A stretch of 46,677 nt of DNA. Origin: Candidatus Kuenenia hertensis. Its GTDB lineage: Bacteria; Planctomycetota; Brocadiia; Brocadiales; Brocadiaceae. How positions within the stretch are numbered: the stretch's first letter is position 1; every line of letters starts with the position of its first letter. A program made the translations under genes and the position numbers. Below the pieces are notes generated by a model. The model ran no database searches. It saw nothing but the letters and a program-made list of their open reading frames with translations, and was not told the DNA's origin. The stretch is taken from positions 1-46,677 of the forward strand of contig SOET01000034.1 in the NCBI GenBank assembly GCA_021646465.1, read 5' to 3'. Positions 1-46,677 of the stretch are shown piece after piece.

Positions 1-54
1 TTGTCCACGATGTCTTGGCACATTTTCGTGTCCACGATGTCCTGGCACTTATCA
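1..54. mobile_element. Insertion-sequence terminus (left window edge)
   Basis: The first 54 bases are an inverted copy of the last 49 bases of the window, identical over the 49 bases both contain. Read outward from position 54, the end starts with TGATAAG and then carries two direct copies of a 20-base unit (GTGCCARGACATCGTGGACA) separated by about 7 bases. Terminal TG and tandem internal repeats resemble ends of IS21-type elements, but no transposase lies in the window, so the family is a guess. The element body would lie left of position 1. The insertion interrupts the methylase gene on the minus strand. Confidence 0.75.
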
Positions 55-1610
55 CCTAGTTCATACTGATGCAAGATACGGCTTTCCTTGATGTCGCCAG
101 CAAAGGGGGGATTTGCCATCAAAATATCGAAATTGAAGTTTTTGTTTTCGGCCTTGTCGCTTCTGAGTTTTTCCAGCCGCTCAAAGCCTTTTCCATAGGT
201 GTTAATCCACTTGGGGTCTTTATCGGTCTTGTCTCTCCAACGCTCAAAGTCCAGCGTATTCAGGTGCAGCACATTGGTTTCACCATCGCCTGCAATCAGA
301 TTCAAAGTGCGAGCGACGCGCACGGTTTTTTCGTCAAAGTCGATACCAAACACTTTGAGTACATGCTGTTTTTCCTCGTCAGGGATTTCCGCATTGGTAA
401 ACAGATGGCCAGTGAGTTTGAAAATAGTATGCACCGGAAAACCACAGCTTCCCGATGCAGTGTCGATCATGTATTCGCCACGCTTGGGGTTGAGCATCTG
501 CACACACATATCAATGACGTGACGCGGGGTGAAATACTGACCTTTTTCGCCTTTGGCCGATTTGTTTACCAGATATTCAAACGCTTCATCCACTACCAGC
601 AGGTTTGAATTGAATAGTTTTACATCCTGCAAACTGGACACGCATACCGATAAATGGCTGTCCGATAGCTCAAAAGAGGAACTTTCTGGAAATACACCGT
701 GCCACTGGTTTTTGGCCTCGTTAAATAACTCCTGAATCTTCTTTTTTAACTCTGTATCGGTTTGTCCTGTGTTCCTGAATTCCATGGCACGGAATTTCTT
801 GTCATTAAGTGTTTCAAGGCATTCTTTCAGCTTTTCGTAGTCGCCGCGCTCTTCTTCATCCATATTCTGGTCAAGGTGATATTCGATAATATCCTTGTCT
901 TTTTTGCTGCCAAATTCATCGTAGAGTTTGGTGAAAATGAGTTTGAATACTTCTTCAAAAACATCTACGCCAGCATTGGCGAGTACCTCATCCTCCATTT
1001 CAAGGATGATGTCCTTCAATGATTTTCGCTCATTGGCAATTTTGTCTTTGATGATTAGATCGCGCAGCGTGAAGCGCTCGCTCAGTATGTCCTTGAGCGT
1101 TTGATTCCCTTTTGGAATATCGGTTATGTCTTCAAAGTAATTAGGGTCTTTGCGGTGGTAGTGAGATATTTTCTCGCCGTTTGTCCACACGCCAATAGGC
1201 GCACCCGTAGCGTTGCAATAGGAACGGAGTTGATTTTTCCCGTCTTTGAGTTTTGGCTTTTTGAGTTCAACGACGATATAGGCGGTATCGGTGCGGTCTT
1301 TGTCAAAAATGACAATATCTGCGCTTTTCTTTTCGCGCCCAAATGTAACGGCATATTCAAAGGCAAGGCGTTTTTTCGGATAACCGTATTGCTTAATGAG
1401 CCTTGTTGCGTATAACTGCCTGACAACCTCTTCAGGCTTGAGTTGAATTTCTTTGTCCCTTACTACACAATTTATGAAATGAGTTTCTTTCCCTCTGGCT
1501 TCCTTGGTGAAAACCTTTTGTCGTAACGCTTCAATTTCCTCATCTGAGAACAGCGATAAATTGTAGTTGCTGTCCTTAAGAATGGTTTGAATGATGTCTG
1601 TTTTTGTCAT
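55..1610 (-). pseudogene. Type I R-M-like N6-adenine DNA methylase with HsdR-N-type nuclease domain, truncated by IS
   Basis: The minus-strand frame opens at the ATG ending at 1610 and stays open to the window edge. About 518 codons are native; the rest translates the insertion-sequence end. Residues about 85-120 show a PD-(D/E)XK-like core (SADIVIFD followed by VVELKKP), as in HsdR N-terminal nuclease domains. Residues from about 360 match the N6 methylase fold: FTPRHVID, then a glycine-rich SAM loop (DTASGSCGF), then the catalytic NPPF motif near residue 498. The reading leaves the family just after the catalytic motif, at HQYEL, so the C-terminal part of the methylase and any specificity subunit are missing. 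The expected activity is host-DNA adenine methylation, but this copy is probably inactive. The coding frame itself has no internal stop, which suggests a recent insertion. Confidence 0.82.
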
Positions 1611-1714
1611 TACTTCTTATATCTCCGTTTCATAATTTTGTTCGGCTTGCACGGTGTTTGGTTTGCAAATATAACAAGTTATTATACAGACCTGTATATC
1701 TTGCTAAAAGCGGA

Positions 1715-1748
1715 ATATAGTAAAACAAATAAGGTTTTCGAAATATGG
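1715..1748 (-). promoter_or_regulatory. Upstream direct repeat, copy A (candidate promoter/operator)
   Basis: This stretch upstream of the methylase gene closely repeats positions 2812-2845, upstream of the XRE-like gene. The shared core on the plus strand is TATAGTAAAACA, then ATA, then GGTTTT and GAAATAT, with only a few mismatches over about 31 bases. Both copies lie in the same orientation, upstream of minus-strand genes of the restriction module. Read on the minus strand, TACTATA could be a -10 element. A shared operator for the neighbouring XRE-like regulator is an inference. Confidence 0.45.
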
Positions 1749-1770
1749 AAGAACGGATTATAAATTTCAC

Positions 1771-2010
1771 CTAAAGATGCACCCTTCGACTCCACTCAGG
1801 ATGGTAATGAGCGTCATCTTTATAAGCTTCCGCATACCCTTTTTCGTTATTTACATCCCAACCGAGAAGGGAGAAAAAAGGATCAATAAATTCACGCCGG
1901 AGCTGTGTCTCGTTGTATTGGGAGGAACAATACGATTCACGGTTGTTATGGAACCGTTCTGTCAAATCAACGAGTTTTTGAGGTATGGACATTTTCTCCT
2001 TGCCATTCAA
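1771..2010 (-). pseudogene. N-terminal remnant of a restriction enzyme/methylase (type IIG-like)
   Basis: This 79-codon frame begins with a sequence typical of the N-terminus of large combined restriction-methylase proteins: QYNETQLRREFIDPFF followed by LGWDV and GYAEAYKD. Full-length relatives continue for many hundreds of residues. Here the match stops after AYKD and the frame runs into PEWSRRVHL and a stop, which comes from a short repeat-like sequence around 1777-1805. It starts inside the stop of the XRE-like gene (ATGA overlap), so the two were translationally coupled. I call it a truncated remnant rather than a functional gene. Confidence 0.6.
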
Positions 2011-2762
2011 TCTTTATTGGGCATGCCTTTGGGAAAAGGGGCGGCAACATCGCTCTTTTTTACTATTTCCTCAAATATATCCAATAAAACCTCCGCATTT
2101 TCCTTGCTGGCGATCTTGTGCAACAATCCATCTATTTGATCATTTCCCATAAGAGTTTTTTTGTTTTTTACTTCGTTATTCGTTTTATATTTTTCTATCC
2201 GTTCCAAAACTTTTTGATGTTTTATTAATTGTTGGACATATGCCAGCACCGCCTCTTTATGGCAAGGATAGTTTTTTAGTGAATCAATAATTTTCTTCAG
2301 TAATCTGTCTTCTTCGTTTCGCTTGCGTGCAAGTTCTTTTTCCTGTTGTTGAGAAATTACCAGCAGATCATACAGTACATCAACAAATGATGTAATATTT
2401 TTCCGAAAACCTTCCTGGTTGCACTGAAGAATTTTAAGGAGTTTTTTTACGTATAATCCTGATTCCTGATTATCTGCCGCTATTGCCAAATGAATCTCCG
2501 GTTTTTCAGAAACGGAGGGGGTTTCCGTTTCTCCTGTTTGTTTACCATCTGCAATCAGGCGGTCAATACCCACATTCAATACATTTGCTATTTTCACCAG
2601 GTTATTAATATCCGGAATTTTTTCTTTATTGATTCTCGCTATCACTCCCTTGCCTATGCCATTTTTTTCCGCCCAGGCGTAAGGGTGTTTTCCGGCGTAA
2701 CGTAAGAATCTCTTTTTAAATTCCTTTCCGGATACTATCTGCAATTTGGTAAACCCGCTCAT
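2007..2762 (-). CDS. XRE-like helix-turn-helix regulator of the restriction module
   Basis: This is a 251-residue protein. Residues about 10-68 resemble a Cro/CI-type helix-turn-helix (WAEKNGIGKGVIARINK followed by NLVKIANVLNVGIDRLI). The rest is a long, charged, mostly helical region containing QQQEKELARKRNEEDRLLKK, likely for dimerisation. I do not recognise the C-terminal part. The stop overlaps the start of the downstream restriction-enzyme remnant by the ATGA arrangement, so the gene looks like a controller protein for that enzyme. The direct repeat at 2812-2845, also found upstream of the methylase, is its most likely binding site. The repressor or activator role is inferred from domain and context only. 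Confidence 0.65.
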   Translation of the reverse strand: MSGFTKLQIVSGKEFKKRFLRYAGKHPYAWAEKNGIGKGVIARINKEKIPDINNLVKIANVLNVGIDRLIADGKQTGETETPSVSEKPEIHLAIAADNQESGLYVKKLLKILQCNQEGFRKNITSFVDVLYDLLVISQQQEKELARKRNEEDRLLKKIIDSLKNYPCHKEAVLAYVQQLIKHQKVLERIEKYKTNNEVKNKKTLMGNDQIDGLLHKIASKENAEVLLDIFEEIVKKSDVAAPFPKGMPNKD

Positions 2763-2811
2763 TATAGTAAACGTATTTATTTATGTAATATTACTGGATT
2801 TTTTTTATGGT

Positions 2812-2845
2812 ATTATAGTAAAACATATACGGTTTTTGAAATATA
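2812..2845 (-). promoter_or_regulatory. Upstream direct repeat, copy B (candidate promoter/operator)
   Basis: This is the second copy of the element at 1715-1748, located about 50 bases upstream of the XRE-like gene. A partial third copy (ATTATAGTAAACGTATTTAT) lies at 2761-2780, right at the start codon of that gene. Such an arrangement would allow autoregulation. The rest of the 2763-3021 gap is AT-rich and shows no gene that I can support. Confidence 0.42.
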
Positions 2846-3021
2846 AAACGAGTACAAAGAGAAATAACCATGATGGAGTGTTTGCAATGCTATTTCTGCA
2901 AAATTTTCGTCTTTTGAAAAATTCCATTAAAATGGTATACTTTCTTTTATTACATAAAAGGCAGATTACCAAATAGTATTTGCTCCCCTGTTAATTTATT
3001 CAGTATTTTGAGGAAAATATC

Positions 3022-3510
3022 GTGAATGAGAAAAACGATGCAGTAAAAAAAATACTCGAAACAGCAATTATGCAAGAAAACAAATCAAAAAAATTCTATT
3101 TAAAGGTGCAGGAACAAATACGAAACGAAGATGCTAAACAGCGTTTGAAACACATGGCAAACGCGGAAGAGGAACATGAAGAAATATTAAAATCGTGGTA
3201 TGAGGATACATACGGGGAAACATTTGATCCTGAAAAAAGTACTTCAGCCCAACATCCGCTTGACACACAGAAATATGAAGCGAATACGTCGCTTATCGAT
3301 GTGGTGCAGCTTATTGCATCTGCCGAAAACAAAGCATATAACTTTTACAAAAATGCCGCGCGTGAGGCAAGAACGCCGGAAGAAAAAAGATTGTTTGAAA
3401 AACTTGCCAGCCTTGAACAGATGCATGCAGACCAATCTTTAACCGAGCTGGACATGCTCTCCAGCGAGGAAATTCATTTTTCAGATGAAGACGTCCCCTG
3501 GAAAATATAA
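3022..3510 (+). CDS. Rubrerythrin-like (ferritin-like) diiron protein
   Basis: This 162-residue four-helix-bundle protein has the paired diiron ligand pattern of the rubrerythrin family. Ligands visible are E19, E49 with H52 (EEEHEE), E102 (SAENKAYNFY) and E132 with H135 (LEQMHAD). There is no C-terminal rubredoxin domain, so it belongs to the short ferritin-like branch. Members usually act in peroxide detoxification or iron handling in the cytoplasm of anaerobes, but substrate cannot be read here. The start is GTG at 3022, with an AGGA ribosome binding site seven bases upstream. It stands alone, about 100 bases ahead of the glucoamylase-like gene. Confidence 0.85.
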   Translation: MNEKNDAVKKILETAIMQENKSKKFYLKVQEQIRNEDAKQRLKHMANAEEEHEEILKSWYEDTYGETFDPEKSTSAQHPLDTQKYEANTSLIDVVQLIASAENKAYNFYKNAAREARTPEEKRLFEKLASLEQMHADQSLTELDMLSSEEIHFSDEDVPWKI

Positions 3511-3617
3511 AATAAGCACTTACAAAAAAATAACGTATTTTCAGTTTTTATTTTTTAAAGATCAAAAATGATTCTTTACTAGCAACTATTACAGTTAAAT
3601 ATAAAAGGTTTGCAACT

Positions 3618-5951
3618 ATGCCCAGAGATATCCCAGTTGGAAACGGATCATTACTCGTGACTTTCGATTCAAGCTATTTTATTCGGGATTTTTATTTTCC
3701 ATACGTTGGAAAAGAAAACCATACGAGGGGGTATCCATGCCGGTTTGGGGTATGGACACAAGAAGGGTTTTCATGGATTAATCCAATAGATTGGAAGATG
3801 GCTTTGGGATATCTTGATGATACGTTAGTAACTGCAGTGCACGCATACCATGAAAAATTTTGTCTTCAACTCCAGTGCAATGATGTAGTTGATTTTGAGA
3901 AAAATATTTATTTACGTAAGATTATAATAAAAAACTTTTCCGATGTTGAAAGAGAAGTGCGTCTTTTTTTTCATCAGGACTTGAGTGTAATGGAGAGTGA
4001 AATCGGGGATACAGTATTTTATGATGCAAAGCAAAACTGTCTTATTCATTATAAAGGCTCCCGTTATTTTTTAATTAACTGTTCGGCAGGAGATGTGTGG
4101 GGGGTCCGCGAATATGCTACAGGAATAAAACGGCATCAGGGAGCGGAAGGCACATGGCGTGATGCGGAAGATGGAGCCCTGGGAGGCAATCCCATTGCCC
4201 AGGGGTCTGTGGATTCAACAATCGGTGCTTCTCTGAAAATTCCGCCTCACGGAGAATCCGTTGCCTATTATTGGATTGCCGCTGGTAGCACGTATGCTGA
4301 AGTAAATTCATTAAACAACATTCTTTTAAGCGAAAAACCTCAGGCCATACTTGACCGCACTGCAAGCTACTGGAAACATTGGGTCAATAAAGAAGAGTTT
4401 AACTTTGGAAACCTTCCTCCGGAAGTGATTAATCTCTTTAAACGGAGTTTGTTGGTGCTCAAAACCCAGATTGACAATGGTGGAGCAATCATTGCCGCAA
4501 ATGATTCGGATATCAGGCAATATGCAAAAGATACTTATAGTTATATGTGGCCGCGGGATGGTGCGTTGGTTGCTTATGCGCTCATGAGCGCTGGCTATAC
4601 AACTATCTGCAGAAAGTTTTTCGACTTTTGCACGAACGTGGTAGCTCCCTATAATTTTTGTGCAAGTGTTATGATTGAGGATGGTTTTTTACTGCACAAA
4701 TATAATCCGGACGGCTCGTTCGGCAGTTCATGGCACCCGTGGGTAAGAGGAGAGGAGATACACGTACCTATCCAGGAAGACGAAACGGCACTTCTTCTCT
4801 GGGCGATTGGACAATACTATGATATGTATCGAAGAATTGACGTAATACGTCCAATGTATCATTCTTTTATTGAAAAGGCGGCGGATTTTCTTGTCAGTTA
4901 CAGAGATGACGAAACGGGACTTCCCCTCCCTTCATATGATCTGTGGGAAGAAAGGCGCGGTATTTTATCTTTTACCGTAGCTACGGTATACGGAGGCCTT
5001 ATGGCTGCATCCAAACTTTCCGAAATATTCAATTACACAGAAAAAACTAAAACATACCGGCAGACTGCGGAACAAATAAAAAAGGCGATTGACCAATACC
5101 TTTACAGTGAAAAGCATAATAGATTCTTACGGATGATCGTCCCGAAAAAAGAAGGTGGATTTGAAATAGATGAAACAATTGACGCTAGTCTTTACGCCAT
5201 GTTTGCCTTTGGTGTTTATCCTCCGGATGATGTTAAAGTGCGGAACACTATGAAGGCAATTGAAGAAGCCTTGTGGGTAAAGACGGAAATAGGCGGAATT
5301 GCCCGATACGAAAGAGATTTTTATCAGCGTGTTGGCAGCGATAATTCAATTCCCGGAAATCCATGGATTATTTGCACTATGTGGCTGGCGCAATATTATA
5401 TTGCAATCGCAAAATCGGTAAAAGACCTTGAGCAGTCAATATACTATTTAAAATGGGTAGTTTCACGCGCACTGCCTTCCGGTGTATTGGCGGAGCAAAT
5501 TAACCCTTATACCGGAGAGCCGGTATCCGTTTCTCCTTTGACCTGGAGTCATGCTACCGTTGTTCAAACGGTTATGGACTATCTTAAAAAATTACAGGAA
5601 CTGCATACCTGCGAGCAATGCGGCAGGTCAATATTCCGGCACGAAAGGGACGGCAGGCAACAAATAAGAAAACATCTTTACGGAAGTCTTACCTCTATTG
5701 AAGAGCAAGAGGAGGATCACCGGTATTCCGATCATATAAACGTAAAGAAAAATGGAACAATCACCTCTATGGATATCGATCAAAGACAGTGTGTTGGTTG
5801 CGGAATTTGCGTAGTAACTTCCGGAGAAAGAATCGTCCTGATACATGACAAGGCAAAGTTTGTTCGGGAAAGAACAGACACATGGGACTTTGAAGAAGGA
5901 TTTGAAAAGTGTTGTCCGTTGGGGGCTATTAGAGTTAAAAACGAAACATGA
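3618..5951 (+). CDS. GH15 glucoamylase-like hydrolase with C-terminal ferredoxin-like domain
   Basis: This is a 777-residue protein. Residues 1-260 form the beta-sandwich N-domain usual in bacterial GH15 enzymes (MPRDIPVGNGSLLVTFD). Residues about 270-655 form the (alpha/alpha)6 barrel, with WPRDGA near 310, DLWEER at 441-446 and, near 626, EQINPYTGEP followed by SPLTWSHA. The two glutamates around 444 and 626 are the likely acid and base. The family hydrolyses alpha-glucosidic bonds in glycogen, maltodextrin or trehalose; which one is not visible. No signal peptide is seen, so it is probably cytoplasmic. After the barrel come CEQCG (about 664), then C725-x2-C728-x2-C731 and C765-C766-P767, a pattern like a single 4Fe-4S ferredoxin. 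That tail is unusual for GH15. The stop overlaps the start of the next gene (ATGA). Confidence 0.85.
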   Translation: MPRDIPVGNGSLLVTFDSSYFIRDFYFPYVGKENHTRGYPCRFGVWTQEGFSWINPIDWKMALGYLDDTLVTAVHAYHEKFCLQLQCNDVVDFEKNIYLRKIIIKNFSDVEREVRLFFHQDLSVMESEIGDTVFYDAKQNCLIHYKGSRYFLINCSAGDVWGVREYATGIKRHQGAEGTWRDAEDGALGGNPIAQGSVDSTIGASLKIPPHGESVAYYWIAAGSTYAEVNSLNNILLSEKPQAILDRTASYWKHWVNKEEFNFGNLPPEVINLFKRSLLVLKTQIDNGGAIIAANDSDIRQYAKDTYSYMWPRDGALVAYALMSAGYTTICRKFFDFCTNVVAPYNFCASVMIEDGFLLHKYNPDGSFGSSWHPWVRGEEIHVPIQEDETALLLWAIGQYYDMYRRIDVIRPMYHSFIEKAADFLVSYRDDETGLPLPSYDLWEERRGILSFTVATVYGGLMAASKLSEIFNYTEKTKTYRQTAEQIKKAIDQYLYSEKHNRFLRMIVPKKEGGFEIDETIDASLYAMFAFGVYPPDDVKVRNTMKAIEEALWVKTEIGGIARYERDFYQRVGSDNSIPGNPWIICTMWLAQYYIAIAKSVKDLEQSIYYLKWVVSRALPSGVLAEQINPYTGEPVSVSPLTWSHATVVQTVMDYLKKLQELHTCEQCGRSIFRHERDGRQQIRKHLYGSLTSIEEQEEDHRYSDHINVKKNGTITSMDIDQRQCVGCGICVVTSGERIVLIHDKAKFVRERTDTWDFEEGFEKCCPLGAIRVKNET

Positions 5952-8350
5952 AAATCAGACATAAACTGGTAATTATTTTAGCGGTTTTACTGATATCGCT
6001 TAACGGTATCGTTGGGTTCTTTATTTACAAACGCACACGGCAGGAATTTGTAAAAGAGATCCGGGAAAAAGCAAGAATGCTGGTGATAGAACTGGAAACG
6101 TCAAGAAATTACCTTGCCTCCATCATGGATAAAATAGAAATTAACGAACAAACAACAAAGTTTATTCCCGCCATTGCTACAAATGCCATCAGCAAAAATT
6201 TTGCAGAAAAAACAGGATATATCATTAAACAGACGAGCTTAAGGTACCGAAACAAGGAAAACAAACCGGATTCTTTCGAAGAAGAGATACTCAGGAAAAT
6301 GGAAAAAGACCCAGGCATTGTGGAATACTGGGCAGACGACCTGATAGAGGGGAAAAGAGTGGAACGCTATATTTATCCCTTATATGTAAAGGAAGAGTGT
6401 CTTCTGTGCCATGGACCAAAAGAAAAAGCGCCGAAAGTTGTACAAGAGAATTATAATACTGGCTACGATTATAAACTTGGAGAAATAAGAGGAGCTCTCA
6501 GTGTTATTATTCCAAAAGAAATAGCTGAACAGCGGTACGCTTCCGCCATTATTTTTTTCATTGTCATTGGTTCCACAAGTATTATGCTGGTGGTTATTAT
6601 TATATTCTTTACAACAAACAAATTCCTGAAACCCATTGAAAAATTAACCGCTGCTGCCACTACCATTAGAAAAACCGGTGATTTAACGACAAAAGTGGAA
6701 ATTTCAACCAATGATGAAGTTGGGCAGTTGGGCGAAGCATTTAATGACATGTCAAGCAAGTTAAGATCATCGTATGCCTCGCTGGAACAACGTATTGCAG
6801 AGAAAACCGAACATTTACAGAGAGCTGTTTCAGCGCTGAAACGCGCAAATAGAATGAAATCGGAATTTTTAGCCAACATGTCTCATGAACTCCGCACGCC
6901 TCTCAACGCGATCATAGGTTTCGCAGAAGTGTTGAAAGATAAACTATGCGGCGATTTAAATGCAGAACAGGAAGATTTTGTTAAAGATATACACAGCAGC
7001 GGACAACATCTTCTGCAAATGATTAACGACATATTGGATTTGTCAAAAATTGAAGCCGGTAAAATGGAATTGCAGTATGAAGTATTTCTTCTGCCGGATG
7101 CCATCGAAGAAGTATATACTATTTTGAAAGGTCTTGCCAAAAAAAAGCAACTTCATTTGGAAACATTTCTGCATGACGATGTAAAAGATATTGAAGCTGA
7201 CCGGGTAAAATTCAAACAAATCTTGTACAATCTTCTGTCAAACGCCATAAAATTTACCCCGCAAAACGGCACAATTACAACAAGGGCGTCCATTATAAAC
7301 GGGAAAATACAGGTTTCAGTATCTGATTCCGGCATAGGGATAAAATCCGAAGAACAAAAAAAAGTATTTAAGGAATTCTGGCAGGCAGATAGCTCGTTTT
7401 CCCGAAAATACGAAGGCACAGGGTTAGGACTTGCTCTTACCAAAAGGATTGTCGAGTTGCACAGGGGAAACATTTGGTTTGAAAGTGAATATGGGAAAGG
7501 AAGCACATTTTATTTTGCTCTTCCCCTGGCGAAACCGTCGGAAATACCGTCATTGAAGGACAAAGAAGCAAATTTGCACAAATTGTCTGCAACGGCACAA
7601 AAATGCAAAACGACTATTTTAGTTATAGAAGATAACCGTATGTCTGCTGATCTCCTGACCGTATATTTAACGAATGCCGGATATAACGTAATTTTGGCGT
7701 CAGATGGTAGAGAAGCCGTTGAAAAGGCAAAAAAATATAAACCATGTTTGATTACGCTCGACATCTTATTGCCGGGAATTGATGGTTGGGAGGTCATTTC
7801 CAGGCTAAAGAGCGATAAAGACACCGCTCATATACCAGTAATAATCGTTTCAATCGTTGATAATAAAGACCTCGGGTACAGCCTGGGCGCCGCAGAATAT
7901 CTGATAAAACCCATTGGCAGAAAACAACTCATTGATGCGGTAAATACTGTCGCTCATACCCTGAAGGCAAAAGATAAACCCATGAAAATCCTGGTTGTGG
8001 ACGATGATGAAAAGGCGGTTAAGTATATAAACACTATTCTGAAGGAAAAAGAATTCACCGTTTTCAAGGCATATGGCGGCGAAGCAGGTATCAATATCGC
8101 ATTAGAAAAGCATCCTGATATTATCATCTTAGATCTGATGATGCCTGAAGTCAGCGGATTTGACGTCATAGAGAAACTCAAGGCACATCCGGAGGCAAAA
8201 GAAATTCCTATTATTATTTGTTCTGCAAAAGATATTACGTCCGAGGAGAAGAGAGAATTAAACGGCAAAATACTGGCCATAATTCAAAAGGGAAGCCATA
8301 CAAAGGAAGATCTTCTTGAAGCAATTAAGAAAATGGAACAAACGATATGA
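5948..8350 (+). CDS. Hybrid sensor histidine kinase with haem c-type sensory domain and two receiver domains
   Basis: This 800-residue membrane protein overlaps the preceding glucoamylase-like gene by four bases. Order of parts: membrane helix (7-28); extracytoplasmic DUF3365/Tll0287-like region to about 195 with a CLLCH motif (about 151-155) that fits covalent haem c attachment; second membrane helix (about 198-226); HAMP; coiled coil; HisKA with phospho-acceptor H313 (MSHELRTPLN); HATPase with DSGIGI and GTGLGL; then two receiver domains (phospho-acceptor motifs LDILLPG and LDLMMPE). A redox or gaseous-ligand sensor is the likely role. The first receiver has a full set of acidic residues, and both could accept phosphate. 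The following two genes are response regulators, so this is probably one phosphorelay. Confidence 0.88.
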   Translation: MKIRHKLVIILAVLLISLNGIVGFFIYKRTRQEFVKEIREKARMLVIELETSRNYLASIMDKIEINEQTTKFIPAIATNAISKNFAEKTGYIIKQTSLRYRNKENKPDSFEEEILRKMEKDPGIVEYWADDLIEGKRVERYIYPLYVKEECLLCHGPKEKAPKVVQENYNTGYDYKLGEIRGALSVIIPKEIAEQRYASAIIFFIVIGSTSIMLVVIIIFFTTNKFLKPIEKLTAAATTIRKTGDLTTKVEISTNDEVGQLGEAFNDMSSKLRSSYASLEQRIAEKTEHLQRAVSALKRANRMKSEFLANMSHELRTPLNAIIGFAEVLKDKLCGDLNAEQEDFVKDIHSSGQHLLQMINDILDLSKIEAGKMELQYEVFLLPDAIEEVYTILKGLAKKKQLHLETFLHDDVKDIEADRVKFKQILYNLLSNAIKFTPQNGTITTRASIINGKIQVSVSDSGIGIKSEEQKKVFKEFWQADSSFSRKYEGTGLGLALTKRIVELHRGNIWFESEYGKGSTFYFALPLAKPSEIPSLKDKEANLHKLSATAQKCKTTILVIEDNRMSADLLTVYLTNAGYNVILASDGREAVEKAKKYKPCLITLDILLPGIDGWEVISRLKSDKDTAHIPVIIVSIVDNKDLGYSLGAAEYLIKPIGRKQLIDAVNTVAHTLKAKDKPMKILVVDDDEKAVKYINTILKEKEFTVFKAYGGEAGINIALEKHPDIIILDLMMPEVSGFDVIEKLKAHPEAKEIPIIICSAKDITSEEKRELNGKILAIIQKGSHTKEDLLEAIKKMEQTI

Positions 8351-8372
8351 ATAACCGCGGAGGGAGCAATGT

Positions 8373-8744
8373 ATGACGAATAAAAATGTAATGGTAGTAG
8401 AAGATAACGAGAAAAACAGAAAGTTAATGCGCGTCGTTCTTAAAGCAAAAGGATATAGCGTCATTGAAGCAACTACCGGCGAGGAAGCGTTAAACTTGTT
8501 AAAAGAACAAACGCCTGATATCATTCTTATGGATATTCAGCTTCCCGGGATTGACGGCCTTACGCTGATACGACAAATCAAGGCAGATCCAGGGAAAAAG
8601 AATATTCCCATTATTGCGGTAACTGCCCATGCGATGAAAGGGGACGAACAAAAGATTCTGGATTCGGGCTGTGACGCATATGTGAGCAAGCCTGTAGATA
8701 CAAGAGAATTGCCGGTTATGGTAGAAAAATATTTAAAAAAGTAG
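8373..8744 (+). CDS. Single-domain response regulator (CheY/DivK-like)
   Basis: This 123-residue protein is a stand-alone receiver domain. It shows the acidic pocket (VVEDNEKNRKLM), the phospho-acceptor aspartate in LMDIQLPGIDG, the conserved threonine in VTAHAM and the lysine in VSKPVD. No output domain follows, so it must act by protein-protein contact or as a phosphotransfer intermediate. It follows the hybrid kinase by 22 bases and has a strong GGAGG ribosome binding site. Sequence style (MDIQLPGIDGL and AMKGDEQKIL) is that of DivK-type partners of hybrid kinases. Confidence 0.9.
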   Translation: MTNKNVMVVEDNEKNRKLMRVVLKAKGYSVIEATTGEEALNLLKEQTPDIILMDIQLPGIDGLTLIRQIKADPGKKNIPIIAVTAHAMKGDEQKILDSGCDAYVSKPVDTRELPVMVEKYLKK

Positions 8745-8816
8745 GTAGGGTTTCTTACCCGACAATAGAATAATTTGTTGTGTTTTTAACAGAAAGAAAA
8801 ACATGAGCATTGTACT

Positions 8817-9539
8817 ATGGCAAAAATATTAGTAGCTGATGATATTACACAGAATGTCAAGTTGTTAAGAGTTATCTTAACCTCTGCCAAATACGAAGTC
8901 ATTGAGGCATACGACGGAGAAGAGGCATTAAATAAGGCAAAAACCGAAGCCCCGGATTTAATTTTACTCGACATAATGATGCCGAAAATTACCGGGTATG
9001 AAGTCTGTCAGAAATTACGCGAGGGGGACGCAACAAAAAACCTCCCGATAATAATGATTACTGCTTTACATGAAATGGACGACCGCATTAAAGGGATCGA
9101 AGCAGGTGCGGACGACTTTATCAGCAAACCGTTCAATAAAACAGAACTCCTTGCAAGGGTAAAATCATTGCTTCGCGCAAGAACTGCGGTTGCCAGGAGC
9201 GAAGAACATGGGATATTAGACGCAATATTGGCAAACGTTGGCGAAGGTGTTGTTGTTGTTGACGGGCAGTGGGAAATCAAAAACATTAATAAGGTTGCCA
9301 GAGATCTATTGCGAATTCCTGAAGCGGAACAAAAGGATATCCTTGCATATCTTTCACAAATGGAGATGTCTATGCCCATTGATGTGCTTGCCAATGCACA
9401 GGAAAAAGACACGGATTTTCAGATATCCCTTTCTAATAAACAAGCACCGTTAAAAATAAACGCCCGATTAACAAAGGTGTTCGATGCAAACAAAAAGTTA
9501 TCATCGGGTGTACTGTTTTTGAGGAAACAGTTTTCGTAA
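8817..9539 (+). CDS. Response regulator with C-terminal PAS-like domain
   Basis: This 240-residue protein has a receiver domain at residues 1-120 (VADDITQNVKLL, phospho-acceptor in LLDIMMPKITG, TALHEMDDRI, SKPFNKTEL). A short linker leads to a PAS-like region (about 130-235, starting ILDAILANVGEGVVVVDGQW). It lacks DNA-binding, kinase or cyclase domains, so output is probably by interaction. It closes the cluster that begins with the glucoamylase-like gene. The gap to the previous gene (8745-8816) contains a short hairpin with GGGTTTCTTACCC, the same sequence used in the repeat after this gene. Confidence 0.82.
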   Translation: MAKILVADDITQNVKLLRVILTSAKYEVIEAYDGEEALNKAKTEAPDLILLDIMMPKITGYEVCQKLREGDATKNLPIIMITALHEMDDRIKGIEAGADDFISKPFNKTELLARVKSLLRARTAVARSEEHGILDAILANVGEGVVVVDGQWEIKNINKVARDLLRIPEAEQKDILAYLSQMEMSMPIDVLANAQEKDTDFQISLSNKQAPLKINARLTKVFDANKKLSSGVLFLRKQFS

Positions 9540-9540
9540 G

Positions 9541-9618
9541 GTCGGGTTTCTTACCCGACAAAATTTTTTTGTAGAGACGCATTGCTGTGCGTCTGTACAG
9601 TCTGGTAAGAAACCCGAC
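9541..9618. repeat. Nested palindromic intergenic repeat
   Basis: Outer arms GTCGGGTTTCTTAC (9541-9554) and GTAAGAAACCCGAC (9605-9618) are perfect inverted repeats of 14 bases. They enclose an inner hairpin with arms GTAGAGACGCA and TGTGCGTCTGTAC. The left outer arm is itself partly self-complementary (GTCGGG with CCCGAC). The same GGGTTTCTTACCC core appears at 8750-8763. It begins two bases after the stop of the response regulator. It resembles small non-coding repeats of the MITE type; it could also act as a processing or termination hairpin. Confidence 0.6.
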
Positions 9619-9693
9619 AGGACACCACAGGGTTTGGGAACAAGTTGTGCTTTGATAGTTTAATAGATTACGCGGAATGGCTACAAATTTTGT

Positions 9694-9725
9694 TTGATAA
9701 AAAGAAACCACATTGTTACTATAAT
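9694..9725 (+). promoter_or_regulatory. Sigma70-type promoter of the c-di-GMP riboswitch leader
   Basis: A -35-like TTGATA at 9694-9699 is followed by TACTAT at 9717-9722 with a 17-base spacer; an overlapping TATAAT lies at 9720-9725. Transcription would start roughly 20 bases before the riboswitch. This is a pattern match by eye without experimental support, but the position is exactly where a leader promoter is expected. Confidence 0.5.
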
Positions 9726-9745
9726 ATCCGATTAACTAAAATATA

Positions 9746-9843
9746 ATCGTTCGAAAAGGCAAACCTTGAGCGATCATGGGACGCAAAGTAGAAGGGTCTT
9801 TTTGGTTTGAAATACAAAAAGATTGCCTTACTGCCGAAAATGC
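9746..9843 (+). promoter_or_regulatory. c-di-GMP-I (GEMM) riboswitch aptamer
   Basis: The stretch carries the conserved GEMM-I core: GGCAAACC, then GGGACGCAAAG, then GGGTCT. P1 can form from AAGGCAA (9756-9762) and TTGCCTT (9823-9829). P2 is a short stem closed by a GCGA tetraloop (9764-9779), the GNRA loop this class docks into a receptor. P3 pairs TCTTTTTG (9797-9804) with CAAAAAGA (9815-9822). The 3' segment GAAAATGC (9836-9843) is complementary to GCATTTTC (9892-9899) inside the downstream terminator, giving a switch between aptamer/antiterminator and terminator states. The controlled operon encodes a kinase, a response regulator and a GGDEF-EAL protein, so the leader probably provides c-di-GMP feedback. 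Whether ligand turns it on or off cannot be settled by eye. Confidence 0.92.
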
Positions 9844-9865
9844 TTAATCATTTAATAACAGAAAC

Positions 9866-9917
9866 GCCTTGGCGTGAAAATATCTCTGCAAGCATTTTCA
9901 CACCAAGGCTTTTTTTA
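9866..9917 (+). terminator. Intrinsic terminator (expression platform of the c-di-GMP riboswitch)
   Basis: The left arm GCCTTGG plus GTGAAAAT (9866-9881) pairs with ATTTTCAC plus CCAAGGC (9894-9909), followed by a run of eight T from 9910. The stem is long and strong. Its right arm overlaps the sequence that can pair with the riboswitch 3' end, which marks it as the regulated terminator. Confidence 0.9.
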
Positions 9918-9931
9918 TTCTGAAGTTGTAT

Positions 9932-10023
9932 CTATTCAGCGTAATTTATAACACACCCCTAAATCCCCTCTAAAAAGAGGGGTGGCAGCGTAGCTGACGG
10001 GGGGTGTATTACATGCTGAATAG
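9932..10023. repeat. Nested palindromic intergenic repeat (CCCCTAAATCCCCTC family)
   Basis: Outer arms CTATTCAGC (9932-9940) and GCTGAATAG (10015-10023) are perfect inverted repeats. Inside lie ACACCCC/GGGGTGT arms and a CCCCTC/GAGGGG hairpin. A related element with the same CCCCTAAATCCCCTC core is at 15300-15422. It lies between the riboswitch terminator and the first operon gene, so it becomes part of the read-through leader. No coding potential is visible. Confidence 0.6.
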
Positions 10024-10081
10024 TTACCTGAAGATTTATATTAATATATTTTCCTTAATATTGATTCTGTAAAACCTAATT

Positions 10082-11599
10082 ATGCCGCAAAAGAACGATG
10101 AAAAGAGAACCGCGGTGGATAAATTGTTTGAAGATGGTCTACACAGTCTGAACAAAGAACATCTTTCCAATCTCATTTATACAATAGAACAAGGTTCCAG
10201 ATCCGTTATCATTACCGACGTTAAGGGCTGCATTGAATATGTCAACCCTTCCTTTTCAAGAATAACCGGATATACTGCAACAGAGGTAATCGGGAAAAAT
10301 CCGTGCATCTTAAAATCCGGAGAAACTCCATCCGAACAGTACAGGCAACTGTGGGAAACCATTATTTCCGGAAAGGAATGGGAAGGTGAATTTCATAACC
10401 GGAAAAAGAATGGAGATCGTTATTGGACCTTTGCTACCATTTCTCCTATAAGAAATACGGAAGGAAATATTGCTCATTTTATTGGAATTCAGAGAGAAAT
10501 CACCGAACGTAAGCGCAAAGAAGTGCGTTTTAGTGCATTTGTCAAAAATACGGCAGATGCCCTTATTGCAATAGATGAACAGGGCATTGTGGAACTATTT
10601 AATCCTGCAGCAGAAAAGATGTTCAGGTATAAAAAAGAAGAAGTTCTTGGAAAAGACGTTAAGATGCTCATGCCGGAATCATACCGCAAAAAACACGAAG
10701 ATGGGTTAAAGAGATATTTGAGCACCGGAAAGGCCAGCGTCCTTGGTATGGGGCCTGTTGAACTGGAGGCATTACGAAAAGACGGAACAGTTTTTCCCAT
10801 AGAATTAACGATCGGGGACGCCCGACTGGATGAATATTTTACTTTTATAGGCATCATTCGTGATATTACCGAACGCAAGTGGGCGGAACAGAAATTGATA
10901 AACTCTATGGAAGAATTATCCCGTTCCAATGCGGAACTTCAGCAATTTGCCTACGTTGCATCGCACGATTTGCAGGAGCCGCTGCGTATGATTACCAGTT
11001 ATACCAAATTATTGGAGCGGCGCTATAAAGACAAACTGGATTTCAACGCAAATGAGTATATAGCGTATGCCGTGGATGGAGCAATGCGGATGCAGCAGCT
11101 CATCAATGACCTGCTTGCATATTCGCGTGTAACTTCCCGCGGCAAGGAATTTGAACCCGTTAATTGCACAGAAGTTTTAGACCGGGTTATCAAAAACCTG
11201 AAAGTTGCCATTGAAGAAAGTAACGCAATAATAACCCATGATACCTTGCCTGTGGTCATGGCAGATATGTCACAGCTTACCCAACTATTTCAAAACCTTA
11301 TTGGGAATGCCGTAAAATTCAGGGGAGCGGCGCCGCCCCGTGTACATATTTCTGCCGAACAGAAAAAAAGGGAATGGATATTCTCTGTTACTGATAATGG
11401 TATTGGAATAGATCCGCAGTATTATGACCGTATCTTTGTTGTTTTCCAGAGATTACACGGCAAAGAGGACTATCCCGGTTCCGGGATAGGGCTTTCTATC
11501 TGTAAAAAGATTGTGGAGCGGCATTCCGGCAGAATCTGGTTAAAGTCAGAACCGGGAAGCGGCGCTACATTTTATTTTTCATTACCCGTTAGAAATTAA
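10082..11599 (+). CDS. PAS-PAS sensor histidine kinase (phytochrome-like kinase core)
   Basis: This is a 505-residue cytoplasmic kinase without membrane helices. A PAS domain with PAC motif covers about 25-145 (SRITGYTATEVIGKNP), a second covers about 150-270 (FNPAAEKMFRYKKEEVLG). The dimerisation domain follows, with phospho-acceptor H295 in VASHDLQEPLRM, and then the ATPase domain with NLIGNAVKF, DNGIGIDP and GSGIGLSI. The SHDLQEPLR form is typical of kinases that pair with Rcp1-like regulators, and such a regulator is encoded 19 bases downstream. The gene is first in the c-di-GMP riboswitch operon. The signal sensed is unknown; the second PAS resembles FixL-type domains (FNPAAEKMF, MLMPE, RKDGTVFPIELTIGD), so oxygen or redox is possible. 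Confidence 0.9.
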   Translation: MPQKNDEKRTAVDKLFEDGLHSLNKEHLSNLIYTIEQGSRSVIITDVKGCIEYVNPSFSRITGYTATEVIGKNPCILKSGETPSEQYRQLWETIISGKEWEGEFHNRKKNGDRYWTFATISPIRNTEGNIAHFIGIQREITERKRKEVRFSAFVKNTADALIAIDEQGIVELFNPAAEKMFRYKKEEVLGKDVKMLMPESYRKKHEDGLKRYLSTGKASVLGMGPVELEALRKDGTVFPIELTIGDARLDEYFTFIGIIRDITERKWAEQKLINSMEELSRSNAELQQFAYVASHDLQEPLRMITSYTKLLERRYKDKLDFNANEYIAYAVDGAMRMQQLINDLLAYSRVTSRGKEFEPVNCTEVLDRVIKNLKVAIEESNAIITHDTLPVVMADMSQLTQLFQNLIGNAVKFRGAAPPRVHISAEQKKREWIFSVTDNGIGIDPQYYDRIFVVFQRLHGKEDYPGSGIGLSICKKIVERHSGRIWLKSEPGSGATFYFSLPVRN

Positions 11600-11618
11600 T
11601 TCATGGAGATATTTAGAT

Positions 11619-12071
11619 ATGCATACGACGACAAATGCCAGGCCGGTTGAAATTCTGCTGGTTGAAGATAATCCTGGCGACGTTCGCCTGACGGAAGAAG
11701 CCCTGAAGGAAAGCAAGTTGTACAACAATCTCACGGTAGTAGCCGATGGTGTTGAAGCAATGAGTTGCCTCCGTAAAGAAGGCAAATACGCTGATGTGCC
11801 ACGTCCCGATATTATCCTGCTGGATTTGAATCTGCCAAAGAAGGATGGCCGTGAGGTGCTGGCGGAAATCAAAAACGATGAAAAGCTGAAATTTATTCCG
11901 ATTGTAATTCTCACAACCTCAAGTAATGAAGAAGATATACTCAAGTCGTACGGACTCCATGCAAATTGTTACGTAACCAAACCCGTTGACTTTGATGAAT
12001 TCATAAAAATTGTGCAGGCCGTACATAACTTTTGGTTTAGTATTGTAAAATTGCCTTCGGAGTCGGAATAA
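11619..12071 (+). CDS. Rcp1-like response regulator
   Basis: This 150-residue single receiver domain shows LLVEDNPGDVRLTEEAL, the phospho-acceptor in LLDLNLPKKDG, the threonine in LTTSSNEEDIL and the lysine in VTKPVD. The NPGDVRL and LPKKDGREVL signatures are those of Rcp1, the partner of phytochrome-like kinases. No output domain is present. It is the second gene of the riboswitch operon, between the PAS kinase and the GGDEF-EAL protein, so it likely carries phosphate between the kinase and other receivers. Confidence 0.9.
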   Translation: MHTTTNARPVEILLVEDNPGDVRLTEEALKESKLYNNLTVVADGVEAMSCLRKEGKYADVPRPDIILLDLNLPKKDGREVLAEIKNDEKLKFIPIVILTTSSNEEDILKSYGLHANCYVTKPVDFDEFIKIVQAVHNFWFSIVKLPSESE

Positions 12072-12088
12072 ACGGCATTTAATATAAT

Positions 12089-14653
12089 ATGAAAGATAAA
12101 AAAAAGATACTTTTGGTAGAAGACAATCCGGGCGATGTTCTCCTGGTCAGGGAAATGCTGGGCGATATACAAAGCATATCGTTCAATCTGGAATGTACCG
12201 ACCGTCTTTCTTCGGCGATGGAGAAGCTGAAGAGAGAACACATAGATATTATCCTCCTGGATCTTTCCCTGCCTGACAGCCAGGGATTGAAAACATTTTG
12301 TACGATGCAGGCACATGCTTCCAAGATACCAATTGTCGTATTAAGTGGTCTCGGTGACGAAGAAATTGCAGTTGAAGCATTGAAGAAAGGGGCGCAGGAT
12401 TACCTGATTAAAGGAAAAATAGATGGTGATTTACTTGCGCGAACCATGCGCTATTCCATAGAACGCAAGCAGATCGAATTAGAACTGCAGGATGGAAAAC
12501 AGCGATATAAGCGGCTTGTGGAAATGTTACCCGATATTATTTATAGAATTGATGCGAATGGTTATTTTACCTTTGTAAATGAAGCGGTACGGGTTTTTGG
12601 TTATCAGCCGGAGGAACTGATCGGCAAGCATTTCAGCGAGTTGATACACCCGGAGGATATCAAAAAAGTAAGCCGTGCTGAAGTACTGTTGGGATATTCC
12701 GGGAAAGCGGAAAACGACCAGCCTCCGCCTAAATTGTTTGATGAAAGAAGGACCGGGCCGAGAAAGACAACCGGTTTGCAGATAAGGATAAAATCAAAGG
12801 AATCCCGGGAGTATATGGAGTACACCATTCAGGTGATAAAATGGCCTAAGAAACAGGAAAAGATTATCGAGGTGAACGCTGCGGGCTATTATGATACTGA
12901 TGTTATGAAAAGCGACAAGCAATTCATCGGAACCGTTGGTGTGATAAGAGATATTACCGTGAGCAAGCACGCAGAAGAAATGATCTGCACATTGTCTCTG
13001 GCCGTTGAACAAAGCCCAACGATGATTGTTGTTACTGATATAAAAGGCCACATTGATTATGTCAATCCGAAGTTCAGCAAAGTAACATGTTTTGAACCGT
13101 CAGAAGTTATCGGAAAAAATCTGATGGATGTCATAAGGCCGGAAGGATCGCAATCAAAAGAGGGCAAAACTCTTTGGGAAACAATTGCCTTAAAAGGAGA
13201 ATGGAAGGAAGAGTTTTCCAGCAGGAAAAAACAAGGAGAACCTTTTTGGATGTCCCTGTCTCTTTCTTCTATTAAGAACAATGAGGGAGTCGTTACCCAT
13301 TATCTCGCAATCATGGAGGACATTACCGAACATAAACAGGCGGAAGAAAGAATCCATTATCTGGCGTATTATGATTCATTGACCTCTTTGCCGAACAGGG
13401 AATTGTTTCGCGACCGCCTTAATATGGCAATAATACATGCACATCGCAAAAAGCAGATGCTGGCCGCAGCATTTATTGATATAGACAGATTCAAAAAAGT
13501 TAATGATACCTTAGGTCATGATACCGGAGACCGCCTGCTGAAGATAATTGCGGATAGGATAAAAAGCTGCATACGCGAAGAAGACACACTGAGCCGCCAG
13601 GGTGGAGACGAATTTGTATTATTATTGCCGGAAATTAATAGGATGGAAGATGTTAATGATGTCATACAAAGAATTTTAAGGAAAGTCAAGGACCCGGTAA
13701 TTATTGGTGAATATGAACTCCGTATCAGCGCCAGCATTGGAATTGCTTTATACCCGGATGACGGTACGACTGCGGAAACCTTACTGAAAAATGCCGACTC
13801 TGCAATGTATATTTCAAAGGAAAGCGGAAGGGATAACAACCATTTTTACTCTTCAACTATGCAGGAGAAGGCTTACGAGCAACTTATAGAAGAAATGAAT
13901 CTTCGCCGCGCACTGGAAAACAGGGAATTTTTGATATACTATCAACCCCAGGTGAATATTACCACAGGGCAAATAATCGGTATGGAAGCACTCCTGCGCT
14001 GGAAACATCCTAAGAAGGGACTGATTTCTCCTGCAGAATTTATACCCCTGGCAGAAGATACAGGGCAAATTGTGCCCATCGATTTTTGGGTGCTGCGCAC
14101 TGCCTGTGAACAGGGCATGGCGTGGCAAAAAGCGGGTCTTCCGTCTGTACCCATAGCGGTGAACATTTCAGGACACACCTTTGGGCGTGAAAACCTGATA
14201 GAATTTGTGCATGACGTCTTAGGCAAAACCAATATGTCCCCCAATACACTCGATCTTGAGATCACAGAAGGTATCGCCATCCAGAATCTGCAAACTACCA
14301 TTTACAAATTGAACAAACTGAAAAACCTCGGGATTCAGATCACTATTGACGATTTTGGTACAGGCTTTTCTTCTTTAAGCTATCTCAGCAAATTTCCTAT
14401 ACAAAAACTCAAGATTGGCATGACATTTATACATGATTTACATAAAGACCCGACTAATTCGGCAATTGTAAAGGCGGTTATCTCCATGGCCAAAAGCCTT
14501 AAACTTACGGTAATTGCCGAAGGCGTAGAGACGAACGAACAATTCGAATTTCTCAGAGGGCTGGAATGTGATCAATTTCAGGGTTATCTTTGCAGCAAAG
14601 CAATAACGGTGGAAGAGATGGGGTGTTTTTTGGCGAAGAATGCCGGTAAATAA
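12089..14653 (+). CDS. REC-PAS-PAS-GGDEF-EAL c-di-GMP turnover protein
   Basis: The 854-residue protein has a receiver (1-125, LLVEDNPGDVLL and LLDLSLPDSQG), PAS (about 140-295) and PAS (about 310-420). A GGDEF domain follows (about 430-590, intact GGDEF, with an I-site RxxD five residues before it: REED then TLSRQ). An EAL domain is at 600-850 (MEALLRW, VNISG, LEITEG, IDDFGTG, AEGVET, FQGYL). Both synthesis and breakdown of c-di-GMP are possible. One deviation: the usual LKID is LKIG, which replaces an acidic residue of the active-site region and may weaken phosphodiesterase activity. It is the last gene of the operon led by the c-di-GMP riboswitch, so the enzyme is probably controlled by its own product. 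The I-site would add product inhibition. Confidence 0.92.
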   Translation: MKDKKKILLVEDNPGDVLLVREMLGDIQSISFNLECTDRLSSAMEKLKREHIDIILLDLSLPDSQGLKTFCTMQAHASKIPIVVLSGLGDEEIAVEALKKGAQDYLIKGKIDGDLLARTMRYSIERKQIELELQDGKQRYKRLVEMLPDIIYRIDANGYFTFVNEAVRVFGYQPEELIGKHFSELIHPEDIKKVSRAEVLLGYSGKAENDQPPPKLFDERRTGPRKTTGLQIRIKSKESREYMEYTIQVIKWPKKQEKIIEVNAAGYYDTDVMKSDKQFIGTVGVIRDITVSKHAEEMICTLSLAVEQSPTMIVVTDIKGHIDYVNPKFSKVTCFEPSEVIGKNLMDVIRPEGSQSKEGKTLWETIALKGEWKEEFSSRKKQGEPFWMSLSLSSIKNNEGVVTHYLAIMEDITEHKQAEERIHYLAYYDSLTSLPNRELFRDRLNMAIIHAHRKKQMLAAAFIDIDRFKKVNDTLGHDTGDRLLKIIADRIKSCIREEDTLSRQGGDEFVLLLPEINRMEDVNDVIQRILRKVKDPVIIGEYELRISASIGIALYPDDGTTAETLLKNADSAMYISKESGRDNNHFYSSTMQEKAYEQLIEEMNLRRALENREFLIYYQPQVNITTGQIIGMEALLRWKHPKKGLISPAEFIPLAEDTGQIVPIDFWVLRTACEQGMAWQKAGLPSVPIAVNISGHTFGRENLIEFVHDVLGKTNMSPNTLDLEITEGIAIQNLQTTIYKLNKLKNLGIQITIDDFGTGFSSLSYLSKFPIQKLKIGMTFIHDLHKDPTNSAIVKAVISMAKSLKLTVIAEGVETNEQFEFLRGLECDQFQGYLCSKAITVEEMGCFLAKNAGK

Positions 14654-14690
14654 AAGCATGCATATTCACCACGAATTTCATTCTCGTGCT

Positions 14691-14802
14691 GTCAGGAGCA
14701 AACTCCTGTCACCACAGTTCAATCAGTTTTCGTACTGTCAGGAGTTTCCTCCTGACAGCAACCCGGGCCGCACCAAGGCGTCAGGAGTTACCTCCTGACG
14801 CC
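14691..14802. repeat. Three tandem GTCAGGAG palindromes
   Basis: Three hairpin units follow the operon: CAGGAG-caaa-CTCCTG at 14693-14708, CTGTCAGGAG-tttc-CTCCTGACAG at 14735-14758, and GGCGTCAGGAG-ttac-CTCCTGACGCC at 14777-14802. Loops are four bases and arms vary with compensation at the base of the stems. They are spaced about 42 bases apart. No T-run follows, so they look like palindromic repeats rather than standard terminators. An open frame on the plus strand across this region is not supported as a gene. Confidence 0.65.
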
Positions 14803-14936
14803 ACTGTTAAATTCTCCTGGGGAAATCGTATTAGGGGAAATACTTCCCATTTCAAATATTCCGATGAAGGTGAGCCGCAAATGACCGATGTGTCCGGACA
14901 AATTATCGTCCTGAAGGGTCAGGGGCTGAGGTTGGC

Positions 14937-15137
14937 TTATAGCAATTTGGAAACCGCAACGGCTATGCTTGTACATCCGGCTACAATTGCAAAGATTTTT
15001 AAGAGAAGGTCTGCTTGTCCGGCTTTTATATGAAGGTCTATATTGTCCGTTACCTTGAGTATGGTATCTATCTTTTTTTCTATGATGTTCATTTTGTTTT
15101 CAAAAGTATGCAACGAATCTTTCTGCTTATCATTCAT
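14937..15137 (-). CDS. Small hypothetical protein with coiled coil and C-terminal hydrophobic segment
   Basis: The proposed 66-residue product starts at the ATG ending at 15137 (MNDKQKDSLHTFENKMNIIE). An earlier in-frame start at 15197 exists but would add a hydrophobic stretch without a clear ribosome binding site. Residues 5-40 are charged and heptad-like; residues about 43-66 (LLLKIFAIVAGCTSIAVAVSKLL) form one probable membrane helix. I recognise no family. It is isolated between repeats, so it could be a remnant; confidence is modest. Confidence 0.4.
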   Translation of the reverse strand: MNDKQKDSLHTFENKMNIIEKKIDTILKVTDNIDLHIKAGQADLLLKIFAIVAGCTSIAVAVSKLL

Positions 15138-15299
15138 GGTCAGTATTTTATCAAAATAAATTGGCAAAATAAAACAAAATAAAGTATGTGAAAACACACA
15201 AAAAGTAAATATAATTGGATTGATGAGTTCGCTTTGTTTAACCTTTTTTAAAAAAGTTTGTGAACAGGCAGGTTTTTAATTCCCTACATATCGCTTTCT

Positions 15300-15422
15300 G
15301 TAACAATTCACCCACCCCTAAATCCCCTCCCAAGAGGGGACTTTTTGTATTCCCCTCTTGAGAGGGGCCAGGGGTGTGTCCTTTTCAAATATCGGGAAAG
15401 TCCGGAAGGGGTGAACTGTTAC
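15300..15422. repeat. Nested palindromic repeat overlapping the permease stop codon
   Basis: Outer arms GTAACAATTCACCC (15300-15313) and GGGTGAACTGTTAC (15409-15422) match as inverted repeats with one mismatch. Inside are CACCCCT/AGGGGTG arms and two CCCCTC/GAGGGG hairpins. The right arm contains the stop codon of the APC permease. It belongs to the same CCCCTAAATCCCCTC family as 9932-10023. A miniature element that inserted at the end of the permease gene would explain it. Confidence 0.6.
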
Positions 15423-16702
15423 CGCTTTCTAAAGTAAAACGGCAATGATGCAGCTATAGCGAGGGCTGTTGCGCCGATTACTTTTAGTTCTACATGGTAA
15501 AGCAACCATCCGCAAATAATAAGCGCAAGTATGGGAATACAGTATCCGCCTGGCACTTTATACCCCCTTTTCCACTCCGGGTTTTTTTTTCTCAACGCAA
15601 TTACTGCCAGGCAGGTAGGAATGTATTGCAATATGCTTACCATGACACTCGCTGCAATTAAATAGCGAAAACTTCCTGTCAGGCTTAATAACAAGGTGAG
15701 AGCCGTGTTTGCGATTATTGCCAAATAAGGGGTATGATATTTCCGGTGTATCTTTGCGAAGATGGGTGGAAAGAATCCATCTGCTGACAGTACGTAAAGG
15801 CTGCGGGGGCTGGTGAGCGCAATTCCTGCGTTAATTCCCCCGATAGAAAGCAAAGCCCCTAATCCGATAATAACCCCCCCTGCCGGTCCCATAAAATAAA
15901 AAGCGGCATCTGCCAGTGGTTTGTCGGATTCTGACAATTGGGGATATGTCCCCATAGCAACATATTGTATTGCTATATACAGAAATGTTACAATTATAAA
16001 TATAGTGATAATAATACGCGGGAGATGTTTTTGCGGATTTCTCATTTCTCCTGCCGGCACCACTAAAAACTCAAATCCCGTATAGGCATAAAGCGCCAAT
16101 GTAGTTGCCATACTAAAATTTCCACCATTATGTAATTGGTTGAAATTTTCCCTTTTCACAAAAAATACTCCGACAAAAATAAAAATGAGCAGCGAAAGAA
16201 ATTTTCCCACAGAGAAAAAATTTATACTCCTCGCGCCGGGTTTTACCCCGTAATAATTAATCCCGCTTAACCCGAGCACCAGCACCGTCACAATAACCTT
16301 GCTTAACCATTCTTTGTCTTTTGTTAAAAAATAGTTACAATATAATCCAAAACCGCTGGCGACAGATGCCCATCCTATGATAGAGGCCAGCCACATTATC
16401 CAGCCCACCAAAAAACCTGCAAACGGACCAAAGGTGTCTTTAGTATAAAGATACGCTCCTCCTGTTTCATCATACATACTCCCCAGTTCCGCAAAGCACA
16501 AAGCGACCGCAAAACAAAGCATCCCGCATACAGGAAAAACCAATAAAGAACCCATTCCGACCAAATTGTTTAGTTGCCCAGCCAGTAAAAAAATACCGGC
16601 TCCAACGACACAATTAAATCCCATGCAGGCAACATCAAAGAAGCTAAGCGCCCTTGTGAGCAGGTAATGTTCTTTCATATCTGCTTTTTTCTGTATGTCC
16701 AT
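15419..16702 (-). CDS. APC-superfamily amino acid permease
   Basis: The 427-residue protein is hydrophobic throughout with about twelve predicted membrane helices. The N-terminal motif GFNCVVGAGIFLLAGQ is the substrate-binding helix break of APC-type transporters, and SMYDETGGAYLYTKDTFGP fits the family loop after helix 3. Later parts (GLGALLSIGGINAGIALTSPR and LYVLSADGFFPPIFAKIH) also match. The expected function is uptake or exchange of amino acids across the inner membrane; the substrate is not readable. The start could also be the internal ATG at residue 9. The stop lies inside a repeat element. It is a single-gene unit on the minus strand, divergent from the TPR lipoprotein gene. Confidence 0.88.
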   Translation of the reverse strand: MDIQKKADMKEHYLLTRALSFFDVACMGFNCVVGAGIFLLAGQLNNLVGMGSLLVFPVCGMLCFAVALCFAELGSMYDETGGAYLYTKDTFGPFAGFLVGWIMWLASIIGWASVASGFGLYCNYFLTKDKEWLSKVIVTVLVLGLSGINYYGVKPGARSINFFSVGKFLSLLIFIFVGVFFVKRENFNQLHNGGNFSMATTLALYAYTGFEFLVVPAGEMRNPQKHLPRIIITIFIIVTFLYIAIQYVAMGTYPQLSESDKPLADAAFYFMGPAGGVIIGLGALLSIGGINAGIALTSPRSLYVLSADGFFPPIFAKIHRKYHTPYLAIIANTALTLLLSLTGSFRYLIAASVMVSILQYIPTCLAVIALRKKNPEWKRGYKVPGGYCIPILALIICGWLLYHVELKVIGATALAIAASLPFYFRKR

Positions 16703-16829
16703 AATTTCGGATTGACGATTGACGAATGTTTGTTACTCTATATAATTACATAATTAATTTATAACAGTTTGGTTTCGAAAGAATTATACATACCTTATAC
16801 AACATCATAACAAAAGAAAAGGATTATTT

Positions 16830-17774
16830 ATGACATTAGGAAGCAAGTATTTTACAGGCATCTCCCTTACGTGTTTATTTCTTTTATATTCCATTATCGG
16901 GTGCGGTAAAACTGAAACAGATGCGCCGCCTCCTGTTGTTGTTCAGCAAAAAGCACCTTCTATGCACGGGGGAGTGCCATCCATGCATGGCACCGCAAAG
17001 CTGGACAAAGAAATAGAAGCAGCCAAAGCGGACGTTGAAGCAAATCAGAATGATCCGGTTGTTCATTACAAATTAGCCGTTCTTCTTGAAAAGAAAGGAA
17101 TGCTTGACGAAGCGTTGGATTCATACAAAAAGGCTGCGGATATCAATCCTTCATCAGAGGAAACTCTTGTCGGGCAAGGCAAAGTATTAAATAAAAAAGG
17201 GCGATCTGATGAGGCAATTTCCGTATTCGAAAAGGTGCTTAACCTAAATCCTTATAACGCCGAAGCACACGAAGGATTAGGTCTCGTATACGTCCACAAG
17301 GGGAATCATGAGGAGGCAATTAAGTTTTTTAACAGAGCTGTCGCACTGAATCCCGGTCTTGTTGAATCACGATATAATCTGGGCATTCTTTATGCAAAAA
17401 ACGAGCAATTTGAGAAGGCTATCGTAGAGTGGTCAAAGGCCCTGGATATTAACCCGAAAAAAACAGAAATCCATTACAATCTCGGAATTGCTTATACCAA
17501 ATTAGGAAAATTAGATGACGCCATTGCGGTGTGGCAAAACGCACTGGAAAATACCCAGGAAACGTCAAGTTTTCTCTATCTGATCGGGCTTATTTACAAA
17601 GAAAAAGGCGATCTTAAAAGCGCGGAAACCTTTCTTAACAAAGCGCTTGAAGTCGATCCTGAATTTTACGACGTACATAAAGTGCTTGAGGAACTTTATC
17701 GTTCGCAGGGATTGTATAGCGAAGCAGACCGCCATGCCGAGATTTACAAAAGCCAGGCCAGCCCTCACCATTAA
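16830..17774 (+). CDS. TPR-repeat lipoprotein
   Basis: This is a 314-residue protein. The N-terminal 25 residues are a lipoprotein signal with lipobox SIIGC, so the mature protein starts at about C25 and is membrane-anchored outside the cytoplasm. A proline-rich linker with a duplicated SMHG motif follows. From about residue 60 to the end there are roughly seven tetratricopeptide repeats (for example HYKLAVLLEKKGMLDEALDS and NLGILYAKNEQFEKAIVEW). TPR proteins serve as scaffolds in envelope complexes; the partner is unknown. It ends seven bases before the AnmK gene and may be cotranscribed with it, a hint of cell-wall-related function. Confidence 0.85.
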   Translation: MTLGSKYFTGISLTCLFLLYSIIGCGKTETDAPPPVVVQQKAPSMHGGVPSMHGTAKLDKEIEAAKADVEANQNDPVVHYKLAVLLEKKGMLDEALDSYKKAADINPSSEETLVGQGKVLNKKGRSDEAISVFEKVLNLNPYNAEAHEGLGLVYVHKGNHEEAIKFFNRAVALNPGLVESRYNLGILYAKNEQFEKAIVEWSKALDINPKKTEIHYNLGIAYTKLGKLDDAIAVWQNALENTQETSSFLYLIGLIYKEKGDLKSAETFLNKALEVDPEFYDVHKVLEELYRSQGLYSEADRHAEIYKSQASPHH

Positions 17775-17780
17775 TGCCCA

Positions 17781-19016
17781 ATGTTAACGGAATTTTTACG
17801 ATTGCAGGGAAAAAACACAAAGAAGATTGTTGGGCTTATGTCCGGGACATCTGCTGATGGGATAGACGCCTGCCTCGCAGAAATTTCCGGAAACGGAGTA
17901 AATACCGAAGCAAAAATCCTTGCATTTGCCACATATCCCTATCACGAAAAAATCCGTAACGCTATTCTGGAAGCGAGCAACCCCCTTACTGGTACAGTAG
18001 AAAAAATCTGCCAATTGAATTTCTCACTTGGAAAACTATTTGCAGATGCGGTAAAACGCATTGCAAAGGAATCCGGGATTTCTCTCTTTGATATTGACCT
18101 TATCGGTTCGCACGGGCAAACTATTTATCATATGCCTTATTCCTCCGCTGATTCCCCTGTATGTAATATATCGAATGGTATTGCTCCTATTGGTTCAACG
18201 CTTCAAATCGGAGAACCTTCTGTTATTGCTCAGGATGCGGGAATTACCACAGTGGCGGATTTTCGCCCAGGAGACATAGCTGCCGGAGGCCAGGGGGCGC
18301 CCCTTGTGTCATACATGGACTTTATTCTTTTCATGAATCAGAAAAAAGGGCGCGCATTACAAAATATCGGGGGTATTGCAAACGTTACGTTTTTGCCCGA
18401 AAATTGCACTATCAATGAGGTAATTGCCTTTGATACCGGCCCTGGCAATATGGTAATTGACAGAATAACAGAACGTATCACAAATAACGCTTTACACTTT
18501 GATAGAGATGGAATGCTTGCCGCTCAGGGAAAGACGGATAACGCACTCCTGTTGAATCTGCAAAAACATCCTTTTTTATCAAAGCCTCCTCCAAAAACTA
18601 CGGGACGCGAGGAATTTGGCGTTCAGTACGCGGATAAGATATCCAACGATGCTGCTAAATCAGGCATAAATAATCTTGATATCCTTACAACTGTTACCGA
18701 ATTTACCGCATGCACAATAGCGGAGAGCTATAAGCAATGGATATTAAACAAACATCGTATATCGGAAGTAATTCTTTCGGGAGGAGGTTGCCACAACAAA
18801 ACACTTTTAAAATATATTGCGCAACACCTTGATCCTTCGATCAGTGTGTGTTCTATCGATATGTTTGGTATTCCTTCTGATTCCAAAGAAGCCCTTGCCT
18901 TTGCCATCCTTGCAAACGAAACAATATCAGGAAATGCCAACAACATTCCTAATGCAACAGGAGCGAAGGAGCAGGTAATTTTGGGGAAAATTATACCGGG
19001 CAAATACAGAAAATAA
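17781..19016 (+). CDS. anmK: Anhydro-N-acetylmuramic acid kinase
   Basis: The 411-residue protein matches AnmK: phosphate-binding loop GLMSGTSADGIDA near the N-terminus, GSHGQTIYH, ADFRPGDIAAGGQGAPLV, NIGGIANVTFLP, FDTGPGNMVID and the C-terminal GGGCHN. The enzyme converts anhydro-MurNAc to MurNAc-6-phosphate with ATP during recycling of peptidoglycan fragments in the cytoplasm. Its presence implies peptidoglycan turnover in this organism. Length is slightly above the usual 370 residues because of an N-terminal extension (MLTEFLRLQGKNTKK). It follows the TPR lipoprotein gene by six bases. Confidence 0.95.
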   Translation: MLTEFLRLQGKNTKKIVGLMSGTSADGIDACLAEISGNGVNTEAKILAFATYPYHEKIRNAILEASNPLTGTVEKICQLNFSLGKLFADAVKRIAKESGISLFDIDLIGSHGQTIYHMPYSSADSPVCNISNGIAPIGSTLQIGEPSVIAQDAGITTVADFRPGDIAAGGQGAPLVSYMDFILFMNQKKGRALQNIGGIANVTFLPENCTINEVIAFDTGPGNMVIDRITERITNNALHFDRDGMLAAQGKTDNALLLNLQKHPFLSKPPPKTTGREEFGVQYADKISNDAAKSGINNLDILTTVTEFTACTIAESYKQWILNKHRISEVILSGGGCHNKTLLKYIAQHLDPSISVCSIDMFGIPSDSKEALAFAILANETISGNANNIPNATGAKEQVILGKIIPGKYRK

Positions 19017-19036
19017 TTACAAAAATGGAGGAGTAA

Positions 19037-19378
19037 ATGGAAAACAATAACGAATGGATTGCAATTAGAGAGGATGGAAAGGAAGGCATCAGAGAGTTAT
19101 CCAATGTGCTTTCAGGAGCCGATATAGAATCGAGGGTAACGATTGCGCCGGGCTGTAGTACGGGAAAATGCGGATGCAAATACCTCCTTTTAGTTACAAG
19201 AAAAGACGCACAGGCTGCCCATGCCTGTATAGAAGAGTTTCATGTCGGGAAATATCCTGAAATCAAAACTTCACAGGAGTGGGAAGCGGAGGGAAAATGT
19301 CCTGCATGTGGTTACTGTGTCGGGGAGGATGCCAAAGAGTGTCCGGATTGCGGGCTGTTACTTATTATTGAAGGATAG
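19037..19378 (+). CDS. Zinc-ribbon protein with DUF2007-like N-domain
   Basis: This 113-residue protein starts after a good ribosome binding site (GGAGG at 19027-19031). Residues 1-65 resemble the small alpha/beta domain called DUF2007 or signal-transducing-like (RELSNVLSGADIESRVTIAPG and KYLLLVTRKDAQAAHACIEE). It carries an extra cysteine motif CSTGKCGCK. Residues about 85-110 form a zinc ribbon (CPACGYC and CPDCG). Function is unknown; it may be an adaptor. It lies 20 bases after anmK in the same direction. Confidence 0.75.
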   Translation: MENNNEWIAIREDGKEGIRELSNVLSGADIESRVTIAPGCSTGKCGCKYLLLVTRKDAQAAHACIEEFHVGKYPEIKTSQEWEAEGKCPACGYCVGEDAKECPDCGLLLIIEG

Positions 19379-19542
19379 CCTTTATTTTACGATCAACTTT
19401 TACATCAAACATACCGTCATAATGATGATGAAAAAAATGATAAAATGACTGGTAAATCATAAATGGTATTGATGGGTTTATTGTTGATGGTATTTAAATG
19501 ATTATAGTAACAATTACTTACATGTAGAATTTGTTTCTAGAC

Positions 19543-20655
19543 TTAGCTTAACTGAAATCCTCTTTCATTAAATACCCTGAAACAAGCGTCTACTACATCT
19601 GCATCATAGATTATTCCTTTGTTTACCGTTATTTCCAACAGGGCTTTTTTTAGTGACCAGGAAGGTCGGTGTGGCCTTTCCGAAACCATGGCTTCTACAG
19701 TATCTGCGACTTTTAAAACCCTGGCCTCTTTTAAGATTTTATCACCCGAAATTCCTGAGGGATAACCGGAACCATCCATTGATTCGTGATGTTGAAGCAC
19801 AATAGTAGCGACAGGTATTGGAAAATCTATGTCTTTCAGGACATCGTGTCCAATTTCTGGATGATGCTTTATAATACTAAATTCAGCTTCTGACAAGCGG
19901 TATGGTTTGCTGAGAATATCATAAGGGACATTGAGGTTGCCTATATCATGAAGTAATCCGCTTATGTTAACAGCTTCGATCTGCTCTTCCGAGAAATACA
20001 TTTCTATCGCAATTGCAACTGCCAGTTTGGTAACGCGTTTTTGATGGCCAGCAAGGTGTGGATTCCTTTCTTCTACTGCATTGGCCAGAGAACGAATTGT
20101 TTCCATTAAACCACCATGAAGTTTCTTTATATTATCTGTAAGTATTTTTTCTAAATACTCGGTGTTGGCTATTTCATATTTTAATTCTTTACAAGCCTGT
20201 ACCATTGCTTCCGTGTGATTAATAATACCGACTCCTGTTTCTATTTTATTATGATCCCCTCCCTGTCGTTCCTGCGCAACATTGCGCATTATCCCAACAA
20301 TGCCAGCAAGCTTACCCTTTTCATCGCAGTATGGAATTCTCTTGGTACGAAAGACCATCGTTTTTTCATTGATAACGACGACTTCATCAAATTCCTGTAT
20401 TATCTCTTTTGAAGCAACGGTCTTCAGGTCGTTTTCCATAAACATGTTTGCAACTCCCTCCGGAAACAAATCTGTATCTTTTTTCCCGATAATTTCACTT
20501 TCGGAATTAAGGACAAGTTTGGAAAAAGCACTGTTCACCATCAGGTAACGGAAAAAAGAATCTTTTACATAAACAATATCATGGTATCCCTCAACAAGCG
20601 CCTTTATAAGACCATAATGATCTGTATGCCTTAAATCCATTTTAAAATGCAACAT
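19543..20655 (-). CDS. PAS-HD-GYP protein (c-di-GMP phosphodiesterase family)
   Basis: The 370-residue protein has an N-terminal PAS domain (about 15-135), a helical linker and an HD-GYP domain (about 195-365). Visible metal-site motifs are the histidine in LAGHQKRV, LLHDIG, KHHPEIG and LQHHESMDGSGYP. The usual HDIGK is HDIGN here; that lysine is conserved but is not a metal ligand. The family breaks c-di-GMP down to pGpG or GMP. The start could be residue 6 (MDLRHTDH) instead of residue 1. It is transcribed alone toward the zinc-ribbon gene. A PAS/HD-GYP homologue with a receiver domain is encoded at 21236. Confidence 0.88.
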   Translation of the reverse strand: MLHFKMDLRHTDHYGLIKALVEGYHDIVYVKDSFFRYLMVNSAFSKLVLNSESEIIGKKDTDLFPEGVANMFMENDLKTVASKEIIQEFDEVVVINEKTMVFRTKRIPYCDEKGKLAGIVGIMRNVAQERQGGDHNKIETGVGIINHTEAMVQACKELKYEIANTEYLEKILTDNIKKLHGGLMETIRSLANAVEERNPHLAGHQKRVTKLAVAIAIEMYFSEEQIEAVNISGLLHDIGNLNVPYDILSKPYRLSEAEFSIIKHHPEIGHDVLKDIDFPIPVATIVLQHHESMDGSGYPSGISGDKILKEARVLKVADTVEAMVSERPHRPSWSLKKALLEITVNKGIIYDADVVDACFRVFNERGFQLS

Positions 20656-21235
20656 TTAAGACCTCTTTTGTATATTAAATTTTTCGGATACCGTCTATAA
20701 CACCCTGAGGTTGTTATTGAATCAAGTGGGAAAAAACGTATCGGGTTTAATCTATAGAGAGTGTTAAGTGGTCAACAGAGTATCAAATTGGAACGAGGAA
20801 TACAAGAATTTGTTTGTATACACAAATTTTATTTTACTCGTGAAAAAATTACATTTAAGGGCAGGAAATACAGAGAAAAATGTCTTGCTTGACGTATAGG
20901 GATTTCGATCTGTTCGTGTAGTAGCAAGGCGCGCCTTGCTACTACAACATCATTGAAAGTCACCGCATGCCTAATTAATCTGGTATTTCCCGACATCGAA
21001 GCCCGAGGCTTTTTATGAGTATTGCAAAATGCAAAGTTCAATAAGATTTTTAAAATAAACATTTGCGGAGCTTTTTTTGTTGGCGGCAAAACCATTATTT
21101 CTTATAATGCAGCCAAAATTTACAACGGCACCATATTTGCTTTCCAAAAAATATATTTGACAACTGAAGAAGAAGTAAATTCTATTATCCTCTTTTTACA
21201 ATAAACAGGGAATAATCTATAAATGGACATACTCT
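20656..21235. other. Gene-free intergenic region
   Basis: This 580-base divergent region separates two HD-GYP genes and must hold both promoters. It contains one perfect palindrome (listed separately), an imperfect inverted repeat AATTTGT/ACAAATT around 20811-20833, and a small hairpin GCC-cga-GGC with T-run near 21002-21014. A short plus-strand frame at 21022-21204 shows no family features or clear ribosome binding site and I do not support it. I see no riboswitch core of the GEMM or crcB type here. Confidence 0.5.
20918..20945. repeat. Perfect 28-base palindrome with GCAAGGCGCGCCTTGC core
   Basis: Positions 20918-20945 read the same on both strands (GTAGTAGCAAGGCG followed by its complement). 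The same core occurs at 43908-43925 with different flanks. It lies in the gap between two HD-GYP genes. It is probably a dispersed palindromic repeat; protein binding cannot be excluded. Confidence 0.7.
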
Positions 21236-22744
21236 GTGAAAAAACTTAAACTCTCAAAACACTCCACTACAAATAATAAAAAGCACAACATTCTTATCGT
21301 TGACGATAATGATGATAACCGTGTTTTGTTAAAAACGTTATTAAAGGGACACGGATATAATCCCACAACAGCGCAGAATGGAAAAGACGCCATCAAAAAG
21401 ATGAATGAAAAGGGTTTTGACCTTATCATTTCAGACATACTCATGCCGGTTATGGATGGATTCAAGTTTTGTCAGACGGTAAAAGAAAACCTTAACAGCA
21501 GAAATATTCCCTTTATCTTTTATTCAGCCGCATACAAACGCAAAGAAGATGGAGAATTCGCATTCAAAATAGGAGCGAATAAATTCATCAGAAAACCAAT
21601 TGAACCAAAAAAGTTTCTCCGTGTTATAAATGATGTTCTGAATGAATTTGAAAATGGCAAGATAAATTTAAATAAAACAACATTATCCGATAAGGATGAA
21701 ATTAAGGATATTTATACAGAACGTATATCATATCAGCTTATTCATAAAGAAAATGAATTGCATAAAAATGAAGAAAAACTGCATACGATCATTAACACCG
21801 TAAATGATGCCATAATTTTGATAAATAACAATGGCATTGTTACGTATGCAAATAATACCACAGAGAAAATTTTTGGTTATTCAAAGAACGAGTTAATCGG
21901 GCGGAAATTACATAAGACAATAATACCGAAAAGATATGTCAAAGAACATTTAGAAGGTATGAAACAATTCAAAAAAACAGGAAAGGGTAATATTATAGGG
22001 AAGATAACAGAGGTATATGCAACAAGGAAAGACAAAAGTGAACTTCCGGTAGAACTCTCGCTTTCCGCATTCAAAATCCATAATAAATGGCATGTGGTAA
22101 GTGTTATAAGGGATATTACACCCCGTAAGATGGCAGACGCTTTACTGAAGCAAAGTATGGAAACCCTCCAGAAGTCATTCGGCGGAATGATAAATGCGTT
22201 ATCTCATATGGCAGAAACCAGAGATCAATATACGGCTGGCCATCAACGGCGCGTAACGGAGCTTGCCCGTACTATTGCCATTGAAATGGGTATCTCTCCG
22301 GAACAAACAGATGGTCTATACTTAGGCGGGCTCATTCACGATATAGGAAAAATTTGTGTGCCTGCTGAAATCCTCAGCAAACCAGACAAACTCACTAAAA
22401 TAGAATATCAAATTATTCAAAACCATCCTCAGGTAGGCTTCGATATTTTAAAAAAAATTGAGTTCCCGTGGCCGATTGCCCGGATTATACAACAACATCA
22501 TGAACGCATGGATGGTTCCGGATACCCTAATCACTTATCTAATAATGAAATTCTTTATGAAGCAAAGGTTATTGGTGTCGCGGATACGGTTGAAGCAGTT
22601 GCTTTCCACAGGCCATATCGTCCTGCTCTTGGACTTGAAAAGGCGCTTGAAATTATTACAAATGGATGTGGCACAGTCTTTGATTCTGCTATTGTAAATA
22701 GCTGCGTCAAACTCTTCAAAAAAAAGCAATATGCATGGGGATAG
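21236..22744 (+). CDS. REC-PAS-HD-GYP response regulator (c-di-GMP phosphodiesterase family)
   Basis: This 502-residue protein starts with GTG at 21236. Order: receiver domain (about 15-135; IVDDNDDNRVLL, phospho-acceptor in ISDILMPVMDG, RKPIEPKKF), a linker, PAS domain (about 180-300, FGYSKNELIGRKL), then HD-GYP (about 325-500). The HD-GYP motifs are complete: TAGHQRRV, GLIHDIGKICVP, NHPQVG and HHERMDGSGYP. The likely activity is c-di-GMP hydrolysis controlled by phosphorylation. The C-terminal half is clearly homologous to the PAS-HD-GYP protein on the other strand, so the two probably arose by duplication. No cognate kinase is adjacent. Confidence 0.9.
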   Translation: MKKLKLSKHSTTNNKKHNILIVDDNDDNRVLLKTLLKGHGYNPTTAQNGKDAIKKMNEKGFDLIISDILMPVMDGFKFCQTVKENLNSRNIPFIFYSAAYKRKEDGEFAFKIGANKFIRKPIEPKKFLRVINDVLNEFENGKINLNKTTLSDKDEIKDIYTERISYQLIHKENELHKNEEKLHTIINTVNDAIILINNNGIVTYANNTTEKIFGYSKNELIGRKLHKTIIPKRYVKEHLEGMKQFKKTGKGNIIGKITEVYATRKDKSELPVELSLSAFKIHNKWHVVSVIRDITPRKMADALLKQSMETLQKSFGGMINALSHMAETRDQYTAGHQRRVTELARTIAIEMGISPEQTDGLYLGGLIHDIGKICVPAEILSKPDKLTKIEYQIIQNHPQVGFDILKKIEFPWPIARIIQQHHERMDGSGYPNHLSNNEILYEAKVIGVADTVEAVAFHRPYRPALGLEKALEIITNGCGTVFDSAIVNSCVKLFKKKQYAWG

Positions 22745-22825
22745 ACTTTGCAAAAGGACTATCTTAAGATTGTTATTTTCAATCATTAATTATGAACGTA
22801 GATAATTTTTTTATCGGATATTACT

Positions 22826-23977
22826 ATGAAAATAGGCATTTTAACAAGTGGCGGTGACGCTCCGGGAATGAATGCAGCGATAAGAGCGATTGTTCGTTCG
22901 TCAAATCAACTGGAGTGGGATACCTATGGTATTTTTTACGGCTTTCACGGATTATGTGAAAAAGATATCACGGGTAGCCTGAATAATTTCAAAGAATTAC
23001 ATCCAAGAGATGTTTCCCAGGTTTTAGGGAGGGGGGGAACGTTTTTAAAGAGTGCGCGATATCCTAAGTTTCAATGTGAAGACACAAGGAAAACTGCATT
23101 GCAAAATCTGCATGCCCTTGAAATAAAATGTTTAGTAATAATCGGAGGGGATGGGTCTTTTCGGGGGGCACAGGCCCTTTACCAAACAAACCTGGACTAT
23201 GAAATTTTGAATGATTTTCGTATTGTTTGTGTCCCTGCAACGATTGACAATGATATCCCATGCACAAAATATTCAATTGGGGCAGATACTGCCCTCAATA
23301 CCGCAATGGAATGTATTGACAAGATACGCGATACTGCCTGTTCCCATAAAAGAGTATTTTTGGTTCAGGTTATGGGAAGAGATTGTGATTATCTTCCTTA
23401 TATGAATGGAATTACTTCCGGTGCGCATATAGTTTTAGGTTCGCATGATACAGCCGATATAAGGACTATTTCTCAGAGTATTATTGAAGGATTAAGCGTG
23501 GGAAAAGATTTTGTAGTAATTATTATCGCAGAAGGGCTGCAAAAGATTAAATCTGGCAATTCAGGAGAAATTCTCAATATTCGGGATGAAAAATACAGCC
23601 AGTTTACCGCTTCTGAAATGGTACGAAGGGAACTCATAAGCACTTTGTCTGAGGAATTTAAAGATAGAATACGACCTATTGTCCTTGGACATATCCAAAG
23701 AGGCGGGAATCCTTCTGTCTTTGACCGTGTTTTGGCAACTCGGTTTGGGGTTGCGGCAATAAAAACACTTGACTTATGGGACGATCAAATCAATAAGCAA
23801 CCTGTCATGCTTGCCCTTCAAAATGACGGCGAAACAAATGATAAAATTGTCTCTCTGTTGCTACAACAGGTACTTGACAAACCAACTCTTACGGCAAACA
23901 GAAAGTACCAGTTCTTAAACCAGTTAGTTATCCGCGGTGTACAATACACACATGCAAAATGGCCGGAGGAATTATAA
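22826..23977 (+). CDS. pfkA: 6-phosphofructokinase
   Basis: The 383-residue protein matches the PfkA family: N-terminal ILTSGGDAPGMNAAIRAIV, GRGGTFLKSAR, the nucleotide loop IIGGDGSFRGA, the catalytic PATIDNDIP and VMGRDCDYLPYMNG. It phosphorylates fructose 6-phosphate in glycolysis. GGDGS (not GGDDS) and PATIDND (not PKTIDND) are the residues expected for ATP rather than pyrophosphate as donor, though this should be treated as a prediction. It is somewhat longer than the 320-residue E. coli enzyme. It stands alone; the start ATG at 22826 sits after GGATATTACT with a weak ribosome binding site. Confidence 0.94.
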   Translation: MKIGILTSGGDAPGMNAAIRAIVRSSNQLEWDTYGIFYGFHGLCEKDITGSLNNFKELHPRDVSQVLGRGGTFLKSARYPKFQCEDTRKTALQNLHALEIKCLVIIGGDGSFRGAQALYQTNLDYEILNDFRIVCVPATIDNDIPCTKYSIGADTALNTAMECIDKIRDTACSHKRVFLVQVMGRDCDYLPYMNGITSGAHIVLGSHDTADIRTISQSIIEGLSVGKDFVVIIIAEGLQKIKSGNSGEILNIRDEKYSQFTASEMVRRELISTLSEEFKDRIRPIVLGHIQRGGNPSVFDRVLATRFGVAAIKTLDLWDDQINKQPVMLALQNDGETNDKIVSLLLQQVLDKPTLTANRKYQFLNQLVIRGVQYTHAKWPEEL

Positions 23978-24118
23978 CCCTCATTTTAAAACATAACTCT
24001 TTTTAAATTTCATAATTGCAAATTATTTTGTATTAGATTACAATCCTTTTTGCATAACAACATTTTTCTTCGAAAGTGTTCCAATAAAATAAAATCATAT
24101 AACTTAGAGAGACGTTAC

Positions 24119-25450
24119 TTGAGACTGTTGCCAAAATTCTCTCCACTACTATTAATTAGTTTTATAGTATTGCGATCTCTTTGTGGATTCTGCGAAGAAG
24201 TAGCCACAAATATCATCACAAGTGAAGCGGAAAAAAGCACCTTTGCGTCCGGTATTGCAAACTTCATGGAAGATCTCTCCGAATTACATGATAACATCCA
24301 AATCGGACCGGTGGCAATAAAACCTTCATACCAGGTAAATGAAATCTTTGATGACAACACATTTGACGCCCCTCAAGACGAGGTTGAAGATTTTTATACC
24401 CTGCACAAAACGAGAATTGTGCTAGAGACGCCTTTTTACGATTTTATAAAAACAAACCTCGACTATAAAATCGATATTTTTGATTATGAGCATGTGCAGG
24501 AAAGGGACCACGTTAACCAATCATTGGCAGGTACCGTTGAATTTAACTTTGCGAACGATTTTAATTTGAAGTTCATGGATCAAATTAGAAGGCATGTGAT
24601 ACCTCCCGGTTATCAAAGAAGGTTTGGCGAAGATATTGTAGATATTGACATTCCTATAGAAGATCAGGGGATAAATGTTTTTAGAGACCGAAGAGATATC
24701 ACCTCAAATATTGCCAGGGCTGATATAGACTTCCCTGATTTTTTCACGTATCTTGATTTTTCACTTCACTATTTTAATCGTGATGTAAGCTATCAAAGAA
24801 GTGAATTTAACCAGAACGATTTCAACCGCGATACCGTTGGCGCTAATTTTGAATATCAAAGTCCTTTTTTCCCTATTACGGTTACTTCAGGATTTGATTA
24901 TTCTATCATTCAGTATAATAACGATAAAGACAGAGACAACATATTAAAAGAAATACCCTTTGATGTGACATGGAATATAGATAAAAGAAACGAAATATAT
25001 TTAACGACAAAATACAAAATTACTGATTACAGAAAAAACAGCCGCTATGAAAATTTTGAGGGATGGGAAGTACTACTGGGAAACCGTTACGACATAAGCC
25101 CTCTCTCCTCGATAGAAATATACGGCGGAAGAAGTATAATCGAAGAACGTAAGATAGACAATAATTCTTATTTTGATACAAAAATTGGGATAAAGTATAC
25201 GAGAGAACTTAAGCGCTTCACAGGGTATCTTGATATTGAATATTTCAACCTGGATTTTTTTGAAACAAACGAGCAACTGGGAGGAATTGAAAGGGTTGAC
25301 GGCTTTACCATCGATTTTAATGTAAAATATAATTTTCAAGAGTGGTGGTTTGCTGAATTTGATTATGGGTATAACCGCCAGGACAATACCTTTAGTTCCG
25401 GCGACCTCACAAAAAACACCGTATCTTTGGGGTTAGGGATGAATTTTTAA
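24119..25450 (+). CDS. Putative outer-membrane beta-barrel protein
   Basis: From the TTG at 24119, the product starts with a classical signal peptide (RLLPKFSPLLLISFIVLRSLCGFCEE). A frame extending 23 codons upstream to a TTG at 24050 is open but would put charged residues before it. The mature protein alternates polar and hydrophobic residues with many aromatic and acidic residues (for example YKIDIFDYEH and RNEIYLTTKYKI). It ends with VSLGLGMNF, a C-terminal phenylalanine as in outer-membrane barrels. It is most likely a barrel with 14-18 strands; a specific family is not recognised. It follows pfkA by about 140 bases. Confidence 0.7.
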   Translation: MRLLPKFSPLLLISFIVLRSLCGFCEEVATNIITSEAEKSTFASGIANFMEDLSELHDNIQIGPVAIKPSYQVNEIFDDNTFDAPQDEVEDFYTLHKTRIVLETPFYDFIKTNLDYKIDIFDYEHVQERDHVNQSLAGTVEFNFANDFNLKFMDQIRRHVIPPGYQRRFGEDIVDIDIPIEDQGINVFRDRRDITSNIARADIDFPDFFTYLDFSLHYFNRDVSYQRSEFNQNDFNRDTVGANFEYQSPFFPITVTSGFDYSIIQYNNDKDRDNILKEIPFDVTWNIDKRNEIYLTTKYKITDYRKNSRYENFEGWEVLLGNRYDISPLSSIEIYGGRSIIEERKIDNNSYFDTKIGIKYTRELKRFTGYLDIEYFNLDFFETNEQLGGIERVDGFTIDFNVKYNFQEWWFAEFDYGYNRQDNTFSSGDLTKNTVSLGLGMNF

Positions 25451-25504
25451 TTTTCGTTTGAAAGACAAAAAAAGAGATTACATCTTTTGCTGCAATCCAT
25501 TTTT

Positions 25505-26656
25505 TTAAGTATTTTGTAATCTTTGTTTAAGAAAATGTAATATTTCTTCCGCTGCGCGTTCAGATGCCCCTGGTTTTCCAATCTCCTCCATAAGTGAGCG
25601 TAAGTTGCCTATACACGTGTCCCTTTTTTGACTATTCAACAGTAATGGTATTACCTGATTGGCCAATTGGGTACAATTATTCCCGCACATGAGTGTTTCC
25701 GGAACAATCATTTTGTTTGCCAGTTTATTTACCAGCCCAATATAAGGGGTTGTAATGAACGGCTTGGCAATAAAATAGGCAAAAGGAGATATTTTATACA
25801 CAATAAGCATTGGTTTATGGTAATAAGCGATTTGCAGCGTAACGGTTCCCGCTCCGGCGAGACAGATATCGGAAGATTGGATTATTGTATGGACGTTGCC
25901 AACGATAATTTCGCAAGGGACATGAGATCCTTCTACTATTGAACTGATAAGGGAGAAATACTGTTCACTGTTACAGGAAACGAGGATTTTTAGGGAAGGG
26001 ACTGTTTGTTTTATTTGCCTTGCCGTCTTAAGCAATATTGGCAACAATCGGATAATTTCCTGTTTTCTGCTTCCGGGAAGGAGGGAAACAATAGACTCCC
26101 CCTCTTGTTTTTCTTTCTTTGGGAGTTGATTATTGTTGCGATGTTCTTTGTCTATTTCATCAAACAAGGGATGTCCTACATACGTGACGGGCAGACCTGA
26201 TTTTTCATAAAAAGATTTTTCAAATGGATAAATGACGATTAAGGTATCGACAAGTTTCCTTAATTTTTTTATTCGCCATGGTCCGTGAGCCCATAATTGC
26301 GGACTAATGTAATAAATTACCGGTATTTTCAGCTTTTTTGACGCCCTGGCAAGTTGAAAATTGAAACCGCAATAATCGATTAGAATAACAGCACAAGGTG
26401 TTTCCTGTTGAAAAAAGTGAACGCAATTCTTTTTCATGTGCAAAAATGTGGTTAATTCTGTTAAGACATGAAGCCACATGAGTGATTTTGTTGTCATGTC
26501 ATAAAGGCTGTGTAAGCCCGCTTCATTCATTCGTTCTTTTCCCAAGCCATAAAATGTGATATTGGGATTTTTCTTGAGCAGGCAACGCATCAGATTTGCA
26601 CCGTGTATATCTCCGGAGGAATCTCCCGCACTGATAAACATTTTGTAATTATTCAT
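25505..26656 (-). CDS. lpxB: Lipid-A-disaccharide synthase
   Basis: The 383-residue protein matches LpxB: N-terminal MFISAGDSSGDIHGANLMR, YGLGKERMNEAG, the LIDYCGFNFQLAR region, YISPQLWAHGPWR, VIYPFEKSFYEKSG with YVGHPL, and SLLPGSRKQEI. It joins UDP-diacylglucosamine and lipid X at the inner membrane to form the disaccharide of lipid A. Its presence indicates an LPS-type outer membrane. It is transcribed against the barrel gene. The small membrane protein gene upstream is on the same strand (36-base gap), so they may be cotranscribed. Confidence 0.95.
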   Translation of the reverse strand: MNNYKMFISAGDSSGDIHGANLMRCLLKKNPNITFYGLGKERMNEAGLHSLYDMTTKSLMWLHVLTELTTFLHMKKNCVHFFQQETPCAVILIDYCGFNFQLARASKKLKIPVIYYISPQLWAHGPWRIKKLRKLVDTLIVIYPFEKSFYEKSGLPVTYVGHPLFDEIDKEHRNNNQLPKKEKQEGESIVSLLPGSRKQEIIRLLPILLKTARQIKQTVPSLKILVSCNSEQYFSLISSIVEGSHVPCEIIVGNVHTIIQSSDICLAGAGTVTLQIAYYHKPMLIVYKISPFAYFIAKPFITTPYIGLVNKLANKMIVPETLMCGNNCTQLANQVIPLLLNSQKRDTCIGNLRSLMEEIGKPGASERAAEEILHFLKQRLQNT

Positions 26657-26692
26657 GCGATTGAAAATTCTTCATGCTTAAAAAGTTATATT

Positions 26693-27049
26693 TTAAATAT
26701 AAATGACAATTACTTTACTAAGGTATATACCGAAATTTATTAGTAAAAATACAGGCGTGAGAAGCCATACGAATACCATAATAAAAGAGGTATCTGTGCA
26801 AAATAAACCATAGTGCACATCTAAGGCAAAGAGTATAAGGCACAGAATGGGGAATAGAAGAAAAATTGTTATTATTCCATAAAAAAGAGCAGGCGAGGCG
26901 TAATAAAGTAATGATAGGGAAAGATAGGTGTTGCATGCATAAAAGAGGATTAACGCAAATGAGAACAACTTAGTTTGCGCGAAAAAATAGCTAAATGCAG
27001 AGATGATTAGTAAAAAACAAGCTATTATTAATAACAACCCAATTGACAC
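26693..27049 (-). CDS. Small integral membrane protein
   Basis: This 118-residue frame is almost entirely hydrophobic, with four likely membrane helices: 2-22, 28-50, 55-77 and 90-115. I recognise no family motif. It lies just upstream of lpxB in the same direction, so it may function in the envelope. The composition is coding-like for a membrane protein, but no ribosome binding site stands out. It could also be a chance frame. Confidence 0.5.
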   Translation of the reverse strand: MSIGLLLIIACFLLIISAFSYFFAQTKLFSFALILFYACNTYLSLSLLYYASPALFYGIITIFLLFPILCLILFALDVHYGLFCTDTSFIMVFVWLLTPVFLLINFGIYLSKVIVIYI

Positions 27050-27309
27050 GCCATCTTCCAGTCGTATATATACGGATAAAAATCATAGTTATTGAAAAAC
27101 CTATATAACGCCTCTTCTTTTTTTCATTTTGTCATTTCAATTTTATTTTAAACTGGTATATTTTCAAGGGTATTATTTAAAGAACTATAAGACGCGCTTT
27201 TTGTGTGATGCAGATTTACATAAATCAAATTGCTCTGTTAGCTTGACAACATATTTTTATTGTGTTAGTATTTTTTTAATTTTAAATTTTTATTGGCAGG
27301 AATGGACAG

Positions 27310-27942
27310 ATTTTTAACATAGATAATCTAATCATAACAATACCCACAATTCTTTATGCGTTAACAATACATGAATTTTTTCATGGTTGGATGGCAAATA
27401 AGTGTGGTGATCCGACAGCGAGACTCCAGGGCAGATTAACGTTAAACCCGCTTGCTCATATTGATATTATGGGTGCGTTGTGTTTTGTTTTTGCCCATTT
27501 TGGGTGGGGAAAACCTGTTCCCATAAATCCCAATAATTTCAGAAATCCACGCCGGGATAATATAATTGTTTCATTTGCCGGTCCTGCCTCAAATTTCGTT
27601 TCGGCGTTTTTATTTGGAATAGCATTTCAAGTGTTGCGCAATATCCCCCTGCCGTCAAATCTTTCTATGGTGGTATTTAATTTATTAATTACAGGGATTA
27701 TTGTAAACCTGTCTTTAGCGTTTTTTAATATGATCCCGATTTTCCCACTAGATGGTTCACATATCCTGGAAGGCCTGTTGCCGTATCACCTGTCTGTGCG
27801 GTACAAGGAAATAGAACGCTATGGTCCTTTTATCTTGTTAGGACTTATTGTTATGGGCAATTTTTCCGGTGTTTCCATTCTTGGCATGGTGCTTGGTCCA
27901 CCGATAAATTTTTTCCTGAAACTTTTCTCCGGCTTATCTTAA
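27310..27942 (+). CDS. Site-2 protease-like M50 membrane metalloprotease with non-ATG start
   Basis: The motif HEFFH (the HExxH zinc site) lies upstream of the first ATG of this frame (27391), so that ATG cannot be the true start. The frame is open back to about 27286. An ATT at 27310 (IFNIDNLIITIPTILYAL) has AGGA ribosome binding sequence ending eight bases earlier and matches where relatives begin. The second active-site motif NMIPIFPLDGSHIL and the following GPPINFFLKLF are present, as is the DPTARLQGRLTLNPLAHIDIMG segment. The protein is a polytopic inner-membrane protease of the short M50 class. An ATG at 27302 is one base out of frame, so a missing T in the T5 run at 27311-27315 is an alternative explanation. 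About 210 residues. Confidence 0.85.
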   Translation: MFNIDNLIITIPTILYALTIHEFFHGWMANKCGDPTARLQGRLTLNPLAHIDIMGALCFVFAHFGWGKPVPINPNNFRNPRRDNIIVSFAGPASNFVSAFLFGIAFQVLRNIPLPSNLSMVVFNLLITGIIVNLSLAFFNMIPIFPLDGSHILEGLLPYHLSVRYKEIERYGPFILLGLIVMGNFSGVSILGMVLGPPINFFLKLFSGLS

Positions 27943-28014
27943 AAGTACGGACAAATTATTTTTAATGAAGCGAAGCGCCGGAGAAAAATCAGAAACTTTA
28001 TAAGCGTAAGTTAT

Positions 28015-28749
28015 ATGGGAATAGCTAATAATTATAAAGTAGATTTGGATGTTTATAATGGACCGGTTGATTTGCTCCTTTATCTGATTAAAAAGGAGGA
28101 AGTAAATATATATGACATTCCCATTTCCCGGATTACAGAACAATATTTGCAATATGTGGATGCGTTGCAATCGCTTGATATGAACAATATTGGCGATTTT
28201 TTGATAATGGCCGCAACATTGATGTATATTAAGTCGTATATGCTCCTTCCAAAGACGGAAATGAAAGATGAGGATGAAATTGAAGATCCAAGAACTTCTT
28301 TGGTAAAACAACTGTTAGAATATAAGAAATACAAGGAAACTTCTATTGCCTTGTCTATGAAGGCAGATCATTGGAGTAGAAAATGGAAACGTTTGCGTTA
28401 TGAAATTCCCTTAGAAACGGCTGATGAGGAAGAGAAGATTCCTCTTGAAGGGGTGAGCTTGTGGGATTTGCTGCAAAGATTTTCCGATCTGATGAATCAA
28501 ACATTGTTTGATGTCCGGGACAAGACTATTGTTTACGATGATATTCCGGTAAAGGAGTATATGGAAGATGTGTTAATGCGTGTTCAACAAAACGCCTCTG
28601 TTTCTTTTATGGCGCTTTTTGAAGGGATAAGAGAAAGACATCGTATCATTGGGTTTTTCCTGGCTCTGTTAGAATTGGTAAGGTTAAATAAGGTAAAAAT
28701 TGAACAACCATTAAATTACACAGATATACAAATATCTTTGTATAATTAA
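28015..28749 (+). CDS. scpA: Chromosome segregation and condensation protein ScpA
   Basis: The 244-residue protein matches ScpA (kleisin): YNGPVDLLLYLIKKEEVNIYDIPI, ITEQYLQYV, DFLIMAATLMYIKSYMLLPK and a C-terminal winged-helix-like region. It bridges the head of SMC, forming the SMC-ScpAB condensin. SMC is encoded at 37101-40724 in the same window, while a ScpB gene is not seen. It sits in a run of plus-strand genes from the M50 protease to MnmE; the next gene starts about 45 bases later. Confidence 0.93.
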   Translation: MGIANNYKVDLDVYNGPVDLLLYLIKKEEVNIYDIPISRITEQYLQYVDALQSLDMNNIGDFLIMAATLMYIKSYMLLPKTEMKDEDEIEDPRTSLVKQLLEYKKYKETSIALSMKADHWSRKWKRLRYEIPLETADEEEKIPLEGVSLWDLLQRFSDLMNQTLFDVRDKTIVYDDIPVKEYMEDVLMRVQQNASVSFMALFEGIRERHRIIGFFLALLELVRLNKVKIEQPLNYTDIQISLYN

Positions 28750-28793
28750 AACGGGGATTTTGGTATTGAAATGTCATTGGGAGATAGTTGGTT

Positions 28794-28973
28794 ATGGTTT
28801 CTAAAGAATTGTTGGAAATACTTGCTTGTCCGCTCTGCAAAACAGATGTGCGGTTGGAGGGGGATAAGATTATATGTACTCAGTGCGGGCGAAGGTATCC
28901 TGTAAAAGATGATATACCGGTTATGCTTATCGACGAAGCGGAATTACCTGAAACGAAAGAGAAGGCGAATTAA
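28794..28973 (+). CDS. Trm112-like zinc-ribbon protein
   Basis: This 59-residue protein (MVSKELLEILACPLCKTDV) has the short Trm112/UPF0434 fold: CPLC near residue 12, then CTQCGRRYPVKDDIPVMLIDEA. Bacterial members are small zinc-ribbon proteins of uncertain role; the family includes activators of methyltransferases. The start is ATG at 28794; a TTG six bases upstream is possible. The last base of its TAA stop is the first base of the yidC start codon (TAATG), so translation is coupled. Confidence 0.88.
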   Translation: MVSKELLEILACPLCKTDVRLEGDKIICTQCGRRYPVKDDIPVMLIDEAELPETKEKAN

Positions 28974-30661
28974 TGGATAGAAAAGCACTGATTGCGTTAA
29001 TCATTTGCGGGGTAATCATGTTATTATATTACCCCATTATACTGCCGTTGATGTCTCCAAAGACAAAAGATTTAAAACAGGAGAAAGTGGTTACTGAAGA
29101 ACGCATCGAAACAAAAACGGAGACAAGGGTGGAAACTCCTGTATTAGTGCCTTCTCTGGACGATCAGTCCGGGATAGATATACCTGAAGAAGAAGTGGTG
29201 ATTGAAAATGAATACATCAGAACGGTGTGGACGAATGACGGGGCTGCGCTCAAATCAATTCAACTTAAGGATTTTAAAAATCAGGATGCGAAAGGTACTT
29301 TAGAATTAATAAAAGAGGTAGACACAGAATACCGTCCTCTGGCCATTAGCTACATATACCAAAAGACAAATTTCCAAAAGCAGAGATACAGGATCATTGA
29401 TAGAAGCAAGGGAAGGGTTTCATTTAGTACAAGTCTGGAAAACGGACTTAATCTTATTAAGACTGTCTCTCTTCCCGATGATAAATATCATGCGGATATT
29501 GAAGTTGTTTTGGAAAACAATACAGATGCAGAAGTTTCTTTAGCATACGATATCATAGCGTCATCCATGATTACTCATGAAGGTGAAATCTCCACCGATA
29601 TTGCAGGACTTGTTGGTGTTGAGATGGGGAATAATAAAATTAAGCTGGTACGCACTGCTCCGAAAGGGTTTCCTTCCAAAAACGAATCCCGTGGTATTGT
29701 TTGGGCGGGATCAACGAATAAGTATTTTGCTACGGTATTGAAACCTGTTTCCAGTGAATGGATAGCATCTGTTAACTCCCAGGCATTTGATATACATGGT
29801 ATGCCTGCTGAGGGAAAAGCGGAAGAAGGAGACTTTATGGTCAGTTTACAGACAGGCAGAATACACATAGCTCCGCATACCGCCGTCAGGCATAGTTATC
29901 TTTATTTTACCGGGCCTAAAAAAGAAGAGATTCTAAAGCAATATAATACCCTGGACGCTATTGTAAGCTTTGGGTGGTTACATTCCATAAGTAAAGTACT
30001 TCTCGGTTTTTTAAATGCGGTACATCACGTAATTCCCAATTACGGGATTTCCATTATCGTATTAACCATAATTATTAAGGCACTCTTGTTTCCGTTAACA
30101 AGAAAAAGTCAGGTTTCCATGTTTCGTATGCAACAATTGCAGCCGCTGATTAACCAACTCAAGGAAAAATACAAAAACAATAAACAAAAAATAGGCCAGG
30201 AACAAGTGTTGTTGTTTAAAAAATATGGCGTAAATCCAATGAGTGGTTGTTTGCCAATGATATTGCAGTTGCCTGTTTTTTTTGCCCTTTTCAGAACGTT
30301 GCAACTTTCTTTTGAAATGCGGCAGGCCCCTTTTCTTTTTTGGATAAATGATCTTTCCCGGCCTGATACATTAATGTATTTGCCCTTTACTATTCCTTTT
30401 CTTGGAAATACACTGAATATCCTGCCATTAATAATGACGGGAGCTTCTATTGCCCAGATGAAATTGACGCCAAAATCTCCCGCTACTGATCCTCAGGCGC
30501 AAGCGCAACAAAAAATGATGTCCTTTATGCCGATTATGTTCGCATTCATTTTATATAAAATGCCTTCGGGACTTACCCTCTATTGGACAACAAGCACTAT
30601 ATTCAGTATTGTTGAAAGTGTTTATATCAGAAAATCTATTAAGAAGATAAAAATAATCTAG
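28973..30661 (+). CDS. yidC: Membrane protein insertase YidC
   Basis: The 562-residue protein has an N-terminal membrane helix (about 4-24), a large extracytoplasmic domain (about 55-340) and a C-terminal insertase core. The core shows GFLNAVHHVIPNYGISIIVLTIIIK, LFPLTRKSQVSMFRMQQLQP, NPMSGCLPMILQLPVFFALFRTL and the final pair of membrane helices (MMSFMPIMFAFILYKMPSGLTLYWTTS). It inserts and folds inner-membrane proteins alone or with SecYEG. The long periplasmic domain is the Gram-negative form. Its usual neighbours rnpA and rpmH are not in front of it here; mnmE follows, as in many bacteria. The start overlaps the preceding stop (TAATG). Confidence 0.95.
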   Translation: MDRKALIALIICGVIMLLYYPIILPLMSPKTKDLKQEKVVTEERIETKTETRVETPVLVPSLDDQSGIDIPEEEVVIENEYIRTVWTNDGAALKSIQLKDFKNQDAKGTLELIKEVDTEYRPLAISYIYQKTNFQKQRYRIIDRSKGRVSFSTSLENGLNLIKTVSLPDDKYHADIEVVLENNTDAEVSLAYDIIASSMITHEGEISTDIAGLVGVEMGNNKIKLVRTAPKGFPSKNESRGIVWAGSTNKYFATVLKPVSSEWIASVNSQAFDIHGMPAEGKAEEGDFMVSLQTGRIHIAPHTAVRHSYLYFTGPKKEEILKQYNTLDAIVSFGWLHSISKVLLGFLNAVHHVIPNYGISIIVLTIIIKALLFPLTRKSQVSMFRMQQLQPLINQLKEKYKNNKQKIGQEQVLLFKKYGVNPMSGCLPMILQLPVFFALFRTLQLSFEMRQAPFLFWINDLSRPDTLMYLPFTIPFLGNTLNILPLIMTGASIAQMKLTPKSPATDPQAQAQQKMMSFMPIMFAFILYKMPSGLTLYWTTSTIFSIVESVYIRKSIKKIKII

Positions 30662-30736
30662 TGTTAAATTTTTTTTGCGCTTACAGAGGCAACTATTTAA
30701 CTGGTAAAAATATTCTTCAAATAACCATGACCTCAT

Positions 30737-32143
30737 ATGTTTCCTGAAACACAGGATACGATTCTTGCGGTATCGACGCCGGCTGGCAGGTCCTTTCATG
30801 CGGTAATCAGGATAAGTGGACCAGAAGCAATTCCATCAATTAAAGAAATATTTGTCCCTTCCACAAATATAAAACCAGAAAACATTCAAACCTTTACGGC
30901 TATTAAAGGAAGGATTGAATTACCTGCGGAATTACTGACAATCCCTGTTGTTTTGTATATTATGAAACACCCCCATTCCTATACAAGAGAAGATGTCGTG
31001 GAAATCCACACCGTGGGGGCCAAACCAATCGTAGAGATAATTTTGCACGCCATTTTAAGAAAGAAAACAGGCATAAAACAAGGCATCCGGCTTTCCCGCC
31101 CGGGTGAGTTTACAAAGCGTGCGTTTTTGCACGGGCGCATAGACCTTGCACAGGCGGAAGCAATAAAAAACATTATTCGCTCACAATCAGATTCCGAACT
31201 CGATTCGGCAATTTTGCAATTGTCAGGTAATACTTCGAAACAGATTAAATATATTCAAAACGAAATAACATCCCTTTGTGCATACATTGAAACATCCATC
31301 GACTTTTCAGACCAGGATATTGAATTAATATCCCGGCTGGAAATGACAGATAAAATGGAACGTATCAAAGATGCTATCGTCCACCTTATAAATAAGTCAC
31401 CGGTAGATAAAATCTTTTCCGAAGAAATTAATACGGTGCTATACGGAAAACCGAATGCGGGGAAATCAAGTTTGGTTAACGCATTATTGGGGAAGAAAAG
31501 GGCGATTGTCAGTGATAGACCTGGAACTACGCGGGATACGGTTACCGGAGTGTTAAGAATTGGAAATGTGAATTTTAGATTAATGGATGTCGCCGGTGTG
31601 GATGATGCAAAAGAGCATGTTTTCCCGGAAGCGGGAGAAAAAGCTCAATCTGCCTTGAAAAATGCACACGTGATATTGCTTGTTTTTGACGGAAGTGCAA
31701 AGATAAATCTTCAATTAATGAAAATGAATCTCAACGAAGTTGCCAATAGTGTGATTATTGTGATTAATAAATGCGATTTAACACCGGATCATTCCGCCTT
31801 TGAACTTCCGGATGAATTGAAAAAATATCCTTTTGTATTTACCTCTGCATTAACAGGCGAGGGATTAGATAGATTAAAATCGCAGTTGCTTGATAAAGTT
31901 CTGGAAGGACAGATAAATCAATCAAACACACTTCCTTTTTTCAATGTGCATCAAAAAAATGCCTTGCAGCGGTCATATGAACGAGTGGAACAAGCGATAG
32001 CTTCCTGCAGAGATAATATGAGTGATGAATTTGTTGTGCTGGATATGAGGATGGCTGCGGACATTCTTGGTGAAATAGTAGGTGAAATTACGACAGAGGA
32101 TATTTTAGATAAAATATTTTGTGAGTTTTGTATTGGTAAGTAA
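30737..32143 (+). CDS. mnmE: tRNA modification GTPase MnmE
   Basis: The 468-residue protein matches MnmE: N-terminal [53 protein letters not shown], then the G domain with [10 protein letters not shown] and TTRD, NKCD, and the C-terminal FCIGK with the conserved cysteine. It modifies the wobble uridine of tRNAs with MnmG. The G3 motif is DVAGVDD instead of the common DTAGLRE, a change at the residues that position the catalytic glutamate. It begins 75 bases after yidC and its stop sits one base before the deaminase start. Confidence 0.93.
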
Positions 32144-32144
32144 T

Positions 32145-32639
32145 ATGCCGGAAAGACCTTCCTGGGATGAATATTTTTTGCGGATTACGAAAGAAGTTGC
32201 ACGGAGATCAACGTGCCTGCGCAGGCAGGTAGGTTCTGTTTTAGTGCTGGACAAACATATTCTCGCTACCGGTTACAACGGAGCGCCAAGCGGGCTTCAA
32301 CACTGTCTGGATATTGGATGTTTGCGTGAACAATTACGTGTGCCGCCCGGAGAACGTCATGAATTATGCCGGGGCCTTCATGCTGAAATGAACGCCCTTA
32401 TACAAGCCGCACATTATGGAATAAAAATTTCCGGGGCAACTTTGTATAGCACAACCTATCCATGTTCTTTATGCGCCAAAATGCTGGTGAATGCAGGAAT
32501 AAAACGTATCGTTGCCATTTCCGATTATCCGGATGCCCTTGCAAAAGAAATACTTCTTATGGCAAACATCCAGGTAGAGTTTGCGGTGCTTGGAGAATCT
32601 GCTGAGAACGATGAAAAAGGAGATAATGGCAGTTGTTGA
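32145..32639 (+). CDS. Cytidine/deoxycytidylate deaminase (dCMP deaminase type)
   Basis: From the ATG at 32145 ([19 protein letters not shown]), the 164-residue protein shows the zinc-dependent deaminase signature: HAEMNAL with catalytic glutamate, then PCSLCAKML. Upstream motif [10 protein letters not shown] is typical of dCMP deaminases, as in the ComEB family. The enzyme would convert dCMP to dUMP for thymidylate synthesis. A frame extending to 32121 overlaps the end of mnmE and is less likely. Together with nrdR/nrdD downstream, the context suggests deoxynucleotide metabolism. Confidence 0.9.
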
Positions 32640-32812
32640 TATTGTTATGCCTTGTAAGCAACAAATGATTGTCTGAAAATTTTCAGCAAAACACATTTTA
32701 AAAATAAAAAAATTTGCCCTGTGTAGTAGCCGTGCCTGGCTTGAAAATACAGTAAAGACGTTGAATTTTATTTGTCCGGAAGATAATAAAATTGTTTTTT
32801 TGATAAATCTGC

Positions 32813-32863
32813 TTGACATCATATATCTTGTATGTTATATACTTCGAACTAACATATATAGCC
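32813..32863 (+). promoter_or_regulatory. Promoter and candidate NrdR boxes upstream of nrdR
   Basis: A consensus -35 TTGACA (32813-32818) and a -10-like TATATA (32836-32841) are 17 bases apart. Two similar elements, CATATATCTTG at 32820-32830 and CATATATAGCC at 32853-32863, are 33 bases apart, about three helical turns. They resemble the AT-rich palindromic NrdR boxes that normally come in pairs at that spacing. The pair overlaps the promoter, so autoregulation of nrdR and nrdD by NrdR is likely, but the match is by eye. Confidence 0.45.
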
Positions 32864-32889
32864 ATGTGGCTGTTTCAGGATAAAGACAT

Positions 32890-33363
32890 ATGCAATGCTT
32901 GTTTTGTAAAGCGGATAACGACAAAGTGATTAATTCCCGCACGACAGCGGATGGTTTGAGTATTAAGCGCAGGCGGGAGTGTTTGGATTGTGGCCGCCGG
33001 TATACCACGTACGAGCGGGTTGAAGAAAACCCATTGCGTGTTGTTAAAAAAGATGGAAGGCGCGAGATGTATGACCGGAAGAAAGTATTTAATGGTTTGT
33101 TGAAGGCATGCGAGAAACGGCCTGTTTCCACGGATACGATAGAAAATATAGTTGATGAAATAGAACGTGAAATATACAGCAAATTTGATCGTGAAGTAAA
33201 TTCAAACTTTATTGGTACTTTGGTAATGCAAAAATTGAGAATTCTTGATATGGTTGCTTATGTCCGTTTTGCTTCTGTATACAGAGAATTTAAAGATATT
33301 TCAGAATTTATTGATGAGCTAAAACCTCTTATGAAGGGGGCTAAAAAAAAGAAAGAAGGCTGA
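32890..33363 (+). CDS. nrdR: Transcriptional repressor NrdR
   Basis: The 157-residue protein has an N-terminal zinc ribbon (CLFC and CLDC, with SIKRRREC and RRYTTYERVE) and an ATP-cone (about 49-139, VVKKDGRREMYDRKKVFNGLL). It senses ATP/dATP and represses ribonucleotide reductase genes. It is followed 58 bases downstream by the class III reductase gene, its expected target. The promoter upstream carries the candidate NrdR boxes at 32813-32863. Confidence 0.96.
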   Translation: MQCLFCKADNDKVINSRTTADGLSIKRRRECLDCGRRYTTYERVEENPLRVVKKDGRREMYDRKKVFNGLLKACEKRPVSTDTIENIVDEIEREIYSKFDREVNSNFIGTLVMQKLRILDMVAYVRFASVYREFKDISEFIDELKPLMKGAKKKKEG

Positions 33364-33421
33364 AAACAGCGGTCAGTTTGTGAAAGTTTCCTATTAACAA
33401 AGGCAGGAGGTACAGGAATAT

Positions 33422-35860
33422 ATGGGTAGTGCGATAGAATATGTGGTAAAGCGGGATGGAAGAATAGTTCCTTTTAATGAAAAGAAGATAGCAGATGCTA
33501 TATTCAAAGCAGCGCAGGCTGTTGGAGGTACTGATCGTTCTTTGGCGGAAGAGTTGGCAGATGTGGTTTCCATGTTTTTAGCGAAGAAACACAACGAGAC
33601 CCATCCTGGCATAGAAGATATACAGGATGTGGTAGAAAAGGTACTTATTGAGACAGGCCATGCAAAAACAGCGAAGGCTTACATTATCTATAGAGATAAA
33701 AGGGCACGGATTCGTGATTCACTGAGGGTGAGAAAACAAACTCAGAAAAGAGGAGATACGACAGATGTTTCTCTTATGGTAGATACGGAAACGAAGGATG
33801 AGACTTTTCCATGGGATAAAAGGAAGGTCGCTGTTGCGCTGGAAAAGGAAGCGGACATGGCAGGAGAGATTGCTGATGAAATTGCAAGTGTAGTGGAACA
33901 AAGGGTTTTTTCTTCCGGGCTGAACCGCATCCCGACTTCTTTAATTCGGGAGCTGGTGGATAATGAATTGTTTGAACGGGGATATGGCAAAAAACTGGAA
34001 AAGCAGGCCGTGCTTGGTATGCCCAAATATGATCTTGATGAACTGATTATGTCAAAGAATAAGGAAAACAGTAACATTGCAACGAATAATCCGGAAGCAA
34101 TAAATCTTGCAATTGCGGAAAACACTTTGAAGCAATATGCACTTCAGGAAGTTTTTTCCAAGGATGTATCGGAAGCTCATCTAAACGGGATGGTACATGT
34201 CCATGACCTTGGATATCCGACAAGGGTATATTGTTCTTCTCATTCTTTAGAGTATTTGAAAAAATACGGATTATCTCTTGAAAATTTAGATACCGATTCA
34301 GCGCCGGCAAAACACGCACGTACATTAACAGGCCATTTAAATACCTTTCTGGCTTCCATGCAGGCATATTATGCCGGGGCGTTAGGTGTGGGATATATTA
34401 ATATTATGTATGCTCCTTACCTTGAAGGGATGAGCCATCAGGAGATGAAGCAGGAAGCGCAACATCTTATTTTCAGTTGTTCTCAGAGTGCTTTTTCCCG
34501 TGGGGGGCAGACGCTATTTCTTGACTTTAACATACATACCGGTATTCCTGGTTACTTAAAGGATATTCCTGCGATAGGTCCTGGCGGGAAACCTACGGGA
34601 AAAACGTATGGCGAGTATGCGGAAACGGCAAGAAGATTTACGCTTGCGATGCTTGATGTCTGGCGGGAAGGTGATTGCTATGGTCATGTTTTTGCGTTTC
34701 CCAAATGTGATTTTCACATAAATGAAGAAACGTTTAAAGATCCGAAACAATACGAACTTTTGGAATACGCTTGCCAGATTGCCAGTGAGAATGGCGTTCC
34801 CTACTTCGTGTTTGACAGGGACGAGATAACCCTCTCTGCATGTTGTCGTTTACGTACGACGATTGATGATAATTATATGATCAAACACCCCGAAAGTATG
34901 CGTTTTTGCGGCTTTCAAAATATAACGATTAACCTGCCTCAGGCTTCTTATAAAGCGGGGAAAGGAAATTGGGACGCACTGAACAAAGAGATTGATAAAG
35001 CAATTGAGATTGCGGTGAAAGCACATCTTCAGAAAAAGAAATTTATCAGTAAATTAATGTCAACTCCGGAAATGCCTCTCTGGGAAATCGGAAAGAAAGC
35101 AAAAGATGGTCGTCCATACGTAGATCTTGAGGCGTCAACATATATTGTTGGTATTATAGGATTAAATGAATGTTTGCAGTTTATGACGGGAAAAGAATTG
35201 CATGAAGGCGATGATATGATCCGTCAGGGATTGCGGGTAGTTTCTCACATGTATGCACGCGTGAAAGAAGCGGGAAAAAAGCATAATTTGAAGTTTTCTC
35301 TGGAAGAATCTCCCGCTGAAAGTGCCAGCAGAAGATTGGCGAAAGTGGATGTGCGAAATTTCCCTGAGGCGGCGGATGTTGTTAAGGGGAGTGAGGGAAA
35401 AGATGGATTGTATTATACGAACAGCATACATCTTCGGCCTGATGCTCCTGTGGACATGATAACCAGAATTTATCTCCAGAGCAAGTTTCACACGATGATT
35501 GAATCGGGCGCAATAATACACGCATTTGTAGGAGAGGAACGGCCTCCTGCATCCAGCATCATGAATCTTGTGAAAAAAACCTTTAAAAATACACAGGCTG
35601 CCCAGGTTACGATATCTCCTGAGTTCACCATTTGCAACGATTGTAAGAAAGTCACAAAAAAACTTACGGATATTTGCGGCTATTGTGGATCGAGAAATGT
35701 TTACGGTATAACGAGAATCGTAGGCTATTTCAGCCGTATAAATAACTGGAATAAATCAAAAATAACTGAATTGGCGGACAGGCATAAAGGAAATTACCGT
35801 GTAGAGGACCTTCTCCCGGGCAAAAGTATTTCCACAGAATCCTGTTCAACAAAATGTTAA
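33422..35860 (+). CDS. nrdD: Anaerobic (class III) ribonucleoside-triphosphate reductase
   Basis: The 812-residue protein starts after an AGGAGG ribosome binding site at 33405-33410. Residues about 5-98 form an ATP-cone (YVVKRDGRIVPFNEKKIADAI). A second, weaker cone-like stretch (about 115-215) follows. The catalytic barrel includes AHLNGMVHVHDL, MQAYYAGALGVGY, GGQTLFLDFNIH, FGFP-like parts and CGFQNITINLPQ. The C-terminal part has a zinc site (CNDC and CGYC) and the glycyl-radical loop RIVGYFSRINNWNKSK. It reduces ribonucleotides to deoxyribonucleotides without oxygen. A radical SAM activase follows. Confidence 0.95.
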   Translation: MGSAIEYVVKRDGRIVPFNEKKIADAIFKAAQAVGGTDRSLAEELADVVSMFLAKKHNETHPGIEDIQDVVEKVLIETGHAKTAKAYIIYRDKRARIRDSLRVRKQTQKRGDTTDVSLMVDTETKDETFPWDKRKVAVALEKEADMAGEIADEIASVVEQRVFSSGLNRIPTSLIRELVDNELFERGYGKKLEKQAVLGMPKYDLDELIMSKNKENSNIATNNPEAINLAIAENTLKQYALQEVFSKDVSEAHLNGMVHVHDLGYPTRVYCSSHSLEYLKKYGLSLENLDTDSAPAKHARTLTGHLNTFLASMQAYYAGALGVGYINIMYAPYLEGMSHQEMKQEAQHLIFSCSQSAFSRGGQTLFLDFNIHTGIPGYLKDIPAIGPGGKPTGKTYGEYAETARRFTLAMLDVWREGDCYGHVFAFPKCDFHINEETFKDPKQYELLEYACQIASENGVPYFVFDRDEITLSACCRLRTTIDDNYMIKHPESMRFCGFQNITINLPQASYKAGKGNWDALNKEIDKAIEIAVKAHLQKKKFISKLMSTPEMPLWEIGKKAKDGRPYVDLEASTYIVGIIGLNECLQFMTGKELHEGDDMIRQGLRVVSHMYARVKEAGKKHNLKFSLEESPAESASRRLAKVDVRNFPEAADVVKGSEGKDGLYYTNSIHLRPDAPVDMITRIYLQSKFHTMIESGAIIHAFVGEERPPASSIMNLVKKTFKNTQAAQVTISPEFTICNDCKKVTKKLTDICGYCGSRNVYGITRIVGYFSRINNWNKSKITELADRHKGNYRVEDLLPGKSISTESCSTKC

Positions 35861-35931
35861 AAATATGCTGCCAGATTTAAACGGCGGGTGTACCGGCGAT
35901 ATTTTTAAACTTTTAATATGGAAATTTTTAA

Positions 35932-36666
35932 ATGAATATACCGATTAAAGGATTTATTGAAAATAGTCTCGTGGAATGGGAAGGAAAGATTGTCTCCATC
36001 ATTTTTTTGCCAACGTGCAATTTCCTCTGCCATTATTGTCACGCTCCACATCTGGTGCAAACCCCGAATGATTTGGAATCAATACCTTTAGAGTCCGTAA
36101 CGAAAAAACTACAGCAAAGTTTTGGATGGATAGACGGCATTGTCGTTTCTGGCGGTGAACCCACTATGTATAAGGAGTTAGGTACGTTGCTGAAGATATT
36201 CAAGGATATCGGTGTTTTGGTGCGTGTAGATACAAACGGAACGAATCCTTATATATTAAGAGATTTAATTGCAAAAGGACTTTTAGATTGTGTTGCAATG
36301 GATATTAAGGCTCCTCTTCGCAAAAGCAAGTACGAAGAAATAACAGGGACTCCGTGTAATATAGAGGATATTATAAAAAGTATTCATATTATAATGGAGA
36401 GCGACATTGAATATGAATTTCGTACAACCGTCTGTCCTTCTCAATTGGATCAATATGATATTGAAGATATTGCAATATCCATTAGAGGTGCGGAACGGTA
36501 TATATTACAGTCTTTCAGGCCGAATCACTGCTTGAATACTGAAATGTTGAAGGAAAGGCCGTATTCTCATGAAGTTCTCAGAGAATTTGCAATGGTGGCA
36601 GGCAGGTATGTAGAGTATTGCTGTGTTCGGGGAGAGGAAGGAAAAGTTTTATCGAGAAATTGGTAA
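35932..36666 (+). CDS. nrdG: Radical SAM activating protein for the anaerobic reductase
   Basis: This 244-residue protein has the radical SAM motif CNFLCHYCH (CxxxCxxC) near residues 29-36, SGGEPTMY for SAM binding and RVDTNGTNP. It is the NrdG-type class that installs the glycyl radical on NrdD, sitting 71 bases downstream of it. The name is by context: the sequence most resembles the archaeal/planctomycete form annotated as anaerobic ribonucleoside-triphosphate reductase activating protein, which is longer than the E. coli NrdG. Confidence 0.88.
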   Translation: MNIPIKGFIENSLVEWEGKIVSIIFLPTCNFLCHYCHAPHLVQTPNDLESIPLESVTKKLQQSFGWIDGIVVSGGEPTMYKELGTLLKIFKDIGVLVRVDTNGTNPYILRDLIAKGLLDCVAMDIKAPLRKSKYEEITGTPCNIEDIIKSIHIIMESDIEYEFRTTVCPSQLDQYDIEDIAISIRGAERYILQSFRPNHCLNTEMLKERPYSHEVLREFAMVAGRYVEYCCVRGEEGKVLSRNW

Positions 36667-36714
36667 ATTCATTATACCATTGGTCCCAATAATTATGAGA
36701 GGGGGTGATATTTA

Positions 36715-36894
36715 ATGCCGGTAAAGAAGTGTGGTACCTCTGCAAAAACAGGAGCAAAGAAAACAACAACGAAGGCAAAAGCTAAAACAACAAAGGCAAA
36801 AACAGCACCAAAAGCAAAGGCCAAAACAACAACAAAAGCGAAGACAACTACAAAAGCAAAGGCCAAGCCTGCTGCAAAGAAGGCGAAAAAGTAA
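36715..36894 (+). CDS. Lysine/alanine/threonine-rich histone H1-like protein
   Basis: This small 59-residue frame starts at ATG 36715 with a GGGGGTGA ribosome binding site. After MPVKKCGTSAKTG it consists almost only of K, A and T in short repeats (TTTKAKAKTT and APKAKAK) and ends PAAKKAKK. That composition is typical of bacterial histone H1-like or AlgP-type nucleoid proteins, which bind DNA non-specifically. It lies between the ribonucleotide reductase operon and SMC. A strong terminator at 37031 follows, so it is likely expressed as a short, separate mRNA. Confidence 0.8.
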   Translation: MPVKKCGTSAKTGAKKTTTKAKAKTTKAKTAPKAKAKTTTKAKTTTKAKAKPAAKKAKK

Positions 36895-37030
36895 TAGTCC
36901 ATTTTAGTATTATTTATATTTTAACAAACACATGCATTCAAAAGTATTTATGCATACATGTTATTAGGGATGAACAGTTTTGCATATGTATTTTTATTGG
37001 TGTGGGACCAATTTATGTGTAATGGGGGGA

Positions 37031-37065
37031 GGGCGTTTCGATTGAATCGAAACGCCCTTCTTTGT
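37031..37065 (+). terminator. Intrinsic terminator after the H1-like gene
   Basis: GGGCGTTTCGATT (37031-37043) is followed by its perfect complement after a single central base, giving a 13-base stem, then TTCTTTGT. The tight palindrome with the T-rich tail is a strong intrinsic terminator. The remaining sequence between 36895 and 37030 is AT-rich, and I see nothing else in it. Confidence 0.8.
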
Positions 37066-37100
37066 AATGTAATTATTTTTAAAAAGTATAGTGTGCGGTA

Positions 37101-40100
37101 ATGAAATTAAAAAAGTTAGAATTGTTTGGTTTTAAATCATTTGCAGAAAAAACCGAAGTTATTTTTGAAGACGGGATAAATGTCATTGTTGGTCCCAACG
37201 GATGCGGCAAGAGCAATATAGTGGATGCCGTTAAATGGGTACTGGGGGAACAAAGCGTAAAATCTCTGAGAGGCAATGAAATGTCTGATGTTATATTTAA
37301 TGGTACGGAAAAAAGACCATCCCTTGGCTACGCAGAAGTATCGCTGACCGTTTTGAACAATAAGGGATTGTTACCTCTCGAGTATTCAGAAGTATGTATC
37401 ACGCGCCGTTTGTATGCTTCCGGAGAATCTGAATATCTTATAAACAAACAAGCGAGCAGGCTAAAAGATATTCGTGACCTTTTTGTGGATACAGGTTTCG
37501 GTTCAAATGCATATTCTGTAATTGAACAAGGAAATGTCGATGCTTTACTGAGAGCAAATGCGAATGAAAGAAGGATTTTGTTTGAAGAAGCAGCGGGAAT
37601 TAGCAGATTTAAATTACAAAAAAAAGCGGCCTTATCAAAATTAGAGCATGTAGAACAAAATTTGTTGCGGGTGGGTGATATTATAGAAGAGTTGCAAAAA
37701 CAACTTCGTTCCATAAAACTTCAGGCATCAAAGGCAAGAAAATATCAGGAATACAAAGAACAACTGAAAAAACTAAAAGTAGGGCTTTCTCTTAAAAATT
37801 ATAGAGAGCTTAATGATAAAAAGGTCTCTGTTTCTGAACATATAAAACAAATAGAAGAACAAAAGCAAAAATTAGTAACTATTGTGGATAATCTTAAATT
37901 ACAGATAAATGAAGTTGAAGATACATTAGAACAGATGGGACAGCAATCGACGCAATTGCAAACGGAAAAAATTAACCTTGAAGCTCAAATATCAAAAGAT
38001 CAGGATAAGGTCAAATACGACACTGACCGTATTGAGGAATTAAAAACCCACCTTGAAAGACTTTTAGAGCAGCAAAAGGTTTTGGAAAATAAGATAGGTG
38101 AAACAAAGAACAACATTGTAAAGTCCAAAGAAATGCTGACCGTGTTGGAGCAAGATATAGTAACCGTACAGGACGATCATCAGAAAAAAGAAATTTCGGG
38201 TAAACAAATAAATCTTGAATGTGATATGTTGTATCAGGGTATGGAAGAAAAAAAATCAGAGGTTATTGCCATATTGCAGAAAGAGTCTGGAGTGCAAAAC
38301 GAAATTGGCAGCTTAACGATGGAGAAGGAATCATTAAGAAGCAGAGGTATGCGGCTTCAAAAGAGACAGGATGAAATTGCATCTTCCGTGAATATGTTGA
38401 AAACAAAATATGAGACCATTATGGATGAAAAAAATTCTCTCGTAACAGAATATGATAATTTAGAAAAAAATTTATCTACCTCAAAAGGTCGCATACAGGA
38501 ATTAATAAATATAATTCGTTCATTAGAAGAACAAATTAACCTGAAAAAACAATCGCAAAGCAGCAAAAAATCGCGACACGAAGTATTGATGGATTACGAA
38601 GTGCGCGCTGAAGGAATAGAATCCGGGGCAAAATTTATTGTTGAAGAATCAAAGAAAACAGATTCTGTTCTGAAAGGTATACAAGGTATGATTGTGGATA
38701 TGTTGAAAGTGGATTTGCCGTATGCTCGTGCTATTGAAGCGGCATTAGGGGATAAGGTTCAGTGTATTGTTGTGGACACAACACAACATGCTATAGAGGC
38801 GCTTGCTTTTTTACAGGAGAATCAGAAAGGGAATGCCATTTTTTTCCCATTGGACCGTATGCTTGGGCAATCTTCAGTCAATGAGGAAATTTTACAGAAA
38901 CCGAATGTCATTGGCGCAGCAAACCGCCTGGTTGATAGCAGGGATGATGTTCGCAGTGTAATAGATGGATTTTTAAGTAATACCGTTGTTGTCGAAAAAC
39001 TTGATACCGCGATTGAGCTGAATAGCCATGGCCCCTGTGTTCGTTGTGTGACACTTAACGGAGAGCTGTTTGAATCAGACGGAACAATAAGTGGTGGCAG
39101 GAAACAAGGGCAAGTGGGTATTATTTCCCGCAGAAGTGAATTGAAAAAGATCGAAGATGAACTACTCCAGTTAGAGGCCGATTTTGAGAAACTGGAGAAG
39201 GAAAAACATGCATATGGTAGCGAACTTGGAGGCCTTGAAGCGGAGACTGCCCAATTAGCAGTACAGATAGAACAATTGAATTTGTTGAAGATGTCAAAGG
39301 ACAATGAACTTTCGCAAAATAAACAGAAACAGGAAGAATTTCTTGCAGAAGAAAAGATGAACGAAGAAGAACTGGAAGAAATAAACGGGGAAATAGAAAA
39401 CACCCAGGAGCGCGAGATATCATTGCAGGAAAGATTGGAAGCACTCAACCAGCACCATGAAGTATTGGAACAGCAAATCGAAGAAACATCTATGCTTGTT
39501 AAAGAAAAAGAAGTAATAAAAAAAGAAATACAAGAAGAAATAATGTCATTAAAGGTGATACTTGCGCAAAAAGAAGAGAAAAAAGATAGTGTAGCAGAGA
39601 CATTAAACAAACTTTCTACAGACCAGCAGGAAATGGAAGAACAGATTCATGGAATTGCAGATGAATATAAAAATTGTCAGCAAAAGATATCTGATACGGA
39701 AAGAGAAATTAAAGATTTGGGACAACGTATTGAGGAACTTCAATCGAAAAAAATTGTTTTGGATGATACTGCACAAAATCTGAGAGCGGAAATTGAAAGA
39801 AATGATTGCCATGCCGCTGAATTAAGGACATCTCTGGAAGAAAATCAGACAGAATACGGAAGGGTTGAACAGGAACTTCAGGAATCAAAATTTAAAGAAA
39901 ACGAATATCAGATCCGTATATCGAATCTCGAGGAACGGATAAGAGAAGAATATAAACTTGAAATTTCAGAGTTGCATAGTAACCAAGAAGAAGTAGAGCT
40001 GGAACTCAGTGGTTTGAAGGGAAAACAAGATCAATCTGACGTTTCTCAAGAGGAGTTTTGGGAAGCGGTTTCCGGCGAAATTGAGGAATTGCAGGGAAAG

Positions 40101-40724
40101 GTGGAACGGCTGGGTAATGTAAATCTGGAAGCTATCGCAGAACAGGAAGAACTTGAAAACCGGGAGGGTTTTCTCCTTAACCAGAAAGAAGATCTCGAAA
40201 AATCGCATACGAGTTTGCAGAATCTGATAAAAAAAATCAATCATACTAGCCGTGAAGCTTTTGAAAAAACCTTCCATGAAGTTCGGGAAAATTTTCAAAT
40301 GATGTTCAGGAAATTGTTTGGCGGAGGAAAGGCAGATATACTTCTTGAAGAGAATGTTGATATACTGGAAGCAGGAATTGAAATAGTGGCGCAGCCGCCG
40401 AATAAAGAACTCCGCTCAATCACTCTCCTTTCCGGGGGAGAAAAGGTGATGATCACCGTGGCCTTGCTGTTTTCTGTATTTCAGACAAAACCAAGCCCCT
40501 TTTGCATTCTTGACGAGGTGGATGCCGCCCTTGATGAAAACAATATTAATAGATTCAATCTTATTGTAAAAGAATTTACCAGAGAAACGCAGTTTCTCAT
40601 GATTACGCATAATAAAGTTACTATGAGTATTGCAGATGTACTTTATGGTATTACTATGCAGGAACCCGGAGTCTCAAAAAAGATTGCGGTGAAATTTGAG
40701 GAGATTGAGAAAAAAGTTGCGTAA
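37101..40724 (+). CDS. smc: Chromosome partition protein SMC
   Basis: The 1207-residue protein matches bacterial SMC. The N-terminal head has Walker A GPNGCGKSN (about 32-40) and VKWVLGEQSVKSLRG. Long coiled-coil arms flank a hinge domain (about 515-660, with QGMIVDMLKVDLPYARAIEAAL and SDGTISGGRKQGQVG). The C-terminal head has the signature LLSGGEKVMITVALLF (about 1110) and Walker B CILDEVDAALDENN. It condenses and segregates the chromosome with ScpA (encoded at 28015) and ScpB. It follows the H1-like gene, another nucleoid component. Confidence 0.97.
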   Translation: MKLKKLELFGFKSFAEKTEVIFEDGINVIVGPNGCGKSNIVDAVKWVLGEQSVKSLRGNEMSDVIFNGTEKRPSLGYAEVSLTVLNNKGLLPLEYSEVCITRRLYASGESEYLINKQASRLKDIRDLFVDTGFGSNAYSVIEQGNVDALLRANANERRILFEEAAGISRFKLQKKAALSKLEHVEQNLLRVGDIIEELQKQLRSIKLQASKARKYQEYKEQLKKLKVGLSLKNYRELNDKKVSVSEHIKQIEEQKQKLVTIVDNLKLQINEVEDTLEQMGQQSTQLQTEKINLEAQISKDQDKVKYDTDRIEELKTHLERLLEQQKVLENKIGETKNNIVKSKEMLTVLEQDIVTVQDDHQKKEISGKQINLECDMLYQGMEEKKSEVIAILQKESGVQNEIGSLTMEKESLRSRGMRLQKRQDEIASSVNMLKTKYETIMDEKNSLVTEYDNLEKNLSTSKGRIQELINIIRSLEEQINLKKQSQSSKKSRHEVLMDYEVRAEGIESGAKFIVEESKKTDSVLKGIQGMIVDMLKVDLPYARAIEAALGDKVQCIVVDTTQHAIEALAFLQENQKGNAIFFPLDRMLGQSSVNEEILQKPNVIGAANRLVDSRDDVRSVIDGFLSNTVVVEKLDTAIELNSHGPCVRCVTLNGELFESDGTISGGRKQGQVGIISRRSELKKIEDELLQLEADFEKLEKEKHAYGSELGGLEAETAQLAVQIEQLNLLKMSKDNELSQNKQKQEEFLAEEKMNEEELEEINGEIENTQEREISLQERLEALNQHHEVLEQQIEETSMLVKEKEVIKKEIQEEIMSLKVILAQKEEKKDSVAETLNKLSTDQQEMEEQIHGIADEYKNCQQKISDTEREIKDLGQRIEELQSKKIVLDDTAQNLRAEIERNDCHAAELRTSLEENQTEYGRVEQELQESKFKENEYQIRISNLEERIREEYKLEISELHSNQEEVELELSGLKGKQDQSDVSQEEFWEAVSGEIEELQGKVERLGNVNLEAIAEQEELENREGFLLNQKEDLEKSHTSLQNLIKKINHTSREAFEKTFHEVRENFQMMFRKLFGGGKADILLEENVDILEAGIEIVAQPPNKELRSITLLSGGEKVMITVALLFSVFQTKPSPFCILDEVDAALDENNINRFNLIVKEFTRETQFLMITHNKVTMSIADVLYGITMQEPGVSKKIAVKFEEIEKKVA

Positions 40725-40747
40725 AACTACGGATGTGTAAAATGTCG

Positions 40748-40776
40748 TTGACAATAAATAAAATAGTGAGTATAGT
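40748..40776 (+). promoter_or_regulatory. Sigma70-type promoter of the first fluoride-type leader
   Basis: TTGACA (40748-40753) and TATAGT (40771-40776) are separated by exactly 17 bases. Transcription would begin around 40783, a dozen bases before the aptamer. It is the clearest promoter in the region and lies directly after the smc stop. Confidence 0.7.
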
Positions 40777-40795
40777 ATTCGTTAATGAATAATGA

Positions 40796-40843
40796 TGCGA
40801 TGGAGTTCGCTTAATCGCTGCTTATTGTGGCTAATAACTCCTG
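40796..40843 (+). promoter_or_regulatory. Fluoride (crcB-type) riboswitch, copy 1
   Basis: The segment matches the crcB-motif layout: GCG, then ATGGAGTT, then CGC, then a hairpin (GCTGC/GTGGC, 40817-40831), then TAAT and AACTCC. Stem P1 pairs GGAGTT (40802-40807) with AACTCC (40836-40841); GCG and CGC form the pseudoknot. The invariant TGAT is TAAT here, but the U and A that form the long-range reverse-Hoogsteen pair are kept. The 3' P1 strand overlaps the left arm of the terminator at 40838, giving the known ligand-stabilised antitermination. This is the most divergent of the three copies. It precedes the dynamin-like GTPase gene. Confidence 0.78.
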
Positions 40844-40874
40844 CCAAAAAATTTCCTTTGGCAGGAGTTTTTTT
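40838..40874 (+). terminator. Regulated terminator 1 of leader 1
   Basis: CTCCTGCCA (40838-40846) pairs with TGGCAGGAG (40859-40867), followed by seven T. Its left arm includes the AACTCC strand of the riboswitch, so aptamer and terminator exclude each other. Confidence 0.88.
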
Positions 40875-40883
40875 ATTTTGAGA

Positions 40884-40924
40884 AACCCCTGCCAAACGAA
40901 TGGTTTTGGCAGGGGTTTTTTTGT
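40884..40924 (+). terminator. Second, back-to-back terminator of leader 1
   Basis: AACCCCTGCCAAA (40884-40896) pairs with TTTGGCAGGGGTT (40905-40917), followed by a T-run. It does not overlap the aptamer and resembles the first terminator in sequence. It would reduce read-through further or act on a different signal. The remaining sequence to 41048 shows no other element. Confidence 0.82.
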
Positions 40925-41048
40925 TAAATTAAAGATATGTATAAGCGGCATAGATGCGTTTATTTTTGTGGAGGATGTGAAGCAGTAAGGTTGGGTTGAG
41001 GTACGAAACCCAACATTACCGTTCTTTTTGCAAAGGATGTGAAGTTTC

Positions 41049-42851
41049 ATGTTAGATGAATTCGTAGAACACAAGAAAGAAATATTGGGTGTAATTGAAA
41101 ATATAGAGACCTTATCGAAAGACGATGCAGGGGTTGTAGACGACCAACTTGCTGTGATAAGGGAACGATTGATAACAAACAGCTTTAATTTGGTGATTTT
41201 GGGTCAGTTTAAAAGAGGGAAAACGACACTTATTAACAGCCTCATTGGCAAAGAAGTCCTCCCTTCGTCGGTAGTGCCGCTCACTTCTATTGTGACGATC
41301 CTTAAATTTGGCAAAGAAATCAGGTGTACTATTTTCATGGAAGATGGAAGTGAAAAGGAAATTAGTGTGGAAAAACTTTCCATCTATATTACCGAAAAGG
41401 AGAATCCGAGGAATATACGCGGAGTGCGATGCGCGATCATTGAATATCCTTCTCACTTTCTTGAAAAGGGTATGTTGCTGGTCGATACACCGGGCGTAGG
41501 GTCTACCTTTCTGCATAACACGGAAACGACGTATGAATTTTTAGATCACCTCGATGCCGCATTGTTCCTGATGAGCGCCGATGTTCCCATCTCGCAGGTA
41601 GAAAAGGAACTCCTTGATACCATCAAAGACTCCACCCAGAAGATATTTTTTGTGTTGAACAAGATTGATAATCTGACTTCGAACGAGGTAGAGGAAATAG
41701 TTGCCTTTAATAAACAGGTATTAGAGGAGATGGGGTTTGCCGTGCATAAAATCTGGCCAATTTCTGCCAGAGAAGCACTGAAGGCGAAAATAATGAACAA
41801 TGATATTCAGCTTTCACAGAGTGGTCTTTTGGAACTGGCAGACGCACTGGGTAGTTTTCTTTCTTCAGAAAAAGGGAAGATCGTCCTGAATACAGCAATA
41901 TCCAAGACACAGCGGTTTATCTCCCGGAAATTATCTCAGATAGCTATTGAGAAGAAAACCTTGGTGGCTTCCGGTGAAGAATTGGAGGATAAGCTAAACA
42001 CCTTTCAAAAGCTGGTTGCAAACCTGAAACAGGAGAGAGATGATATTACGTATCTACTCAAGGGAGAATCTGACAAGTTGTGCCTGAAAGTGCAGAATAT
42101 GCTGGAGGTTTTAGAAGAGAAAGAGACTCCGGGAATAAAACAATGTCTAACGGATTTTTATGAGAAAAATTTTGGGCTTAGTCCAACAGTTTTTCGGGAT
42201 GAGATGCAAAAAGTTATCAAGGATGAGATTATCAGAGGATTTGATGTGTTCAGAAAGGATTCCGAGCAGACGATTTCAAGTAATATTCAGGAGACCTTTA
42301 ACCGTTTTACGAAACGTTCCAGCGACATTATCCGTGAATTTAAAACGGCTGCCGAAGTCCTCTTTGAGGTAACTATGGATCAGGCGGAATTTGCTGTGGA
42401 ACTGGCGAAAGACAATAGTTTTTATTATATGGTGCAGGAGTATACGGCGCCTACCGAAGAAGAAGTAAAGTCTGTTCTGCGTGCTTTCCTTCCAAAATCC
42501 ATGAGCAGGAAGATGGTTTTTAACGAGATGGTGGAAAGGGTATCCTCTGATGTAAGCCGGAACTGCGGCAGAATACGCTCGGATCTTACGGCAAGGATCT
42601 GCAAGACCATGAATCACTATGCGAAACAATTGAAAGACCTTGGAAGCGACCTTATAGATCAGATAGAACAGGCTATTCAAAAGGGGCAGGAGAGACGAAG
42701 GGCAGGCGATGAGTCGGTACGGATTGAGTTGGCGTTGCTGGCAGACAAGTCTAAGAAGCTGGAAGAGCACAAAGGGAAACTGAAAAATATTTGGGATTCC
42801 ATTAATCCGGTTGACGTAAAACAGGAGCAAATAAATATGGCAATGCAATAG
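41049..42851 (+). CDS. Bacterial dynamin-like GTPase
   Basis: The 600-residue protein has a dynamin-type GTPase head: G1 GQFKRGKTTLINSL (about 52-65), G2 threonine region PSSVVPLTSIVT, G3 DTPGVGS (from 146) and G4 NKID (204-207). The remaining 330 residues are helical with a conserved stalk-like region (CLKVQNMLEVLEEKE, FDVFRKDSEQTI, IREFKTAAEVLFEVTMDQAEF, DVSRNCGRIRSDL, YAKQLKDLGSDL). Such proteins bind and remodel membranes, as in envelope-stress, vesicle or phage-defence roles. No membrane helix is visible. Expression is behind a fluoride-type riboswitch and two terminators. A partner without a head is encoded next. RBS AAGGA about ten bases ahead of the ATG. Confidence 0.88.
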   Translation: MLDEFVEHKKEILGVIENIETLSKDDAGVVDDQLAVIRERLITNSFNLVILGQFKRGKTTLINSLIGKEVLPSSVVPLTSIVTILKFGKEIRCTIFMEDGSEKEISVEKLSIYITEKENPRNIRGVRCAIIEYPSHFLEKGMLLVDTPGVGSTFLHNTETTYEFLDHLDAALFLMSADVPISQVEKELLDTIKDSTQKIFFVLNKIDNLTSNEVEEIVAFNKQVLEEMGFAVHKIWPISAREALKAKIMNNDIQLSQSGLLELADALGSFLSSEKGKIVLNTAISKTQRFISRKLSQIAIEKKTLVASGEELEDKLNTFQKLVANLKQERDDITYLLKGESDKLCLKVQNMLEVLEEKETPGIKQCLTDFYEKNFGLSPTVFRDEMQKVIKDEIIRGFDVFRKDSEQTISSNIQETFNRFTKRSSDIIREFKTAAEVLFEVTMDQAEFAVELAKDNSFYYMVQEYTAPTEEEVKSVLRAFLPKSMSRKMVFNEMVERVSSDVSRNCGRIRSDLTARICKTMNHYAKQLKDLGSDLIDQIEQAIQKGQERRRAGDESVRIELALLADKSKKLEEHKGKLKNIWDSINPVDVKQEQINMAMQ

Positions 42852-42877
42852 GATTAAGATGTGGTTTTGAATAAAGA

Positions 42878-42923
42878 GGCGATGGAGTTCGCCTTATTGC
42901 TACGTGGTAGCTGATAACTCCTG
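42878..42923 (+). promoter_or_regulatory. Fluoride (crcB-type) riboswitch, copy 2
   Basis: GGCG (42878-42881) and CGCC (42890-42893) form the pseudoknot, with ATGGAGTT between. The hairpin GCTAC/GTAGC (42899-42911) has a three-base loop. TGAT (42912-42915) and AACTCC (42916-42921) complete P1 with GGAGTT (42884-42889). All consensus elements of the motif are present. No strong promoter is visible just upstream, so transcription may come through the dynamin gene, with this leader acting as an internal attenuator. Tandem terminators follow. Confidence 0.88.
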
Positions 42924-42952
42924 TTGAAGTCTTGCTTCGATAGGAGTTTTTT
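42918..42952 (+). terminator. Regulated terminator 1 of leader 2
   Basis: CTCCTGTTGAAG (42918-42929) pairs with CTTCGATAGGAG (42935-42946) apart from an internal two-base mismatch, followed by six T. The left arm shares ACTCC with the riboswitch P1 strand, so the two structures compete. Arm sequences differ from leader 1 while pairing is kept, which supports a real structure. Confidence 0.87.
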
Positions 42953-42961
42953 ATTGGGAAA

Positions 42962-43001
42962 AACCCCTTGTTGGAGCATTGGTCTTGACAAGGGGTTTTT
43001 T
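42962..43001 (+). terminator. Second terminator of leader 2
   Basis: AACCCCTTGT (42962-42971) pairs with ACAAGGGGTT (42988-42997), then T-run. Position and role mirror the second terminator of leader 1, so the double-terminator leader was probably duplicated as a unit. Confidence 0.8.
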
Positions 43002-43078
43002 GTTATGCCGCTATATTTTTAAACGGAAGTGCAAGCTAATGACATAATACCCTTGTCGAATTTTTATAGGAGGCAGAT

Positions 43079-43906
43079 ATGGAAAATGTCATCGGTATTA
43101 TTGAAAAAAGAATACGGAATGCTTCGTGGGAAGATGCGGAAAATATGTTTACCACCTTCCGCCATCTTGCCGCAACCCTGGAACAGGATAAGGGAAATAT
43201 TCTATGTTTGGTCGAGAACAAATTGGGTATGCTGTGCTTAAAGGTGCAGGAAATGGTAAAGGATTTTGAGGAAAAGGAAATATTGAGGATAAAGCAATGC
43301 CTCCAAGATTTCTTTGAAAAAAATTCAAATACCGATTCCAGTGTTTTGAGAAATGAAATGAGGAAAATTATCAGGCAGGAAATTGGCAAAGAGTTTGATG
43401 TGTTCAGAAATGATTCTGAGAGGGCGATTTTAAAGAGTATACAGGAAGCTGTCGATTATTTTCTATGGCATGCCAATAACATTATCCAGGAGTTTAAAAT
43501 AGCCGTAGAAATCCTCTTTGAAATACCTATGGGCCAATTTGAATATTCTGTGGATATATACAAGGGTAGTAATTTTTATTGTATAGCCCGGGAATATACG
43601 AAAACTTCCGGGAATAAGTTTCATTTTATTTCGCGCTACTTTCTTTCTCAACCTGCCCGTCGAAAGCTGGTTTTTCACGAAATGATAGCAGAAGCATCAT
43701 CCTGCGTCAGCAGGAATTGCGACAGGGTACTCTGTGACATTATCTCAGGGATTTGTTCAACGATTGAATATTATGCCAGTCAACTGAAAGACCTTGGGAA
43801 TCATCCTATAGTGCAAATAGGGCAAGCCATACAAGAGGGGTTAGCACGGCGAAGCGTGGAAAATGGAACTAATAAATTAGACCATCGGAGGCTTTTAACC
43901 GTGTAG
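43079..43906 (+). CDS. Dynamin-like paralogue lacking the GTPase head (stalk-only)
   Basis: The 275-residue protein aligns with about residues 310-580 of the dynamin-like GTPase encoded just upstream: LGMLCLKVQEMVKDFEEKE, EFDVFRNDSERAI, IIQEFKIAVEILFEIPMGQFEY, SCVSRNCDRVLCDI and YASQLKDLGNHPIVQIGQAIQ have direct counterparts there. No G1, G3 or G4 motif is present and there is no room for one. The ATG at 43079 has an AGGAGG site at 43069-43074. A role as assembly partner or limiter of the full-length protein is likely. It is preceded by its own riboswitch leader; a palindrome follows the stop. Confidence 0.8.
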   Translation: MENVIGIIEKRIRNASWEDAENMFTTFRHLAATLEQDKGNILCLVENKLGMLCLKVQEMVKDFEEKEILRIKQCLQDFFEKNSNTDSSVLRNEMRKIIRQEIGKEFDVFRNDSERAILKSIQEAVDYFLWHANNIIQEFKIAVEILFEIPMGQFEYSVDIYKGSNFYCIAREYTKTSGNKFHFISRYFLSQPARRKLVFHEMIAEASSCVSRNCDRVLCDIISGICSTIEYYASQLKDLGNHPIVQIGQAIQEGLARRSVENGTNKLDHRRLLTV

Positions 43907-43907
43907 C

Positions 43908-43925
43908 GGCAAGGCGCGCCTTGCC
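43908..43925. repeat. Palindromic repeat after the stalk-only gene
   Basis: GGCAAGGCGCGCCTTGCC (43908-43925) is a perfect palindrome that starts two bases after the stop codon. It shares its core with the 28-base palindrome at 20918-20945. No T-run follows. It may act as a hairpin at the 3' end of the mRNA. Confidence 0.6.
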
Positions 43926-44020
43926 ACTCACGTGAATCGTTGTCGTGAATACGTAATGTGATAGATTCCAATGCTGGTACAATGAGAAAAATGACAGGAA
44001 AATAACAAACAGGATGCATT

Positions 44021-44440
44021 ATGCTGAATAAAGATCAAAAAAGAGGGCTTACGATAGCCCTTCGCATTATGGAGGAAACTATCCAGTATATTGAACAGGT
44101 ATTCAATAACGGCGACTATAGTGGTATCCTTTATGATGTGAAATGCAGCTTAGACGAAGGGGTCACAAGAGAAATTCTTAAAAGGGCGTTGCTTATAAAA
44201 GACAAAATAAAGACTCTTTCAAAAAGATTTGATCTTGAAAATGAACTGAGAGACCCGGCAAGGGAGATTTTGGGGAAATTATCTTCAAGTTGGTGTATCC
44301 TTGAAGATGTCAAAGCAATTAAGTTGAAAAGATATGGAGCGGTGGCAGATGAGCTTGAAGACGTACTCGACCCGCACCTTAATGGAATTATTGATTTGAT
44401 TTTAGATATTGAACGTCTTTTATTAGAAAAACCAAGCTGA
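44021..44440 (+). CDS. Hypothetical helical protein
   Basis: This 139-residue protein is helix-rich and charged (KRGLTIALRIMEETIQYIEQ, LLIKDKIKTLSKRFDLENEL and IIDLILDIERLLLEKPS). There are no membrane helices or metal motifs. I do not recognise a family. It lies between the dynamin-related genes and a small membrane protein, in the same direction (23-base gap to the latter). Residues 55-85 could form a coiled coil. An accessory role to the dynamin pair is a possible guess from position only. Confidence 0.6.
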   Translation: MLNKDQKRGLTIALRIMEETIQYIEQVFNNGDYSGILYDVKCSLDEGVTREILKRALLIKDKIKTLSKRFDLENELRDPAREILGKLSSSWCILEDVKAIKLKRYGAVADELEDVLDPHLNGIIDLILDIERLLLEKPS

Positions 44441-44463
44441 AAACAAGATAAGGAGCCAATCTT

Positions 44464-44652
44464 ATGATAAGTATAAAAGATAGCGATATAAACAATCGGA
44501 GGTATGGCATGCCGATTATTGAGATCGATATCTGTGAACCTTCAGAAACGGTTGAAAAAACAGCACTGACGAGTATAGCTAGGGCAAACCTTGGTATTTT
44601 AGCCTTACTTGTTCTCGGTATATTTGCTTTCATATTAGATGTTTTTTACTAG
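44464..44652 (+). CDS. Small membrane protein
   Basis: The frame codes for 62 residues (MISIKDSDINNRRYG, then MPIIEIDIC). The last 25 residues (ANLGILALLVLGIFAFILDVFY) form one membrane helix with few residues after it. Two starts are credible: ATG at 44464 with AGGAG eight bases ahead, or ATG at 44509 with GGAGG six bases ahead. The short form has 47 residues. Position between dynamin-like genes and the third riboswitch suggests a membrane anchor or tether for the system; this is inference. Confidence 0.6.
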   Translation: MISIKDSDINNRRYGMPIIEIDICEPSETVEKTALTSIARANLGILALLVLGIFAFILDVFY

Positions 44653-44761
44653 CCCAGAGGTTGCAATGTTCTTGGCTGTTTATCTGCAGCCTCACACAGT
44701 TTTAGCACTTAATAAAAGTAAGGTGTTATTCCTGCGAAAACAGGAAAAGACGTAAAATCCA

Positions 44762-44843
44762 GGCGATGGAGTTCGCCTTATTGCTGTCGTAAGCTGATAA
44801 CTCCTGTTAAATATGTGTAAGGGTATTGTATTTAATAGAGGAG
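44762..44843 (+). promoter_or_regulatory. Fluoride (crcB-type) riboswitch, copy 3, with RBS-sequestering expression platform
   Basis: The aptamer is GGCG (44762-44765), ATGGAGTT, CGCC (44774-44777), hairpin GCT/AGC (44783-44794), TGAT (44795-44798) and AACTCC (44799-44804). It is nearly identical to copy 2 in its conserved parts. Instead of a terminator, CTCCT plus TTAAAT (44801-44812) pairs with ATTTAA (44830-44835) and AGGAG (44839-44843), and AGGAG is the ribosome binding site of the gene starting at 44852. Ligand-stabilised P1 would take up CTCC and free the site, so control is translational. This differs from the other two leaders. Confidence 0.86.
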
Positions 44844-44851
44844 ATTTTATC

Positions 44852-45115
44852 ATGATGACAAACGAATTTTTTATTTGCCCTGTTTGTGGTAATAATAAAG
44901 ACTTTAAGATTATTTTTAGCAGTTTTAAAACGATAAAACAATCGCCGGTAATTGGAATACGTACAGAAGAAAGTAATGCTTTGCCCAATCTGAGAGACAC
45001 GGATAATTATATCGAATGTTCATGGTGTTTAAAGAAATATACGCACGACGTTGCTTTAAATATCGGGAGGCGATATATGCGTGCATTAAAGAGGTTTCAA
45101 AACAAGATATCATGA
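44852..45115 (+). CDS. Small zinc-ribbon protein
   Basis: From the ATG at 44852 the product has 87 residues (MMTNEFFICPVCGNNKDF). CPVC near residue 9 and CSWC near 57 form one zinc site. The middle (IKQSPVIGIRTEESNALPNL) is not recognised. An open frame extends to 44813, but the AGGAG site at 44839-44843 fixes the ATG at 44852. Translation would be set by the third riboswitch. It is the first gene of a tightly packed operon (ATGA overlap with the next). Confidence 0.8.
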   Translation: MMTNEFFICPVCGNNKDFKIIFSSFKTIKQSPVIGIRTEESNALPNLRDTDNYIECSWCLKKYTHDVALNIGRRYMRALKRFQNKIS

Positions 45116-45498
45116 TATTCTATTGCCCAAAATGCTGGAAGGAAATAAATGAGTTCGACGGGACATGCCGTCACTGTAATGCGGATATATTGATCTATGA
45201 AAACATGGATTATGAGAAAAAATTGCTCAATGCGCTAAGGCATACAGAACCGGAAACGGTTCTGCGGGCAGTAAATATCCTTGGCAGGCTGAAAAGCGAA
45301 AAAGCGGCTGAACCTCTTATTGCACTCTTTAAAAAAACTGACAGTACCTTTTTAAAGATTGCGATTCTAAAAGCCCTCAATGAGATCGGTATTTCTGTGG
45401 CAAGGGAGTTTGTTAAGAATCGATCTGATTTGGAAACTGGTATTGTTAGGAGAACTGCGAAGGAATTAATAGACTTAAGAGTCAAATTAAATGGATAA
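45112..45498 (+). CDS. Zinc-ribbon and HEAT-repeat protein
   Basis: This 128-residue protein starts in the stop of the preceding gene (ATGA at 45112-45115). It opens with a zinc ribbon (MIFYCPKCWKEI, CRHCNADIL). From residue 42 on there are HEAT-like helical repeats (LLNALRHTEPETVLRAVNIL, AAEPLIALFKKTDSTFLKIA and LKALNEIG). Similar zinc-ribbon plus HEAT proteins serve as adaptors. No function is known. It overlaps the next gene by eight bases. Confidence 0.75.
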   Translation: MIFYCPKCWKEINEFDGTCRHCNADILIYENMDYEKKLLNALRHTEPETVLRAVNILGRLKSEKAAEPLIALFKKTDSTFLKIAILKALNEIGISVAREFVKNRSDLETGIVRRTAKELIDLRVKLNG

Positions 45499-46153
45499 AA
45501 CAAATGAAGTATGTTCACGCATTATCGGTGTCCTTTCTTCGGACAGGTGTCCTGTTTGCGCCATGTTATATCAGGATGAATTCGACAGCCTGTGCCGATG
45601 GGCCGGGAAAAGCGGAGAGGCATATAGAGATTCGGAACAAAGAATACACCTTGTTAATTCTGGGGGTTTTTGTAATTACCATTTTTGGCAATTTCAAAAA
45701 ATCAGCTCTCATTACGGAAGTGCGAATGTCTGCGTTGATTTGTTGGGAAAATTGCTAGTAATGTTAAACTCCGGTAAATACAAACGTAATTTAAATATTT
45801 TATCCGCCGAGAATACCAGGAAATGTCCTTTGTGTTATGAGCTAAAGCAAAAAGAAGCAGACTATCTTAAAGAATTGGTGGTCGTTTTGGAAGACGATGG
45901 TGTTAAAACAAAATATGTTTCAGGGTGTGGTGTTTGTATGCCACATTTTATTAAACTGATGGATTATAGCAATGATAAGTCGTTGCTGGAATTTTTATTT
46001 GATACGCAAATTACTCAGATTGCACGGATTAAATCAGACGCCGAAAGCTTTATTCGTAAGATGAATCCGTCTTCCCGGTGGGAACAGACAAAGGCTGAGA
46101 AAAAATCGTGGTTGCTGGCAATTGAAAAAATAGTGGGCAGAAACGGTGTATAA
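45491..46153 (+). CDS. Cysteine-rich protein (DUF6062-like) of unknown function
   Basis: This 220-residue protein has three cysteine/histidine groups: CPVCAMLYQDEFDSLC (about 20-35), GGFCNYHFWQF (about 59-69), and CPLCYELKQKE with GCGVCMPHF (about 117-156). The pattern resembles a family annotated as DUF6062, but I cannot verify this. The C-terminal part is helical and basic. Metal binding is very likely. It overlaps the preceding gene by eight bases and ends 16 bases before the ATPase start, so it belongs to the same operon. Confidence 0.7.
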   Translation: MDKTNEVCSRIIGVLSSDRCPVCAMLYQDEFDSLCRWAGKSGEAYRDSEQRIHLVNSGGFCNYHFWQFQKISSHYGSANVCVDLLGKLLVMLNSGKYKRNLNILSAENTRKCPLCYELKQKEADYLKELVVVLEDDGVKTKYVSGCGVCMPHFIKLMDYSNDKSLLEFLFDTQITQIARIKSDAESFIRKMNPSSRWEQTKAEKKSWLLAIEKIVGRNGV

Positions 46154-46169
46154 ATGGGGAATAAATGAC

Positions 46170-46631
46170 ATGTTTGCCAGAGAAGAAGAACTCCGGTTAA
46201 TAAAAAGTGTAATGGATTGTGGGAAGAATATCATTATTTATGGAGAGGAAGGAACAGGGAAAAGCGCCGTTATTCATGAAATAATAAGCCGGAGGAAGTC
46301 TGGAAAGGTGCTTTATTCACACTGCAGTAAGACATTAAAGGAATCATTAATAAACCCTATTCTCTTTTATAGTAACGAGGCCAAAAAAATAAATAACAAG
46401 AACATCCCGATGCTGAGAAAAATATTCTTTGCCATGCTTGATGAGATAGCGCCGGAATATATCATTTTTGATCATGTAGAATTGGTTAAACCAAAACTCT
46501 ATTCTTTCTTCCTGTATTTAATGGACAAAAAAATTCCTCTGATAATTATAAGCCGTGGTATAAAGAAAAAAGATATTGATCATTTACGTATGGTCTTGTT
46601 TGATTTTGAAAAGATGGAAATGACTAACTGA
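46170..46631 (+). pseudogene. AAA/STAND-type ATPase, 3' end cut off by the insertion sequence
   Basis: From the ATG at 46170 (GGGGA ribosome binding sequence nine bases ahead), 153 residues remain. Walker A GEEGTGKSA (about 26-34) and a Walker B-like IIFDHVE (about 108-114) are intact. The stop codon TGA is part of the insertion-sequence end, because the TG at 46629 begins it. The original gene was longer. An upstream GTG at 46146 is possible but less likely. It is the last gene of the riboswitch-3 operon and probably the energy-using part of it. Confidence 0.72.
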
Positions 46632-46677
46632 TAAGTGCCAGGACATCGTGGACACGAAAATGTGCCAAGACATCGTG
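46629..46677. mobile_element. Insertion-sequence terminus (right window edge)
   Basis: This end begins with TGATAAG and is the exact inverted copy of the left window edge (positions 54 down to 6). It contains the two 20-base repeat units with a single difference (CCAGG in the first, CCAAG in the second). The element body lies outside the window on the right. Both window edges being the same element suggests that the sequence was broken at repeated insertion sequences during assembly. Confidence 0.75.

Follow-up and report, generated by a model that had tools for sequence, protein, structure and literature searches.

In the anammox bacterium Candidatus Kuenenia hertensis, three fluoride (crcB-type) riboswitch aptamers lie at a locus encoding a dynamin-like GTPase, and the first of them forms the leader of the dynamin gene itself, in place of the usual fluoride pump. 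The link between aptamer and dynamin is ancient and conserved. These cells may therefore survive fluoride by protecting their membranes, an undescribed kind of fluoride response. The RNA evidence is solid, whereas the role of the protein is inferred. We also find that most aptamer leaders of the family that carry a terminator carry a second one, whose 5' arm matches the 3' arm of the first, suggesting a relay in which one aptamer opens two terminators.

Results

The window, that is, the whole stretch of DNA analysed, is 46,677 nucleotides long. The features of the locus, all on the forward strand, are as follows.

40748..40776 (+), sigma-70-type promoter of aptamer 1: TTGACA, 17 nt, TATAGT; 11 of 12 consensus matches, the best of the region, resting on the consensus match only
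40787..40850 (+), fluoride riboswitch aptamer 1, leader of the dynamin gene
40836..40876 (+), terminator T1 of aptamer 1, whose 5' arm is the pseudoknot strand AACTCC
40884..40922 (+), terminator T2, whose 5' arm (40884-40899) is complementary to the T1 3' arm (40854-40869)
41049..42851 (+), DYN, BDLP-type dynamin-like GTPase, 600 aa
42869..42930 (+), fluoride riboswitch aptamer 2, between DYN and DYN2
42916..42952 (+), terminator T1 of aptamer 2
42962..43001 (+), terminator T2 of aptamer 2
43079..43906 (+), DYN2, GTPase-less paralogue of the DYN stalk/tip region (residues 300-555; 45% identity, E 8.7e-66)
44021..44440 (+), 139-aa protein of unknown family, seen in six regulon loci
44464..44652 (+), 62-aa frame resembling the N-terminus of the formate/nitrite transporter (FNT) intact in relatives (41-46% identity to ~300-aa FNT proteins, PF01226); probable relic
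44753..44813 (+), fluoride riboswitch aptamer 3
44801..44843 (+), predicted hairpin in which the pseudoknot strand CTCCT pairs with the Shine-Dalgarno GAGGAG of the next gene (translational switch)
44852..45115 (+), zinc-ribbon protein, 87 aa, with homologues in seven regulon loci
45115..45498 (+), zinc ribbon + HEAT repeat protein (Pfam HEAT_2, E 2.9e-8), in 12 aptamer-bearing genomes
45491..46153 (+), DUF6062 protein (Pfam, E 5.1e-16)
46167..46631 (+), P-loop ATPase (Pfam ATPase_2, E 3.7e-8), cut short at the contig end (231-243 aa in relatives)

An earlier note, made from the sequence alone, had recognised the three aptamers and had proposed that covariance scores far below threshold for all three copies would overturn that assignment. 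We scored them with the Rfam model RF01734. Copies 2 and 3 score 40.0 and 39.5 bits and pass the gathering score of 34, whereas copy 1 scores 32.9 bits, just below it, as in some close relatives, with E 4.3e-7 in the whole genome. The next best match in the 4.17 Mb genome has E 0.05, so the three stand far above chance and are the only good matches in the genome. All three keep the P1 loop GCGATG, the pseudoknot GGAGTT/AACTCC, the T(G/A)AT joint and the final T, so that the ligand-shell nucleotides are conserved; copy 1 has TAAT and a U.U mismatch closing P1. In all three, an expression platform overlaps the pseudoknot strand: terminator T1 in copies 1 and 2, and a ribosome-binding-site hairpin in copy 3, predicted by folding with and without the pseudoknot strand. 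Thus, the observation in the note is confirmed. The downstream genes are also as it described them (a dynamin-like GTPase, a GTPase-less paralogue and a zinc-ribbon/ATPase operon), although it missed the expression platforms and the promoter. It further held that three aptamers within about 4 kb is rare, but such clustering is not unique. Of the relatives examined, the genomes labelled G008, G012 and G023 have three in one locus, and G019 has three over two contigs. Sub-threshold Rfam hits to ncr1175, rli38 and others at 40747-41026 are mostly just the two terminators.

The DYN protein belongs to the dynamin family by profile (Pfam Dynamin_N, E 2.6e-28; Nostoc BDLP 2j68 profile, E 4.9e-41), with G1 GQFKRGKT, G3 DTPG and G4 NKID intact. 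GQFKRGK(T/S), DTPG and (N/A)K.D are kept across family members. DYN2 has no GTPase domain. An AlphaFold model of DYN, built with 8 near relatives, shows long helices either side of residues 440-486, but its confidence was so low (pLDDT 48) that the presence of a long stalk with a membrane paddle or tip is left undecided, and the model was not used for fold searches. PADLOC and NCBIfam gave no named function beyond DynA, LeoA and small-GTPase similarity. Hits at 132-273 of DYN to a widespread ~585-aa GTPase, which we read as TypA/BipA-like, occur in nearly every genome and are background.

No CrcB gene was found in this genome or in any of 33 sampled genomes of its family. No exporter gene lies under the riboswitches, and the one clear CLC gene has no aptamer. 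We looked in other genomes for crcB motifs ahead of dynamin genes, a comparison that the note had called for. Of the 33 family genomes, the 23 with this dynamin have the aptamer and the 10 without it have none (Fisher p 1e-8, not corrected for descent). Genomes with and without both occur within the same three genera, so presence changed together more than once, and genomes lacking both show none of the searched aptamer or terminator motifs in the stretch beside smc. In 22 of 22 testable genomes an aptamer precedes dynamin directly, or with one 66-aa frame between. The link extends further: aptamer-dynamin occurs at 61% identity in G057 and at 28% in the more distant planctomycete G046, and aptamer-antiporter-dynamin occurs at 38% in G261, from another family. 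Three order-level genomes have the dynamin without an aptamer but keep terminator T1 ahead of it. The dynamin clusters of genomes G108 and G032 are other families. Other regulon genes vary between genomes; those co-regulated elsewhere include a GTPase-less paralogue, formate/nitrite channels, P-II and a Na+/H+ antiporter.

T2 follows T1 in 33 of 38 T1-bearing family leaders, whereas no non-anammox planctomycete leader scanned had two terminators. The T1-3'/T2-5' duplex energy averages -16.9 kcal/mol against -5.2 for shuffled arms, and that helix is 90.5% paired with a covariation score reached by 0 of 500 shuffles. With the pseudoknot strand blocked, the nascent RNA is predicted to form it in 33 of 33. 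However, T1 and T2 are alike and may descend from one duplication, which alone would give complementarity; only a few arm changes are independent, and cross-genome pairs are nearly as stable (-15.7 against -16.9). In about half of the leaders the helix is also predicted without the pseudoknot, once T2's 5' arm is out. In full-length RNA, T2 is on average more stable than the relay helix (-21.6 against -18.7), so the relay must be kinetic. Ribosome-binding-site hairpins are predicted in three leaders.

Discussion

Our preferred explanation, held with moderate confidence as a whole, is a fluoride-stress regulon of anammox planctomycetes. We are highly confident that three genuine fluoride riboswitches gate the locus in series, although binding of fluoride, expression and phenotype were not measured. 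In this view, aptamers 1 and 2 work on transcription. Without fluoride, the pseudoknot strand AACTCC would become the 5' arm of T1; with fluoride, the pseudoknot would hold it and T1 could not form. The T1 3' arm, free only when T1 is not made, would then pair with the 5' arm of T2 and block it, so that one aptamer opens two terminators. This relay is inferred, with moderate confidence. Aptamer 3 would work on translation, its pseudoknot strand masking the Shine-Dalgarno sequence of the zinc-ribbon gene when fluoride is absent; this too is inferred, with fairly good confidence.

The core product would be a BDLP-type dynamin GTPase with a GTPase-less stalk paralogue. When fluoride enters as HF and damages or de-energizes membranes, the dynamin may assemble on them and reseal or remodel them, while elsewhere partners such as a Na+/H+ antiporter and formate/nitrite channels may help restore pH and anion balance. 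What the analysis shows is the aptamers and their association with the dynamin; this function is only inferred, and we advance it tentatively, GTP-dependent membrane binding not having been assayed. It rests on homology to Nostoc BDLP, a protein that curves lipid bilayers through its paddle (PMC2862293), and on a report that NaF makes Pseudomonas putida membranes leaky, that is, propidium-permeable (PMC13104614). The note's interpretation, that the switches control a possible fluoride-responsive membrane maintenance system rather than a fluoride channel, is supported, in that regulation of the dynamin gene by fluoride is the best reading. "Membrane maintenance" remains an inference, however, and since a Na+/H+ antiporter or formate/nitrite channels share the regulon in some relatives, the wider response is not free of transporters. 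Our literature search, which did not cover the gene list of Baker et al. 2012, found no paper on a fluoride riboswitch with dynamin or with anammox. That both parts hold together, a dynamin-based membrane-protection system in bacteria lacking Fluc channels and a new relay platform controlling it, is possible rather than probable.

It is useful to contrast this locus with the closest known systems. The aptamer sequence, the pseudoknot and the T1 platform, in which the pseudoknot strand becomes the terminator 5' arm, are those of fluoride riboswitches of the Bacillus cereus / Thermotoga petrophila type, but here a dynamin-like gene is controlled and, in the anammox family, a second terminator with a complementary relay arm follows. 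As in fluoride-riboswitch operons with Na+/H+ antiporters, an antiporter of the PF00999 family shares the regulon in G012, G033, G057 and G261; the window locus has none, and dynamin is the constant gene. The match to Nostoc BDLP (PDB 2j68) covers the GTPase domain and the start of the helical stalk (profile positions 16-350); a full-length match was not shown, and riboswitch control and the GTPase-less stalk paralogue as partner set the locus apart. Finally, B. subtilis DynA, LeoABC and IniA are bacterial dynamins tied to stress or membrane surveillance, with profile similarity to DYN (LeoA, E 1e-15; DynA, E 2.6e-18; IniA, E 1.4e-18), but none of the papers found links them to fluoride and their gene neighborhoods differ.

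Several alternatives deserve consideration. The one that survives best concerns the relay only: T2 may be an ordinary, fluoride-independent back-up terminator, which remains possible given that T1 and T2 may be duplicates and that T2 is on average the more stable fold in the finished RNA. However, a constitutive T2 between switch and gene would block the ON state, yet it is kept in 33 of 38 leaders, and its 5' arm tracks the T1 3' arm when that changes (TTTGGCAGG/CCTGCCAAA in the window genome; TTCAATAGG/CCTGTTGAA in G019). Second, the switches may really serve ion transporters, namely the Na+/H+ antiporter and formate/nitrite channels acting as a fluoride or HF route, with the dynamin merely sharing the transcripts. 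Antiporters are the second commonest riboswitch-associated genes (PMC11139923), FNT genes occur in several regulon loci, and the family lacks CrcB. HF and HNO2 have similar acidity. We consider this unlikely, since dynamin is the first or only recognized gene after the aptamer in many genomes (G003, G005, G010, G015, G026, G046) and is the one constant member, whereas in the window the FNT is a 62-aa relic and no antiporter gene lies in the locus.

A third alternative, also unlikely, is dose compensation: the dynamin would be a GTPase inhibited by fluoride complexes (GDP-AlFx/BeFx), so that cells make more of it in fluoride, as proposed for enolase and pyrophosphatase. Both are known riboswitch-controlled targets (PMC11139923), and GDP with aluminium fluoride traps dynamin-family GTPase dimers such as GBP1 (PMC2862293). 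Yet the gene is not housekeeping, since 10 of 33 family genomes lack it and exactly those lack the aptamer. A merely compensated enzyme should often exist without the switch; the three order-level genomes do have dynamin without an aptamer, but with its terminator left behind. Finally, that the aptamers are degenerate or sense something other than fluoride is very unlikely, for although copy 1 falls below the Rfam cut-off and its closest relatives score 29.7-34.2 bits, ligand-shell and pseudoknot nucleotides are kept, other family copies score up to 56 bits, and switch-specific platforms are conserved.

Fluoride resistance is described as export (Fluc, CLC-F) plus pH and enzyme adjustments. 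The relay of two terminators, if real, is a new way to make a riboswitch tight with a single aptamer. More broadly, a conserved fluoride-switched dynamin would add membrane remodeling as a target, give a bacterial dynamin family a defined inducer, and help explain how anammox cells without CrcB cope with fluoride, which matters for fluoride-rich wastewater.

Fluoride aptamers and associated genes

The covariance-model search that the earlier note had proposed as a check came out in favor of its observation, which holds. Rfam's fluoride model finds copies 2 and 3 above the gathering score (40.0 and 39.5 bits) and copy 1 just below it (32.9). In the whole 4.17-Mb genome these are the only good matches, the next having E 0.05. 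The genome has no CrcB above the cut-off, and its one clear CLC gene (609 aa) lies elsewhere and without an aptamer. Near relatives are Candidatus Brocadia and Loosdrechtia, so the host is an anammox planctomycete. One further riboswitch, of the c-di-GMP-I type (56.2 bits), was found at 9748-9838 (+), upstream of the ORF at 10082-11599.

The first protein of the locus is a BDLP-type dynamin GTPase with intact G1, G3, and G4 motifs, and the second (DYN2) is a paralogue of its residues 300-555 without the GTPase. The third operon encodes a zinc-ribbon protein, a zinc-ribbon/HEAT protein, DUF6062, and a P-loop ATPase. The ATPase gene ends early at the contig edge, where, at 46620-46677, the contig ends in a short repeat (CAGGACATCGTG / CAAGACATCGTG), as if a mobile element begins there.

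Conservation of the aptamer-dynamin link

Whether aptamers precede dynamin genes in other genomes had also been named in advance as a test, and the link recurs. Ten relatives found by dynamin sequence all carry at least one aptamer in the same stretch. Among 33 genomes of the window's family, 23 have the dynamin and the same 23 have the aptamer, whereas the other 10 have neither. Genomes with and without the pair occur within the same genera (our groups g6, g10, and g11). In genomes without the pair, the stretch downstream of smc, where the locus sits in several relatives including the window, shows none of the searched aptamer or terminator motifs. An aptamer precedes the dynamin gene in every testable case, 22 of 22; in the remaining genome, G006, the locus is cut by the contig edge. 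In G006 a fluoride aptamer stands ahead of a D-3-phosphoglycerate dehydrogenase-like gene of 533 aa (stretch L068, 1327-3202, +). In genome G024 the dynamin gene is split into three frames and aptamer 2 precedes a 236-aa rubredoxin/metallo-hydrolase-like protein (stretch L085, 7853-10245, −), reflecting either decay or sequencing errors. No genome of the family has CrcB.

The link extends beyond the family. In another family of the order, genome G057 has aptamer and dynamin (61% identity), and genome G056 has an aptamer with a broken dynamin. Three genomes, G041, G058, and G038, have dynamin (59-62%) with no aptamer but with the first terminator, T1, still in place, which reads as loss of the aptamer. 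Genome G046 has an aptamer before a dynamin of 28% identity. In a search of 392 genomes of the phylum, aptamers elsewhere mostly precede CrcB, CLC, or antiporters, as expected from the literature, but genome G261 has an aptamer, an antiporter, and then a dynamin (38%, GTPase part), at which point the contig ends. In genome G191 the dynamin lies at a contig start, giving no judgement either way. A cluster of five dynamin-related genes in a row in a distant planctomycete (genome G108, stretch L194, 2838-11980, +) showed no link to fluoride.

Predicted switch mechanisms

Copy 1 has a good sigma-70 promoter 10 bases upstream. Copies 1 and 2 have the standard platform, in which the pseudoknot strand AACTCC is also the 5′ arm of terminator T1. 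A second terminator, T2, then starts 9-20 bases later. Of 41 family aptamers, 38 have T1, and 33 of these have T2 by pattern. The 3′ arm of T1 and the 5′ arm of T2 can form 9-15 pairs, with an average energy of −16.9 kcal/mol compared with −5.2 for shuffled arms. On 18 distinct gap-free arm sets, the T1-3′/T2-5′ helix has 90.5% standard pairs and covariation above all 500 shuffles and above every slid register, between the values for T1 and T2 themselves. With the pseudoknot strand held unpaired, the nascent RNA before T2's 3′ arm is made is predicted to form this helix in 33 of 33 leaders. This supports a relay. However, T1 and T2 may be duplicates, T2 is on average more stable in the finished RNA, and about half the leaders prefer the relay helix even without the pseudoknot at that stage. 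None of 35 leaders from other planctomycetes showed two terminators with one simple test.

Copy 3 has no terminator. Its pseudoknot strand is predicted to pair with the Shine-Dalgarno GAGGAG; blocking the strand frees the latter from that pairing, though a weaker fold may still involve it. Genomes G002 and G012 have the same kind of leader. In G012, two fluoride aptamers, one transcriptional with a terminator and one translational with an RBS hairpin, stand about 62 bases apart before DYN2 (stretch L074, 8463-8649, −), a tandem that may require fluoride at two levels.

The proposed fluoride regulon

Besides dynamin (24 genomes), the aptamer-led loci hold the HEAT/zinc-ribbon protein (12), a 66-aa frame (11), formate/nitrite transporters (7), a zinc-ribbon protein (7), a P-II protein (7), the 139-aa protein (6), DYN2 (5), an ATPase (4), an antiporter (2), and an MFS protein (2). 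The conserved 66-aa frame (MEKIIGIKDLQDAGLLGV...) lies between aptamer and dynamin (stretch L080, 8120-8320, +, and 10 other genomes), has no Pfam or NCBIfam match, and was not seen in the window's genus. The formate/nitrite transporters, often paired, occur with a P-II protein inside the fluoride regulon of these anammox bacteria without CrcB (stretches L063, L069, L074, L075, and L080). They may offer a fluoride/HF route, a possibility that was not tested. In the window the transporter is reduced to a probable 62-aa relic.

Discussion

The riboswitch class, its antiporter association, and bacterial dynamins were all known before this work. What differs here is the gene under control and the second terminator. 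We found no paper linking fluoride riboswitches with dynamin or anammox, and no mention of tandem or second terminators in the main text of a 2026 survey of 1901 fluoride riboswitches (PMC13273304), in a search of the open literature that did not extend to subscription papers and supplements. The aptamers and their shared distribution with the dynamin gene were observed directly in the sequences, whereas the pairing schemes of the leaders rest on prediction and covariation and the role of the protein is inferred.

Dynamin is the constant gene of these loci, is usually placed first, and comes and goes with the switch. This argues that it is a fluoride-response protein, not a housekeeping GTPase whose dose is adjusted. 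BDLP curves membranes (PMC2862293), and NaF made Pseudomonas putida cells propidium-permeable (PMC13104614). The earlier note's interpretation, a fluoride-responsive membrane maintenance system, is supported, although the step from switch to membrane is inference. The simplest reading, itself an inference, is membrane repair or remodelling under HF stress, with pH and anion transport as help in some genomes.
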